From: Pseudomonadota bacterium
GTDB taxonomy: Bacteria > Desulfobacterota > Desulfobulbia > Desulfobulbales > Desulfocapsaceae
DNA: 57,686 nucleotides
Reading direction: 5' to 3'
Assembly (NCBI GenBank): GCA_018820855.1
Contig: JAHJNL010000094.1
Span: 1-57,686 of the forward strand
Shown one piece after another: positions 1 to 57,686 of the stretch; the stretch's first letter is position 1, and the number at the start of each line of letters is the position of its first letter. The translations under genes and the position numbers were made by a program. Under the pieces are notes generated by a model that saw nothing but the letters and a program-made list of their open reading frames with translations, was not told the DNA's origin and did no database searches.

Positions 1-106
1 GCGTCATTCTTCAATCGGTTATAAAATCTCTGCGGAGTTGGAGAGAGACAAAAAGGATTACAGAGTGTGACTTAACTTCGTGTCCACCATTTTAGGGAAA
101 GAGCAG
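1..106 (+). mobile_element. 3' end of an IS3-family insertion sequence
   Basis: The left edge holds the last codons of an IS3-type transposase, and just after its stop lies a terminal-repeat-like stretch. Read on the minus strand it contains TGGACACGAAGTTAAG, nearly the same as TGGACACGGAGTTAAG in the IS-end fragment at 22248-22289. IS3-family ends begin with TG; here TG on the minus strand would be near position 105, but the exact boundary is inferred. Most of the element lies outside the window. Confidence 0.65.
2..70 (+). CDS. IS3-family transposase OrfB, C-terminal end (partial)
   Basis: The reading frame open at the left edge ends RHSSIGYKISAELERD, followed six codons later by TGA at 68-70. 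This matches the usual C-terminal signature of IS3-family DDE transposases (RLHSSLGYxSPAEFE). Only 22 codons are visible, so nothing can be said about the catalytic core or whether the element is intact. The adjacent terminal-repeat-like sequence is consistent with orfB ending close to the right end of the element. Confidence 0.7.
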   Translation, partial: RHSSIGYKISAELERDKKDYRV

Positions 107-190
107 CTTGTTAGTTAGCGCCTCATTCTGCTAGTAACTAGCTAAATGCTGTGAGCATTTTTTGTAAAGTCGGTTACGCTGATTACCCTG

Positions 191-445
191 TCAGGTCATT
201 ACGCCAAAGCGAAATTCCTTAGTTTTTTTGTTCCTGCTGTTGAAATTTTTCTGCTTAAATAAGGAGACTTTTTTGGCAATTAATCCTTGCTGATCGAGAT
301 GGCACTCAAACTCTACGATTACCCCGACTTTCAAGAATGCACAGCCAACAAGATCCTCCTTGCGTACCAGTATATCTGAACCTCCTTTATTATCGAGAAA
401 TCCAGTACCCTTATCACGAAACCATTTTTTAACTACTGTCTGCAA
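191..445 (-). CDS. Divergent cold-shock-domain protein
   Basis: An 84-residue protein that follows the cold-shock-domain pattern: VVKKWFRDKGTGFLDNKGG at the N-terminus, an ILVRKEDLVG strand, then VGVIVEFECHLDQQGLIAKKV. CSD proteins are small OB-fold nucleic-acid binders that act as RNA chaperones or antiterminators. The RNP1-like stretch reads GTGFLD instead of GFGFI and the RNP2 position reads ILVRK instead of VFVHF, so several aromatic RNA-stacking residues are missing. Binding may therefore be weak or altered. The start is TTG, chosen because a strong GGAGGTG site sits 8 bases upstream (complement of 452-458) and no ATG is available. The basic C-terminal tail (about residues 68-84) is not part of the fold. 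The gene is monocistronic as far as can be seen. Confidence 0.75.
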   Translation of the reverse strand: MQTVVKKWFRDKGTGFLDNKGGSDILVRKEDLVGCAFLKVGVIVEFECHLDQQGLIAKKVSLFKQKNFNSRNKKTKEFRFGVMT

Positions 446-689
446 AAATACACCTCCAATCTGTTATTCAGTTCTATAGGTTTTTCTAGAACTGAACATA
501 ATATTAGCCAATAACCAACATTCTTTTGTGAAGCCTCTACGTTTCAGAGAATCTGTTCAAAACTTGAAAGAGGCAATGGTGTTCTGAAGCCCATGAAAAT
601 TGGCAGCGAACTGTTGCACGGATGAGTAACTATCTATCTGAGATTTGTGTTTATGACTTTTATTTTCCAGAGCATTTACTATCCAAGCC

Positions 690-860
690 CTATGAAATTT
701 TAGTAAGATATTTTGATCCCTTGGCGATGGATACGTTCTTGTTGCCTTCAAAGATAACTCTAATCGTACCACACCTTTCCACTGTAACAATTTTTCCAAT
801 ACCCCAATCCGCTTTATTTTTGTGTCGAACGTTTTCGCCTGCACGCAAAATTTCTGTCAT
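690..860 (-). CDS. Small DUF3553-family protein
   Basis: A 56-residue protein beginning MTEILRAGENVRHKNKADWG. The pattern of G-x-x-VRHKNKADWGIGKIV followed by RVIFEGN fits DUF3553, a small SH3-like fold common in deltaproteobacteria and of unknown function. The same frame is open further upstream, but the ATG at 858-860 is chosen because GGAGGA precedes it by a few bases (complement of 866-871). The gene lies on the same strand as the cold-shock-domain gene about 245 bases further on. No terminator or partner gene was recognised. Confidence 0.7.
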   Translation of the reverse strand: MTEILRAGENVRHKNKADWGIGKIVTVERCGTIRVIFEGNKNVSIAKGSKYLTKIS

Positions 861-941
861 TATGTTTCCTCCAGGAAAAATTTTGTACTCCGACACTACA
901 TAGTAAGCCTTAAATTTATTAAAGCCCTTTATTATTTTCAA

Positions 942-1322
942 ATTAGATAGATGTGCCTATTCTTGCAATAATTTCTGCACAGACTATATCCTATTGAAAT
1001 TGAGGGATAAGTTTAAAGATGCTATTTTTAACGTTTTCAGCAGCAATATTGGTCAACCTATTGAAAATATAGTATGAAAGACATCTCAGCCATGTCATTT
1101 TTTTCTTGGCAAAAGATGTGGTGAGAAACGTGTTTTCCTATGTGATTGCAGATAATTTGGCATAGGTCGTCAAGAGTGGAAACCAAACCTAGCTTCCATT
1201 TTTCAAATTGAAGATGTCTACTATGAGTGTCAGATCGCATATGAACAACTACAATTTTTACTCAAGAAACCTTATGGGTACAGGTGGCAAAGGAGCCTGA
1301 TATTTATTGATTAGGATATCGA
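942..1322. other. Intergenic region, no supported gene
   Basis: About 380 bases, AT-rich. A 60-codon minus-strand frame at 1058-1240 (containing KWKLGLVSTLDDLCQIICNH) has no ribosome-binding site and no family I recognise; it may be a fragment of a lost gene. No clear promoter, terminator or RNA was seen. Confidence 0.4.
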
Positions 1323-2792
1323 TCATGAAAGAGGAAGGAACACCTTTGCCTCAAGACCGCTATTGTTTTGAGCATTCACCATGGAGATGGTACCACCATG
1401 CCGCTTGATTGCCTGATCGGCAATGGCCAGACCAATACCTTCCCCCCCGCTCTTACGGTCTCTTGCATTGGAAACGCGATAAAACGGTTGCATGACAGAC
1501 GTTATTTCCTCTTCAGGAATACCTGGCCCGTAATCCCGAATATCTATGACAAGCTGTTCTTTTTCTTCATGAACAAGAACGGAGGAGCAGATCTCTACAT
1601 TTGTATGCTCTGCTGTATAATAGGCTGCATTACGCACAATATTTTCAATTGCTCTTCTCAGCAGTTCTTCAGAAGCCTGTATAGTGACATCTTCTAATGA
1701 AGTTATAATAACACCTTTTGACTGTGCCTTTACTTCAAAGGCCGCATTTTCTGCAATGTCCCGAAGCATTTCCGACACCACTACCGGTTTCCTGTCGATC
1801 TTTTCCTTGCTGTTTTCTATCCTCGCCAGAGTCAACAATTGACCGATGAGAAGATTCAGCTTATTAGAATCTTTTTCTATCCGGTCTAACATTCCGCCAC
1901 CTTTACTCTTATATTCCTTTCTTGCCAGTTCCAGGGCCACATTAATACGGGCTAAGGGAGACCGCAATTCATGCGAAATATCAGTGAGCAAACGTTTCTG
2001 CGACTCAATAAGATTTTCCATACGCTCGGCCATATTATCAAAATCTCTGCCAAGATCAGCAAGCTCACTGCCCGTTTTGCCCGGCATTTTTCCTACTCGT
2101 GTTGATAGATCACCGGCTGCAATTCGTTGGCTGGCCATCCTGAGTCTGTTAATCGGCGAACTAAAAGAGCGCGCCAAGCCGTAGCAGACTAATCCAGCCA
2201 TCAGTACCAGTATAATTACCCTAACCTCCATATCTCTTTTGAAAAAATCCCCCCCTCCCCTTCCCGGCAGCATTGGAGGTGGTTTCATACCGAGTACGTC
2301 CGGTGGTGGTTTTATGTCTGCAAATTCAGGTGAAGGCCTCATTTGATGTAACCCGACCACCACATATGAATTTCCATTCGGCGTGAAATATTGCTTGGCA
2401 GCAATCAACCTGCCGTTGTCTTCTAACGATTGCAGTATGCCATCCGTCCTGGCAGCAAATGCAAGCTGTTGCGCGACATCAGGGAGATTTTTACTTTCAG
2501 GAATAAAGCTATCACCAATCAAAAGAAAAATTTCCGTTCTCATGGGGATCTTGATTTCCTCTAAATATTTACCAAGGGCCTCCATTCCCCTGTTTTCGTA
2601 AATCACATAGGCAGCCTGGCCAATTAATACTGTCGAACGGGCGACATTTATTTTCAGTTTTTCATGAAAATCATTTCGAAAGTCTTCAAGCGATTGATGA
2701 GAGAATGAATAAGCGACAACACCACTGACAATGCCGGACAAAACCACGGTCAAAGAAAAACTTAAAAACAGTTTGAAGAAAATGCTCCGCAT
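1323..2792 (-). CDS. CpxA-like sensor histidine kinase
   Basis: A 489-residue membrane kinase. TM1 spans about residues 7-29, a periplasmic domain 30-190, TM2 191-210 and HAMP 211-265. The dimerisation helix carries the H box DISHELRSPLARI with the phosphorylated His at 274. An N box (IENIVRNAAYY), a G1 box (DYGPGIP) and a G2 box (GGEGIGLAIA) follow. The periplasmic part ends in a proline-rich stretch (KPPPDVLGMKPPPMLPG) next to TM2. The order and the H-box wording fit the CpxA/EnvZ class, which autophosphorylates and hands phosphate to an OmpR-type partner. The partner is the gene immediately upstream (33-base gap), so the two form an RR-HK operon. Calling it cpxA itself would overreach, because the signal is unknown and the periplasmic domain was not matched to CpxA. 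Confidence 0.9.
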   Translation of the reverse strand: MRSIFFKLFLSFSLTVVLSGIVSGVVAYSFSHQSLEDFRNDFHEKLKINVARSTVLIGQAAYVIYENRGMEALGKYLEEIKIPMRTEIFLLIGDSFIPESKNLPDVAQQLAFAARTDGILQSLEDNGRLIAAKQYFTPNGNSYVVVGLHQMRPSPEFADIKPPPDVLGMKPPPMLPGRGGGDFFKRDMEVRVIILVLMAGLVCYGLARSFSSPINRLRMASQRIAAGDLSTRVGKMPGKTGSELADLGRDFDNMAERMENLIESQKRLLTDISHELRSPLARINVALELARKEYKSKGGGMLDRIEKDSNKLNLLIGQLLTLARIENSKEKIDRKPVVVSEMLRDIAENAAFEVKAQSKGVIITSLEDVTIQASEELLRRAIENIVRNAAYYTAEHTNVEICSSVLVHEEKEQLVIDIRDYGPGIPEEEITSVMQPFYRVSNARDRKSGGEGIGLAIADQAIKRHGGTISMVNAQNNSGLEAKVFLPLS

Positions 2793-2825
2793 ACTACTCC
2801 TGACATTTTAACATGACGTTAACGC

Positions 2826-3554
2826 TTAAAAGCCAACATACAAATAACCAACACTGCGAACAGTTTTTATCCGTTCAACGCCATTGACATGACTCCCAAG
2901 TTTTTTGCGCAAACTGCTGATGTGCACATCAATACTGCGGTCAAACATTGCCAGCTTACGGCCAAAAACTCCACGTGCAAGATCTTCACGCTTGACCACA
3001 TGACCGACACTCTTGATCAAGGCCTCAAGCAAAGAAAATTCTGCAGCAGTCATGACCACCATATCCTCTTCCTGCTTCACCGTTCTGGTCGCAAGATCAA
3101 GGATGATATCCCCTATCACCAGTTGCTCCGCTTTTTCCACACTGCCTTCGCTCCAGCTCTCCTCACTGCCGCGTCTTTTGATAGCACGGATCCTTGCGAC
3201 AAGTTCACGGGGGTTAAACGGTTTCGGCATATAATCGTCAGCACCCATTTCAAGACCGACAATACGGTCCACTTCTCCACCGCGGGCCGTCAGCATTAAA
3301 ATCGGAACCTGGGAAGTGAGCCGGATTTTCCGCAACACATCAAAACCACTCATACCGGGTAACATGACATCAAGAACAATAAAGGAGAACCCATTCGACT
3401 GGGCTTTTTTCAGTCCTTCCTGGGAGTCAAAAGCCGTCTCGATTACGTACCCTTCCTGCTGCAGATAATTCGTTAACAAATCACAGAGATCGGCATCATC
3501 ATCAATGATCAGAATACGATTTTCTATTTTCGCTGTTTCACTCATAATCGTCAC
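2826..3554 (-). CDS. CpxR-like OmpR-family response regulator
   Basis: A 242-residue two-domain regulator. The receiver domain has the acidic cluster IDDDAD, the phospho-acceptor Asp62 in LDVMLPGMSG, Thr in MLTARGGEVDR and Lys111 in YMPKPFNP. A C-terminal winged helix follows, with the recognition region RSIDVHISSLRKKLG. The receiver wording (TARGxExDRxxGLExGADDY) is very close to CpxR. The reported frame starts at GTG (3554); an in-frame ATG at 3543-3545 is an alternative. The kinase gene follows after 33 bases. Three GTAAA boxes lie 214-238 bases upstream of the start, which suggests autoregulation by the same protein. Confidence 0.9.
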   Translation of the reverse strand: MTIMSETAKIENRILIIDDDADLCDLLTNYLQQEGYVIETAFDSQEGLKKAQSNGFSFIVLDVMLPGMSGFDVLRKIRLTSQVPILMLTARGGEVDRIVGLEMGADDYMPKPFNPRELVARIRAIKRRGSEESWSEGSVEKAEQLVIGDIILDLATRTVKQEEDMVVMTAAEFSLLEALIKSVGHVVKREDLARGVFGRKLAMFDRSIDVHISSLRKKLGSHVNGVERIKTVRSVGYLYVGF

Positions 3555-3767
3555 ACGATTCGACCTTACATAAAATTGACAACTGAAGCTATCTTCTGCA
3601 GATGGTAAATGCTTATCCAGTTGCCTGCAATATGAGTCTTTGAAACTTTACTTTTCTTCTCCTGAACAAAAACAATACCTGCATCAAGCAACATAAATTT
3701 TAGTCATCTTTTCTATATATTAGCAATATTCCATTTTCCCAATAAAGGAAAAATGGATTCCGCCCTC

Positions 3768-3792
3768 TTTACAAAACTTTACAAATCTTTAC
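3768..3792 (-). promoter_or_regulatory. Triple phased GTAAA box (CpxR-type operator)
   Basis: TTTAC occurs at 3768-3772, 3778-3782 and 3788-3792, exactly one helical turn (10 bp) apart; on the minus strand this is three GTAAA-N5 units. The known CpxR box is GTAAA-N5-GTAAA. The array lies between the divergent CpxR-like regulator and the sigma-28 promoter of the flagellar-type gene, so it could act on both. The binding protein is inferred. Confidence 0.75.
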
Positions 3793-3812
3793 ATAAATTG
3801 CCCGTAAGTTAA

Positions 3813-3840
3813 CAAACTTTGTTTTCCAATTCGCCGATAA
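3813..3840 (+). promoter_or_regulatory. Sigma-28 (FliA) promoter
   Basis: GCCGATAA at 3833-3840 is a perfect match to the sigma-28 -10 element. CAAACTTT at 3813-3820 matches the -35 element TAAAGTTT at six of eight positions, with a 12-base spacer (11 is usual). It points at the small frame at 3860 and the FlgN/FliT-like gene at 3984, supporting a flagellar role for the latter. Confidence 0.75.
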
Positions 3841-3859
3841 TAATGATCACAGGGAACAT

Positions 3860-3976
3860 ATGTTTCCTGAAAAACCGGGAATGTTCTGGAACTCCAAGAC
3901 AGGTCTCCTGGAAACAGTACAGAGGGCGGCGCAGCAGGCCAGAGATCTCAGCCAACTTTCAATCTTCAGGCGGTAA
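3860..3976 (+). CDS. Possible 38-residue small protein
   Basis: A short frame starting MFPEKPGMFWNSKTGLL and ending RRAAQ-type amphipathic helix then FRR-stop. It lies just downstream of the sigma-28 promoter, has an AGGGAA ribosome-binding-like site four bases before ATG, and ends seven bases before the start of the next gene. It could be a real small protein or a leader that couples translation of the next gene. No family was recognised. The case rests on position and spacing only. Confidence 0.35.
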   Translation: MFPEKPGMFWNSKTGLLETVQRAAQQARDLSQLSIFRR

Positions 3977-3983
3977 CGGAACT

Positions 3984-4388
3984 ATGACAGCAGCAGAGCT
4001 ATTACTGGAAAAATCACTGGATCATTATCGTGATCTATTGGAAAAGACGCTCGATGCAACAGGTGCCGTAAAGAGTTCCAACCCGGAAAAAATAAAAGCC
4101 ATCTCCGCAGCCATTGACCAGGCACAGGACAGAGCGAAGAAGATAGAACGGGAACTCGATCCATTTTTCCGAGAAGCCCCGGAACTCATGCAGTCACCTC
4201 AATTCATTGACCGCTTAGCTCTCATTGAACGTATCCTTCTCTTAACAGAGTCCTGCACACCTAGATTCAAAGCTGCTATGACAATTAATCGGGACGAGAT
4301 GAAAAGGATCGTAGGCGGCAGAAGCCTCATGGGAAAATATCACAGTGCTCCCGATAAAAAAGGAGGCTTGATCAACAGCTCGGGGTGA
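3984..4388 (+). CDS. FlgN/FliT-like helical flagellar protein (putative)
   Basis: A 134-residue, mostly helical protein, MTAAELLLEKSLDHYRDLLE onwards. The length and helical content resemble flagellar export chaperones of the FlgN/FliT type, but similarity is not strong enough to name it. Three things support a flagellar link: the perfect sigma-28 -10 element upstream; a decayed paralogue at 17392-17672 beside the flagellar cluster; and the identical C-terminal end, KGG(L/F)INSSG-stop, in both copies. The start ATG at 3984 follows AGGCGG; the frame is open further upstream but no better start is seen. The last codons lie inside a perfect 14-bp inverted repeat. Confidence 0.55.
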   Translation: MTAAELLLEKSLDHYRDLLEKTLDATGAVKSSNPEKIKAISAAIDQAQDRAKKIERELDPFFREAPELMQSPQFIDRLALIERILLLTESCTPRFKAAMTINRDEMKRIVGGRSLMGKYHSAPDKKGGLINSSG

Positions 4389-4400
4389 GCTGTTGATCAA
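4368..4400 (+). terminator. Perfect 14-bp inverted repeat across the stop codon
   Basis: TTGATCAACAGCTC (4368-4381) and its exact complement (4387-4400) flank the loop GGGGT. The stem contains the codons for LINSS and overlaps the stop codon. There is no clear T-run after it, so it may stabilise the 3' end of the mRNA or work as a weak terminator. Confidence 0.55.
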
Positions 4401-4663
4401 CCGAAATCTGATCTGATACCCCCTCATACCCGACAAAATCTGACAATCAGCATGGAAGAAGATAAATGCTGTTAATAATTACCGTTGACTGGAACTGGAA
4501 CTGGAACTGGCGAAGAACATCTTATCAAGATGATTGGTGATGAAGTCAATTTCTCAAGAAGATATTTCGTTTCTATAGAGTTATGTAATAGATTGTAATA
4601 ATATAATATTGCAACCGATTGATGTGAACGACGTTTACTAACCCTATTCTTTCAGGTCTTTTC

Positions 4664-5662
4664 ATGAAAAAACACACGTTGTCATTCTTATTTTCGCTTT
4701 TACCGGGAATGTTTTTCAGTCTTACTCTATGGTCTCATTGCCTTGCAATGCCACCGCTAGATATGAATACCACGCCGATTGCTCCGAATTATGCGCTCCC
4801 GGAAGGTTGGCTCGCAAAGCCCACTACGCCAACAGCCCCGGTGGATGTCTTTTTCGTTTATCCTACCGTTTTGTTCAATGACACTGACTGGATTATGGAT
4901 ACCAAAAGGCCGGACATGCGTAAAGCCGCCAGGGCCTCACTTGACACTCAGGCCATTGTCTTTGAGGGGCAGGCCAATATCTACGTCCCCATGTACCGCC
5001 AGATGAACATAGCGGGTCTTGGACTTAGCGACGCTGAAGCCGCGCCTTTGCAAGAGATCGTTCACAACGACATCTGGCGCGCCCTGAATCATTACCTGAA
5101 ATACGAAAACAAAGGCCGCCCATTTTTCCTGGCAGGCCACAGTCAGGGGGCAATGATCCTTACCGATCTTATGCTTGATCATTGGGGTTCCACAGGCGCT
5201 GAAGACCGACTAATAGCGGCCCTGCTTCTCGGATGGTCATTGACTCCTACAGACCTCGCCGCTCACCCTGCTGTGTACATGTGTGACCGCTCAGACCGAA
5301 CAGGATGTGTCATCTCCTACAACACCATGGCAGAAGGCCGACAATCTGTTGCGCCAACCCTTAAAACCGGTGCGTTAGCGATCAACCCTCTCTCCTGGAC
5401 CATGGACGGAGCTCTCTCTCCCGCTGCAAAGAACCTTGGCGCGGTTTTCTTCGATGCCGCTGGTAAACCCACCACCTACCAGCATTTCACCTCGGCTCAG
5501 ATCGTGGACGGCGGTCTGATTGTCCAACCTGAAAATGTGGATCTAGTGACCGTCAAAGGCAGCCATTTCCCTGCAGGGGTCTACCATGCTTTCGATTATT
5601 CACTCTTCTTCGAAAACCTCAAGGCCAACATTTCCGAGCGCATTGAAGCCTTTCACCACTAA
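4664..5662 (+). CDS. DUF3089 alpha/beta-hydrolase, exported
   Basis: A 332-residue protein with a signal peptide (about 1-28). The mature part follows DUF3089: VDVFFVYPTVLFNDTDW, a central region ending in QANIYVPMYRQ, then the nucleophile elbow GHSQG with Ser160, and near the end GVYHAFDYSLFFENL, where His is the likely catalytic base. DUF3089 proteins are lipase-like serine hydrolases of unknown substrate. The gene stands alone between an AT-rich leader and a hairpin at 5718-5746. The export signal places it in the periplasm or outside the cell. Confidence 0.85.
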   Translation: MKKHTLSFLFSLLPGMFFSLTLWSHCLAMPPLDMNTTPIAPNYALPEGWLAKPTTPTAPVDVFFVYPTVLFNDTDWIMDTKRPDMRKAARASLDTQAIVFEGQANIYVPMYRQMNIAGLGLSDAEAAPLQEIVHNDIWRALNHYLKYENKGRPFFLAGHSQGAMILTDLMLDHWGSTGAEDRLIAALLLGWSLTPTDLAAHPAVYMCDRSDRTGCVISYNTMAEGRQSVAPTLKTGALAINPLSWTMDGALSPAAKNLGAVFFDAAGKPTTYQHFTSAQIVDGGLIVQPENVDLVTVKGSHFPAGVYHAFDYSLFFENLKANISERIEAFHH

Positions 5663-5717
5663 CCGTGTGCGTCGCTATGTCGTAGATTGCCTCGGAGATT
5701 TGCTCATATGAACAACA

Positions 5718-5746
5718 CAGAAGGCCGTGAAACCTACGGTCTTCTG
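5718..5746 (+). terminator. Stem-loop after the DUF3089 gene
   Basis: CAGAAGGCCGT (5718-5728) pairs with ACGGTCTTCTG (5736-5746) with one G-U pair, 55 bases after the stop codon. The following run is TCTCTG rather than a T-tract, so termination strength is uncertain. Confidence 0.5.
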
Positions 5747-5933
5747 TCTCTGATAGGATGTAGATCAGATTTCGATTTCACATTTCATGACCCGCCAATA
5801 TTTCCCCTCCGACCAAAGAGCATCAGGAAGACGTCAAGTTTCTTTCTGTTCTCTCTGACTTGAGAACATCAGTGGAAATCTTTATCTGTTTCCTTCTTGT
5901 AAAAATAAGGCTCAACGCTCTAAAAAATCGATA

Positions 5934-5973
5934 TAAAAAAAGCCGATGGATAGTTCTCCAATCGGCTTTTTTA
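5934..5973 (-). terminator. Rho-independent terminator of the metallo-hydrolase gene
   Basis: AGCCGATGG (5941-5949) pairs with CCAATCGGCT (5958-5967) with a single bulge. A-run on the left and T-run on the right make it usable in both directions. It lies about 60 bases beyond the stop of the minus-strand gene. The rest of 5663-6029 shows no gene. Confidence 0.75.
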
Positions 5974-6029
5974 TGAAAGTGTAATAGCTTTGTTTGTCAG
6001 AGTCGTCTCTGGCCTGATCTTTCTATTGA

Positions 6030-6887
6030 CTACTCCTGCAAGATATTATCATTGAAAGTCAATGTCTCCCCGGGTGCGATTGGCAGACTAAGGATATTAT
6101 CTTTATTCACAGCCTCGACGAAAACATCCGGAGTTTGTTCTAACATTGGGAAGGACCCATAATGAATAGGAACTGTATATTGGGCTTTTACCATTTCTGC
6201 AGCTTTGGCAGCGCTGATTGGCCCCATGGTAAATTGTCCCCCGATGGGAAGCATTGACAAATCTGGATTATAGGTTTTCTTGATAAGTTTCATATCGCTA
6301 AAATAGGCAGTATCGCCTGCGTGGTAAATGGTAGGGCCATCTTCAATCATAACCACAAAACCGGCTGCAGAGCCGCCATATTCCACAACTGGCTCATTCA
6401 TCTGGGCATAAGGATTGGTAATACTACTCGTATGAACTGCGGGAGTCATGGCCACGGTGATATCAGTACCATCCAGATGGAGCTCGCCGCCAGTTCCCAT
6501 GAGACTTAACAGGCTTGCCTGTGAAGGAGGATAGCCAAGCATTGTTGCCATATTCTGACCCAGGTCATAATTGGTAATAAGGACGGCTCCCGTTTTTTGG
6601 GCAAGCTCAACAGCATCACCAATATGGTCAAAATGTCCGTGAGTGACCAGTATGAAATCAAGGTTTGTAATTTCATCAAGGGGATCGTTCCCTGCCAATA
6701 CTGTAGGATTGGTTGGATTCCTCAACCACGGATCAATCATAAGCACGGTCCCGGACGGGGATACAATTTCAACGGCAGCATGGCCATGCCATTTTACCGT
6801 TGTCTGACTGCATAAACCTATTGCTGGATAAGTAGATAGTATTAGTAAAAAAAATATTGGGGCAACAATTCTCTTGCTCAATTTCAT
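6030..6887 (-). CDS. Exported metallo-beta-lactamase-fold hydrolase (UlaG/UPF0173 type)
   Basis: A 285-residue protein with a signal peptide (MKLSKRIVAPIFFLLILSTY, cut near 27). The metal-binding motif THGHFDH is at residues 82-88, preceded by the MIDPWLRNPTNP strand and followed by HAGDTAYFSDM and PIHYGSFPM, the layout of UlaG-like metal-dependent hydrolases. Unlike most UPF0173 proteins, which are cytoplasmic, this one is exported. The start at 6887 is chosen because GAGGAGTGATATT precedes it and the signal peptide begins there; the open frame upstream (to 7022) has no leader features. It is divergent from the GlxA-type regulator, 349 bases away, which may control it. Substrate unknown. Confidence 0.85.
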   Translation of the reverse strand: MKLSKRIVAPIFFLLILSTYPAIGLCSQTTVKWHGHAAVEIVSPSGTVLMIDPWLRNPTNPTVLAGNDPLDEITNLDFILVTHGHFDHIGDAVELAQKTGAVLITNYDLGQNMATMLGYPPSQASLLSLMGTGGELHLDGTDITVAMTPAVHTSSITNPYAQMNEPVVEYGGSAAGFVVMIEDGPTIYHAGDTAYFSDMKLIKKTYNPDLSMLPIGGQFTMGPISAAKAAEMVKAQYTVPIHYGSFPMLEQTPDVFVEAVNKDNILSLPIAPGETLTFNDNILQE

Positions 6888-7236
6888 AATATCACTCCTC
6901 GTTGTCTTTTTCTTACATTGTTGTTTCTGTCTCGTTGCAACAAATTCACCTGATGAGTTTAGGAAGAGCGTCCTCTGTCTGTTAACTCTTTCAAGTTGGA
7001 CATACGTTTTGAACAGGCCCATTCAGAACTATTTAGAATTATTCTATCGGGAAAGTATTCGCTTGATAAGCTCCGCATGCGACATAGTTCGGCTGCATAA
7101 CGTCAAATGGTTATTTTTCCTTGCCAACTTTCAAGTATGGCCCTAACCTGTGTTTGTACAATGATTAATGATGTTTTTGACATGATTCAACTTGACTATT
7201 TTAGGTTACATATGGAAACGGGAAAGAGAGGAAAAA
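6888..7236. other. Divergent intergenic region
   Basis: About 350 bases between two divergent start codons. It probably carries both promoters and a site for the AraC-type regulator, but no promoter boxes or repeats were clear enough to mark. Confidence 0.4.
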
Positions 7237-8226
7237 ATGAAAAAAGTAACGATTTTGGCATTTGATAGCGCACCGTCAACAACAATTACCGGCCCTCTCG
7301 ATGTGTTTTCGTTTGCCGGAAACTCTGCAAACTTGATTGCTGAAGAATCACCTGAACCTAATTTTGAGGTACAAATAGCCACCCCAAACGGTGCGCCAGT
7401 ACAATGTGCAAACCGAGTCTCTATCGCCTCTCACTTGGCCATGCATGAGGTTAAAGATCCTGATTTGATTGTTATTGCGGGAGTGTGGGATGTTGAGGGT
7501 GTCTTAGCTAACCAGAAGGAAGCAATTGACTGGCTGCGGGAGCAGCATGACCGAGGTGCCCATATTGCAAGTATGTGCACTGGGAGCTTTGTCTTGGCAG
7601 CAACTGGACTGCTCGATGGCAAGGATGCTACAACTCATTGGGGGGCTGCTGATGTGTTTAAACAGCTTTTCCCTAAGGTAAATCTAAAACCAGAGCGACT
7701 CATTACTGATGCCGGTGGACTTTTCTGCTCTGGAGCTTTTACCGCTTCCTATGATCTTTCTCTCTATCTGGTTGCTAAATATGTCGGATATAATGTCGCA
7801 GCCGAAAGCGCTAAAACACTGATCCACGACGTTGGACGTATTTCCCAGACACCGTATTCTTCTTTTAATTTCCAAAGGAATCATACTGATGATTCCATTC
7901 TGCAAACACAACGGAAACTTGAAAAAAATTATTCTGATGAAGTCGATATCGACAACCTTGCCCAAGAGGTTGGGATGAGTCGCAGGACATTTGAGCGGAG
8001 GTTTAAGACTGCTACTGGAGATACTTGCCTGCTCTATCTACAAAAAGTCAGGGTGGAAGTGGCCAAACAAATTTTAGAGGAGAAAAACAGTTCTTTTGAC
8101 GAAGTCAGTTACCAAGTAGGCTACGAAAACAGTAGTTTTTTTCGTAAAGTTTTCAACAAGCACACGGGATTGCGTCCCACAGAATATCGCAACAAGTTTC
8201 AAAGAAAATGGAATTTCCAGGCATGA
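7237..8226 (+). CDS. GlxA-family AraC-type transcriptional regulator
   Basis: A 329-residue regulator. Residues 1-190 form a DJ-1/PfpI-like domain with GPLDVFSFAG near the start and the nucleophile-elbow-like ASMCTGSFVLAATG with Cys114; in regulators this domain senses small molecules rather than cutting peptides. Residues about 225-325 form the AraC double helix-turn-helix, with IDNLAQEVGMSRRTFERRF and the second helix ending VGYENSSFFRKVFNKHTG. The ATG at 7237 follows AGAGAGG at the right distance; the upstream in-frame codons at 7192 have no ribosome-binding site. It is divergent from the exported hydrolase, a likely target by position. Confidence 0.9.
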   Translation: MKKVTILAFDSAPSTTITGPLDVFSFAGNSANLIAEESPEPNFEVQIATPNGAPVQCANRVSIASHLAMHEVKDPDLIVIAGVWDVEGVLANQKEAIDWLREQHDRGAHIASMCTGSFVLAATGLLDGKDATTHWGAADVFKQLFPKVNLKPERLITDAGGLFCSGAFTASYDLSLYLVAKYVGYNVAAESAKTLIHDVGRISQTPYSSFNFQRNHTDDSILQTQRKLEKNYSDEVDIDNLAQEVGMSRRTFERRFKTATGDTCLLYLQKVRVEVAKQILEEKNSSFDEVSYQVGYENSSFFRKVFNKHTGLRPTEYRNKFQRKWNFQA

Positions 8227-8573
8227 ACACCGTTACAACGGATCAATATCTTCTATAATTTCGACTTCTATTCAAACTCATACAATAAAGACGACCGAGG
8301 CAAAGCTCAATCAATGCAATGCCAGTTGTAAACGTTATATGCCTGCTCTTCGAACCTGGGCTCGACCAAATTTCGGGTCAAGATTTTTCGCCATGATTGG
8401 CATATAAAGTTGAGAAAGGCCATTGTTGATTACACAACCTTAGCAAGCGATAAAGAAATAGACCCTATAAGATGATCTGTAAAATATAATTGAAGCGGAT
8501 TTGCAAAATCTGTCAAATCAGATCTCAATCTCTACAGGTTGAGTAGCAGAACCATACTATCCACGCACTGGTG
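8227..8573. other. Intergenic region between convergent genes
   Basis: About 350 bases between the ends of the GlxA-type gene and flgL. No gene, RNA or strong terminator was recognised. It contains short direct and inverted words only. Confidence 0.4.
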
Positions 8574-9452
8574 TTACAGATAATCCATCAACTGCAATGA
8601 GGAAACCCTTGCCGTAACCTGCATGGTGGCCTCTAATGAGGTTTCCATTTTAGCTACCTCCGAAAGTACTGCAGCGAGATCCGCATCCTCATTTCGCGAC
8701 AAGGTTTCCTGAAGAAGCAGCACTGCGCTCTCATGCATGGCCTTGATGTCATCCATGCGGGCACTGGTGTTTCCCAACAGACTCTGCTGGGTTCGCACCT
8801 GCTCGGCCGCATCTTCCAGCGGTGTCAACTGCGTGGCGATCACTGAACTGTCACCACCCTGCAAGGCTGTCGCCAGATTATCGAGGACCGCAAAAAGATC
8901 AACGGGATCCATGAACAGCTCTTCTCCTGTAATGTTTTTGGCCACTGTACTGCCTGGACTTATTTCGATCATCTTATGATCATCGGTTCCATTGTAGACC
9001 ACCGGGTCTCTGGAAAAAGGAAGAACCTGATCATTGTAGCCTGCAAAAATATACTTCCCGTCCACCTCCGCATTGGCCAGGTCGAGCAGAGCTTCCTGAA
9101 GCTGCTCCACCTCTTCGGCAAGGGTATTCTGATCAGCCGGTGACAGACCGTCATTAGCACCGGAAATTGCAATCTCTTTAGCCCTGGTCATCAGGGCCTC
9201 GACGGAATCAATATACGTTTCTGCAGTTGAAAGACTGTCCTGTATATGTTGACAGTTTTCAATATACTGTTCGCCTTTCATGATATCACTGCGACCACTC
9301 AGTATCGAGCGCACCAGCGAGGGATTATCAGATGCCTTGGCGACCTCCACCCCTGTTGACGATTTAATATATAGCTCATTCAGCGTATTGGAGTTATTGG
9401 CTAAATTATATTGCAGAACATTGTAGGCTGATGCGTCTCTGGTTATAATCAT
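8574..9452 (-). CDS. flgL: Flagellar hook-associated protein 3 (hook-filament junction)
   Basis: A 292-residue flagellin-related protein starting MIITRDASAYNVLQYNLANN. The N-terminal D0/D1 helices carry the flagellin-like STGVEVAKASDNPSLVRSI and the C-terminal helix ends LEATMQVTARVSSLQLMDYL, the FlgL pattern. FlgL forms the second junction ring between hook and filament, outside the cell. It follows flgK by nine bases and closes the flgE-flgN-flgK-flgL run on the minus strand. Size is normal for the family. Confidence 0.93.
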   Translation of the reverse strand: MIITRDASAYNVLQYNLANNSNTLNELYIKSSTGVEVAKASDNPSLVRSILSGRSDIMKGEQYIENCQHIQDSLSTAETYIDSVEALMTRAKEIAISGANDGLSPADQNTLAEEVEQLQEALLDLANAEVDGKYIFAGYNDQVLPFSRDPVVYNGTDDHKMIEISPGSTVAKNITGEELFMDPVDLFAVLDNLATALQGGDSSVIATQLTPLEDAAEQVRTQQSLLGNTSARMDDIKAMHESAVLLLQETLSRNEDADLAAVLSEVAKMETSLEATMQVTARVSSLQLMDYL

Positions 9453-9461
9453 GAGAGTCCT

Positions 9462-10853
9462 CTATATTTGCATAAGTGTTTCCAGCATCTCTTTGACAAC
9501 AGCCAGGTAAGTAGAGGCCGCCTCATATCCGGTCTGATACTGAATCAGCAGCAGCATCTCCTCATCGGTTGAAACTCCGGTTATGGAATCCTGTTTGGTG
9601 GTGAGTTCATTCAAATACTCAGTGGAGTCGCTTAACTTCTGTTCATTGCTGCTCACCAAAAGACCAACCTTGGCGGCAATTCGCGCATATTCCCCCGAAT
9701 AGGTGGAACCATCTATACTTTCGGTCTCGCGAAGATCAGCAATGCTGAGGGCCAGACTGTTATCCCCGCTTAAGCCGCTGGTTCCGGCGGCAATCAGGGC
9801 GGGATCATCAAAGTTCAGACTGATGGAAGCTGCCGCACCCTCCCATGCCGAAGCCAGTGGGTCGGTTGGTGCAGCGAGGGTATACAGATCGGTACCGGAG
9901 GCACCGTCCTGATCGATCCCGGTGGTATGCAAGGTATTGACTGCCGTGGCAATCTCGTAAGCCAGCCGATCGATATCATCCTGAATTTCCGGAATGATCT
10001 CATCACGGACAGTATGCAGCCCCTTCAGGGTTCCGCCAAAATCTTCCCCAACCAGGGAAAAATCGGACTGACCGCTTCTAAGAGTTACCTGCGCCAACCC
10101 ATCAGTCCGCTCAACGGAAAATGTTGAAGCCACACTGCCTGTCACCAGAGGCAGGCCATTTTCCAGTTGCATACAGGTCATACCGCTGCCGTCAGAATAG
10201 AGTGTGGCGCCACAGCTTTCACTCACCTGCTGCACCAGCAGATCACGTTGATCCTTCATGGTGTTGGCATTGTTGCCGGTCACTTCCGCCTGCATGATAC
10301 TTCGATTGTATTCAGCGATCTGCTGCAGTTCTTCATTCAACGTCGGAATCAGGGATTCGATACTGTTGTTGATGCTGTCAACAACAGCAGTCAGTTGCTG
10401 ATCAATCTGGTTAAAGCGATCTGCCAGGTCTTCAGCCTCCAGAAGAACCTGTTGCCTCTCCGTTGTCCCGGCAGGATTACTGCTCAAGGTCTCCCAGGAA
10501 TTAAAGAAAGTATCAATATCGGCGGACAGGCTGGTGTCACTGATATCAAGGATCTGTTCAATATCACTTAAGGGGGTATTGCCGGCCTCATACTCTCCAT
10601 AAATGGCGCTCTGACTCACAAGCTGACTGGTTATAAAAACATCTCCGGCCCGAGCTATGGAATTGACCGTACTGCCTGTACCAAATAACAAACCTCCCTG
10701 TTCCAGTGATTGAGAACTGGTTACAACTGCAGTCTGTTTGGAATATCCTGCGGTATTGACGTTGGCAATATTGTTCCCGGTTACCTGCACCCCAGTCTGG
10801 TTGACATAAATACCGCTTGCGCCCGTATACAAAGAGGTCATCAGGCTTCCCAT
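9462..10853 (-). CDS. flgK: Flagellar hook-associated protein 1
   Basis: A 463-residue protein with the rod/hook N-terminal signature LYTGASGIYVNQTGVQVTGN followed by NIANVNTAGYSKQ, and a C-terminal region ending MLLLIQYQTGYEAASTYLAV plus the final helix. This is the FlgK layout; FlgK is the first junction protein on the hook. It starts two bases after flgN ends and is followed by flgL. The central domain is short compared with enteric FlgK (about 547 residues), which is common in deltaproteobacteria. Confidence 0.93.
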   Translation of the reverse strand: MGSLMTSLYTGASGIYVNQTGVQVTGNNIANVNTAGYSKQTAVVTSSQSLEQGGLLFGTGSTVNSIARAGDVFITSQLVSQSAIYGEYEAGNTPLSDIEQILDISDTSLSADIDTFFNSWETLSSNPAGTTERQQVLLEAEDLADRFNQIDQQLTAVVDSINNSIESLIPTLNEELQQIAEYNRSIMQAEVTGNNANTMKDQRDLLVQQVSESCGATLYSDGSGMTCMQLENGLPLVTGSVASTFSVERTDGLAQVTLRSGQSDFSLVGEDFGGTLKGLHTVRDEIIPEIQDDIDRLAYEIATAVNTLHTTGIDQDGASGTDLYTLAAPTDPLASAWEGAAASISLNFDDPALIAAGTSGLSGDNSLALSIADLRETESIDGSTYSGEYARIAAKVGLLVSSNEQKLSDSTEYLNELTTKQDSITGVSTDEEMLLLIQYQTGYEAASTYLAVVKEMLETLMQI

Positions 10854-10855
10854 AA

Positions 10856-11212
10856 CTAGATACTCCGTTTGAGTATTCTGGGACTGAACCCCAGAGTCTC
10901 GGAACGGCCGCCGGAGGAATAGGTTAACGAACGGCGACGGTTGATATTCTGCCGCAGACCACAGATCAATTTGAGGCCGGACTGCAACAACAATTCATTC
11001 CGTTTGTTGTTTTCTCTGATCTTGACTGCCAGAGCAAGCGTTTCCTCATCCACAATCAGATCAACGTGCTGCAAGAGGATGAGCAATGTGCTTTTTTCCT
11101 GCTGAATGGCCTCCAGCCTATCCATTTTCGAGTAAATAATAGCAGTCCGTTCTCTCACGATGAGATCATCCAGTAAATGAAGATACTGATTTAACAGTGA
11201 TTGCTTTGTCAT
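10856..11212 (-). CDS. flgN: FlgN-like export chaperone
   Basis: A 118-residue helical protein (MTKQSLLNQYLHLLDDLIVR) with the FlgN-type pattern of paired helices and a late short tail, YSSGGRSETLGF. FlgN keeps FlgK and FlgL unfolded for export; the gene sits exactly between flgE and flgK, which is its usual place. Sequence similarity in this family is low, so position carries much of the call. Confidence 0.75.
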   Translation of the reverse strand: MTKQSLLNQYLHLLDDLIVRERTAIIYSKMDRLEAIQQEKSTLLILLQHVDLIVDEETLALAVKIRENNKRNELLLQSGLKLICGLRQNINRRRSLTYSSGGRSETLGFSPRILKRSI

Positions 11213-11230
11213 GGTCTTTCGTCTCCGCTG

Positions 11231-12490
11231 TTAACGTTTCAAATTCAGTAATTCCTGGAGCATCTCATCTGTGGTTGTGATGACTCTGGAATTTGCGGTA
11301 TAGGCATTCTGGACGGTGATCAGATCAACAAATTCTGCAGAAAGATCAACATTTGAGAGCTCCAGAGCCTGGGTGACAAGCATCCCCTGGGAAGTGCCAG
11401 GATAGCCTATGGTCGGTGTACCGGATTGAGATGTGGCTGAATACAGACTGCCGCCTGCACTGTCCAGACCGTTGGGATTCGTAAACGTTGCCAGGGAGAT
11501 CATCGCCACTGCAATGGTTTCGCCATTTGAATAGACTGCGCTGACAGTGCCGTCTGCTGCAATATCCACCGAGGTCACCTCACCTGAAGCATAGCCATCC
11601 TGATCCTGCGAAAACACGGTGGAATCGCTGTCAAATTGGGTGGTTTCAAAATTATAGGTTATATCCTGTGCTGCATTCGAACCATTTGCCCATGCCAGTG
11701 CGCCCGTCGTTCCAACCTCTCCGGTAAGGAGATTGCCGTTTTCATCAAAGGTAATTACACCGCTGGAGACAACAGTGAGATCCTCTGCCCCACCGGCTGC
11801 AAGATCATCACTGTCCACAGCCAGATTCCAGGTCCAGGTCTGATCCGCTGTCTTGGTGAAGTAACAGGTTGTCAGATGCGCCGTCCCCAAAGAGTCATAA
11901 ACTGTGGCAGTGGTAACATAATTTGAGGTGTCATCCGGATTAACGACATCAAAGGCCCCGAGTATTTCTGAATTAGAGTCAAGATTGGTCTGCAGAGTGA
12001 CATTTTCAGTCTTTTTTGCGGCAATCTGGGCGACATGATCAACCTGGATATCGCTCAGATTGCCATTAATCATCTCCCCGTCATCATTAAATGGAGACCC
12101 CTGAACCCGGTAGCCATCTGCGGTAACCAGATATCCATTCGCATCAAAACTCAACGAACCATTGCGGGTATACAGTTGGATGTCATTGGCAGGATCGCTG
12201 ACAATCAAGAAGCCATCACCTTGGATTGCCAGGTCAGTGGAGCTGCCGGTGGACTCAAATCCACCTTGACTGAAATCGGTTAATACCGACTGCACCTGAG
12301 ACCCCTGCCCAACCTCGGAATTGCCGCTGGAGCTTGCAATATTGGCCGAGAGCATATCGGCAAAAACAGTTGAGCTGCTTTTAAAGCCAATGGTATTGGT
12401 ATTGGCAATATTGTTGCCTGTTACTGTCATGGCCTGCGAATTACTCTGCAACCCACTAATGGCTGTGTATAACGTACTGGAAAGTCCCAT
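11231..12490 (-). CDS. flgE: Flagellar hook protein
   Basis: A 419-residue protein beginning MGLSSTLYTAISGLQSNSQA, with GNNIANTNTIGFKSS and TDLAIQGDGFLIV, and ending LITVQNAYTANSRVITTTDE and the final helix: a complete FlgE. It polymerises into the hook. The start at 12490 is chosen because the rod/hook motif begins there and GAGGG lies just upstream; the frame is open for 70 further codons that carry no hook features. It leads the flgE-flgN-flgK-flgL transcription unit. Confidence 0.93.
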   Translation of the reverse strand: MGLSSTLYTAISGLQSNSQAMTVTGNNIANTNTIGFKSSSTVFADMLSANIASSSGNSEVGQGSQVQSVLTDFSQGGFESTGSSTDLAIQGDGFLIVSDPANDIQLYTRNGSLSFDANGYLVTADGYRVQGSPFNDDGEMINGNLSDIQVDHVAQIAAKKTENVTLQTNLDSNSEILGAFDVVNPDDTSNYVTTATVYDSLGTAHLTTCYFTKTADQTWTWNLAVDSDDLAAGGAEDLTVVSSGVITFDENGNLLTGEVGTTGALAWANGSNAAQDITYNFETTQFDSDSTVFSQDQDGYASGEVTSVDIAADGTVSAVYSNGETIAVAMISLATFTNPNGLDSAGGSLYSATSQSGTPTIGYPGTSQGMLVTQALELSNVDLSAEFVDLITVQNAYTANSRVITTTDEMLQELLNLKR

Positions 12491-12730
12491 TTTTTCCCTC
12501 GCTAGCATCACTGCGCCATTCCTGTCAAAAAGAGAGCAGACCGGAACAGAGCAGCAATTATAAGATTTTTTCACCACAGTATGTTGACTGCGGACGATTA
12601 ACCGCATCCATGCAATGAGAGTCCCCATCCTGGGAATAAAACAGAATCCCTTAAGAGAGAAACTGCGTCGACCTGAGTGACTTCCGCTTATCCCTGACAC
12701 TTCAAGTCGATCCGCCTTGCTCTACTCTTG

Positions 12731-12839
12731 ATATCGACAACAAATAATCGTGTTATTTATTACAGTTAGGTAACGACAAGAGCCATATTGTCCAGGATAT
12801 GTTGTGAACATTTTTCATGTGTAACACCTTGTCAGCAAG
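12731..12839 (-). repeat. Duplicated flagellar upstream block, copy 1
   Basis: This 109-base block is clearly related to 13532-13639. Shared words include CAGTTAGGTAA, ATATNGACAAC and TGTAACAYCTTGTC. Copy 1 precedes flgE and copy 2 precedes the flgD remnant. It probably carries the promoter and operator of each unit. Minus-strand TGTTACACATGA is at 12815-12826. Confidence 0.65.
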
Positions 12840-12856
12840 GGCCACCCGGCAGAAAC

Positions 12857-12896
12857 AAAAAAGCGAAACTCCCTTGCAATCAAGGAGTTCCGCCTG
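12857..12896 (-). terminator. Rho-independent terminator after the flgD remnant
   Basis: On the minus strand GCGGAACTCCTTG pairs with CAAGGGAGTTTCGC (one bulge) and is followed by TTTTTTG. It ends transcription coming from the flgD remnant before the flgE promoter block. Confidence 0.85.
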
Positions 12897-12961
12897 AGTA
12901 GAAAAATGAGACAATCTCTAAACGGATTGCCTCGTTCTTTATGGGTATTTATTCAGTCCGG

Positions 12962-13414
12962 TCAGGTAGTCAGATAGTATTGAAGAGAATCCTGGACAAT
13001 CTGTTCCTCAATGGTGAGAATGGATTTTGCAGAGTCATAAGAAGCATCCACAGCAGTTTCACTTTCTGTTTCAGAAGATTCCTCGCTGCTGGCATCTGTA
13101 TCTTCTGTTGATTCTGCTGTGCTTGCGCTCACTGCTTCTGTATCGTAAGCAGCAAGGATACTGCTCAGGGCTACGGTACCTGCCAATGTGATAAGGTTGA
13201 CACTGCCGGTATACGTGTCTGATTCAACCCCGATGACCTCTGATTGCACAAGTGCTGTAATGGTTACACTTTCACTTCCTCCGGAATTTGCCTGAACGCT
13301 GATTGCATATTGCCCGTCAGCCAGTACGTTTCCGTCACTGTCCAACCCATCCCATTCAATAGTTCCTTGTTCAATAGTAGCAGCGACCAGAGTAGCTCTT
13401 TTACTTCCTTGTCT
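12962..13414 (-). pseudogene. flgD: Truncated flgD: C-terminal domain only
   Basis: The open frame reads ATIEQGTIEWDGLDSDGN, then VLADGQYAISVQA, then a stretch ending VNLITLAGTVALSSILAAYD: the FlgD C-terminal Ig-like/tudor part with its WDGxDxxGxxxxDGxY signature. The N-terminal hook-capping domain is absent: an in-frame TAA lies at 13415-13417 and the DNA beyond is AT-rich with no flgD sequence. There is no good start codon (a TTG at 13345 lacks a ribosome-binding site). The tail is rich in Ser/Glu (about residues 90-130). Full FlgD is needed to cap the growing hook, so another copy must exist elsewhere if hooks are made. Confidence 0.75.
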
Positions 13415-13531
13415 TTAAATCATTTATCATTTCTGATTGTTAAAAATATCAGGAATAGACTTCAACAGTGAATCCTTACTTCTTAAATACCCTCAATAGC
13501 GATTAAATATTGGTTACTTGCTATACCATAT

Positions 13532-13639
13532 ATATAGACAACGAACAGATCAACAATTTATTCCAGTTAGGTAATATCAAGAATGTTATTGATTCATTTC
13601 TGTTGTATATTTCTTCATATGTAACATCTTGTCGACAGG
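13532..13639 (-). repeat. Duplicated flagellar upstream block, copy 2
   Basis: Diverged copy of 12731-12839, located upstream of the flgD remnant. It carries minus-strand TGTTACATATGA at 13615-13626, matching the motif in copy 1 and in front of fliD. Confidence 0.65.
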
Positions 13640-13654
13640 AAGTGTTTTACAAAA

Positions 13655-13694
13655 ATACAAAAGGCGGACATCCTGTACTGCAAAGATGTCCGCC
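13655..13694 (-). terminator. Rho-independent terminator of the orphan regulator gene
   Basis: GGCGGACATC (13663-13672) and its perfect complement (13685-13694) form a 10-bp stem; on the minus strand it is followed by TTTTGTATTTT. It lies about 120 bases after the regulator's stop. Confidence 0.85.
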
Positions 13695-13814
13695 TGAGGA
13701 TCAAGCAGCATGGTATCAAACTTACTGCGTTACAATGCTGCAATGATATAGTGTATCGTCAGCGAGTTCTCTTGAAAGGAACAACGCAGATGTTTTACTG
13801 TTTTTATGAGCAGT

Positions 13815-14519
13815 CTAACCCTCAGCAGCAAAGAGGTATCCTCTGTTCCTGACAGTCTTGATCATTTGCGGCATATCGCTAAAAGAAGCCATCTTGGCAC
13901 GAATTCTGGCAATATACATATCAACAGATCGATCATAGCCATTATATTCAACACCAAAGACATCCTTATAGAGATGATCACGGTCTAAGGTGGTGCAGGC
14001 ATTCTGGGCCAGATACCAGAGCAAATCAAACTCTCTGGAAGTAAAAGAGATCTCCTGCCCCAGATACGAAGCACGGCGCAAACCACCGTTTATTTCCAAT
14101 CCATTGAAAACCAGATTGGCGGGTAACATGCGTTTGTCATTACGACGAAAAAGAGCACGAATACGTGCCAGCATCAGAAGTGGATTGACCGGCTTGAGCA
14201 GAAGCTCATCAACACCTTGTTCATACAACAGAACCTGCAGCATCTCATCTATATCAGCGATAAGAACCACCATCAGCCCGGTATAAATTGTCCGAATCCG
14301 AGCATAAGCAGACAAGTCATCCAGAGAAAATCGTGCAGGCTCAACAATGAACAAATCCATATCCTGTGCGACAAAACCATCCGGATACTTTTTGCTTCGC
14401 AGATGCAGCTTGACAGTGAATTTCTCCTGAACCAAGGCATTGACGAAGGGACCGGATGCATTTTCATCATCTGTGTAAAATACAATTGACCTGCATGAAT
14501 CATTAGTATGTGACATCAT
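13815..14519 (-). CDS. Orphan OmpR-family regulator with atypical receiver
   Basis: A 234-residue regulator inside the flagellar cluster. The C-terminal winged helix is normal (FTSREFDLLWYLAQ, then RSVDMYIARIRAKM and VRNRGYLF). The receiver-like N-terminal half keeps the acidic pair (Asp17-Asp18) and the Lys (LLLKPVNP, Lys109), but the phospho-acceptor position reads Glu60 (DLFIVEPARF) and the usual Thr/Ser reads Ile87 (VVLIADI). It is therefore unlikely to be controlled by normal phosphorylation; Glu may mimic the active state. No kinase gene is adjacent. The start at 14519 (or 14516) follows AAGGAAG; upstream codons to 14603 lack features. A five-unit phased GTTAA/GTAAA array lies 163-208 bases upstream. 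It is a good candidate to regulate the flanking flagellar genes. Confidence 0.85.
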   Translation of the reverse strand: MMSHTNDSCRSIVFYTDDENASGPFVNALVQEKFTVKLHLRSKKYPDGFVAQDMDLFIVEPARFSLDDLSAYARIRTIYTGLMVVLIADIDEMLQVLLYEQGVDELLLKPVNPLLMLARIRALFRRNDKRMLPANLVFNGLEINGGLRRASYLGQEISFTSREFDLLWYLAQNACTTLDRDHLYKDVFGVEYNGYDRSVDMYIARIRAKMASFSDMPQMIKTVRNRGYLFAAEG

Positions 14520-14854
14520 GTACCTACTTCCTTTCTGCTCTGAGAATAGAAAAAATAGACGCCAACATTCCACAACCGGCTGGGGAGTATTCAGAGGAAG
14601 CATCGACGACAGACAACAGCATGCCAGTGAGCATTAGTTTCTCTCCAGTAACGCTCTCTGATAGTTATCGGTCATACGACAGTTAATGTCTGTTAAGATT
14701 CAGTAAAGTTTTGTAAAGTTTTGTATTGCAGGTAGCCTCCCGGTTACTTCAGGAAGACAAGCCGAAACTGGAAGAAATGAAACTTTTCCTGCAAAAGAAA
14801 CAACCCGGACCGCCAGCATTACCCACCTGGCATCTGCCGGATGGGAATTACGTA
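14520..14854. other. Regulatory region of the orphan regulator
   Basis: Holds the phased box array and a partial sigma-28-like -10 word. No gene seen; nothing clear marks a fliD terminator at its right side. Confidence 0.5.
14665..14727 (-). promoter_or_regulatory. Five-unit phased GTTAA/GTAAA array with a sigma-28-like -10
   Basis: On the plus strand GTTAA (14682, 14692), GTAAA (14703, 14713) and GTATT (14723) recur at 10, 11, 10 and 10 bp. The core GTAAAGTTTTGTAAAG is shared exactly with the array at 3768-3792. On the minus strand ACCGATAA (14665-14672) matches the sigma-28 -10 at seven of eight positions, but no good -35 is visible. The array fits an OmpR/CpxR-type tandem operator. Confidence 0.65.
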
Positions 14855-16138
14855 TCAGGAAGAACTCGAGGAATAACTGTCAAAGAAATTCGTCAGATAG
14901 TCTGATTGAGAATTTAAACTGCTAACCAGAAGTTCCATGGCTGCAAACTGCTTTTCCAGTGTCTCCTGTCTCTTTTCCAGCCGAGTCTCCATTGTCGTGA
15001 TTCTCTCATCGAGTCTGGAGAGTTGAGTATTCAGACCACTTTCTTTGGTCGCGTAAAATCCGCTTGAAGAATTAAGCTGATTGTTGAGATAGTAATCCAT
15101 CCGGGTCATGACACCGCCGTTATCATCACTCCCCATCAGAAGCTCTATGACGGAATCCGGATCATCCCCGTAGGCCTCTGCCAGCTTGTCGCTGTCAAAG
15201 GTTATTTCGCCGGTTTCCCAGTTCGATTCAAGCCCTAAAGAAGCAAGACTTGTCAGAGAATCTTTCAGATTGCGCTGGACCGTTTTCATTGAATTGCCCA
15301 GGGTCGAATCGGAGGCATAAATAGTATCGATATATTCGTTGATACTGTTATAGGCGGAAACCATTTCTGCCAATTGCTCTGAAATAACATTCTCGGTATC
15401 GGATGTGATGGAAACATTTTTCGTAGTTGAATCACTTTCCGCCAGCAGTGTTATGGTTGCACCCTTGATTGCCGTTGTCACAATATTGTCAGAACTGTAG
15501 TAATCCACTCCGTCAATGACCAGATGGGCTTTGGTCCCCTCAACAGTGTGCCCGTCGACCGCTGAATCAAGGGTAATACTTCCGGTTCCTCTTATCTCGA
15601 TTTCCTCACCCGCCGAATCAGCACTCAGCAACAGGCGATAACCGTTTTCAGTGCCGGTATTGGCAATCGAAGCACTTATGCCATTGTCACCTTCCGTGAT
15701 AAGATCAACAAGTTCCAGCAAAGTAACGCCCTCATAACTGAGTGTCTCCCCGCCAATCTGCAGCTCACCGGCCAGGGTTGTTTCATTGGTATCGGCGAAC
15801 CCTTCCGGACTGATGTCCTTTTGCTGCTGAGCCAGGCTGACAACCTCGACCGCATACGAGCCATCATCAGATAACAAACTGGTAGTTATAGAAAAATACT
15901 CAGCACCGTTATTGGTAATTGCATAAGAATTCAGATCACTTTCACTGTTCAGCCCTATAACAGAAGAATAAAAACTGTCCAGAAGGGTATTGAACTCTGT
16001 GTACACCTCCAGTTTGGATTCCAGATACTCCTGCTTGTCCTCCATGCTGGTGATAGGAGCACGTTCAATCTCCATGATGGACTCAACAATAGAGGCTGTA
16101 TCGACCCCGCTTGCCAAACCTGAAAATGTTACTGACAT
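14855..16138 (-). CDS. fliD: Flagellar filament cap protein
   Basis: A 427-residue protein starting MSVTFSGLASGVDTASIVES, with the FliD N-terminal helix (SKLEVYTEFNTLLDSFYSSV), a central variable domain, and a C-terminal coiled coil (RLDERITTMETRLEKRQETL) ending SQSDYLTNFFDSYSSSSS. FliD caps the filament tip and inserts flagellin. The length is typical. GGGAGG lies upstream of the ATG. Upstream DNA (to about 16315) is duplicated at 22412-22590 together with the first 40 codons. Confidence 0.93.
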   Translation of the reverse strand: MSVTFSGLASGVDTASIVESIMEIERAPITSMEDKQEYLESKLEVYTEFNTLLDSFYSSVIGLNSESDLNSYAITNNGAEYFSITTSLLSDDGSYAVEVVSLAQQQKDISPEGFADTNETTLAGELQIGGETLSYEGVTLLELVDLITEGDNGISASIANTGTENGYRLLLSADSAGEEIEIRGTGSITLDSAVDGHTVEGTKAHLVIDGVDYYSSDNIVTTAIKGATITLLAESDSTTKNVSITSDTENVISEQLAEMVSAYNSINEYIDTIYASDSTLGNSMKTVQRNLKDSLTSLASLGLESNWETGEITFDSDKLAEAYGDDPDSVIELLMGSDDNGGVMTRMDYYLNNQLNSSSGFYATKESGLNTQLSRLDERITTMETRLEKRQETLEKQFAAMELLVSSLNSQSDYLTNFFDSYSSSSS

Positions 16139-16315
16139 GACACACCTCCCGTTACTGATAGTTCTATGGTGAGATTCTGAAGCCCCCCTTCCTCTTCATT
16201 CACATCGCCACAGATCTGATATTTTTTTACAGCAATCCGGCAACATCAGTGGCAATTTTGTAATAAGACAGCAACAATGAATCTCACATGTAACAGCACG
16301 TAACAAAAAAGCTGA
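16139..16315 (-). repeat. fliD upstream region, duplicated at 22412-22590
   Basis: Shared words such as CTCTTCATTCACATCGCC, CAACATCAGTGG and GTAACAAAAAAGC show common origin with the region upstream of the fliD fragment. It includes minus-strand TGTTACATGTGA (16284-16295) and a second GTTAC word exactly 10 bp upstream (16299-16304), an OmpR-family style tandem site close to the RstA box TACATNTNGTTACA. Confidence 0.75.
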
Positions 16316-16359
16316 AACCATTTAGTTCCCGATACAATGCATGACAACAAATACTGTCC

Positions 16360-16518
16360 GACTCTGGTGTGGTTGATGCCGGCGATCTGATCAGTTACAA
16401 TATCAGCGTCAGCAATTCATCTGTGGAACCCCTGAGAAACGCGACTGTTTCTCAGGCAGCGGAAGAAACAAAGGATAAAGAGGTTCCTCGCTGTTTCAAG
16501 TGGGTAATCCGTGTTTAG
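16360..16518 (+). pseudogene. DUF11-type repeat fragment of a surface protein
   Basis: The frame reads DSGVVDAGDLISYNISVSNS and continues SVEPLRNATV, which is the DUF11 repeat signature (GVVDAGDxITYTITVTN) of large surface proteins. It has no start and stops 50 codons later at TAG. It is debris from a larger gene. Confidence 0.6.
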
Positions 16519-16659
16519 TTTGATTTAAAGATGGTAAGTTTTTCAGCATTATGAGAGATACTGACCTTTTCCAAATGGCTCTTGGTTTTACACCTCCTTG
16601 GCAGGTGTTATCTTCGAATTTCGATCCGCAACAAAAACGTCTGGATATCCAGATCGACT

Positions 16660-17272
16660 TTCCACGCGGAAGAGGCAATAAAAGCTTATGATGCAGACAG
16701 CGACGACCTGCTCAGCGAAAGCGAGATGATTACCATGATGGAATCAATCATTCATGGAAACGCTCAGCCCTCTATCTGATGAAGACTTAGCACCCCTCCT
16801 GCAACAGGCGCTTTCTGCCTATCAGAATAATCAGGATGATGACCAATTGAGTATTTTACTGGAACAATTGGGAGCACGACAAATGGTAGAGCCTCCCCCC
16901 GATCCCGCAGAAGAATTCAATGAACTTGACAGCAATGGCGATGGAGGATTGAACACATCGGAACTCGAGGCAATGTCTGCAGAAATTACATCAATGACAG
17001 GGCAATCCATCGATAGCGAAGAAGCGCTGACGACCTATGACATAAACGAGGGTGCACTTGTCAGAGATGAGGTGGATAGCATGATGTCAGATCTAAGAGC
17101 GAAACTCGGCCCTCCTCCCAACATGAAAGAAGGAGGAACCATGGCAGATGCTCTTACCGCATATCTGGAAGCAGGTGACGAGAACACCTTGGATACTCTT
17201 CTGGAAATTCTTGGAAATTACTCCAACAGCACTTCAGACGGTAACACAAAAGGAGTCGACATCGACGCCTGA
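16660..17272 (+). pseudogene. EF-hand protein broken by a frameshift
   Basis: Two overlapping frames together make one EF-hand protein. The first (to 16779) holds a calcium-loop-like AYDADSDDLLSESEM; the second (16754-17272) has ELDSNGDGGLNTSELEAMS, a good EF loop, and a degenerate one, TYDINEGALVRDEVDSMM. The second part continues with a PPP linker and a C-terminal LTAYLEAGDENTLDTLLEIL. A frameshift near 16750-16780 breaks the gene, and there is no convincing start. Secreted calcium-binding proteins of this type are often found near motility genes in this group; the role is unknown. Confidence 0.6.
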
Positions 17273-17391
17273 CCAGAAATAAGCAAATCGGCTCTAGACA
17301 ATCATGCCCTCGAATCTTTTTTTAGTGATATCTGAAAAAATCACCTACTGAGGTTTTACAATAACGCCCCGCGTATGAACAATCATTATCC

Positions 17392-17672
17392 GCCGCTATT
17401 GACGAAGCACAGGATAAGGCCAGAAAATAGAACAGGAGCTTGATCCGTTGTTTCAACAAGCCCGGGAACTCATCCAATCTCAGCAATTTATTGATCGTCT
17501 TTTTTTGATCGGGCGCATCCTCAAACTGATGGATTCCGCCCCCCCGAGAATTAAGACTATTATGACAATAAATCGCAACGAATTGAAAAAAATTGCGGGT
17601 GGCAGAACTGTCATGAAAAAGTATTACAGCACTCCAAACAATAAAGGCGGGTTTATCAATAGCTCGGGGTAA
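17392..17672 (+). pseudogene. Decayed paralogue of the FlgN/FliT-like gene
   Basis: The frame LSAAIDEAQDKARK aligns with SAAIDQAQDRAKK of the protein at 3984-4388. A one-base deletion near 17424-17429 (GAAAATAG against GAAGATAG-type context) then shifts the frame, after which homology resumes (QSQQFIDRLFLIGRILKLMD) and runs to the shared end GGFINSSG. The first 38 codons of the parent are missing. So this is a 5'-truncated, frameshifted copy; the final 74 codons could still be translated from an internal ATG at 17448 but have no ribosome-binding site. Confidence 0.75.
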
Positions 17673-17882
17673 GCAGCAGAACGTGTAAAGCCGGTAACAG
17701 CCAGATGTAGTTGTTCAGACCTGATCTGACAATTCCCAGTGCCAGTTAGCAGTCGAATCTGGCAGCTCAGGAAACATCTTAACCTCACATACCCGTCCTC
17801 CTGCTGACATTACCACCGGCACCCCCCCTAACGTACTGTTCTGTCAACATTAATTCAAAATGGGTATTTGTACCCATACAAA

Positions 17883-17905
17883 ACGTCAGGGGAATGTGAT
17901 ATAAT
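17883..17905 (+). promoter_or_regulatory. Promoter for the riboswitch transcript
   Basis: A consensus -10 TATAAT is at 17900-17905 with TGTGA before it. The -35 is weak (ACAAAA-type about 17 bases upstream). A transcript starting near 17912 would begin just before the riboswitch at 17918. Confidence 0.6.
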
Positions 17906-17917
17906 TCAACATTCAAT

Positions 17918-18012
17918 AAAGAAAAGAAAAGCCAAACTTGCCGTGAGGTAAGGACGGAACGTCACGGGTCTTATCCTCTTTTTTCTTCTACAGATAGCCG
18001 GACTCCCAAGAA
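17918..18012 (+). ncRNA. c-di-GMP-I (GEMM) riboswitch
   Basis: The sequence contains the conserved parts in order: GCCAAACTTGCCGTGAGG, with a TTGCC/GGTAA helix closed by the GNRA-type loop GTGA; GGACGGAACGTCACGGGTCT; a T-rich variable loop; and AGATAGCCGGACT. P3 pairs CGG-TCT with AGA-GCCG. This matches GEMM-I aptamers such as GCAAACC...GGGACGCAAAGCC...AGCCGGG. By eye the base equivalent to G20, which pairs with the ligand, is G, favouring c-di-GMP over cGAMP. It precedes the large secreted-protein gene by about 380 bases. Confidence 0.82.
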
Positions 18013-18395
18013 GTGTTTTTGTAGCTCATTTTTTGCAGGACAGGAATTCACATGTGCTCCCTGAAAGGAGGAAAGGTCGGAACACATCTTTTGTTATGGC
18101 TTGGTGCGGGCTTCGTTTCTTAACAAAAACAAACAAGGAGATAAAGTCATGCAAAAATGTGCTTTAGTGTAATTGCTACCCCCTTATTATATGAGAGAAA
18201 AACAATAATCATGGGATTGCGACGGCTATTGGGTAGAAAAAAACAACGGTTCACTACTCTGGCGAGCAAAGGGGGAACAATAAGAAATCAACAGGAAATC
18301 TTTTTGTTGCATGGCGATTCCTTGCAGACCCTACGCTCTTAAGTTCATAAAAAAACCTTTTGTATGTTCCGACAATTATAAGGGAGGAGAGTCCA
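18013..18395 (+). promoter_or_regulatory. Long leader with a 7-codon frame
   Basis: The leader between riboswitch and gene holds T-rich runs that may form the expression platform, a structured stretch near 18050-18090 (ATGTG...CACAT outer pairing, CTCC/GGAG inner) and, at 18149-18172, ATG-seven codons-TAA behind a strong AAGGAGAT site. The short frame may be a leader peptide or the start of a lost gene. Confidence 0.45.
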
Positions 18396-21300
18396 ATGAT
18401 GACACCTAAATTAACAGGTATTTTGTTCATTGCTTGCCTGCTCGTATCTTCAACGCTTTCTTTTGCAGCAAAGCCGATCCCGAATCCGGACGGAACCGGC
18501 ACCCTGACAGGTAAAGTCCTGATTGCCGGCACAAGAACCGCCATTGTCGGTGCAACAGTGACCGCTGTCGGCAACGAAACCTACACAGCAACAACTAATA
18601 GCACAGGGGTCTATACAATATTTCCGGTCGCCGGCGGCTACACCGTCACTGCCACCGCCGACGGCTACAACAACCAGACATTCTCAGCAACAGTCAGATC
18701 GGGAAAAAAAACAAACCTCAACTTTACCCTTTCTGAAGTCGTGTCGACCGCAGGTGTCCTTAATGGGACAGTGACTGACGCGACAAGCGGAAACCTGCTG
18801 AGCGACGTCCTGGTTGCAACCAACATTGGTGGTTACAGCACCCTGACAGTTGAGGGCCAATATTCTATGGTCGTTACGGCAGGGGATTACAGCCTGACTG
18901 CCTCTCTGGATGGCTATCAATCAGCGACAAAAGATACCGTGTCGGTTGCGCCGGATCAGATTACAACGACTAATTTTGCATTGAATGAACTCTCTGCTGG
19001 CCTGAGTATTACTGCGTTAACCGCTACTCCTGATTCCTTCAGGGAAGCCGACGCTACAACAATCTCACTGGTTGCTACAGTCGATGGAGCTCCTGACGAG
19101 TACATATGGGCACAAGTCTACGGTCCGAAAGTTGCTCTGACCGGTACAGGGACAACAGCAATCGCCGATGTTAGTAGCCTCGAGGTTGCCGCGGAGTGCG
19201 AACTGGTCTTCGAGCTGACTGTGGCAGAGGCTAGCGATACTGCATCAAAAACCGTGACAGTCCTGGTGCAACCAGCCGACATACTTCAATATCCTGGACC
19301 GAACGTCCAGATTGGCGGATCAACGACTGCCGTTGCCCGCTTCCAATACAACAGCGCCGAATGGTGCCTGTTCAATATTGGCACCACCCTCAAAGCGACC
19401 ACCGTCGGTATCAGCAAGGGAGCCGTTTACGACATCATCCTGCCAGGGATTGTTTATGATATTGAAATTTTCAATTACAGCGCGCAAACCTACGCCGTGG
19501 TAGCCATCGGTAGCGCAGGCGTCGCTGTTGTAAACATCTCGGATCCAGCCAATATGTCGCTTATCAGCGTAGCTCCGGTCAATTATTACTTCGACGGTGT
19601 AACCTATACCGAGGGCGGCGGTTCCATCCTCTACGACAATACTTTTGAAAGCAAGACCGGTCCCGTCGTTGCCCTGGCCAGCGATGGTACTGATCTCTAC
19701 CTCGGCGATAATGGTTTTGGCATCCACAAAACATCTCTGGCCAATCTCTTCGGCGATATTCGTGAAACGGATGGCACATTACTGATCGATCAGGAAGTTC
19801 TGACCGTCCAGTACGCAGGTGAGCATGCCTGGGGCGGCCCTATGTCACTGAAGTTCTACGGCGGCAAGCTGTTTGCCGGTCTGGGTGCTTTGGGTATGGG
19901 AATTTTTGATCCCGCAACCCTGGAACAAACCGGGCGCTATAACCTCTACACTGACGAAAGCCGCACGGAAGATTATTTCGGTGCCATGGCCCTGAGTCAG
20001 ACTGTGCATAGTGACCTTGCAGGAGATCTTTTCCTCGATGATTTCACCGGTATGCCTGACTATCGGCAGGTCAATTATGAAATCGGCATCATCATGCACG
20101 GCACAGAAGAAGGCGATACCCCCTGGGCCGACTTTGAACGCGAAGGTAAATGGTATTATGAGGCGGTTGATGTGGATGTTGCCCAACAAGGAGACCGTAC
20201 AATCGCATATATTGCCTACTCCCTCGGCGGAGTCATCGCAGTCGACATTACCGACTTCGAAACAGCGACGGCGACAAACTTCCTGACCGCTCCCTACCTA
20301 GGCTATTTTGTTGCTGTGCCGGCTAACGGCCCCTACGATACCGGTTCCGCACCATCCAGCTTGTTGCCTTATGAGGGGGCCGGCATGTTAAAAGAATCCG
20401 GTGTCTTGAGTGTCAACGTCTTGGATGATCGCCTTTATCTGACGGACCACTTTGCAGGCTTGGTTATCCTCAACAGCGCGGGTGCACCGGAGAACTGGCA
20501 CGGCGTTGCGCCTCCGTACAATAACGACACAGATGGGATCCCGGACAATAATGTTCCGGAGTTCGAAGACGTGACTTCATACGACATGTCACCTTGGGAC
20601 CCGAGCGACAACGAATCCCTGCAATGGGCCTATTATCAAACACCATGTGAACTGGCAACCCGTGAATTGAATGGCCACGGCTATGGATTGGCTCTGATGG
20701 ATGAAATTCTTCTGTCAGCGACAGGACAAATTGACATTCTCGAATGTTCCACCGCCGGTGGCCTCGTTTTTGTTAATGTCGTCGATATTGAGGCCCCCTT
20801 GATGGATGATCGCTTCGAAATTACGGTTCACTTCCCGTCAACCGATGAGATAGGGGCCGCTCCAGATGGTTCTGCCACCGCCACTATCTCGCTTGGCCAC
20901 ACCGACGGCATTGCTGCAACCGAGAATTACATCTATGTCTCTGATGGCCCACACGGCATCACTGCCTGGAAGATTACCGATGACGAGGGTTACCCGACAG
21001 ATGAAGTTCACGTTGTCGCCAACACCCTTCAGGACGAATATCCCATTGATGTCGGTGGAGAATTGATCTACCCGGCGTCGCACACGGTGCGTAACGTCAT
21101 CGATCCGAATGGCCAGTTCACATGGGCACTCTGTGTCGGAAATGGTATGCGTCGCATACCTATTGCTGACGTCGAAGCAGGGCTTGGCGAGGTTGGCATG
21201 CCGCTATTGATGAAACTCCATAGCGAAGACAGTTTTGAGCACAACGCTGATTGGGGTGTGGTCAAAATGTTCAACTATCAGGATCAGGCTTATGATGTTG

Positions 21301-22070
21301 AGTTTTTCGGCAACTATGCTTATGTCGCTGATGGTACCAATGGACTAACCATCTACGACACCACCAAAGACCCGACCGATGCTCATAGCGGTTTCTTTGT
21401 AGGGAATATCGGCAACAAAAAGGGCAACAAAAAGGGTAACCCACTGCTCGGCACCGTCTCGGGCATTGAACTCTGGACAGATCCAACGGGAAAACGATAT
21501 GCGATTCTTGCGTGTGGTCCTTATGGTGTCGGTGTGGTTGATATTACTGATATCAATAACATGCAGATCGTCAAGGTCTTTGAACCAATTAAGTATGAAA
21601 ACGGCGATCTTGGCTCGGCTGACGGCCAGGCCATTGACGTTGAAGTTGTCGGTAACAATGCCTACTTCGGCTACGACAGCTTTGGCCTCGTTGCCTACAG
21701 CATGGCTGATCTGGTTGACCCGTTACCGGACGGGGTCGATCCGACTGAATTGTTCAAAAAAGAAGCTGACGGTGCGGTGGTCTACGACTATCGCCCGGAA
21801 TTCCTCGGCAAGTTTAAGCTGCAAGAAGTTGAAGGCTATGAAAATGTCGACGGCGGCAGCGTGAAGATGGCTTACACCCAGCAATCTGGAAATCTCTACT
21901 TCTACACAGCATTCGGCCATTACGGTGTAGTGAAAATCGATTACACCGATGCGGCAGCTCCAGTATTCTTGGATGCGGTTCCGACGGCGTCAGAATGTGT
22001 CGATGTTGAAATCTCCAACGGTCGCCTCTATGTCGGCGATCACGCTGGAGGCTTGGTTCTTTTTAAATAG
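18396..22070 (+). CDS. Large secreted protein: carboxypeptidase-regulatory-like domains plus LVIVD-type propeller
   Basis: A 1224-residue protein. A signal peptide (MTPKLTGILFIACLLVSSTL, cut after SFAA) is followed by two CarboxypepD-regulatory-like beta domains (GTLTGKVLIAGTRTAIVGAT about 25-100; GVLNGTVTDATSGNLLSDV about 108-185), an Ig-like region (about 190-285), then a long array of LVIVD-like blades, for example YVADGTNGLTIYD, YLTDHFAGLVIL, YVSDGPHGITAW and the last, YVGDHAGGLVLF. Such repeats build beta-propellers on surface or extracellular proteins and serve binding or adhesion. GGGAGGAG precedes the ATG at 18396. A short NKKG repeat (21416-21441) looks like a replication slip. Expression is probably set by the c-di-GMP riboswitch upstream. 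No transmembrane anchor or sorting tail is seen; the protein ends VLFK. Confidence 0.85.
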   Translation: MMTPKLTGILFIACLLVSSTLSFAAKPIPNPDGTGTLTGKVLIAGTRTAIVGATVTAVGNETYTATTNSTGVYTIFPVAGGYTVTATADGYNNQTFSATVRSGKKTNLNFTLSEVVSTAGVLNGTVTDATSGNLLSDVLVATNIGGYSTLTVEGQYSMVVTAGDYSLTASLDGYQSATKDTVSVAPDQITTTNFALNELSAGLSITALTATPDSFREADATTISLVATVDGAPDEYIWAQVYGPKVALTGTGTTAIADVSSLEVAAECELVFELTVAEASDTASKTVTVLVQPADILQYPGPNVQIGGSTTAVARFQYNSAEWCLFNIGTTLKATTVGISKGAVYDIILPGIVYDIEIFNYSAQTYAVVAIGSAGVAVVNISDPANMSLISVAPVNYYFDGVTYTEGGGSILYDNTFESKTGPVVALASDGTDLYLGDNGFGIHKTSLANLFGDIRETDGTLLIDQEVLTVQYAGEHAWGGPMSLKFYGGKLFAGLGALGMGIFDPATLEQTGRYNLYTDESRTEDYFGAMALSQTVHSDLAGDLFLDDFTGMPDYRQVNYEIGIIMHGTEEGDTPWADFEREGKWYYEAVDVDVAQQGDRTIAYIAYSLGGVIAVDITDFETATATNFLTAPYLGYFVAVPANGPYDTGSAPSSLLPYEGAGMLKESGVLSVNVLDDRLYLTDHFAGLVILNSAGAPENWHGVAPPYNNDTDGIPDNNVPEFEDVTSYDMSPWDPSDNESLQWAYYQTPCELATRELNGHGYGLALMDEILLSATGQIDILECSTAGGLVFVNVVDIEAPLMDDRFEITVHFPSTDEIGAAPDGSATATISLGHTDGIAATENYIYVSDGPHGITAWKITDDEGYPTDEVHVVANTLQDEYPIDVGGELIYPASHTVRNVIDPNGQFTWALCVGNGMRRIPIADVEAGLGEVGMPLLMKLHSEDSFEHNADWGVVKMFNYQDQAYDVEFFGNYAYVADGTNGLTIYDTTKDPTDAHSGFFVGNIGNKKGNKKGNPLLGTVSGIELWTDPTGKRYAILACGPYGVGVVDITDINNMQIVKVFEPIKYENGDLGSADGQAIDVEVVGNNAYFGYDSFGLVAYSMADLVDPLPDGVDPTELFKKEADGAVVYDYRPEFLGKFKLQEVEGYENVDGGSVKMAYTQQSGNLYFYTAFGHYGVVKIDYTDAAAPVFLDAVPTASECVDVEISNGRLYVGDHAGGLVLFK

Positions 22071-22131
22071 CTGAAGATAAATTGCGGGGTTGTTGAACAA
22101 CTTGCCCCAGACCTCGAAAGGTAGTAAAATC

Positions 22132-22193
22132 CCGCCATAACAAAAACAAGGGCTTAGCCATTCCTGGCTAAGCCCTTGTTTTTGTTATGGCGG
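22132..22193. terminator. Perfect 29-bp inverted repeat with TTCC loop
   Basis: Left arm 22132-22160 and right arm 22165-22193 are exact complements, starting CCGCCATAACAAAAACAAGG. It lies 60 bases after the stop of the large secreted protein. The inner part (CAAGGGCTTAGCCA, then TTTTTG) is a strong bidirectional terminator; the outer arms are far longer than termination needs. Confidence 0.85.
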
Positions 22194-22247
22194 TGGAAAT
22201 TGAGCTTCGAACTCCTGGCGGCAAGCTCCTCAACAGATTACTAATCA

Positions 22248-22289
22248 TGTAGCCCAATTTGTTGGACACGGAGTTAAGCCACTTTTTTC
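22248..22289 (+). mobile_element. Terminal fragment of an IS3-family element
   Basis: TGTAGCCCAATTTGTTGGAC followed by ACGGAGTTAAGCCAC resembles an IS3-family end and shares TGGACACGRAGTTAAGYCAC with the element at the left edge of the window. It stops abruptly where the fliD copy begins (22290). The body of the element is missing, so a deletion joined its inner sequence to fliD. Confidence 0.6.
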
Positions 22290-22411
22290 GATTCCAGATA
22301 CTCCTGTTTATTCTCCATGCTGGTGATAGGGGTACATTCAATCTCCATGATGAAGTCAAGAATCGAGGCTGTATCGACCCCGCTCGCCAAACCTGAAAAT
22401 GTTACTGACAT
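22290..22411 (-). pseudogene. fliD: fliD 5' fragment (first 40 codons)
   Basis: Translation gives MSVTFSGLASGVDTASILDF, then IMEIECTPITSMENKQEYLESK, almost the same as the intact fliD at 14855-16138, then runs into the IS fragment and stops. The upstream region is duplicated as well. This is a partial copy of fliD and cannot make a cap protein. Confidence 0.88.
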
Positions 22412-22590
22412 GGCGCACCTCTCTCTACTGATGTTTATGTTATTAGATCTTAAGAATAGACTCCCTCTTCATTCACATCGCCGCAGATCACATAACATAT
22501 TACAGCAATACAGCAACATCAGTGGTATTTGTGTAACACACCGGTAATATCGTATTGCCCGTGTAACAACAGGTAACAAAAAAGCAGCCA
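22412..22590 (-). repeat. Copy of the fliD upstream region
   Basis: Homologous to 16139-16315. On the minus strand TACCTGTTGTTACA (22562-22575) matches the RstA box TACATNTNGTTACA at 11 of 12 fixed positions, with GTTAC words 10 bp apart. A further TGTTACAC lies at 22533-22540. Confidence 0.75.
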
Positions 22591-22790
22591 TCAGCAGAAT
22601 ACAGAGAATATTTGACAGGAGAAAAGAGCGAACTCCCGGGTTACGTCACTGACAAAACAGACCCGCTCAGTTTATTTTTCAACGTATATCAGCTATACTG
22701 TATGCACACGCCTACGCTGCAATAATCAGGAGATGTTCTTCCGGTTTCGAGTCAACTCAAACCGAAATATCAGAAAATTGGAGATAACCG

Positions 22791-23522
22791 ATGCGAACCA
22801 GATTCCTTCTTATTCCCATACTGCTTATTCTTTCATCTTCCCATTTCCTATCAGCAGCTGCCTACCAACCCTGGTCTGAAAGTGTTTTCATACATATCAA
22901 CAAGGAGTTTGGCCCTGAGGCTGAAAAACGTGTGCGCGACCTCCACGATATTGTAGTCAAAAACCAGAATAAATCAGTTGACGAAAAGCTGCTCCTTGTC
23001 AACGACACCATAAACAAGCTTCCATGGATTGCCGACAAAGAGCATTGGCAGCAGACGGATTACTGGGCTACCCCAATGGAAACACTGGCAACATTTGGTG
23101 GTGATTGTGAAGACATAGCCATTGCCAAATGGGTGATGCTCAGACATTTGGGCGTACCGAAAGAGAATCTTCGACTGGCCTATGTCAAGGTCAAGGCAAC
23201 TGGCGAAAACCACATGATTCTGGCCTATGTCGAGAGAATTGATCTGCCCAGGGAGCAGAGACTGGAAACGACATGGATACTGGACAACATTGACAAGAGA
23301 TTACTGACAGCTACGGAACGAACGGACTTGCTGACCATTTATGCAACAGATGCCGATGGCAACATGGTGGTTTTCAAGGACTCCGATGGAGAGCTCTCAA
23401 TTTTGAGCGTCCGGGAAAAGACCAAGATGCAAAAGCTTGAAGAGATAAAAAAGAAAATAGATGAGAATACTGCCTTTGTTCAGAAGCTTAATGCTGAACA
23501 GTCGGCGCATTCTGCTGAGTAG
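22791..23522 (+). CDS. LapG-like transglutaminase-type cysteine protease
   Basis: A 243-residue exported protein (signal peptide about 1-24) of the BTLCP/DUF920 family. The catalytic triad is visible: Cys106 in FGGDCEDIA, His141 in TGENHMILAY and Asp165 in WILDN. In Pseudomonas, LapG is a calcium-dependent periplasmic protease that releases the adhesin LapA when c-di-GMP is low and LapD lets it go. No LapD or LapA gene is in the window. The C-terminal helix (EKTKMQKLEEIKKKIDE, about 205-240) is extra compared with LapG. AATTGGAGATAACC precedes the start. Confidence 0.85.
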   Translation: MRTRFLLIPILLILSSSHFLSAAAYQPWSESVFIHINKEFGPEAEKRVRDLHDIVVKNQNKSVDEKLLLVNDTINKLPWIADKEHWQQTDYWATPMETLATFGGDCEDIAIAKWVMLRHLGVPKENLRLAYVKVKATGENHMILAYVERIDLPREQRLETTWILDNIDKRLLTATERTDLLTIYATDADGNMVVFKDSDGELSILSVREKTKMQKLEEIKKKIDENTAFVQKLNAEQSAHSAE

Positions 23523-24500
23523 CATTCCCCTTTTTTTCAACAAGCTGAAGACAGGGTGCCGAACACTCCACCTGTTGCAACCCTGGCCTCCAGATCAGTA
23601 AGACTGCCTTGAACGGAGAGTCAACAATAACGCCATCGACCATAGCCACATTGAGCTGTATATCTTTTATTTTTTTACCAGCCATGACCAGTTCTTTCAG
23701 GTCAAGATCAAGGGTCAAATTACTGCGGGCTAAGGTTTCGGAAAAAAGGATGCCATCCCGGTTGATTGTTGTTTTTTTGTCTTCTGTTGTCTTTTTTCTC
23801 TCTTCTCTTCCGACCCGCTGATAAAACCCTTCAGCGCATCAAGACCTAGACTGTCACCCCGTATCTTGAGAAAATAATGAGGCTTCGCTGAAGCATCTGA
23901 CTGCCTGCCTGTATTTTCTTAAAATCAGCCTGCAGTTCCTCCCCGGACAGGATCATCTTTCCCTGGAGGGCAAATGAATTATTTTTTGAAGCACGGAAAC
24001 CAAAGAGTGAGACAAGATCGTCAAAATGCGTGCCGAAAAGGGAAACATCAGCCATCACTCGCGGTTCTGTGCTCAGATTGACCAGCAAACCGCCAACAGA
24101 AGAGGAAAACTTTTACGTCCCATGCGCACAGAAAATGGCCACTCAGCATCAGGAGAAGTCAGGTCGGCAAGTGGTCCGTAAGTTCTCCCTATACTTCCTT
24201 GCCATCCAGCAAGGCTTCAAATTCAAATGGTCCTGGCTTAGCGTAGCTGAACCCACCCATACCCCTCTTTCAAGCTGCATGACAATCTGCTGTTCCGAAC
24301 CGGTCATTGCCATCGTGACAGTAATGCCAGCCAGATTGATGACACCAGTCTGATTCAAGGTAACGGGCATAACCTCCATGTGAGAATTTTTACTCTTTTC
24401 CTGCGAAACTTCTTTTTCATTTCCAGGGAGGATATCAAGGCGTATCCCGTGTACTGTATAATACCATCCAGGTTAATCTCCCCGGATAAAAGAGCCCAAA
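23519..24500 (-). pseudogene. Fragmented AsmA-family gene
   Basis: Pieces of one AsmA-like protein lie in different frames: GVINLAGITVTMAMTGSEQQ, then GPLADLTSPDAEWPFSVRMG, then ADVSLFGTHFDDLVSLFGF and FALQGKMILSGEELQADF, then LTLDLDLKELVMAGKKIKD and IQLNVAMVDGVIVDS. AsmA proteins are large, inner-membrane-anchored and help lipid transport to the outer membrane. The N-terminal anchor is missing, there are at least two frameshifts, and the 3' end overlaps the end of the LapG-like gene. It is not functional. Confidence 0.7.
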
Positions 24501-24558
24501 GATGAGCGTTATAATATACCGATGGTCATGGCATTAATCAAAGTAAACTTTGATCATA

Positions 24559-24578
24559 AAAATCAATGAGTTGATTTT
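24559..24578 (-). terminator. AT-rich stem-loop after the response regulator gene
   Basis: AAAATCAA (24559-24566) and its complement TTGATTTT (24571-24578) with the loop TGAG, about 110 bases after the stop; on the minus strand a short T-run follows. Weak evidence. Confidence 0.4.
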
Positions 24579-24687
24579 GCTCAACCCAGACAGTTGAGGC
24601 CTGCCCCTATCACTTTTTGCTGTTAAAAAATGACGTTATCAAATCCAAAGAAGCCTACGCCAAACATTTCATCCTACCTCACTTTCC

Positions 24688-25416
24688 CTATTCATGATCA
24701 AAGATATATCCCAGGGAACGCCGGCTTTTGAAATAATTCGGATTTTTGGCATCCTCCTCAAAATACCGTCGAAGACGCACAATATAATTATCCACCGTGC
24801 GGGTTGATGTTCCCTTGCTGTAGCCCCAGCCAATCTCCAACAATTTACTCCGTGACAGCGGTTTTCCTTTGTTGACAATAAAGAGTTTGAGTAATTTGAT
24901 TTCTTGTTCGGTGAGTTGAATGGTGCCACTCCGGCATTGGGCCAGGCCGGTTGAAAAATCAATCTTATTCGCTCCAAAGGTATAGGGTTCCTGGTCAGCC
25001 GAAGCCCCTGCCAGAAACTCATCCTGTTCCTGCTGCCACTGATCACGGGTCAGCAGACGTTTGATCCGCAGCAAAAATTCTTCGAGATTAAAGGGCTTAG
25101 TCATATAATCATCCACTCCATCGACAAACCCGGCAATCTTATCAGACGAATCACCTTTGGCCGACAAAATCAGGATGGGAAGCCGTTCATCCTCAAGACG
25201 TATATTTTTAAGAACCTCCATACCGTTTATGCCGGGCAGCATCAAATCGAGGACAACCAAATGGGGACACCACTCTTTCCATGCCTTCAGGCCTTGAATA
25301 CCGTTTTCAGCAACCTTTACCTCATACTCCTCCAAGGTCAGATTCAAGGCTAATCCTTCGGCAATATGGGCATCATCTTCAATGAGTAAAATTCGTTTCC
25401 TACTTACTGCATCCAC
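24688..25416 (-). CDS. OmpR-family response regulator
   Basis: A 242-residue regulator with a complete receiver (acidic LIEDDAHI, phospho-acceptor Asp57 in VVLDLMLPGING, Ser in ILSAKGDSSDK, Lys in YMTKPFNLEE) and a winged helix (LTEQEIKLLKLFIVNKG, then TRTVDNYIVRLRRYFE and RSRRSLGY-type end). It starts at GTG with AAGGGA upstream. The cognate kinase is immediately upstream (87-base gap holding a TGTTACAA direct repeat). Confidence 0.9.
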   Translation of the reverse strand: MDAVSRKRILLIEDDAHIAEGLALNLTLEEYEVKVAENGIQGLKAWKEWCPHLVVLDLMLPGINGMEVLKNIRLEDERLPILILSAKGDSSDKIAGFVDGVDDYMTKPFNLEEFLLRIKRLLTRDQWQQEQDEFLAGASADQEPYTFGANKIDFSTGLAQCRSGTIQLTEQEIKLLKLFIVNKGKPLSRSKLLEIGWGYSKGTSTRTVDNYIVRLRRYFEEDAKNPNYFKSRRSLGYIFDHE

Positions 25417-25430
25417 GTGGTTCCCTTTAT

Positions 25431-25457
25431 TGTTACAAGCGAGTTAACATGTTACAA
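25431..25457 (-). promoter_or_regulatory. TGTTACAA direct repeat between kinase and regulator
   Basis: TGTTACAA occurs at 25431-25438 and 25450-25457 with GTTAACA between. The words resemble those upstream of flagellar genes, but the spacing (19 bp) does not fit the 10/11-bp period expected for OmpR-type tandem sites. Possible internal operator. Confidence 0.35.
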
Positions 25458-25503
25458 CTCTTTAAAATTGCCGGTTTTCCTCATACACAATCAAAAAAAG
25501 ATG

Positions 25504-26472
25504 TCAATCATCGAGACCAGGATCTTTACGGGGAAGCGAAACGACAAATTGTGCCCCTTTACCCAGACCGTCACTCTGGGCCACGATTTTCCCCTTATGT
25601 AATCTGATCACCTGATCTACCATATATAATCCCAGTCCGGTTCCCCCGGAATGGGTAAGACCCTCTCCCTCGATCTGAAAAAATTTCTTAAAGATCTTCC
25701 TGGCCTGTGATTTTTCAAAACCAACCCCGTTATCAGCAATACAGAGTTGCACAGTCTTTTCCGTCTGACTGAAACTTATACTGATTTGCGGGCAATCATT
25801 TTCATTATATCTGACTGCGTTGGACAACAAATTCATCAACACCTTCTGAAAGAGCAACCGATTAATAGAACAATAATAACACCGGTCCGGGGACTTGTTG
25901 ATCAGGATCTCGCTGCCACGAAACAATTGCTCATTCTTCCGGTAAAATTCAACCACTTCCTCGACCAGATCAACAACGACAAACTCCACCCCATCCACCT
26001 TGGCCTCCAGACGGGCCAGATTGAGTATGCCGTTAATGTCATCGGTTAGCCTGGCAACATCTGCCAGCATATAGTGCAGATACTTCAACTGCTTTTCTCT
26101 GGGCAACTCATGTCTGATCAGGGTTTCCAGATAGAGCTGCAGGGAGGTCGTCGGCGTCTTCAATTCGTGGGTAAAACTGTTGATAAACCTACGCTGTGAT
26201 CGGTAGAGGGCCAGCGTCTTTCTCTGATAGACAAAGACCACAATAATCCCCAGGAGGATAATGCCGACAAGAATCGACAGAACCATGATCACCACCCAGG
26301 TCTGCCAGGCCACAAACTGCTTCGGATCCAGATTGGTCTTCTCGATTACCGTCTTCAGTCCGGCACTGACCTCCACATACCAGTATATGTAAAGGAACAA
26401 GGAGAGCCCAAGAGCAATAATAGAAAAAACAAAGATAGCAACCGGATGCAGAAACCAGAACGGACGTTTCAT
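25504..26472 (-). CDS. Sensor histidine kinase with two membrane segments
   Basis: A 322-residue kinase: TM1 about 11-31, a short periplasmic loop of under 30 residues, TM2 about 59-81, then directly the dimerisation domain with INSFTHELKTPTTSLQLYLE (His102) and a full ATPase domain (LLSNAVRYNEND, DNGVGFEKSQ, GGTGLGLYMVDQ). It lacks HAMP and a large sensor domain, so it may sense within the membrane or through a partner. The response regulator follows on the same strand. The divergent gene is the radical SAM protein (120 bases away). Confidence 0.9.
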   Translation of the reverse strand: MKRPFWFLHPVAIFVFSIIALGLSLFLYIYWYVEVSAGLKTVIEKTNLDPKQFVAWQTWVVIMVLSILVGIILLGIIVVFVYQRKTLALYRSQRRFINSFTHELKTPTTSLQLYLETLIRHELPREKQLKYLHYMLADVARLTDDINGILNLARLEAKVDGVEFVVVDLVEEVVEFYRKNEQLFRGSEILINKSPDRCYYCSINRLLFQKVLMNLLSNAVRYNENDCPQISISFSQTEKTVQLCIADNGVGFEKSQARKIFKKFFQIEGEGLTHSGGTGLGLYMVDQVIRLHKGKIVAQSDGLGKGAQFVVSLPRKDPGLDD

Positions 26473-26592
26473 TGTTTTTTGCTGTTTTGTAAAAGAATTG
26501 TCATTCCCATCACCTTACTATCTATTGTCAGATTAATGACTTACAGTACAGTTAATCAATTTTCGACTCCTTTCATATAATGAGGTATACAA

Positions 26593-28356
26593 ATGACAGA
26601 CAACCACCCCCTCCATCCCCTCGGCAGTAAGGCCAGGGTGCTACTCTCCAGTGTATTCGGTCCCTATGCCCAGGACGACGAGTACGGCAGCAGCACAATC
26701 AACCCTATGGAACTATACCACAATCAGGTTACCCGCGTACAGGGAGCTTTCTCTCTTCGTATGTTTCATCGCTCCTTTGGCCTGCTCATGATTCAGGAAA
26801 ACATCGATGCCCCCTGTACCCTTCTCGACTTCCCGGATTTAGAGTATTTTATTCAGATCATCAGCAACAATCAGTACGATATTATTGGTATCAGTTCTAT
26901 CATTCCCAATGTGGGTAAGGTCAAAAAGATGTGCGAACTGATCCGTACCTATCAGCCACAGGCAAAGATCGTGGTTGGCGGTCACATCAGTAACATGGAT
27001 GATATCGACGAGATGCTGAACGCAGATCATATCGTTCGGGGAGACGGAATTGAATGGTTCCGGCGCTATCTGAATCAGGATATGAGCAAGGCGGTCAAAC
27101 ACCCCGCCGTGTCCTCAGCCACCAAAACCCGAATTCTTGGTCACACCCTCGCCAATAAAGCGGGAGACACCGCTGCTATTGTTGTCCCCTCAGTAGGATG
27201 CCCCATGGGCTGTAATTTCTGCTCAACCTCCGCCCTGTTTGGCGGCAAGGGAAAATTTAAGAACTTTTTTGAAACCGGTGAAGAGCTCTATGGCGTAATG
27301 GCCGATCTTGAGAAAAAACTCAAGACAACATCTTTTTTCATCCTTGATGAAAATTTTCTGCTGCACCGGGAAAGAGCATTAAGCCTCCTGGAACACATGA
27401 AAAAACACAATAAAAGCTGGGCTCTTTATGTTTTCAGTTCGGCCAGGGTCCTGCGCTCCTATAAAATAGAACAGCTGGTGGAACTGGGTATATCCTGGGT
27501 CTGGATGGGGCTGGAGGGCAAACAAAGCCAATACACAAAACTTGCAGGAATCGAGACCAGAGAGCTGGTCACAGATCTCCAGGAACATGGGATTCGGGTT
27601 CTCGGCTCTTCCATCATCGGCCTGGAAGAACACACTCCGGAAAACATCGCACAAGTGGTTGACTATGCCGTTTCCCATTCCGTGGATTTTCACCAGTTCA
27701 TGCTCTACACCGCCAATCACGGCACTCCCCTCCACGCCCAGCTCAAGAAGAAGGGTACGCTGTTGCCCCTGAACGAGTTCAAGATCTCAGACAGCCACGG
27801 CCAGTTCCGTTTCAACCACCGCCATCCGCATATTCCGGCAGGTGATGAGGAGCAATTACTGCTCAAGGCCTTTGAACAGGACTTTAAAACCAATGGCCCC
27901 AGTCTCTTTCGCCTGATCCGCACTACTCTCAAAGGCTGGAAGCGCTATCAGACATGTTCTGATGAGCGCGTGCGCAACCGCTACCTGGAAGAAATTAAGC
28001 CCCTGCGCAACATGTATGCCGGTGCAGTATGGGCCATGAAAAAATGGTCCATACAGAACAAGGACCTTCATCAGCAACTTGATGATCTCCTTCAGGACAT
28101 CTACAACACCTTAGGCCTGCAGCCCCGTCTGTTCGCTCCGCTGGTCGGTCGCTATGTCTACTGGACCATGAAAAAAGAAGAAAAGCGGATGGCCGCCGGC
28201 TGGACCATTGAGCCGGAAACGTTCCTGGAAAAAAACCTGGCAGCTCTTGCAGAAGAGACAGCTAAAGCAGCAACACGTTCTCATGAACGGGAATCAATAC
28301 GTATCCAGGATCTGGCAGGTCTCAAGCAACCAACCACGTTAAACGGGAGACTTTGA
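26593..28356 (+). CDS. B12-binding-domain radical SAM protein
   Basis: A 587-residue protein. The N-terminal part (about 60-165) is a cobalamin-binding-like Rossmann fold (DIIGISSIIPNVGKVKKMCE, KIVVGGHISNMDDIDEM, VRGDGIEWF). It lacks the DxHxxG motif, as in many BchE-type proteins. The radical SAM core has CPMGCNFC with Cys203, Cys207 and Cys210 for the [4Fe-4S] cluster, followed by FFILDENFLLH and WVWMGLEG. The C-terminal part (about 420-587) is helical and specific. These enzymes methylate or rearrange unactivated carbons; the substrate cannot be read from sequence. A GAGGT site precedes the ATG. It is divergent from the kinase/regulator pair, which may control it. Confidence 0.85.
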   Translation: MTDNHPLHPLGSKARVLLSSVFGPYAQDDEYGSSTINPMELYHNQVTRVQGAFSLRMFHRSFGLLMIQENIDAPCTLLDFPDLEYFIQIISNNQYDIIGISSIIPNVGKVKKMCELIRTYQPQAKIVVGGHISNMDDIDEMLNADHIVRGDGIEWFRRYLNQDMSKAVKHPAVSSATKTRILGHTLANKAGDTAAIVVPSVGCPMGCNFCSTSALFGGKGKFKNFFETGEELYGVMADLEKKLKTTSFFILDENFLLHRERALSLLEHMKKHNKSWALYVFSSARVLRSYKIEQLVELGISWVWMGLEGKQSQYTKLAGIETRELVTDLQEHGIRVLGSSIIGLEEHTPENIAQVVDYAVSHSVDFHQFMLYTANHGTPLHAQLKKKGTLLPLNEFKISDSHGQFRFNHRHPHIPAGDEEQLLLKAFEQDFKTNGPSLFRLIRTTLKGWKRYQTCSDERVRNRYLEEIKPLRNMYAGAVWAMKKWSIQNKDLHQQLDDLLQDIYNTLGLQPRLFAPLVGRYVYWTMKKEEKRMAAGWTIEPETFLEKNLAALAEETAKAATRSHERESIRIQDLAGLKQPTTLNGRL

Positions 28357-29058
28357 TAAAGGCTGACAGATGCCAGGCAGGGCATCATCAAGTAAGGAAG
28401 CCGGGAGGGGGCTATGGAGCGGTTGGGCATGATGTAACTTTTCAGGACAATCTCCACAGGATATTTGTGGAAGACTAACTCGTATTGAGGCGATGGGGGT
28501 GCTGTTATGTTTTCCCAAGAGGAAAGTGATATTTCCAGACATGCCCCCACTTTCTCTTTAAGGAGGTTGGCAAACTGTTCACCCCCAGAAATAGAATATT
28601 GATCTATGACGGATTAAAGGCAACCATCTTTGAGCTGGGATTAGGCTTTTTATAGCCTAGCTGCAGAGCGGCATTTATTGCAAGTGCAGAAACGCGCAAA
28701 AGACTCTGCAGCGGGCCCAGGTAGAGTTCTTCCTGTTGCAGGACATGACATAAAACAGCAAAAAGCCTTCCCTGGCCTCTGACCCACTTAGAGGCATGCA
28801 ACCTCACCCGAACCAGCTTACCAGGAAAATACTCTCAAGTCTTATACGTACATGAATCTTTCAACTTAAGGCCACCTTGCGAAATTGCCTTTTCGCCCAA
28901 ACTCTTCGTTATGAAATAAATTTTATCCTCGGAATATCAGATATATGCCTGCGGTAAAATTTATCTCATGCCTCGATTTTGAACGAAAATTCTAATTTTT
29001 CAAGGTACCCTAAGAGTACAATCCAACAGGCCCGAGTCCGCTCCGGCAATAGTTATCC
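28357..29058. other. Intergenic region of about 700 bases, no supported gene
   Basis: Between convergent genes. Minus-strand frames at 28281-28550 and 28604-28807 have no recognisable family and no ribosome-binding sites. An inverted repeat, ATAAATTTTA (28916-28925) and TAAAATTTAT (28955-28964), is present. It may be the site of a lost gene. Confidence 0.45.
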
Positions 29059-30432
29059 TTACAGCAGAACAACTCTGTTTCTCCCCTCTTTTTTTGCCAT
29101 ATAGAGTGCATCGTCCGCCTCTCTAATTACCTCATCAACAAGAACATCGGTTTCCCCACTGGTAACAACCCTCAGACCTATGCTGACGGTAATGGTAACC
29201 AACCTTCCCTTTCTATCACTTACCTCTATTCTTGACAGCTTACTCCTTAATCTCTCGGCTATCATTGAACTTTCATGAATATTTGTTTCCGGCAAGAAAG
29301 CAATGAATTCCTCACCTCCCCATCTGCCGAAGATATCAGAATCGCGGAGTACTCCAAGAGATTCTGCAGCGAGATTTTTTAATACTTTATCTCCGATATC
29401 ATGTCCGAAAGTATCATTTATTTTCTTGAAATGATCAATATCTAGCATAATAAGCCCGAATGAGTGACCATATCGTTTAAAACGCAATACCTCTTGTTCA
29501 AACAAATGCAAAAACGATCTCCTGTTCTTTGCTCCGGTCAATGGATCAGTACTGGCGAGGTTCTTAAGTTCTTTTTCCATTTCCTTTCGTTTTGTTATAT
29601 CCTCAATAACAAAAATTGTTCCTTGAAATTTACCTGAAATATCCAACGACCGAGAACACGAGATATAAAAATATTGTAGTGGATCATTGATTGACTTCTC
29701 ATAATAAACTGTAATTTCATTACGATCCAGAAAATCTCTATATGTATCTTTCAACCATGGAAACAAATCAACAAACTCGATCTTTGGATAATCAATTCCA
29801 TAATAATTCTCGCCAGGAACGGTGTCGATTTTCAAAATATTGGCCGCTGCATGATTCATTCCTTCAATTTGTCCCAGCGAATCAACAATAAAAACAGGCC
29901 TGGACAGACTCTCGAAGATCGTAAGGTATTTGTTTTTTTCGTTCGTCATTTGCCGGTTACGATCTTGCAGTTCTTTGACAATTATGTCATCACTGGAAGA
30001 CGCCCATGTTGTACAGAATCCGATTTCCACACGATCAAAAAATCTATTGGTCAAGTTTTCATATCGGCTTTTTGCCGAATTATCGAAGTCTGACTCTTTA
30101 ATCAACTCCACGTACACTTGCTGATAATATTTCATCAAACCAAGAAACATCGCAAGACTGACCCCTCTTTCTCTGTGACGTTGTGCTTCATCAATGCCAA
30201 ATCGGGCAGCGGGATCTTTTGTATAATCTTCAACAGGGCAGAGTTCTAACCCCTCAGCTCTACTTTGAATCGCCTCCACCAGTGATTGCGACAACCCTGA
30301 AATGGAAAGTCGCCACGCTTCTTTGAGAGTAGAAGTATATTGAGAATAACCTCTTTTAATAGCGTAACCTAGAATTCGTTCCATGAGCCAATCTTCATGG
30401 TCGATGATATAGTCAACAAGCTTCGTAGTCAT
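29059..30432 (-). CDS. PAS-GGDEF diguanylate cyclase
   Basis: A 457-residue soluble protein. Residues 1-150 form a helical sensor-like domain (MTTKLVDYIIDHEDWLMERI onwards), 165-285 a PAS domain (FIVDSLGQIEGMNHAAANIL), and 290-457 a GGDEF domain with DPLTGAKNRRSF, the active-site GGEEF at 372-376, and a product-inhibition I-site RDSD exactly five residues upstream. It should make c-di-GMP and be feedback-inhibited. It has no membrane segment, so it senses something inside the cell. A c-di-GMP riboswitch and a LapG-like protease elsewhere in the window could respond to its product. Confidence 0.92.
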   Translation of the reverse strand: MTTKLVDYIIDHEDWLMERILGYAIKRGYSQYTSTLKEAWRLSISGLSQSLVEAIQSRAEGLELCPVEDYTKDPAARFGIDEAQRHRERGVSLAMFLGLMKYYQQVYVELIKESDFDNSAKSRYENLTNRFFDRVEIGFCTTWASSSDDIIVKELQDRNRQMTNEKNKYLTIFESLSRPVFIVDSLGQIEGMNHAAANILKIDTVPGENYYGIDYPKIEFVDLFPWLKDTYRDFLDRNEITVYYEKSINDPLQYFYISCSRSLDISGKFQGTIFVIEDITKRKEMEKELKNLASTDPLTGAKNRRSFLHLFEQEVLRFKRYGHSFGLIMLDIDHFKKINDTFGHDIGDKVLKNLAAESLGVLRDSDIFGRWGGEEFIAFLPETNIHESSMIAERLRSKLSRIEVSDRKGRLVTITVSIGLRVVTSGETDVLVDEVIREADDALYMAKKEGRNRVVLL

Positions 30433-30459
30433 GCCTTTCCCTGAATATTTTTCCTGTCA

Positions 30460-30726
30460 ATGTACAAAGCAATAGGTTCCCAATCACCGATGATGCACAG
30501 CAATCTTGGCAAACCTCTGCATCAATCCGGAGCAGAGGATGTAGATGGATTTAATAACTTGCAACAGGCCAATCGTCTTGCATTAAAGGCAATTGAACTT
30601 TCCAAGGAAAGGACCTCGCCATATTTGAAACCACTTGCTTCTGCGTATGCTGAGCTCGCCGAATTCAATAAGGCCTTTGAATCTCAGACAAAGGAAATAG
30701 GTTTATTAGTCAAAAAGGAAGAATGA
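30460..30726 (+). pseudogene. Fragment of a TPR-repeat protein
   Basis: An 88-codon frame whose second half, LASAYAELAEFNKAFESQTK, resembles one TPR unit (LAAAYAExGDFDKAVxWQxK), with an ALKAIELSKERTSPYLKP helix before it. It has no clear ribosome-binding site and lacks the rest of a repeat array. Probably a remnant; a small protein is not excluded. Confidence 0.45.
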
Positions 30727-30889
30727 AAGCTGCGCGAAAATACCGGAAAGCTCTCGCTGATTATAGACTGCACCATACACACGATTGAATTGTATCCAAT
30801 TGGTGCAAAAAAGTAAATTTTATCACCGCCTGGTTACACGTTTTAAAGGAGGCGTGAAGGCGGCCGCTCCAGGCAGAAGCCACCTGTTG

Positions 30890-31732
30890 TCATAAAAACC
30901 GGTAGATGACTGCGGTGACCGAAGCCCAGATGAGGGCCAGACCGCAGGCGCCGACGCTGAGGGTGGCGAGGATCCGGTGGGTGAGACTTTCACGTCTTTT
31001 GTCCTGATAGCCCATGAGCAGGCCGAGGAGGGCTCCGACTGCCATGCCACCTCCGTGAGCCCAGTTGTTGATTCCCGGGATCATGAAACCGAAGATGAAG
31101 ATACCGATGGCCCAGCCGCTGATCTGCTGATAGACGGCCTGGCCATAGCTGCCACCCCTGCTCTTGCCGTAGTAGAGGGCGGCGCCGATCAGCGCGCAGA
31201 CGGCTGCCGAAGCGCCGATGGTCATACGGACGCCGGCCAGGAAGGAGAGGAGATAGCCACAAACGCCGCCGACCAGGTAGATGACCAGCATCCTGGAAAT
31301 CCCATACTCCTTGAGAACCAGAGGCCCGATCTGGCGCAGGGCGATCATGTTGAAGAGGATATGGAGAAGGCTGCCGTGGAGGAAGTTGGCGGTGAGAAGC
31401 GACCACCAGCGACCCATGTCGATGATAGGCATGGTGCCGGAGGCCCCGAGCAGGAGGAGACTGCGGTTGTCGGGCGAGAGGAAGTCGAAGGGGTTCATCG
31501 CCATCCCCAGGCCACGGGGGTTGAGGAGGAGCGACAGGATGTACATGACCACGTTGACGGTTATGAGCTGCCTGATCAGGGCCTCGGGGTCGCGTCGGCC
31601 GATGCCGATCAGGTTGTTCTTCCACCAGGAACCGGGGGAGCGGATACCACAGTAAGGACAGCTCGATTCATCTCTGCTGATCAATCTGCGGCAGTTGGGG
31701 CAGAGGAGGGAGTTTTTTTTCGCTGTGGACAT
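30890..31732 (-). CDS. Rhomboid-family intramembrane serine protease with zinc ribbon
   Basis: A 280-residue protein. The N-terminus is a zinc ribbon (CPNC at 11-14, CPYC at 25-28), followed by six or so membrane segments. The rhomboid catalytic pair is present: Ser175 in TIGASAAVCALIG and His226 in NNWAHGGGMAVGALLG; the HGSLLHILFNM loop is also typical. Rhomboids cleave membrane proteins within the bilayer. The start at 31732 follows GGGAGG; the open frame continues 98 codons upstream but without conserved sequence. The gene is visibly GC-rich compared with neighbours, suggesting transfer. Confidence 0.9.
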   Translation of the reverse strand: MSTAKKNSLLCPNCRRLISRDESSCPYCGIRSPGSWWKNNLIGIGRRDPEALIRQLITVNVVMYILSLLLNPRGLGMAMNPFDFLSPDNRSLLLLGASGTMPIIDMGRWWSLLTANFLHGSLLHILFNMIALRQIGPLVLKEYGISRMLVIYLVGGVCGYLLSFLAGVRMTIGASAAVCALIGAALYYGKSRGGSYGQAVYQQISGWAIGIFIFGFMIPGINNWAHGGGMAVGALLGLLMGYQDKRRESLTHRILATLSVGACGLALIWASVTAVIYRFL

Positions 31733-32268
31733 GGGTTGTGCCTCCCGGGCAGGGGTGATGTGTTCTCTTTTTTCTTCGCTCACTTTCGTCTCAAGGGAGA
31801 TCCCCACGACAACAGGGTCTCGGGCCAGCAGCCTCTGCCGGAGATGGTGCAGCCATGAGTGTTTCTCAACAATGACAAGGTAAGCCATTCGCTCTTCGAA
31901 CGCCAGAAAAAGCTGCTTCTTCGGCTGCTTCTTCGGGTAGCGCCATTGACTCGTCCGTTTTCCAACCACTCGCAATCGGCCACGATCACCGTACCTGGCA
32001 ACTGGTCCGGCGGAGAGGTGATTCACTGTTGTTTTTTAACTTCTTGTCCTGTAGACTTAATTGATCCCATCGGGACCCTGGATCCCTCCTATACAATAAC
32101 GGTTTACCCGGTGGACTTTGATCCCACCACCCCGCTCAACATCTTGATCAGTAACATATATTTTGGCGTCAGCGTTATGTGGGAAGGAACCGAGTAAGAG
32201 AAAGCAATTGACTCACTCAACGGCAAGAGACCCGGCCCTTATTTTCGGCCGCAACAGGAGGAAAAGCA
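31733..32268. other. GC-rich intergenic region between divergent genes
   Basis: About 535 bases. Frames on both strands are open (as expected in GC-rich DNA) but none shows a family or a ribosome-binding site. The plus-strand stretch ending NIYFGVSVMWEGTE (32197) may be a gene remnant. GGAGGAAAAGC just before 32269 is the ribosome-binding site of the next gene. Confidence 0.4.
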
Positions 32269-32982
32269 ATGGAGAAATTCGACAAGGCAACCCTGGTCGA
32301 CTATGACGGCGCCAAGGGCGTCTATGTGGCCTACAAGGGGCGAGTCTATGATGTGAGCGGCAGCAAGTTATGGAAGACGGGGGAACACATGAAGCGCCAT
32401 CATGCCGGCACCGATCTCACCTCGGAATTGGCAGGCGCGCCCCATGGCCCGGAGATGCTGGAGCGTTTTCCCCAGGTGGGGGTGCTGGAGACCGGCGAAA
32501 AGACCGAGGCGGAACCCCATCTGCCAGCCTGGTTGGCATGGTTGTTTCAGCGCTGGCCCATGCTGGAGCGCCATCCCCATCCGATGCTGGTCCACTTCCC
32601 CATTGCCTTCCTGTCCGCGGCCCCGATGTTCGCCCTGCTGTTTCTCTTAACCGGCTGGCCTGGTTTTGACGTCACCACCCTCTGTTGCCTGGGAGGTGGG
32701 GTCCTGATGATACCCTTTGCCGTGGCCACCGGATTTCTGACCTGGTGGGTAAATTATATGGCCCAGCCCATGCTGGCGGTCCGCATCAAGATAGGAGCAT
32801 CCGGCTGCCTCTTTGTCCTCGGCTGCGCTGTTTTTTTCTGGCGACTCGCTGCACCGGACCTTCTCCTCACTCCGGGCACGGCCAGGACCCTGTATCTCCT
32901 GCTCCTCTGTTCTCTCATCCCACTGGTGGCCACCCTCGGCTGGTTCGGCGCCAGCATCACCTTTCCCGTGCAAAAAGATTGA
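32269..32982 (+). CDS. Cytochrome b5-like domain fused to DUF2231 membrane domain
   Basis: A 237-residue protein. Residues 1-73 form a cytochrome b5-like domain (FDKATLVDYDGAKGVYVAYK, GRVYDVSGSKLW, then GEHMKRHHAGTDL and HGPEMLERFPQVG with His residues able to bind heme). Residues 95-235 are a DUF2231 membrane domain of four segments starting HPHPMLVHFPIAFLSAAPMF. It probably carries electrons at the membrane. A strong AGGAGG precedes the ATG. It is GC-rich like the rhomboid gene, and the two may have arrived together. Confidence 0.85.
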   Translation: MEKFDKATLVDYDGAKGVYVAYKGRVYDVSGSKLWKTGEHMKRHHAGTDLTSELAGAPHGPEMLERFPQVGVLETGEKTEAEPHLPAWLAWLFQRWPMLERHPHPMLVHFPIAFLSAAPMFALLFLLTGWPGFDVTTLCCLGGGVLMIPFAVATGFLTWWVNYMAQPMLAVRIKIGASGCLFVLGCAVFFWRLAAPDLLLTPGTARTLYLLLLCSLIPLVATLGWFGASITFPVQKD

Positions 32983-33237
32983 TGTTCCGACTGGTCGTGG
33001 CACTAACGAGTACTCCTATTCCCCCTCCCCTTTGCGTCTCCGAGAGTTGCTCCGGGGCGCAAAAGGGGCCTGAGTCTCTTATTTGCGATTTGAATTCACC
33101 ATGGCCGGCAGGAACATGGTTCAGGGAAACTCATGGTGACAGTCAGGGCAGCGAACAGAATTTCTGCAACAACCGACCTCCGGGGTTTGATTGTGCAAAC
33201 TCTTCAACCGCCTGGAAATGGGTATAGTATTTCTTTA

Positions 33238-35853
33238 TCAGCATGGCTCGGTTTTAGTGGAATTTTTTTGGCCGCCGGCCTCTTTTGGTAACCTGATCGT
33301 AAAAGTTGTGCCCTCCCCCTCTTCTGAGGATACCTGCAAAGTACCATGATGTTTTTTGGTGATGACATCATGGCAGATTGCCAGCCCCTGTCCTGTTCCT
33401 TTACCTACCTCTTTCGTTGTGAAAAATGGATCAAAGACCTTTTGTATGATCGATGCAGCGATGCCGATGCCACTATCTTGAAAAATAAGCTCAACCTCTT
33501 TACCCACCAACCGTGTTGATATTGTTATTACTCCCATCCCTTCGACACCACTCTTTGTTATTTTTTCCTGAATAGCCTGAGAGGCATTGACAAGCATATT
33601 AAGGATAACCTGACCCATCTGATCGACCATAAGAGGGATCTTTGGTACATCTGCACCATATTTTGTTACCACTTCAGCAACATATTTCCATTCGTTTCTC
33701 GATACGACAAGGGATGTATCTATTATTTCATGCAAATCGGCGCAGGTCATTTTTGTTGATCCAGGATGAGAGAAACGTTTCATTGCTGCAAGCAGGGAAC
33801 TGATCCGGTTAACTCCATCTATTGATTGCACTATGGCCGTTGGGATTTCTGTTTTCAGATACTCCCAGTCAAGTTCCTCCAGAGCTTCTGTCATCTTAGT
33901 TCGGTTCTCTTCCGGCCATTCCAGAGAAGCAGCCTGCAATCCGGCAATAAACTGTAGCATGTCTGTATTTGCATCAGAGAGAAATTGGATATTGGAGCCA
34001 ATGAACTGGGCTGGAGTGTTTATCTCGTGGGCAAGACCGGCTGCCAATTGGCCGACTGACTCAAGCTTATGTTTTTGCAGGAGTTCCGCTTGAATTTTTT
34101 CTTTTTCCTTTCTTTGTTGTATTCTCTCAGAGATGTTACGCACAATGGAGACATAGCGGGGATTATTGCCGGGGGGAACCGCATATTTCAATAAAATCTC
34201 CACCGGAATATCATCGCCTGACTTAGTGCGGTGCAGGGTTATAAAAGTAATTGATTCTTTTGGGTTGTTCTTCAGGGGACCAATTTTTTGACGGAAGGAA
34301 TCCTCGGTGAATTCTGGTTTTATATCTAATGGAGTCATGGTGTACAGCTCTTCACGATCATATCCAAGTTGATCCAGAACGCCCTGATTGACATAGATGA
34401 ATCGTAGAGATACCGGGTCAAACATAAAGACACAGTCAATGACCTGATCAAGGGTCTGGTTAAAGCTGTTGATTGTAGCTTCCTGCAGCTTCACCAGTTC
34501 ATCGGCCATCCTGTTCAGGGCCTTACTCATTTCGCCCATTTCATCTGGCCCCTCCGGTAATCTCTCGGAAAGATCGCCATTGGACAATTTGTCGGCAAAA
34601 GAAAGAACACGGGAAATCGGCCTGGTAAGTGATTTGATCATCATAACGCTGAGAACGACGCCGAGTACGACGCAGCCTACAGCTATCAGAAAACTCAGCT
34701 TTGCCGTCTTTTGTTGTGATAACTGCAGAGATTCTTCGATGACAAGCTGGGACTCTTCAATTGCCGAATCAAAAACACCCAATGCCTTTCGGGTATTCTC
34801 CTCTATTCTCTTACTGACAAGGGACTGAGTGGCGGCAGTATCTTTTCTGGTCTCATTGATCTGTTCATTGATAATTCTGTTGGTATTTGCGCCTTTCTGC
34901 TGCAATTGTATAGGAAGGTTACTCTGCAGCGCATCGATAGTGCTTTGAACCGCTTCTGCCGAGGTATCTATTCTGGTTTGTATTCTTGTCTGGGCATCCT
35001 TGAGATTTCCAATAACACTTTCGAGTTGCTGTGCCTGTATCTTTGAGCTATTTTCCCGTTCACTGTTGATTGCCCACTTGACATTATTTGCTGCGAGTCG
35101 CATTTCCTCTGCAAGAATGCGACTCTGCAGATCAACTGTCTGAAAAATCTCTCGAACAAATGAGCTCTGCCTTTCTGTGATTAAAGTCTTCAGGCCGTCA
35201 AACCGGTCAATAGAGTCTTCACTCAGGAGGAAAAGGTCGATTTCTTCCTGCTCACCTTTAGTGAGAATGTCGACCAGAAGTTGATCTATGTCCCAATTGT
35301 TTTCATCACTCTGCCCCTTGAGCAGGGAGGTATACTTTTCCTGATCTGCCCTGAATCTGTTGAGTCCTTCAAGGCTAGCTGAGTGAAGGTAACTGACGTT
35401 TGAAAGAGCTACATTGGAAATAACCGAAAAGGATTCGCTGTCGCGCCGCATTATCCGCCTCGCCGAATTCGTTGCTTCAGCAAGAAGCTGGTCCAGGCTC
35501 TCGTCTATCGCCAGATTTTGTTGATCAAGTGTTTTGGATATATTACGACCGGCTTGTTCAATCTCCTGATTGACCGTGTTATAAAATTCCTGCTGGTTAG
35601 CGAGCGTTATTGCCGTTACCTGGTCTATTGCCACAAGCCCGCTGGCATCGACAACGCCTTTATCAGCAATTTGTTTGGCATGCTCTAATTCAGATGTGGA
35701 AATTTTCTGTAATTCTCTCAGCTTGCTGGACACTCCCTCGAAAGTATCCTTTTTCCCTTCCTCTGATAACTTCGCTGTAGTAAAAATAATGGCACTGCTG
35801 ACTAGAGCAATAAGAAGGACAAAATGGAGCAGAATCTTATGCTTAAGTTTCAT
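33238..35853 (-). CDS. Large PAS-domain sensor histidine kinase
   Basis: An 871-residue kinase. TM1 about 7-27; a very long, helical, probably coiled-coil periplasmic region 28-385; TM2 386-406; HAMP 407-459; PAS 463-578 ([20 protein letters not shown]); dimerisation domain with [20 protein letters not shown] (His609); and ATPase domain with [18 protein letters not shown] and [13 protein letters not shown]. The H-box type (GLAHEINTP) is that of kinases linked to sigma-54 or other regulators. It is third in an operon behind two periplasmic binding proteins that could present ligands to the long periplasmic region. No response regulator is adjacent. Confidence 0.9.
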
Positions 35854-35874
35854 CTTTCCTCTTTTGTTGATGCA

Positions 35875-36894
35875 TTATCGCAGAATATGTTTATCGAGTA
35901 ACATATCTTTGACATTGACTGATTCCTGCAGGAGTTTCAGGGCAATCATCTTCTCGATAACGCCATCAAGAACAGACAGAGGCACCTCTTGAGATGAAAA
36001 CTCAAGCGACGACTGCAGATTGCTGAAAGCCTGCCGGATAAGGGCTGGCTCAAATCCGAAATAGTTCTGCTGAGTGAGGATAGTTTGTGCTCCACCGTAG
36101 TCCTGGATATCCTGCTCCAGAAAACGGCAGGCACCCTCTACACTGTCGAGCCACTCAAGAAGGCCTGCATCGTTGCTGCTGGCAACAACATTGTGATTGA
36201 AGACAAGTGCAGCTTGCACTGTCTCAACAGCCTCAGCGTCAAGTTGAATAGACTGCACTTTTTCGGGCAATTGCCATGACGCCATTGTCGGATAAGGTTC
36301 AGGGAGGAACAAACCGTCAATGTACCCCTGCTCCAGTTCATCAATGGCGTGATCGAGCTGCACTGCTGCTACTTTAAAATCATCGCCGTAACTCAAACCG
36401 GCGTGACTGAGAAACGTATGTAGTATCAACAGCTCACTACTCACCAGGCCTGGAATACCGTATATGGTACCAGAGCCTTTTTTCTCCTTTACAGATGGAT
36501 CCATAACCAGAGAAGAACCACCCCTGTGCAGGGAATCTCCCATGAGGAGATCAATGCCTTCGGCATTCATTCTCAAGATGGTTGGTATGGGCAAATAGGC
36601 AATATCAATGGCCTTTAATCTAAAGGCGGCTTCCAGGGCAATATAGGATTTAAAACCTGTCAACTCAACCCGAACCTTCTGATAGGAAAGTCTTTGCCGA
36701 TCATAGGAAATAACAAGAGGTAACTGTGAAAGGACAGGCAGATAACCGATACGCAACAGAACCGGTTCTTCGGTCGTATTCTTCCCTATTGCTGAAGCCG
36801 AACCTGTTTGCAAAAAAATGACGCAAAAGACAATTAACAATATTCTTTGCCAGGACCATAGCAGGCAACGTGTTTTCATAGCAGACTTTTTCAT
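35875..36894 (-). CDS. Periplasmic solute-binding protein, NitT/TauT type
   Basis: A 339-residue exported protein (signal sequence about 1-35). The mature part follows the SsuA/NMT1-type fold: LRIGYLPVLSQLPLVISYDR, IDIAYLPIPTILRMNAEGID, GSGTIYGIPGLVSSELLIL and LEQGYIDGLFLPEPYPTMAS. These proteins usually deliver sulfonates, nitrate or pyrimidine precursors to an ABC transporter. Here no permease or ATPase gene is nearby; the start overlaps the stop of the upstream binding-protein gene by ATGA and a kinase gene follows after 21 bases. A sensor role is inferred. Confidence 0.85.
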   Translation of the reverse strand: MKKSAMKTRCLLWSWQRILLIVFCVIFLQTGSASAIGKNTTEEPVLLRIGYLPVLSQLPLVISYDRQRLSYQKVRVELTGFKSYIALEAAFRLKAIDIAYLPIPTILRMNAEGIDLLMGDSLHRGGSSLVMDPSVKEKKGSGTIYGIPGLVSSELLILHTFLSHAGLSYGDDFKVAAVQLDHAIDELEQGYIDGLFLPEPYPTMASWQLPEKVQSIQLDAEAVETVQAALVFNHNVVASSNDAGLLEWLDSVEGACRFLEQDIQDYGGAQTILTQQNYFGFEPALIRQAFSNLQSSLEFSSQEVPLSVLDGVIEKMIALKLLQESVNVKDMLLDKHILR

Positions 36895-38120
36895 TCAAGC
36901 GGTTCCAAGTTAGTAGGGTTTTCTTCTTTGGTACGCGCAAGAAAATCACCATCGCGTTCACTGATAATAGTGAACAGATCCCATTCATTACTGCTCTCTG
37001 CCGGACTTTTGCCGACAGCAATGTACGTCGGATGAATTCCCTGATGATCCCAGCCACGCCAATACTCGTCATCCCCAAGCAAGGTGAAGTGGTGATTCTC
37101 CAGAGTTGTAACCACGACGTCCCCAGCAAAGCTGCCTGCCCGCTCCACTGCGTCAGCATACTGAAACATATTGACCCAGGCTGCAGCAGCAGCATTTCCA
37201 GGTTTTTTATGGTAACGCTCTTCATAAAGAGTGACAAATTTACGTGAACCCTCGAATCTATCTGCCAGTCCATGATACCAGCACATGGAGGTGATAACTC
37301 CCTCCATAATCTCCGGTCCCAGCGGTTGGGCCATGTGGAGTTCCATGAGCGGTACAACAATGGCCATCTTATCGCGTAACTTGAGCAGGGTCACCTGTTT
37401 CAACGAGTTGATCATATCTTCGCCGAAATGGACCATGACCAGGACATCGGGCTGCGCTTTTTGGACCTTGAGAAGTGCCGAGATATAACTCTTTTCACCA
37501 AGTTTGGTTGAGAGGTTCAAGACAATTTTACCACCGTTTTCCCGTATAACTTTCTCCAGGGACTGCTGAACTGTGACCCCCCAGGTATAATCGGCATAGA
37601 GAAAGGCATATGTCGCATCTTTACCATATTTTTCGACCAGCACGGAGGCCATGGCCTTGGCAGTCTGGTGGCCGTTATTGTACCACCTGAAACCATACCT
37701 GTGGCCATGACTTCCTGTTGTTTCGTTGGAATGAGACAGCCCGGCGAGAAAGAGTACCTTCTTCTCCTGACACACTTCGGCCTGGGCGATAGCCACGGCT
37801 GAACTTGCTCCTCCCGTAACCAGCTGAGCTCCCAGTGCAATCAACTCATAGGCATTGACCTTGGCGACGACAGGGTCAGTTTGGGTATCCCGCACAGCAT
37901 AGACAATCCTTCTGCCAAGAATCCCTCCGTTTTCGTTGAGTAAATCGATTGCCAGGGTATATGCCTTGAGCTGATCCTCTCCCTGTCTTGCGTAGGAGCC
38001 AGACAGAGGCACATTCAGTCCGACCATTACCGTTTCGGCAGCATGTGTCGGAATGGTAAAAGCTAACATCAATGGGACCAGGAACAGTAATCGACCGATA
38101 GTAATCATCGCTCTCAACAT
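36891..38120 (-). CDS. Periplasmic binding protein, branched-chain amino acid/urea type
   Basis: A 409-residue exported protein (signal peptide MLRAMITIGRLLFLVPLMLA, cut near HAAE). Mature sequence: VGLNVPLSGSYARQGEDQLK, NENGGILGRRI, GGASSAVAIAQAEVCQEKKV and AYAFLYADYTWGV-type strands, the Peripla_BP_6 fold of LivJ/UrtA. Such proteins bind amino acids, urea or aromatics; some act as receptors for kinases instead of transporters. The start at 38120 follows CGGAGA. It is first of a three-gene operon (binding protein, binding protein, kinase) with overlapping genes. Confidence 0.87.
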   Translation of the reverse strand: MLRAMITIGRLLFLVPLMLAFTIPTHAAETVMVGLNVPLSGSYARQGEDQLKAYTLAIDLLNENGGILGRRIVYAVRDTQTDPVVAKVNAYELIALGAQLVTGGASSAVAIAQAEVCQEKKVLFLAGLSHSNETTGSHGHRYGFRWYNNGHQTAKAMASVLVEKYGKDATYAFLYADYTWGVTVQQSLEKVIRENGGKIVLNLSTKLGEKSYISALLKVQKAQPDVLVMVHFGEDMINSLKQVTLLKLRDKMAIVVPLMELHMAQPLGPEIMEGVITSMCWYHGLADRFEGSRKFVTLYEERYHKKPGNAAAAAWVNMFQYADAVERAGSFAGDVVVTTLENHHFTLLGDDEYWRGWDHQGIHPTYIAVGKSPAESSNEWDLFTIISERDGDFLARTKEENPTNLEPLE

Positions 38121-38464
38121 TGCATCTCCGTGGCTGGAACATCCGGGATGGTTTTCTGTCATCTCGTTAGAGTACAGCGACTGATAAAACCAATTTATTT
38201 ATATGATCATTTTAACTATCTGTTTTTTTGAGAGTATAGTCAAAGGAAAGTTAGTTTCCTTCGAGGAGCCTGCAGATGATGACTTCTCGAACATCACCCC
38301 AAAGGAGAGCAAGGCGATGCACGTCAGTCTCGATTAGCGATGAGAAAACGAATGGAACAATAAATTTTGCAGGGTAACGCCCAATTTTTTCCCTCCGTTC
38401 TACCTGCAGAACGCCGACGTCAAGGACAAAACAAAGACACTCTTCGACCTCAATGGGTCCATGC
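38121..38464. other. Region upstream of the binding-protein operon
   Basis: About 340 bases. A plus-strand frame ending EEPADDDFSNITPKESKAMH at 38336 or so looks coding but has no start; it may be the tail of a lost gene. The operon promoter is expected here but was not identified. Confidence 0.35.
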
Positions 38465-38913
38465 CTAAGAAAATAGGTTTTTTGGGAGGGGGGAGCAGTC
38501 CGTTTTTAGATCCAGGCCGTCAATGCAGCCACCTTCGGACTCCATAAAATGGTATCGCTGGAATTCTGCAGGCAACGTAAAAGAAACTTTTACGCCGTTC
38601 TCCCAGCATACGACTGGAATACCAGCCATGATAAGGTACAACCTTGGAACTTCTTTCAGGAATATGCTGGGTGATGGCAGCAATAAACTCTTCTGCTGTA
38701 AAGATGAAAAAATCCTTGGAAGCATGCAGCACTATCCCGGTCCGCAATTTCCTTTTGTTTGTCACAGTGAAACTGCCAAGCGATTACCCTGACCTGCCTG
38801 ATCCCGAAGATTTTGGAGAGGCAGGCAAGACAGCTCCGCTCTTCGCCATCAAATGGCAGACCGACAAGACTCTTTAGAGGTTTTTGCAACCTCACAGTAA
38901 CTGTTTTTCTCAT
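38465..38913 (-). pseudogene. Remnant of an IS91/IS801-like transposase
   Basis: Overlapping minus-strand frames share one decayed gene. The piece FTAEEFIAAITQHIPERSSK followed by VVPYHGWYSSRMLGERRK matches the C-terminal part of IS91-type (Y2) transposases (FxxLEFIAxVTxHIPxxxxxxVRYYGxYSN). At least two frameshifts separate the pieces, and the N-terminal catalytic half is missing. It is inactive debris. Confidence 0.65.
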
Positions 38914-38981
38914 CCTGCCATGCTGCGATAATTCATAGAGTTACCTGACGAATGATATACCAATGTGCTCCCCCACCGCCA

Positions 38982-40595
38982 TCACCATGTATATTTCAAT
39001 GCCAGATTTCCCTGAAATCCTTTTTCGCCGTCAAATACCTCTTCGACCTGACCTTGCAGGTTCAAGCTTTTGCTGAGTTTATAGTCTGCACCGACAGTCA
39101 GCACATAACTGTTCTGGTTTAATTCACTAATTGCCAGGTCGCCTGCGACACTGACTTCATTGGGATTCGAAAAATCACAGATATAACCGAGTTTGGCCCA
39201 GATACTGGACTGGCGATCCTGAGCGCTGCTCAGAGTTTTCCTTACTGCTATGCCAAGGCGCCCCTGGAAAGACTCTCCTTGATTTAATGAAACACGGGCA
39301 CCAAGGTTGTCATTAAAATCGCTCTGGCCAATCCTTAGATAGGAAAGTTGTAGTTGCGGTTCAATGGCCCAACTGTTGTTCTGCCGGAAAGAAATACCGT
39401 TTTCAACTGTAACGGCTGTGATATTACCGTCATAATCCTGATTGAGTCCATATCCAAGCTCGCCCGGTACCGTATTCTCGAAGTCAAGTCCGCCAAACAG
39501 TATTGAACCGCTCCCATACCAGGAACGGGGACTATCCGAACTTTGCATATAGAGGCCATACACTCCTCCAACTGTGGCCTTCGACTTGTTTTCGACATCG
39601 CTGATCCCGTATTTTTGCAAGTTGACCCCCAGGCCAAACATGACTCCCCAATACCCCCTTGACTGATCTGCGGATTGTTGTCCGTTGATCATCCGCTGCC
39701 AGCCAATACTCATGCCTCCAGTCTGGGAGTTTACGGAGCTGCCGTCAACTTCTTCGTAGTCCAGATTACCGCCGAAAACGCGTAGCCAAAGCTCTCCCTC
39801 CGGGTTTCCTGCCTCTCCTGCGCCTGAATCATGAAGATTGCCTGCCGCATGTCGAGTCTGATCCAGATGCCAACCAAGATCGGTTGCTATACTGCGACCG
39901 GCTTTCTGCGCACTTGTAACTGCGCCGGAATAGCTTTTTAAATAGTCGGGAGCATAAAGGGCATAGACCAGCCAACTGGTTAAGGCGCCACGGTAATAAT
40001 ATTGATAAGCTCCACCGCTTCGATATTCGCCGTTCTTTTCCATCGGTGCAGCAATTCCGCCGACCAACGTGTATCCCGGCGGCATATCGATCACATATAT
40101 TCGCTGCAGATCGCTTCCCCATGCAGCCAATATTGCCTGTTCGTCACGGCTAGCCTGTATTCCCCGATACTGATCGCCCCACCAACTACCCAGGTAACCC
40201 AACGCCTCTTTATAACCACTGTTGCCCCGTCGGTATAAGCGAAAGGTGGCATTGGGAGAAACAATATCCAGCTTGGTGTCGGTAACCCCGACCAGACTGG
40301 TGAACGAATAAAAATTCGTGTAATCCGTGACTCCGGATCCTGTCTGGTAAAATCTGGGGTTAATGCCCGCATTCTGCAGAATTTTGACCTTGCGATCCAA
40401 GCGACTGTCCGTAACACCTTCGTAAATATTAAAAGCATCCAAACCATCTCGATCACTTTTAATGGTTTTGTTGGATTGAATCTCCTGATCAATGTCTGCC
40501 AGAGTCTCAGCCGACGCCAACGGGAGTGGCAGCAGAAACATCACACCTGGCAAAAAACTTGTCGACACGCGGAATAGATACCACAACAGTTTCAT
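38982..40595 (-). CDS. Autotransporter with TNT-like (NAD glycohydrolase/ADP-ribosyltransferase-fold) passenger
   Basis: A 537-residue protein with a signal peptide (about 1-29). Residues 265-537 are a classic autotransporter beta-barrel (alternating strands, LWLRVFGGNLDY at its start, final ALKYTW with a terminal aromatic). The passenger (about 50-210) resembles the TNT fold of tuberculosis necrotizing toxin: YRRGNSG (Arg122) for the RxG start, SRDEQAILAA (Arg150) for the second Arg, YVIDMPPGYTLVGGIAAP, then SGGAYQYYYRG (Gln198) for the GGGTQY motif. In TNT these residues bind and split NAD. The TNT assignment is by eye and is not certain. The gene stands alone; no immunity gene was recognised next to it. 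Confidence 0.72.
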   Translation of the reverse strand: MKLLWYLFRVSTSFLPGVMFLLPLPLASAETLADIDQEIQSNKTIKSDRDGLDAFNIYEGVTDSRLDRKVKILQNAGINPRFYQTGSGVTDYTNFYSFTSLVGVTDTKLDIVSPNATFRLYRRGNSGYKEALGYLGSWWGDQYRGIQASRDEQAILAAWGSDLQRIYVIDMPPGYTLVGGIAAPMEKNGEYRSGGAYQYYYRGALTSWLVYALYAPDYLKSYSGAVTSAQKAGRSIATDLGWHLDQTRHAAGNLHDSGAGEAGNPEGELWLRVFGGNLDYEEVDGSSVNSQTGGMSIGWQRMINGQQSADQSRGYWGVMFGLGVNLQKYGISDVENKSKATVGGVYGLYMQSSDSPRSWYGSGSILFGGLDFENTVPGELGYGLNQDYDGNITAVTVENGISFRQNNSWAIEPQLQLSYLRIGQSDFNDNLGARVSLNQGESFQGRLGIAVRKTLSSAQDRQSSIWAKLGYICDFSNPNEVSVAGDLAISELNQNSYVLTVGADYKLSKSLNLQGQVEEVFDGEKGFQGNLALKYTW

Positions 40596-40898
40596 GCTAA
40601 CGTTCCTGTCTAGTAAAAATATGGGGCAGAGAAGGTAGATTCACCTTCAAAGTTATCGGCAGCCTCTTTTCCTGCATGGTATCCGGGAAAAGGCTGAACC
40701 GAATCAAAGACTAGCAAGGTAACTATCTATGATTAAATAAGATGGATTTAAATGCAGGGGTCAAAAAGTTCTGCAATACCGGTGCAAGCCGATTTCTGAG
40801 CTATACGAAGACCGCAATATTGGCAACGGCTCAACAACGAATGGTCTTACTCTCCGAACGAGAGATTTCAGCCGTGAACATGGCCACACACAGCCACC
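40596..40898. other. Intergenic region upstream of the autotransporter
   Basis: About 300 bases; presumably holds the autotransporter promoter. A plus-strand frame at 40742-40933 has no family and was not accepted. Confidence 0.4.
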
Positions 40899-42599
40899 TT
40901 ATTGGGGTTTCTTTTCAACCCCGTGAACTGTAAGTTGAGGGAAAGGAATCTCCCAGTTATTCTCCGTACAGCAATCGACACACCACTTCTGAATAGCCCT
41001 TTCCAGTTTTTTATAAATATCCGCCAGCCGTCCATCAAAATCTGCCAGAACCACCAAGTCAAGTGACGAGGAGTTGGCTTGCATAAATTCAACCAGAAGA
41101 TTGTGACAGCTGCTTTTATACCCTTCTTCGGCCATTCGCAATTCCAGGTAGGTTTTCAGGATTGCAGGAATTGTTGAAGTCACTATTTCCTGTAATCCAT
41201 AACTGAGGCCAAAAGGCACCCGTACCCTGAAATTACGTGAAAGGTTGGCGGGACAGGCCTGAAGAAATACCTCAGTAGAATAGGTCACTCTTCGTCCACC
41301 ACGTTCAACCACTTCGACCTGCTCGTGGGAGAGGCTCACCACCCGTGCCCGCGTTTCCGAACCAACCACCACCCAGTCACCTTTTTTACACGGGAACCAT
41401 GGTTCTTCCTGGTTATAAGGACGAGAAACCAGGCCAACCAAATCCTCGATAGGGATACGTAATTCAACTCCAAGAGACGGATTCACAAGTTTGCAAAAAA
41501 CATTGATGGATGCAACCCGCCACGGAACTCCATGCATAACGAGTCGTTCATTTTCCCGAACAGCCCCTATATTGAGCATCAACCTCGCTTGCTGCCATAA
41601 TTTCGGCAGACCTTGACGGATAGTCCAGGTAAGTCCCAAAAAGAAAATAATTGCCATACTCAGGAGGAACCAGTCTTCGGCAAGATAGAGGACAAAAAAC
41701 AAGCCAACAACGGCAAGTACAACAGACAATACCTGAAAAACTATATACAGAAGTCGGATTTCAAATGACCGCGGATCCTTTTTTTTACTCCACCTGAGAG
41801 AGAGTGTGACAATACCACGGTACAACAATCTGCATCCCATCAAAATGACGACAAAAACAAGAATCGCAACAATCAGATACAGTCCTCTGTTTCTGAAAAA
41901 TTTTCGCAGTGAATTGCTTGAGGTTTCTACCAGAGAAAACTCCTGCTCTTCCAGTTGGGCCAATTCCCTTTCAGCGAGTTCAAGCTTGTTGCCAAGTCGT
42001 TTTTGAACATTAATCCACTCTGGCTGTAAGGCTTTTACCTTCTTCTGTACCTCCTTATTTTCTGTCTCCTTCAGGACAGTCTGCAAATGCACCACCGCCT
42101 GCTGGGCTGCTGTTTCCAGCGAATGCAGCTCAACAATCTTGTCTTTCAGGTCTGATTTCTGTCTGACTCTGATTGTAAATCTTTTCAGTTCCTTGATTGC
42201 CGGCTCCACAAGACTGGACAGCTCGTCCTGCCAACTGAACGTTGACGGTTTTTTTTCTGAAAATAATGCAGGCTCTACACCTGTGGCAATGCGTTCAAAA
42301 TCGCTGCTGGTTTCTGAGAATTGTCTGTCAAGTTGCGTAATCTCTTCCTGCAAAGCAATTTTTTCTGCTTCTGACTTACTATTCTTCAGTTTTTCTTGAG
42401 ACAGCTGCAGCTGTTCTTTCAGGTTATGCTGGAGCTCCAACAGAGAAGTAAGCATTTCCGGAGCCCCGCTCGTGGGCTCAACCACTGCTGATTTTTCATC
42501 ATTGTTGGTTAACAGCAGCTGGGAAGATTCAGCCCAGGCATGAAAAGAAAAAAATTGAAATACAATACAGAAAAAGGCTAAAAGTATACTTTTTTGCAT
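40899..42599 (-). CDS. MscS-like mechanosensitive channel protein
   Basis: A 566-residue membrane protein. A signal peptide (1-23) is followed by a long coiled-coil region (about 50-220), a first membrane segment (LYLIVAILVFVVILMGCRLL), further segments (about 285-335), and a cytoplasmic MscS-like beta domain (GVPWRVASINVFCKLVNPSL and KKGDWVVVGSETRARVVSLS), ending in a C-terminal alpha-beta domain (about 470-560). The order matches MscK/YbiO-like members of the MscS family with periplasmic extensions. It would release solutes during hypo-osmotic shock. Single gene. Confidence 0.75.
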   Translation of the reverse strand: MQKSILLAFFCIVFQFFSFHAWAESSQLLLTNNDEKSAVVEPTSGAPEMLTSLLELQHNLKEQLQLSQEKLKNSKSEAEKIALQEEITQLDRQFSETSSDFERIATGVEPALFSEKKPSTFSWQDELSSLVEPAIKELKRFTIRVRQKSDLKDKIVELHSLETAAQQAVVHLQTVLKETENKEVQKKVKALQPEWINVQKRLGNKLELAERELAQLEEQEFSLVETSSNSLRKFFRNRGLYLIVAILVFVVILMGCRLLYRGIVTLSLRWSKKKDPRSFEIRLLYIVFQVLSVVLAVVGLFFVLYLAEDWFLLSMAIIFFLGLTWTIRQGLPKLWQQARLMLNIGAVRENERLVMHGVPWRVASINVFCKLVNPSLGVELRIPIEDLVGLVSRPYNQEEPWFPCKKGDWVVVGSETRARVVSLSHEQVEVVERGGRRVTYSTEVFLQACPANLSRNFRVRVPFGLSYGLQEIVTSTIPAILKTYLELRMAEEGYKSSCHNLLVEFMQANSSSLDLVVLADFDGRLADIYKKLERAIQKWCVDCCTENNWEIPFPQLTVHGVEKKPQ

Positions 42600-43133
42600 G
42601 GCGTACCAGTTGATACTATTCAGGAGTAGTCCAAAAGACAGAGCAAAGTTGACTCGATCATGATTACAACCTCATCCTCTACAACTCCATAAAAAAACAA
42701 AATAAATGACCCACTGGGGACGGCTTTTTTTGTTTCGGGAATTGTCGCTTTCATTCTTATATAAGACGGTTACGCCAGCAGTTGCAATAAATTTCACAAA
42801 CAGCAACCGCTGCTACTGTGGCAAGGCAAAAAGTCTCTCATGCGATACTAGAGTACTGATCCAACCGGTTCAGGCCATATTAAAAGTTGGAGAAAAAAAC
42901 ATTAATTGAGGCATAGATCGGGATGCCAGCAACTATTAGGCAGAGTGGAGAAGGATCAAGACAATCCACTTAAAGATCGTTAGATGCTGTTCAAATGAAG
43001 CAAACCACCTCTCCTATAAGGGCGGTTTTGTCGTTGACTCGGCATGTCCAACCCAAGGCCATACAGTTGGGGCGATTTTCATAGTAAGTACTGAGACATC
43101 GGCAATATGTACCCCTGGTTACCGATGTTTATG
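42600..43133. other. Intergenic region, no supported gene
   Basis: About 530 bases. A weak hairpin near 43005-43035 (AACCGCC pairing with GGTGGTT on the minus strand) could end transcription of the flavin reductase gene. The frame at 42706-42909 has no family support. Confidence 0.4.
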
Positions 43134-43706
43134 TTATTTATTGTATTTCCTTCCTATATCGAAGCTTCGACCAATAACTTTATCAAGAGACCAGTATTCT
43201 CGTACACCATGACCATATACAAAAGGAGCGATCTTTTCCATTATGGGATGGCCTTTGGAATTCACGGCATCCTCGTCAACCTTGATATCCATGATCTCTC
43301 CTATGAACTGAGTATGCAAGCCGATTTCAAGGCTGTGTATGACCTTACATTCGATGATAAGGGGAAATTCATTCACATACGGAGCATCAACTACTTCCGA
43401 GCGTATCGGAGTCAAGCCGGTGTCTTTGAATTTGTCAGTATTCTTTCCAGAGGCAATTCCAAAATAGTCGGCTTCTGCGACATATTTTTCCGAAGGAACA
43501 CTAATTGTGTATGCCTTACGCTCCACGATTGAACCATAAGTATAAGTAGCTTTGCGAAGCGAGATAGTCACTGCCGCCGGTTTTGAGCAACAAATGCCGC
43601 CCCATGCTATGGTCATGACATTGGGTTTGCCTTCCTGATCGTAACTACCAACACACCATACTGGGTTAGGATAGGCCAACGTCTCAGAACCTATTGATTT
43701 TTTCAT
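43134..43706 (-). CDS. Flavin reductase family protein (flavoredoxin-like)
   Basis: A 190-residue protein starting MKKSIGSETLAYPNPVWCVG. The FMN-binding split-barrel pattern is clear: NVMTIAWGGICCSKPAAVTI, YGSIVERKAYTISVPSEKY and the late YGHGVREYWSLD. Flavoredoxin and related NAD(P)H:flavin reductases of sulfate reducers carry electrons to other enzymes. GAGAGG precedes the ATG. It is transcribed towards MscS and away from FapA. Confidence 0.85.
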   Translation of the reverse strand: MKKSIGSETLAYPNPVWCVGSYDQEGKPNVMTIAWGGICCSKPAAVTISLRKATYTYGSIVERKAYTISVPSEKYVAEADYFGIASGKNTDKFKDTGLTPIRSEVVDAPYVNEFPLIIECKVIHSLEIGLHTQFIGEIMDIKVDEDAVNSKGHPIMEKIAPFVYGHGVREYWSLDKVIGRSFDIGRKYNK

Positions 43707-43910
43707 ATTTTTATCCTCTCTTGTATATTGAAATGTCGAACATTAAAATCTGTGGTTTGACCGCAATATTGCTTTGTTGGAATCAAGATTTTTGCCCCTC
43801 CAAAGGGGATCATAAGGACAAAGGCGAGCCAACCACAGAGATTTTCCATCATGATAACAAAATGTTGGCCTGGCCAGACACCGTATTTGTCCGCTTCTCT
43901 CAGCTCACCG

Positions 43911-45656
43911 TTAACGAAGGGGCAGAGTGAGGATGAGAGTCTGCGACTCGTCCAGCTGAAATCGTTTCCTGCTCATGGTCTCATCGATTGTCATCATCCG
44001 GTTGCCGATCTGCAGTATATTTCCTGCCTGAATATTCCCATAGACGTCAATGGTGATCTTGCTTATATCGATGTTCTGCGTCTGTTCTTTCGTGGTACTG
44101 GGCGGGGATTCGGAAGATGAGTCCGTTTTTTCTTCAGGGCGGGAATACAGGGCAGTACCTGGGAGCATGTTGATGTGCAGGTATTGAAATTTGATCTCTT
44201 CGATTCGCCCTTTGATGGAGTGCAGTTTCTTGGTCCTGGCAGCACCCGTATACCCCTTGAGTCTCTGGATGATGGACTCCTGGTAATCGGCCAGTCGCTT
44301 CTGCAGTTTGCGTGACTGATAGAGCCGTTCAGCCACCACTCCGGCAGCGATGAAACCCGGATCGGAGTCCGTTGCCCCCGCATCACCAAGGGTAATGCTT
44401 CCCTCAGCAACGAGTTCGCCCCCGACGATCACGCTGTTCTCCTTGCAGCGGATGTCACCTCCGACGGAAATGTAGCTGTAATAGCACTGTTTACGGATGA
44501 CACAGTTGCCTCCACACTGGATATGGCCCTGTTCGATAAAAAAGATATCAGCGTCCCCTTCAGCCTTCAGTGAACTCCCATTGCCAAATATCCCTCCCTT
44601 GATCACAATATTGGAGAGACTGGAGACCTGGGTTGATGTGACATTGCCATTGATTTCGAGGTCTCCATCCGTTTTCACCTTAAAGCAGGGAAGCACGGAA
44701 CCATGGATGACAACAGAGTTCCGTGATTCGATGTTGCCGATGGCATAGTCGATATCACTGTGGATTTCCTGCTTGCTGCAGACCTTGATCACATTGTCGT
44801 GGACGACCGAAAGGACACCGTCGCCAGTCGCCCTGACCTGATGGGTATCCGGCAGATATTCAACCTCTCCCGAGGTTTTCACCTCCATGTCGAGACCGAT
44901 TCTCTGCGCTATGGGTTCTCCTTCCACCGTCATTCCAGGCCTTCCTTTGGTCAACGGCACCTTGGTGGCTATCAACTGCCCGGCCGACACCGGCACCATG
45001 ATTTTTCTCTCCCGAAAGTCGATGGTTCCGTCCGGAAGGAGAGTGCCTGCAATGGGCCCGATTTCAAGGTGAAACTTGAGATAGGCGTCTTCCCCGTCTT
45101 GCGGTGTTCGCCCCCTGCTCAGCACAACGGATTCATGTTCGCCAGGGCCTTTGCGAATGATCTCCTTGGTCAGATTCAGCTGGTTATAATCGATGCCCGA
45201 GACAATCCCGGAGGTGGTGAGCAGCTGATAGAGGTCTTCACTGGTCCAATTGGTGCAGTTGAAAAGCAGCGGCCTGATGATGATCGATGCCTCCATCCGG
45301 CTTCCGGAAATCCGGAAGAGCGGTTCGACAGAGACCACAAGATGCTTCTCCTCACTGTCCGGGTCTGTATGGAATGCAATCTCCGGATACCCTGTCACCA
45401 TGGACAGCAGCTGATTTCTGTCTTCTGAAAAGGCGGTATTGAGGCCGGCGATGACAGGTCTGAGTGGAATTTTTTCATTCCCGGGAAAGCCTGAGTCCGT
45501 GAACTCCAGCAGCAGCTGGCCCTTTTGCACCGGCTCTGTGACCGGCAATTTTTCCAGGGGATAATTTTCGTCTATTTTGAGCTTGGTGCTGGTAAAACAG
45601 AGGGTCGGTTCAAGGTATTCCTGGGATGGGGGCCCTGTGTAATCCGTCGGTTTCAT
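43911..45656 (-). CDS. fapA: FapA (DUF342) family protein
   Basis: A 581-residue protein. The N-terminal part (about 40-300) has the DUF342 signature GILSVVHDNVIKV-like strands and ISAGQLIATKVPLTKGRPGM-type text, and the C-terminal part is a right-handed beta-helix-like repeat region (IVIKGGIFGNGSSLKAEGDA, CVIRKQCYYSYISVGGDIRC) ending in a coiled coil (KLQKRLADYQESIIQRLKGY). FapA-like proteins are linked to flagellar assembly and polar localisation in Vibrio and others. It is not inside the flagellar cluster here. No good ribosome-binding site precedes the ATG. Confidence 0.85.
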   Translation of the reverse strand: MKPTDYTGPPSQEYLEPTLCFTSTKLKIDENYPLEKLPVTEPVQKGQLLLEFTDSGFPGNEKIPLRPVIAGLNTAFSEDRNQLLSMVTGYPEIAFHTDPDSEEKHLVVSVEPLFRISGSRMEASIIIRPLLFNCTNWTSEDLYQLLTTSGIVSGIDYNQLNLTKEIIRKGPGEHESVVLSRGRTPQDGEDAYLKFHLEIGPIAGTLLPDGTIDFRERKIMVPVSAGQLIATKVPLTKGRPGMTVEGEPIAQRIGLDMEVKTSGEVEYLPDTHQVRATGDGVLSVVHDNVIKVCSKQEIHSDIDYAIGNIESRNSVVIHGSVLPCFKVKTDGDLEINGNVTSTQVSSLSNIVIKGGIFGNGSSLKAEGDADIFFIEQGHIQCGGNCVIRKQCYYSYISVGGDIRCKENSVIVGGELVAEGSITLGDAGATDSDPGFIAAGVVAERLYQSRKLQKRLADYQESIIQRLKGYTGAARTKKLHSIKGRIEEIKFQYLHINMLPGTALYSRPEEKTDSSSESPPSTTKEQTQNIDISKITIDVYGNIQAGNILQIGNRMMTIDETMSRKRFQLDESQTLILTLPLR

Positions 45657-45987
45657 GTAAAGAGTTCTTTGTCCCTTTGCGTAGGCTCGGCTCCTTTGGC
45701 AGAGCCTGAATTTTGAGGAAGAAGTGTTTCGCTCCTATGTAATGTAACGATACTTATAACAGGTTCAAAGGTAATAGAAAAGTGATGATGCAGTGAGACG
45801 CACTGTGGATGAATACCGGAAAGACCATGTTTTCACTCAAGAACACTATTGGCAGAGCATAGAACCCGGGGGATGACCGAGTCAACATATCGTTTTTGTT
45901 GCTGAAGATACCAGAAAGAGGCTTTTGCTATCCTTAGAATACCCTTTTGGGTATTTGAAAAGCCCTTTTAACAAAATCCCCCCTATC
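45657..45987. other. Intergenic region upstream of FapA
   Basis: About 330 bases. No regulatory site or gene could be recognised. Confidence 0.4.
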
Positions 45988-46174
45988 CCGCGAACAAATA
46001 GACTGTATCTTCCAGGCTGCGCCTGGCACATCACCCACCGTTGCCATCAGCAGGAATTTCTGTTGAGATTTGGTAAAGACAAAAGACGTTGGCGTTATTG
46101 GCGTTACCAGGTCAAAAGGCATTATGGTTTTGTGTTCTCAATTACATCGTGACTTCCAACCATGTTTTATGTTG
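45988..46174 (+). pseudogene. REP-associated (Y1) transposase, N-terminal fragment
   Basis: The frame reads IPRTNRLYLPGCAWHITHRC then HQQEFLLRFGKDKRRWRYW, the start of a REP-associated tyrosine transposase (RLYLPGxAWHITxRCHKxEFLLRF). It then hits a frameshift: the following LNYIVTSNHV, part of the catalytic HUH region, is in another frame and ends at a stop. The rest is missing. An inverted repeat lies at the break. Confidence 0.75.
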
Positions 46175-46193
46175 AGCTCCACATAAAACATGG
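46160..46193. repeat. Perfect 13-bp inverted repeat
   Basis: CCATGTTTTATGT (46160-46172) and ACATAAAACATGG (46181-46193) with the loop TGAGCTCC. It sits exactly where the transposase frame breaks. It may be a terminator or a recombination remnant. Confidence 0.6.
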
Positions 46194-46667
46194 TTCGGCA
46201 TTAGACACAAAGCCCAGATATCGACATGGCACTTATGGCACCATTCGGCCATCAGGTCAGAAAAGCAAGGTAGTCATCGTCACAGAAGAAAGTCTGTTGA
46301 CAACGGTTACCGCGTTTGGTGAGATGATGAGGGTAGTCGGGGGCGACGACCCGTGGGATTCTAGCCATGTGCTATGACACCAAGTGGAGGAACATGTCGA
46401 AGGTAAATATACTGTTCCCATAATTACAAATCGAGGTAACCTAACCTGATTAATTTCCCAATAAATTCGGTTAGAGGAAGGAACAGAGATAGCTGGAAGA
46501 ACAGACATCTTTGTTAGAGAGATTGGGAAATAAACAGGTGAATCAATATTATCGCAATCAGGGCGAATATTGTAAACCACTTACTGAAGTTGGAGCGCTG
46601 AATGTAATCCTGAGGAGATGCCCCCCAGTCATTAAAACCTTATTTTTTGTTACGAATATCCAGGAAA
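46194..46667. other. Intergenic region, no supported gene
   Basis: About 470 bases after the transposase fragment. Open frames on both strands have no family support. Probably debris. Confidence 0.4.
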
Positions 46668-47450
46668 CTACCTGCCAACTAGCCCTCGCACAAACATTGG
46701 CAAGGTCTCCGCAACATCCCCGCGAAAGAAATAATCCGTCCGCCGGGAAGACACGGAATCAGCTGCGCTCAGCACAGTAGATTCTTTATTGAACTCATAG
46801 AGCAAGCCACCATTCTGTTTCACCATTAGCGGCAACTCTGCAGCCGGATAGACCTGCGCTGATGTGCCAATAACCATCAACAGGTCACAAGAGAAAATAA
46901 GTTCATAGATTTCGCCCAAACTTCGAACGGCCTCACCGAACAGGACAATATTTGGCTTCAAGGGAAAAGCACAACTGCTGCATTGCGGAATATCCCCTGC
47001 CTGATAATGCTCTTCTCTTACCGGTATTACGCTCTCACACTGGACACATTGCAGATGCTGGTGATCACCGTGTATCTCGATCACATTTTTATTACCGGCG
47101 AGTTGATGGAGATTATCTACATTCTGAGTGACGACGCCGTTTAAGAGACCGGCATGTTCCATTTCAGCCAAGGCATGATGCGCTGGATTAGGTTTTTTAC
47201 CAAGAAGAATCTTCCCCATGGCACGGTACAGCTCCCATGCCTTTGCAGGTGTCCGCATAAAGACGTCAAACGTGGCGTATTCATCAGGCGAGTAAACCGT
47301 CCACAGACCATCCGCACTGCGAAAATCAGGGATACCACTCCCAACTGAAACCCCGGCCCCGGTTAATGCCACAGGGTTTGACGCTGCCTGAAAGCGGGCA
47401 ACCGCTTCGGCAAGATGGTGCTCATCTGTATTTGCAATGATCGATTTCAT
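46668..47450 (-). CDS. Sir2-family NAD-dependent protein deacylase
   Basis: A 260-residue sirtuin. NAD-binding GAGVSVGSGIPDFRSADG (31-48), TQNVDNLHQLAG, the catalytic His in VIEIHGDHQHL, a four-cysteine zinc site (CVQC and CSSC) and the late GTSAQVYPAAELP. It should remove acetyl or other acyl groups from lysines using NAD. The start at 47450 (MKSIIANTDEHHLAEAV) is preferred to the codons upstream, which have no conserved sequence. It lies between two decayed transposases. Confidence 0.93.
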   Translation of the reverse strand: MKSIIANTDEHHLAEAVARFQAASNPVALTGAGVSVGSGIPDFRSADGLWTVYSPDEYATFDVFMRTPAKAWELYRAMGKILLGKKPNPAHHALAEMEHAGLLNGVVTQNVDNLHQLAGNKNVIEIHGDHQHLQCVQCESVIPVREEHYQAGDIPQCSSCAFPLKPNIVLFGEAVRSLGEIYELIFSCDLLMVIGTSAQVYPAAELPLMVKQNGGLLYEFNKESTVLSAADSVSSRRTDYFFRGDVAETLPMFVRGLVGR

Positions 47451-47504
47451 CGATAGAGAACAATAGTAATAAAAAAACCACAAAAAAACAAAAAGAGGCC
47501 GTAG

Positions 47505-48385
47505 TTAGCTTAATAACTGAACCTCGTTCTCTTTCACATACTTCTCTCCTCGTCGGATCGCTTTTGAAATTGTCGGTTTAGAAATATTGAAAAACCTGGC
47601 AAGGTCATCCCCATTAATGCCAAGCTGGGAATATCCGAGATAACAGATTACCCCCTTGGCCATATAAAGGCTATTGACACGACCTTTCTTTTGTAAATTC
47701 TCCGGATCTACCGTGAGGAGACTGCAGACTTCTTTCACAAGACGGGGAAGATCCCAACCCTCTGTTTTCAACGTTTTCTTCCGACTTAATTCTTCTTCCG
47801 CTTCATTAAGCACCTGGCTGACAAAATCACCATCAGCCAGTACTGTTGTGCACTCCGCAACACCAACACAGCTTCTCACTTTTTTGCGCCAAAATGGACA
47901 AGAACAGTATCTCGCTCCTGCCAACTTCTCCGTCAACGACCAACCAGGACGCCGTGGCCGGACCTGGGATACACATATAGCCCCTCAAAGTCCTCTACAA
48001 TCCCGGCTCGCTTAGCCGATTCAAATGCATAGAACGGACAAGCTCCAGAAGATATGGCTCTTCCTTGCACAATATTGATTTATAGCGGTTCAGAAAGAAG
48101 TATCCATGCCGTCGGAGCCTGCGGTTAACTGAAATGGCATATTCGGAGAGGACTTTGCGCATCAGATCGCCAAGAGGTTTGGGCCAGTGCGGATAAAAAA
48201 ATGGAAATGATTGGAAAGAAGGGAACAGGCCAAACAGTGACAACCGTTAGCGTACGACCCTGCTCGAGACGGGAAAGGAAACCATCCCGGTGATTATCGT
48301 TGAAAAAAATATTCTGACGATTCAAGCCGCTGGCAATAACATGATGAATCAAGCCAGGCACATTGATGCGTTTGTGTTGTGGCAT
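47505..48385 (-). pseudogene. REP-associated (Y1) transposase broken by frameshifts
   Basis: Three minus-strand pieces make one gene of about 295 codons: MPQHKRINVPGLIHHVIASG and LNRQNIFFNDNHRDGFLSRL; then SNHFHFFIRTG, the HUH motif, in a second frame near 48200; then PLGDLMRKVLSEYAISVNRR and NRYKSILCKEEPYLLELVRS in a third; and finally LVKEVCSLLTVDPENLQKKG with the DNA-binding GINGDDLARFFNISKPTISK. This is the full RAYT layout, but two or more frameshifts near 48200-48270 and 47930-48010 inactivate it. The last 143 codons are still open. Confidence 0.8.
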
Positions 48386-48599
48386 GAGCCATATAACCAC
48401 ACCATAAATTGAGGTCAATCAAGTTACTAAGATAACTCCACCCCCTATCCCACGTCCCCTAGTCTGTCCATAGTCCGCCTAGGAACCAGCTGTTTTTATT
48501 GCGATTTAAAAAGCAGCTTTTAAAGCGTGAAAATGGTTAGTTAACGGAAATCATCAAAATCCGAATGCTTGCTCTGATTCTCCCCTGGGTTGATCGTAA

Positions 48600-50543
48600 C
48601 TATTGTCTGGAACTTATTATCGCAGGTAAAAATAAAGTCCATGCAAACGAGCTTTGAGAAAATGTAAAAACCCCATCACTTGAAGTTGAAAGCAACAGCA
48701 AGTCCTGTTTATTGGCAAAGATGCCCTGAATATTTATTCCTTCAACATTATCCATCGCCCCTAGGCCATCACTCATATCGGTCCAGCTATTTCCTTTATC
48801 AGAACTCTTATAGACAGCGCCATGACAGAAAACCCCAAAGAGATTTTTTGTACTGTCCATAGCCAGCGCTGCAGAACCGCAACCAATTTCAGGGTCGGCA
48901 GGCACCCAGCTGTCTCCCCCATCGCTTGAGCGATAGACTTTATCTGTCACGAGTGGAAGAAAGAGATCTCCGGATGTGCTGTCGAGGAGGAGTCCATTTC
49001 CAGAGACATTGGCGCTTACGGGAAGACCATTATTTTTTGGGCTCCAGCTCGTTCCCCCATCAATGCTTTTATAAACACCATCTCCTTCAGTACCAACATA
49101 GACAAGGCCTCCTGCACCAGCAGCTATACTGCAGACCCTTGAGCCTATTCCAGGAAGTACGGTGGTGGCGTTCCACAGTACCCCTTGATTATCACTATAA
49201 TATACCTCCCCACTTTCAAGGCCGGCATAAATTCTGCCATTTCCACCCTGTGCCAGGCTGTACACTTCATCATACAGGGTGAGACTGCCCATGGCCATTG
49301 AAGGCAAACCGTTAGAAGATGAATTCCAGGTTATGCCATTGTCTGTACTTTTGTATATTCCACCGGTACTATTATTACTGCAGTAAAGAGTGTCTGTATT
49401 ATCGACAAGAAGTGCCTCAACCCGGCCTGGATCTCCTGTCCCCACCTGGGCCCAGGTCGCACCGCCATCTGAACTCCCGTAAATTCCACCACCATTTGAT
49501 CCGACAAAGAGAAGGCCTGCACTGTTCTCAACCATGGAATGATTGGTATCAACCGCTTTTATTTCACTCGTGAGATCCAGCCAGCTGCTTCCAGCATCGG
49601 TGCTTTTTAATACCCCAAAATCGCTACCTAAGAAAACAGTGTCTGTTGAATCAACAGCCATAGCATAGATTTCATATTCCTTGCTGGCAGCACTGTCGGT
49701 TGCCGTCCAGTTTAAGCCATTATCAACGCTTTTATACACTGCGGTACTGAGCGGGGTAATACTTTTTGTAACACCGGCATAAAGCACATTCGTTCCACTC
49801 GCCATAGCGTTAACACCATATAAGCCACTTCCGTCGATATCAGGCAGCCCGCTGATTCTTTGGGACCATGTGGCGCCGCCATCGTCACTCCAAAGGACGC
49901 CGCTTGGCAATGAAGCAGCAAAGAGAGTATTCGTGTCAACCGAAATGATATCCCAGACCATGCCTTCGCTATCCCGAATCAGAGTCCAGGAGCTCCCGTT
50001 ATCATCTGATTTGTATATCTTGCCACCATCTGTGCCGGCATAAACCGTATTAGCAGAATCAATCGCCAGGGTATTTATTTCTTCACCAGCGAGACCTTGA
50101 GTAGTATTAGAACCGTAGACGCCATTGTCTGTACCGATATACCGTATACATGAGGAGGAGGTAACAATATCGTTGACGCTGTCAGCGAGAGATGCAAAAT
50201 AAACCCAGTTCTCGCCCCCGTCTGTGGAGCCGTATATGTTGCTCCAGGCACCCGCCAGCAACTGAGGGCTGCAACCAGATACAATATTTATACTGTCAAC
50301 TCCTCGAAATCGTAACGCGCTGTATGACCACGTTGCCCCGGAATCTGATGTTTTATAGATACCACCATTCGTGCCGGCATAGAGGGTAGCTGGTTGGTCA
50401 GGATCAACAATCAGAGATTTTACATTCGTGCCTGCAAGGTTTTTATTTTCCCACCCGGCCATGGAAGTACCAAACAGCAACAGGGTGAAGACAAAAAAGA
50501 TAGCTGTGGTAATTATCCGTTTTCTTTCAAGAATACAAACCAT
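48600..50543 (-). CDS. Secreted BNR-repeat beta-propeller protein
   Basis: A 647-residue protein with a signal peptide (about 1-29) and about ten BNR/sialidase-type repeats of the form (V/I)YKS(S/T)DxGxxW, for example GIYKTSDSGATWS, VYKSVDNGLNWTAT and VYRSSDGGDSWVPA. Such repeats form multi-bladed propellers, as in Ycf48 and glycosidase-like extracellular proteins; no sialidase catalytic residues could be placed. It ends FAWTLFLPAIISSRQ, a tail shared with the TolB-like protein at the right edge. GAGGAAAAAGT precedes the ATG. Confidence 0.85.
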   Translation of the reverse strand: MVCILERKRIITTAIFFVFTLLLFGTSMAGWENKNLAGTNVKSLIVDPDQPATLYAGTNGGIYKTSDSGATWSYSALRFRGVDSINIVSGCSPQLLAGAWSNIYGSTDGGENWVYFASLADSVNDIVTSSSCIRYIGTDNGVYGSNTTQGLAGEEINTLAIDSANTVYAGTDGGKIYKSDDNGSSWTLIRDSEGMVWDIISVDTNTLFAASLPSGVLWSDDGGATWSQRISGLPDIDGSGLYGVNAMASGTNVLYAGVTKSITPLSTAVYKSVDNGLNWTATDSAASKEYEIYAMAVDSTDTVFLGSDFGVLKSTDAGSSWLDLTSEIKAVDTNHSMVENSAGLLFVGSNGGGIYGSSDGGATWAQVGTGDPGRVEALLVDNTDTLYCSNNSTGGIYKSTDNGITWNSSSNGLPSMAMGSLTLYDEVYSLAQGGNGRIYAGLESGEVYYSDNQGVLWNATTVLPGIGSRVCSIAAGAGGLVYVGTEGDGVYKSIDGGTSWSPKNNGLPVSANVSGNGLLLDSTSGDLFLPLVTDKVYRSSDGGDSWVPADPEIGCGSAALAMDSTKNLFGVFCHGAVYKSSDKGNSWTDMSDGLGAMDNVEGINIQGIFANKQDLLLLSTSSDGVFTFSQSSFAWTLFLPAIISSRQ

Positions 50544-50758
50544 GTACTTTTTCCTCTTTTAAATAATCCGAATGTAACCAGTCAAAACAGTGAAAATGAA
50601 TGCCTGTTCATTCATTACTAAAAACGAATCCCTTTGACAATAGGTAGTAATGGTATTTTACAAAAAAGTTAATTACTGCGCGGAAAATTGTACTATATAA
50701 GGAACAGAACGCGTTTTTCAGTTGTCCGTCACGGTTTTTTTTGGGGGGGCTTTTTTGG

Positions 50759-51000
50759 GGCATACGCTAAAATACTCCCGCATTATCCTGCCAGGTATTC
50801 CTTTGCATGTAATCCAGCACGGCAACAACCATCAGGCATATTTTTCTCAAAACGAAGATTACCAGTTCTGCCCAGCATGGCGGTATTGTCGATCATCCCG
50901 GTGAACAGCGATGGTCGAATGACTGGATAAACGCTCTGAGAGCGGTCTCCGGATGTATTCAGCCTCATACGCTTTACCGGCAACTCGGTCAAACAGACTC
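50759..51000 (+). pseudogene. REP-associated (Y1) transposase, ends only
   Basis: The N-terminal part reads LKYSRIILPGIPLHVIQHGN then NHQAYFSQNEDYQF, matching the RAYT start (RIVLPGxPHHVxQRGNNRQ). After a frameshift and loss of the middle, a C-terminal-like RWSNDWINALRAVSGCIQPH and TLYRQLGQTDSER follows. An internal deletion removed the catalytic centre. Confidence 0.65.
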
Positions 51001-51565
51001 AGAAAGGGTTGTAGAGGAAATAACAACAATGCCTGGACATCATGTGACGCGGGACAAGGAATCGAATCAGGGGCGCACTGATTTCCAGTCAGTTTTGGGT
51101 AAAATCAAGACGTTAGCGGTGAGCAAGAAAGAGTAGCTATAACGAACAAAACAAACGATATATAAACAACTTAACCAAAAACCTCCACTGTTGCTATTTA
51201 TTCATTGTTACTCTGCATTACTCATGGTTCTATCATTTTCGGCAAAATTACGGCAAAACTCCTTGCCCCTGAATACCCTGATTTTGTGGGTTACGTGGAT
51301 CATGATCACTAATTTGGGCAATTTTCTGGTCTCATTCCCCTTTATTAAACAGGAGGTTATGGCTCAGATCCTGAAATATAGGCCATCCATGATTTTTGTC
51401 CACCCTAGGGGCGAGCCTGAAACGACCATCCTCTTCGTTATCAAGAGCTTGCGGTAGTTCAATACAGAATCACCCTTGAGACCTCAACTATGACCGCTTC
51501 AGGTTTATGAAATATTCAGATCAGATGCCACGCATTCGGAAACAAGATTAATGGGTTCCGTTTTC
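51001..51565. other. Intergenic region, no supported gene
   Basis: About 560 bases. Small frames (51191-51457 among them) have no family support. No terminator for the glycan operon was recognised. Confidence 0.4.
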
Positions 51566-53365
51566 TTACGGTTGAAAAAACTTCTCTATCCGTTTCAGCT
51601 CTGTCACCTGCATCATGGCACTGTCCCTCGTATCAGGGTTCTCGAAGTACAACTGAATGAGACGTTTTCTTATTCTTCGCTGACCACTGTTTTTCTCCAG
51701 AGAGGCGAGATAGGCATCAATCGCCTCTTTCTTCTTGCCTTCATGGGCAAAGATATCTCCGAGCAAGCCATACTTTGAGAACGCAACATAGGCATCGTCA
51801 CCTACCCCATCCAACAGGGCAAAGGCATCATCACGCCTGCCGCTTTCATAGTATTTGCCTGCAAGATGGAGTCTGGCCAATGGAGAAAAGCTGCCTTCAG
51901 CAGCCACTGATTTTTCCCAGTATTGAATAGCCTTATCGTACTTTTTTTCACTGTTGAGAAGCGCTGCATAAACATTGTAGTACAGAGAGAAATCGTCTTT
52001 CCCACGAAATGGCAGCTGTGTGAGAGATACGGCAACGGCGCACACTCCTAGATACAAAAACACACTCTTCCATTTTCTTTCATTGATGAAAACGATCAGG
52101 TTCGAGATTCCGACCGCTGCCCACGGAATAAGAAAAACGGCAAGAGGAATCCGGTAGCGACCGCTCAGATAAAACAGCAGCAGAGAAAGACTGTAGAGAA
52201 AAAAGGGAATAACCAGAAGCCTTGAAAGCCGTGACGACCCTAAGCTTACGGCTAGCCCGCCAATCCCCAAGGCAAAAATAATGGCAAACCCCGGCAGCGG
52301 CAGCCCAAATCGTGGAGATAATGTAGCAAGAAAATCACTACTGTAATGATCTCCTGCTTCGAACGAGCTAACCATCGCCTTTAGCTTGAGCCCCAGATGG
52401 GAAAAACCCTTTCCCGGATTATCTATGAAGTAGTGCAGGACCTCACGAAACCAGAAGGAAGATGCCTCCTTTGCGGTCAAATCCCGGCCGCTCCTCCGGC
52501 TTGCCTCAATGATAAACTGCACTGAACTCTCGCCTGGCACAGAGGAAGCGAAAGGCATCGGATGGTAGTAGGGGGTTGGGTTCTCGGGACCGTTGCCATA
52601 ATAAAAATTACGACCCAATTGCGACGAGGAGAACGACCTCTTTTCTGAATCCCTGCTCTGCAGATACCAGAAAGGTGAAAAGGTAAGGACCATTCCCAGC
52701 ACGAAGACAACCAGTGCCGTAGGAACATTGACAAGGCGGTGTCCGGGACGGAATAGGATTACGAGGAGAGGAGGTAAAAGGCAGATTAATATTAGGCCGT
52801 TGCTCCGTACCAGGGAAAGCAAACCGAGCAGTATCCCCATTCCAAAGAGCTTGAAAAGCTTTTCGCCGCATTTTGCATCGGTTGACAGCGATGAGAGAAG
52901 AGCAAGAAAGCCGCTCAGAAGAAAGAGGGCCATGGATGTTTTCAACGGTACTACATTATAAAGGATAGAGGGTGCATAAAAGGCGGCAAGTCCGCAACTT
53001 ATCAATCCCGTTCTTCTGCCGCCAAGGGCCGATCCTATAAGATAGAGGAAAAAACAGGTGCACAGACCGAAGATAATGTTTGCAACTCTGAACAGAAAAG
53101 GGTCCGGGTGAAACAACCCATACAGTCCTGCGAGAAAACAGGCGGGAAGTGGCGCCTGGTCATAAAGGAAAAGTGCTCCCGGCCGTCCTTCGGCGATGGC
53201 CTTTGCCCAGTAATGATAGAGCTGTTCATCGGTGAGCAGATGTCGGCCGTAGGCCGTTACCATCAGGCCGTCGAAAAAGAAAAGACGGAGCGCAAGGGCT
53301 ATTCCCAGAAGAATGACAAGTGTCAGGAATGTCTTTTTGTCTATTCTGGGGAGACCGGATAACAT
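51566..53365 (-). CDS. GT39/ArnT-like membrane glycosyltransferase with TPR tail
   Basis: A 599-residue protein. Residues 1-440 carry about ten or more membrane segments in the GT-C/PMT_2 pattern, with the catalytic-type acidic loop TDEQLYHYWAKAIAEG after TM1 and APLPACFLAGLYGLF. The last 140 residues are soluble TPR-like helices (YNVYAALLNSEKKYDKAIQY, DGVGDDAYVAFSKYGLLGDI). ArnT and related enzymes transfer a sugar from undecaprenyl phosphate to lipid A or other acceptors at the outer face of the inner membrane. It is the last gene of the operon; its start overlaps the end of the epimerase gene by 25 bases. Confidence 0.82.
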   Translation of the reverse strand: MLSGLPRIDKKTFLTLVILLGIALALRLFFFDGLMVTAYGRHLLTDEQLYHYWAKAIAEGRPGALFLYDQAPLPACFLAGLYGLFHPDPFLFRVANIIFGLCTCFFLYLIGSALGGRRTGLISCGLAAFYAPSILYNVVPLKTSMALFLLSGFLALLSSLSTDAKCGEKLFKLFGMGILLGLLSLVRSNGLILICLLPPLLVILFRPGHRLVNVPTALVVFVLGMVLTFSPFWYLQSRDSEKRSFSSSQLGRNFYYGNGPENPTPYYHPMPFASSVPGESSVQFIIEASRRSGRDLTAKEASSFWFREVLHYFIDNPGKGFSHLGLKLKAMVSSFEAGDHYSSDFLATLSPRFGLPLPGFAIIFALGIGGLAVSLGSSRLSRLLVIPFFLYSLSLLLFYLSGRYRIPLAVFLIPWAAVGISNLIVFINERKWKSVFLYLGVCAVAVSLTQLPFRGKDDFSLYYNVYAALLNSEKKYDKAIQYWEKSVAAEGSFSPLARLHLAGKYYESGRRDDAFALLDGVGDDAYVAFSKYGLLGDIFAHEGKKKEAIDAYLASLEKNSGQRRIRKRLIQLYFENPDTRDSAMMQVTELKRIEKFFQP

Positions 53366-54246
53366 CTCTGCAACCCCTCCTCAAAGGTGATAGGGACATA
53401 GCCCAGATCACGTCGCGCTTCGCTGTTATCTTCATTTGCATCCGCCTCGATTCGGCTTATGCCATAGCGGGTCAGCAAAGGTTTTTTCATGATCTTTTCA
53501 AAGATTAGGGCAAGAAGGTAGCAAAGTGAAAGCGGCAGATGCACTATCACCTTCCTGCGGCCCTGATGACGCAGCAGAAGCCTGGTCAGCTCCAGCATGG
53601 TCAAGGCCCCGCCGCCCGTAAGATTATAGATCTTTCCAAAACTGTTTCTGTTGTAGGGGATGGCCGCGAGTGCAGTGATCAGATCCTCAGCATAGACCGG
53701 GTTCTTCATCCCTCCGCCTTTTCCTATAAAAGGAATCACCGGCCATTTTTTCAGCGATTCCCAAAAGAGCATAAACTCCTGCCCGCCGCCTTTTTCATAC
53801 ACAAGACTCGGCCTGGTAATAGTGGGCTGCAGGCCTTTTTGCTGCAGCAGCAATTCTTCGGCATCTTTTTTCGAGCGTGCATATTCCGAGGAAGAAGGAT
53901 CATGTACCGCAGCAGAGGAAACAAGGATGAAATGCTTCACTCCCGACTCAAGTGCGGTCTCGACCATATTTTTCGTACCCTGGTAATTGATTCTCCAATA
54001 GTTTTCATCGTTATTTGTGATGATGATTGCCGCGAGATGAAACACTGTGTCCACTCCTGCACAGACCCCGGCAAGCGAAATACTGTCGGTTACATCGGCC
54101 TCGAATATCTCGCAGGGAAGTCCCTCAAGATTTGCAATTGCCGGATCGTTCGGCAATGTCAAAACCCGAACCTGGTAGCCCTTGTCACAGAGGCGTCTGA
54201 CAAGACGTGAACCGACAACACCCGCACCGCCCGTTACCAGAATCAT
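53341..54246 (-). CDS. NAD-dependent epimerase/dehydratase (extended SDR)
   Basis: A 301-residue extended SDR. The Rossmann glycine motif is GGAGVVGSRLVRRL, the active-site region is VSSAAVHDPSSSEYARSK (Tyr and Lys of YxxxK visible as YARSK), and YAEDLITALAAI follows. It likely modifies a nucleotide sugar or a related compound. The ATG at 54246 (MILVTGGAGVVG) is preferred over GTG at 54255, with GGAG upstream. It lies between the GT2 and GT39 genes. Confidence 0.85.
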   Translation of the reverse strand: MILVTGGAGVVGSRLVRRLCDKGYQVRVLTLPNDPAIANLEGLPCEIFEADVTDSISLAGVCAGVDTVFHLAAIIITNNDENYWRINYQGTKNMVETALESGVKHFILVSSAAVHDPSSSEYARSKKDAEELLLQQKGLQPTITRPSLVYEKGGGQEFMLFWESLKKWPVIPFIGKGGGMKNPVYAEDLITALAAIPYNRNSFGKIYNLTGGGALTMLELTRLLLRHQGRRKVIVHLPLSLCYLLALIFEKIMKKPLLTRYGISRIEADANEDNSEARRDLGYVPITFEEGLQRCYPVSPE

Positions 54247-54278
54247 AGACTCCACTCCATAGCAGGATGATCCCTCAC

Positions 54279-55025
54279 TTATCTTTTCTCCAGCAGCACG
54301 TGGTAATAGCCTCGTTTATATCGATAAACCACCTTCAACACGTCGAAACCGTATTTGATCGGATTGAGATGGGAAACCTCTTCTTCATATCTTGTCGGTA
54401 TGGGCATCTCCTTTACCCGCAGCCCAAGTACCGAAGCCGCGACAATCATTTCCAGATCAAAATCGAAGGATGTGCTCAAGGCATTGAAATCAATGCGGTC
54501 AAGGGCGCGGCTGTGATACAGCATGTAGCCGCTATGATATTCCGCCAGGGAAAGGCCGAAGGCAAGGTTTTCAATCGAGGTCAGCAGCTTGTTGGCGACA
54601 AACTTATATACCGGCATCCCTCCCCGCAAAGCGCCGCCGGAAAGCATTCTCGACCCCTGGACGATATCGGCCTCGTTATCCTTCAGAGGCTGCATCAGCT
54701 CGGGTATCTTCTCCGGGGCATACTGGCCGTCGGAATGGAGGAGTATCGCAATCTCCCCTTTTTTTTCACGAACATAATTGAGCAGGGTCTTTTCAGCAGC
54801 TCCATATCCCTTATTCTCCGGATGACGCAGAACGGTCACCTGAGGAAATCTCTTTTGTATCCTGTCGAGCACAGCCAGGGTATCGTCGGTGGAACCGTCG
54901 TCCACAACCACATACTCCGTTATCTCCTCTCGTATCTGATGCGGGATACGCGCAAATACACCCTCGATGGTCCTTGCCGCATTATATGCGGGCATAATAA
55001 CGAAATATCCATTTCCGACCGCCAC
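54279..55025 (-). CDS. GT2 polyprenyl-phosphate glycosyltransferase
   Basis: A 248-residue soluble GT-A transferase: VIMPAYNAARTIEGVFARIP, VVVDDGSTDDTLAVLD, the DxD-like LLHSDGQY, QGSRMLSGGALRGGMP and FDFDLEMIVAA. This is the dolichol-phosphate-mannose-synthase/ArnC type, which loads a sugar on polyprenyl phosphate. It has no C-terminal membrane segments, unlike ArnC. GTG start. It sits 30 bases after the decarboxylase-like gene. Confidence 0.87.
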   Translation of the reverse strand: MAVGNGYFVIMPAYNAARTIEGVFARIPHQIREEITEYVVVDDGSTDDTLAVLDRIQKRFPQVTVLRHPENKGYGAAEKTLLNYVREKKGEIAILLHSDGQYAPEKIPELMQPLKDNEADIVQGSRMLSGGALRGGMPVYKFVANKLLTSIENLAFGLSLAEYHSGYMLYHSRALDRIDFNALSTSFDFDLEMIVAASVLGLRVKEMPIPTRYEEEVSHLNPIKYGFDVLKVVYRYKRGYYHVLLEKR

Positions 55026-55055
55026 GCCTTAGCCCACTTTCATTTCGGCATCTTT

Positions 55056-56111
55056 TTACACATAGTAGGCCATGGACATATCAACCGTTTGCCGGATATC
55101 ATATTCCGGCTGCCAGTCAAGCAACGTTCTTGCCTTGGTTGTGTCGGGGATACGCCGGTCAGAGTCGTCATACCCTCTACCGTAAAACTCCTCGCCGCTC
55201 ACCGAGACAATCTCTGGCAGGTTATCCCTGCTCGCTCCGAAACGCTCGACATAGAGATCCTGCATCAGCCGTGCAAGCGCTTTTATGCTGATCTCATTGG
55301 CGGGAGTACCGATATTGAAAATCTGTTTATCACAGACCCCATTTTTATTTTCAACGATCTTAATGATACAGTTTATGGCGTCATCGATGTAGGTATAACA
55401 GCGTTTCTGGTTGCCGCCGTTGACCAGCTGCATCGGGGTGGAATCAAGCAAGGCCTCCATAAAATAGGAAAAAACCCTGGGAACCCCTTCCTTCTCGCTT
55501 GGCAGAAAATCGATCTGCGGCCCGATGAAGTTGAAGGGCCTGATAATGGTGTAATTCAGCCGATCCTCAAGACCATAGGCATGAAGAACGCGCTCGAGGA
55601 GCTGCTTGCCACAGGAGTAGATCCATCGATGCTGCTGAACGGAGCCGAGAATACAGGGTGTTGTCTCCTCGGAAAAAAAGGCCAGATCAGGAGAGTCGGG
55701 ATCAGCAAGCTGGTCGGGTACAAGAGAGGCAACCGTCTTGCCGTAGACCTCGCAGGAGGAGAACTGAATCAGCCTTTTTTGCTCAGCCACACAGATCTCG
55801 GCGATCTTGAGGTTTTCGACAAAATTCAGATGAAAGACCTCCAGGGGCCTCTTGACATAGATGCCGGGATTGGCATGGGCAATAAGATCGATGACAAGAT
55901 CAGCATCAAGGATCAGGCCTCGCAGCCTTTCCGGCTCCCTCGTTATATCGCAATCGATATAGGTGAAGCCTGCCCGTTTCCGGCACCCCTCAAGTTTCTC
56001 CGGCACAATATCAAGGGCCGCAACCTCATGCCCCAACTCCAACAGTTTTGCAGTAAGATGCGAGCCGATAAAACCGCCGGCGCCAAGGGCCAAAATTTTC
56101 ATGGTTGTCAT
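55056..56111 (-). CDS. ArnA-type UDP-glucuronate decarboxylase-like SDR
   Basis: A 351-residue extended SDR that follows the C-terminal half of ArnA closely: ILALGAGGFIGSHLTAKLLE, FSSCEVYGKT, HRWIYSCGKQLLERV (Tyr165 and Lys169 of YxxxK), IIRPFNFIGPQID, NGGNQKRCYTYIDD, INIGTPANE-like FNIGTPANEISI and FYGRGYDDSDRRIPD with the Arg of the proton-donor region. ArnA's Ser-Glu pair before VYG reads Cys120-Glu121 here. It probably oxidises and decarboxylates UDP-glucuronate to a 4-keto-pentose; substrate is inferred. First gene of the operon; the downstream GT2 and GT39 genes would use the product. Confidence 0.85.
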   Translation of the reverse strand: MTTMKILALGAGGFIGSHLTAKLLELGHEVAALDIVPEKLEGCRKRAGFTYIDCDITREPERLRGLILDADLVIDLIAHANPGIYVKRPLEVFHLNFVENLKIAEICVAEQKRLIQFSSCEVYGKTVASLVPDQLADPDSPDLAFFSEETTPCILGSVQQHRWIYSCGKQLLERVLHAYGLEDRLNYTIIRPFNFIGPQIDFLPSEKEGVPRVFSYFMEALLDSTPMQLVNGGNQKRCYTYIDDAINCIIKIVENKNGVCDKQIFNIGTPANEISIKALARLMQDLYVERFGASRDNLPEIVSVSGEEFYGRGYDDSDRRIPDTTKARTLLDWQPEYDIRQTVDMSMAYYV

Positions 56112-56320
56112 TACCGGTTCAAGAATAAATGGTTATAGTGGTTCTCCCGTCCCTGCCTCGCCCCTTCGTTTCTCCTTTCTCCCCACACGCACCACATCCC
56201 CCCCCTCTTTCTATGAAGAAATCACACTATTCTTCGATTACGGGGAATCGTAAAAATTTCTATCACATGATGAACAGGATACCACAGGAAGGATCAGGCA
56301 ACGTTATAGGAAAAACATCC

Positions 56321-56352
56321 CCTGCCGGAAGGGGCTGGCTCATTCCGGCAGG
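56321..56352 (-). terminator. Terminator after the TolB-like gene
   Basis: CCTGCCGGAA (56321-56330) and its perfect complement TTCCGGCAGG (56343-56352). On the minus strand it is followed by GGATGTTTTTCC. It lies just after the stop at 56365. Confidence 0.75.
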
Positions 56353-56364
56353 CACTCTCTACTC

Positions 56365-57686
56365 TTATTTATTTGTCATCTTTGTCGTGGCGGGCAGAAA
56401 CATAGTCCAGGGGAACGAAGGATCGTAGGCATCCTTTCGCATGAATACATTCTGTTTAGAATCCGTTGGTATCCCCCCAAGGTTTGTAGCCCATGTTGAG
56501 AAGACCGCCGTCAGACCGTTGCCGGTAACATCCATATCCTGGGCATATACATATCCATCAGGCTCTTCGCCTCCGTTTCCGATACTCACGCGGACGGTCT
56601 TCTTTTCCTTCATGTCACGTAGAAAGATATCGGCTAAACCGTTGGTATCACCATCGACAAGGCTGGCGCTTGGAGTGGAGAAGGTGACATACCGGCCATC
56701 GGCTGAAATTCCACCGGCATAGCCGTTGAATCCGTGATCGGTGACCTGGTTACCGTCCTGATCCACACTGACGATTTCTGTAACACCGGTCTGCCTGTCA
56801 TGGAGAAAGATATCAAAGCCTCCGTTGGTATCATTTTCAACCAGATTAGTTGCTACGGATTGAAATGCCACATAGCGGCCATTACCGGAGATATGAGGGT
56901 AGCTGGAATTTCCGTCTCTTGCTCCTCCCCCGTATGCCGCACTGATCAGCTCCATGGTATTATGGGGTCCGTCTATGACAAAAACATCGGAAAATCCATC
57001 ATCGACATCCCCGGCAACCAGATCATAGGCGGATGATTGAAAAGCGATAAGCGTACCATCATCAGAGATTGTGGGGTTGCTCGAATAGCCATTTGCATAC
57101 CCACCGCTGGTATTCCTGCTGACCAGATAGGTCGTGCCACTCTCCATTTCCCGAATAAAGATATCTCTATTTGTTCCGCCATCCACCGGCGAGGCAGTAA
57201 GATCTGTAGCATCCGATTCAAAGGCGATATATTTACCGTTGTAGCTGAGCACTGACTGATAGGAATGGTTGTTTGCTTCCACACCAGCGGTGTTTTTAGT
57301 AACAAGCACCTGGTTGTTGTACGTCCCTTCCATATTATGGGCAAATATCTGCTGAGAATCGCTGTAATTTATAACATCATCGGCATTGGTGCTGAAGGTG
57401 ACATATTTCCCGTCGCCGGAAATAGCAGGATAGTCCGAACCACCAGTCAATTGTGAACCTCCTCCGTCATAGCCAAGGCTGACACGTGTCATGGTATCTG
57501 CTCCTGTATCATAAACAAAGATATCATCAAACCCATTGGTGTCACCACTCACCAGATCGGTGGCCGAGGATTGAAAAACAACATACCTGCCATCCGCAGA
57601 GACACCGGGGTTACGGGAGTTCCCATCAGGAGCCCCGCCCGAGGTATCCTTGCTGATCTGCACAGTGGATGCACCGTAGGCAAGAC
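56365..57686 (-). CDS. TolB-like beta-propeller protein (partial, runs off the right edge)
   Basis: The frame is still open at the window edge, so the start is outside; at least 440 codons are seen. Repeats of the form NPGVSADGRYVVFQSSATDL, PAISGDGKYVTFSTNADDV, PTISDDGTLIAFQSSAYDLV and PHISGNGRYVAFQSVATNLV are WD40-like/TolB (PD40) blades. Such proteins are usually exported. The C-terminus PSFPWTMFLPATTKMTNK matches the tail of the BNR protein at 48600-50543. Function unknown. Confidence 0.85.
   Translation of the reverse strand, partial: LAYGASTVQISKDTSGGAPDGNSRNPGVSADGRYVVFQSSATDLVSGDTNGFDDIFVYDTGADTMTRVSLGYDGGGSQLTGGSDYPAISGDGKYVTFSTNADDVINYSDSQQIFAHNMEGTYNNQVLVTKNTAGVEANNHSYQSVLSYNGKYIAFESDATDLTASPVDGGTNRDIFIREMESGTTYLVSRNTSGGYANGYSSNPTISDDGTLIAFQSSAYDLVAGDVDDGFSDVFVIDGPHNTMELISAAYGGGARDGNSSYPHISGNGRYVAFQSVATNLVENDTNGGFDIFLHDRQTGVTEIVSVDQDGNQVTDHGFNGYAGGISADGRYVTFSTPSASLVDGDTNGLADIFLRDMKEKKTVRVSIGNGGEEPDGYVYAQDMDVTGNGLTAVFSTWATNLGGIPTDSKQNVFMRKDAYDPSFPWTMFLPATTKMTNK

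Follow-up and report, generated by a model that had tools for sequence, protein, structure and literature searches.

Type Va autotransporters usually carry long beta-helical passengers that act as proteases or adhesins, and contact-dependent inhibition (CDI) proteins represent two-partner secretion. NADase toxins have been described with T6SS or T7SS delivery, in CDI proteins and in fungal display (PMC7955114, PMC13285283, PMC10539506), and the domains that occur in CDI proteins are Tne5-like (PMC13285283). AfNADase loses its activity when R129, F137 or Q194 is mutated; its R148 binds nicotinamide, its Gln occupies the position of the catalytic acid in transferases, and its genome yielded no homologue of the TNT immunity factor (PMC7955114). 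TNT requires F727, R757 and R780 (PMC6398120). The exchanges F1386A, R1418A and Q1452A abolish toxicity of Rhs1-CT, and a comparison of four NADases showed strict conservation of the Gln (PMC10539506). In a literature search over titles and abstract openings, with subscription papers and preprints mostly outside its coverage, none of the papers listed described an autotransporter with a TNT, NADase or ADP-ribosyl passenger. Here we describe a gene from a stretch of 57,686 nucleotides (the window) that likely encodes such a protein: a surface-displayed NAD(P)+ glycohydrolase of the Tne2/TNT type on a type Va autotransporter, for which no immunity gene would be needed.

Gene and domain layout

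The gene occupies positions 38982..40595 on the minus strand and codes for 537 residues plus stop, as given by the ORF call, the translation and its relatives. A preliminary description of this DNA had placed the locus correctly and left out the strand. All segments named below are read from the minus strand. The G+C content is 0.49 compared to 0.47 for the window, and scans for promoters and terminators gave no signal above shuffle level. By eye, residues 1-29 (40509..40595), ending in LPLASA, form a putative signal sequence that would be cleaved between LASA and ETLADID; a mature start with E-T/S is common to the relatives. Residues 30-79 (40359..40508) form an N-terminal extension of the passenger that is partly helical in model 1, with an identity of 54-74% in eight of the nine rows compared and of 30% in the same-genus relative L023. 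The catalytic-type domain, residues 80-215 (39951..40358), is predicted to adopt a Tne2/TNT-type NADase fold. It is followed by a linker of residues 216-265 (39801..39950), which has helices in model 1 (mature residues 193-202 and 207-223), one of which may run into the barrel pore.

Residues 266-537 (38985..39800) form the autotransporter beta-barrel, with Trp as last residue. PF03797 matches residues 269-517 with E 1.3e-29 (104 bits, cut-off 26) and TIGR01414 matches residues 252-537 with E 3.9e-30, so that the barrel proposed earlier for residues 265-537 holds. Passenger and barrel lie in this order within one open reading frame, a layout that the relatives share, and nothing else in the 4.8-Mb genome matches PF03797 at E <= 0.001. 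For the passenger, Pfam, PHROGs and PADLOC contain no family, and NCBIfam names the barrel only. PDB sequence searches with P0001, A1 and A3 lead from the barrel to BrkA; A3 gave no passenger match, and searches with single toxin domains were likewise unproductive. EsxB (E 0.14) and pertussis S2 (E 0.15-0.2) were matched at chance level and rejected as passenger relatives.

Elsewhere in the window, a c-di-GMP-I riboswitch (17921-18010, plus strand, 50.2 bits) precedes a gene for a protein of 1236 aa that contains CarboxypepD_reg and LVIVD domains (18360-22070, plus strand), after which comes a transglutaminase-like cysteine proteinase (PF06035 family; 22791-23522, plus strand). The three possibly represent a c-di-GMP-controlled set of surface protein and protease. 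About 6 kb from the autotransporter lies the gene of a SIR2-family, NAD-using protein (46668-47483, minus strand, E 5.4e-49).

Conservation, relatives and gene neighbourhood

We aligned 16 autotransporter rows including the window. L022 lacks the barrel end and L066 the protein start, L069-L071 are near kin, and L072, a weak match with an internal stop, was left out. The passenger strings quoted in the preliminary description are present, and R122, R150 and Q198 carry the correct numbers. R122 (40230..40232), the Arg of the RxG motif, W138 (40182..40184), the proposed aromatic residue of an R-F-Q triad, and the second Arg, R150 (40146..40148), are found in 16/16 rows. The same is true for G180 and A182 within GGIAAP (residues 179-184, 40044..40061) and for G194, G195, Q198 and Y199 within SGGAYQYYY (residues 193-201, 39993..40019). 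Also identical throughout are R123, G136, Y143, A154, W159, G160, P172, E190, R192 and W208, and G124 is identical in 15/16 rows. Poor conservation of the Arg and Gln residues in orthologues had been named as a reason to abandon the earlier reading and did not occur; from this alignment, the motif residues are more than chance.

Residues 80-215 share 68-83% identity with the window protein in eight of nine rows, compared to 36-69% for the barrel; for L023 the values are 35% and 27%. This segment is the most conserved of five in all nine rows, with a margin of one point in L023. In the five comparisons computed, dN of the catalytic domain amounts to 0.40-0.54 of the barrel dN (e.g. 0.087 versus 0.220), ratios that are rough because dS is at least 1. 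The stronger constraint on the passenger than on the barrel suggests a conserved activity.

Among 93 genomes of the same family, the passenger is found in five besides the window. Four of these relatives show 58-72% identity across nearly the whole protein, and the fifth, from the same genus as the window (G007), is 32% identical over residues 89-535. In three other genomes only the barrel is matched. In one same-family genome (G002; contigs 82, 64 and 9) we observe six barrel matches, four on one contig, and five of the six lie inside open frames that span 861-2010 aa. When genome contigs were scanned, nine loci emerged, of which eight encode autotransporters and one a stand-alone domain, from Desulfobulbaceae (two), Desulfobulbus, Desulfobacterales, 'Proteobacteria bacterium', an uncultured bacterium, Sporomusaceae, 'Bacillota bacterium' and Clostridium hydrogenum; four of the nine are the same contigs as the same-family matches. 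Profile A3 matches in 8/257 genomes of the window's order, window included, and in 1/297 drawn from its phylum, namely the window's own. Around the Bacillota relatives, the autotransporter is carried by 2/2 genomes of a first order and by 6/28 of a second order (E < 1e-50; one further match is weak), each count including the centre genome. These carriers are probably diderm (Negativicutes-type), because one bears a Sporomusaceae title and barrels are present. One Bacillota copy (L022, 5836-7344) has 502 aa and stops before the barrel end. In the Clostridium family, a scan matched 1/206 genomes, C. hydrogenum itself. Viral contigs contained no passenger relative in two scans and no relative of the Clostridium domain in one. 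Weak matches came from an Enterococcus phage (E 0.5) and Sinorhizobium (E 0.8), and a Nostoc plasmid match (E 0.3) was dismissed by eye, as it lies within a YD-repeat stretch.

Midpoint-rooted trees of the passenger (16 rows) and the barrel (15 rows) contain the same main groups. Seven Desulfobulbales-type rows including the window group together (support 90/87 and 83/96), two Sporomusaceae-like rows adjoin them, and the other Bacillota rows lie further out. The matching groups fit a stable fusion of passenger and barrel and transfer between phyla. The same-genus relative (G007/L023) counts against this simple picture, as it falls outside the Desulfobulbales-type group on a very long branch of more than 2 changes per column.

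The gene neighbours differ, by eye, between the window and the seven relative loci listed. When 26 flanking frames of at least 30 codons were compared with 19 relative loci, none matched better than E 0.046, and the autotransporter itself matched in 19/19; eight of these loci are four pairs of the same contig, and several flanks are short. The adjoining frames were rejected as immunity genes for this lack of conservation, in line with the earlier remark that no immunity gene was recognised nearby. The layout of a polymorphic toxin, with a C-terminal toxin and an immunity gene downstream, is not found here: the domain is N-terminal to the barrel, and no conserved small neighbour was found among the frames compared.

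Relation of the passenger to toxin domains, Tne2 and TNT

Profile A7 holds seven toxin C-terminal domains from Rahnella, Sphingomonas, Rhodoferax, Paraburkholderia and C. hydrogenum. Two are parts of Rhs proteins (L027, L064), one lies beside a filamentous-haemagglutinin gene (L065), one is a C. hydrogenum domain and three (L061-L063) have no recognised context. Of seven plasmid records, five entered the profile, which excludes H6, a human isolate, and H11, whose match was short. Compared to A3, A7 gives Prob 96.2% and E 2.5e-9 at 33% identity over 88 columns, with a score of 58.4 versus at most 22.3 in 199 scored shuffles. Since A3 and A7 each hold a C. hydrogenum row, the test was repeated without Clostridium rows. 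Six autotransporters against six toxin domains then gave Prob 89%, E 2.3e-6 and a score of 41.9, and 16 autotransporters against the six gave Prob 87%, E 3.7e-6 and 40.0; neither score was reached by any of 150 shuffles (maxima 22.7 and 21.3). The Rahnella plasmid Rhs C-terminal domain was found at a tblastn E of 0.7, yet shows Prob 91% against A3. Homology of the passenger to polymorphic-toxin domains is thus detectable at the level of profiles. The A7 domains have no Pfam or NCBIfam model, and their best PDB sequence match (E 0.65) is not credible.

A small gene follows 6/7 A7 domains, and the seventh stretch ends there. In the Rahnella locus the next gene encodes a DUF6966 protein, which may be the immunity family of that toxin domain. 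In C. hydrogenum, the stand-alone relative is an ORF of 138 aa; an ORF of 95 aa comes after it, and upstream lies a 743-aa toxin-like gene that appears LXG/T7SS-like by eye; Pfam gave no LXG match for this gene and WXG100 at E 0.09. A3 matches its C-terminal domain with E 0.0019, and the locus (L024; 1040-3271 and 5977-6393) contains two related NADase-like domains, one C-terminal and one stand-alone.

In alignment A10, which has 15 rows including the seven A7 domains, the columns of R122, R150, G174 and W208 are at least 90% conserved, and G124, G136, A154, W159, P172, G180, G194, G195 and Q198 are invariant. Lys replaces R122 in one toxin-domain row (L065) and R150 in the C. hydrogenum C-terminal toxin domain, and in the W138 column the toxin domains show GQFF, GEYL or similar. 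E190 and R192 (40020-40028, minus strand) are present in 16/16 autotransporters and the C. hydrogenum stand-alone domain and in none of the seven A7 domains.

Among the structure matches listed, the closest to the predicted passenger fold is Tne2 (PDB 6B12), at 16% identity in the structure alignment, and the predicted passenger has the Tne2 fold. The preliminary description had called for such a comparison, with an unlike fold as grounds for rejecting its reading; this outcome did not occur either. By sequence, A10 ranks Tne2 first with E 0.0045; A3 and A7 alone do not return it at E <= 10. The TNT structure 4qlp is not among the structure matches listed. The nearest relatives of the passenger are the unnamed polymorphic-toxin family and, by structure and combined profile, Tne2.

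The earlier proposal of a TNT-like passenger stands for the fold and for the key residues of TNT-type NAD glycohydrolases, and is not supported for TNT proper. The PF14021 search that it had suggested gave no match in the protein (limit E 10; HMMER filters drop most matches above ~0.1). Nor did the rest of the genome contain one at E <= 1. The 297 genomes drawn from the phylum gave no match at E <= 1e-6, a count that does not show absence, as no control genome gave a match in that scan either. In the class of G544, PF14021 is common, with 34 places listed in 28/300 genomes and two to three copies in four of them. Profile A5 was built from 11 of 20 fetched PF14021 loci, leaving out seven near-duplicates, the short-flanked L050 and L060; since it recovers fungal NADases (E 4e-27 to 5e-24) and TNT (5e-9) from the PDB, the profile works. 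In hhalign, A3 against A5 gives Prob 7% and P 0.005; the alignment brings G.IAP, to which GGIAAP corresponds, and GG..QY into register. The score of 22.8 exceeds 200/200 shuffles (maximum 20.9). Autotransporter-only profiles score 23.1 and 22.0 (Prob 6-8%), each reached by 1/150 shuffles; A10 gives Prob 1.9%, and A7 falls within the shuffles, 13/200 of which reach its score. For DRXG, R and G are present and conserved and D is absent (Y121). For QRXL, R is present and conserved, and Q (S149) and L (E152) are absent. GG..Q with its conserved Gln is found in 16/16 rows. Fold and motifs make a distant relationship to TNT plausible; the sequence does not show it.

Proposed function and comparison with known systems

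For secretion, enzymatic activity, single-residue roles and target we infer the following. A Sec signal would direct the protein to the periplasm, and the C-terminal barrel would insert in the outer membrane and bring the passenger of ~235 residues to the cell surface, where it would fold. R122 and R150 would hold nicotinamide and phosphates, W138 would pack on the ribose, and Q198 would position the ribose hydroxyl while water cleaves off nicotinamide. These roles are proposed from the alignment and motif order; by motif, R122 would correspond to R129 of AfNADase and R757 of TNT. The NADase, surface-displayed or shed, could act against other cells or on NAD from lysed cells. No immunity gene would be needed because the passenger would fold outside its own cytosol.

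Other explanations have to be weighed against this surface NADase. An ADP-ribosyltransferase that modifies an extracellular protein, nucleic acid or small molecule is rather unlikely. The catalytic acid of R-S-E and H-Y-E transferases is not found at Q198, where all 16 rows have Gln, the equivalence being drawn from alignment and papers, and Gln in place of the acid would make hydrolysis more likely than transfer. A catalytically dead NADase fold could be retained for binding or adhesion, as many autotransporter passengers are adhesins and enzymatic activity is predicted here from sequence and model. The identity of the predicted active-site residues in 16/16 rows and the rank of residues 80-215 as most conserved segment, narrow as it is in L023, make this decidedly unlikely. 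We regard a passenger belonging to TNT proper (PF14021) as highly improbable, given the missing PF14021 match, the low hhalign probabilities (7% with A3, 2% with A10, 6-8% for autotransporter-only profiles with 1/150 shuffles reaching the score) and Tne2 as closest structure.

The passenger might also be an antibacterial contact-dependent polymorphic toxin whose immunity protein was overlooked. Outside the autotransporters, its nearest relatives are found at the C-terminus of toxins or as stand-alone cassettes, and small genes follow most A7 domains and the C. hydrogenum stand-alone domain. The window domain, however, is N-terminal to a barrel, shows conservation instead of diversification and comes with no delivery module that could be recognised, and the seven loci with differing neighbours and the 26 flanking frames give no sign of a conserved partner. 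We consider this explanation unlikely. For the surface NADase, the balance leans towards a new, immunity-free class of autotransporters. A polymorphic-toxin NADase domain would have been captured before a barrel, would then have become a fixed and conserved enzyme outside the cell, and would have been transferred between Desulfobulbales and diderm Bacillota.

If this is true, one of the simplest export routes displays an NAD-destroying enzyme on environmental bacteria (Desulfobulbales, Bacillota). It raises the question of what the cell gains from extracellular NAD cleavage, be it attack on predators or rivals, scavenging or signalling. In addition, candidate residues are now named for a toxin-domain family that Pfam and NCBIfam do not recognise.

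With type Va autotransporters the protein shares the signal-like sequence, the N-terminal passenger and the PF03797 barrel; unlike their usual passengers, its passenger is a compact enzyme-like domain. The A7 domains, which in A10 are 14-23% identical to the domain from the window, are C-terminal parts of large toxins or separate cassettes, whereas the window domain precedes a barrel. Tne2 is a PAAR-type T6SS effector with the immunity protein Tni2 (PMC10539506). In contrast, the window domain is the N-terminal passenger of a barrel, and of the Tne2 traits neither a T6SS delivery module, the barrel being the only part recognised in the chain, nor a conserved neighbouring gene is found. TNT (PF14021), including AfNADase, shares with the passenger the fold class, RxG, the second Arg and GG..Q, and differs in the HMM match, in the D, Q and L of the motifs, which are absent here, and in a profile score comparable to that of the best shuffles. 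AfNADase is also displayed at the cell surface (PMC7955114). CDI proteins (type Vb) likewise carry NADase toxins by a type V route (PMC13285283); their toxin is C-terminal and accompanied by an immunity gene, whereas in the window the passenger precedes the barrel and no conserved immunity gene was found. The earlier claim that a type V autotransporter with a TNT domain would be a new combination fits the monomeric autotransporter, of which the papers listed in the literature search described none; type V export of NADases as such is known. Because CDI proteins already export NADase domains, the new element is a monomeric autotransporter with a predicted NADase-like passenger at its N-terminus and no conserved immunity gene.
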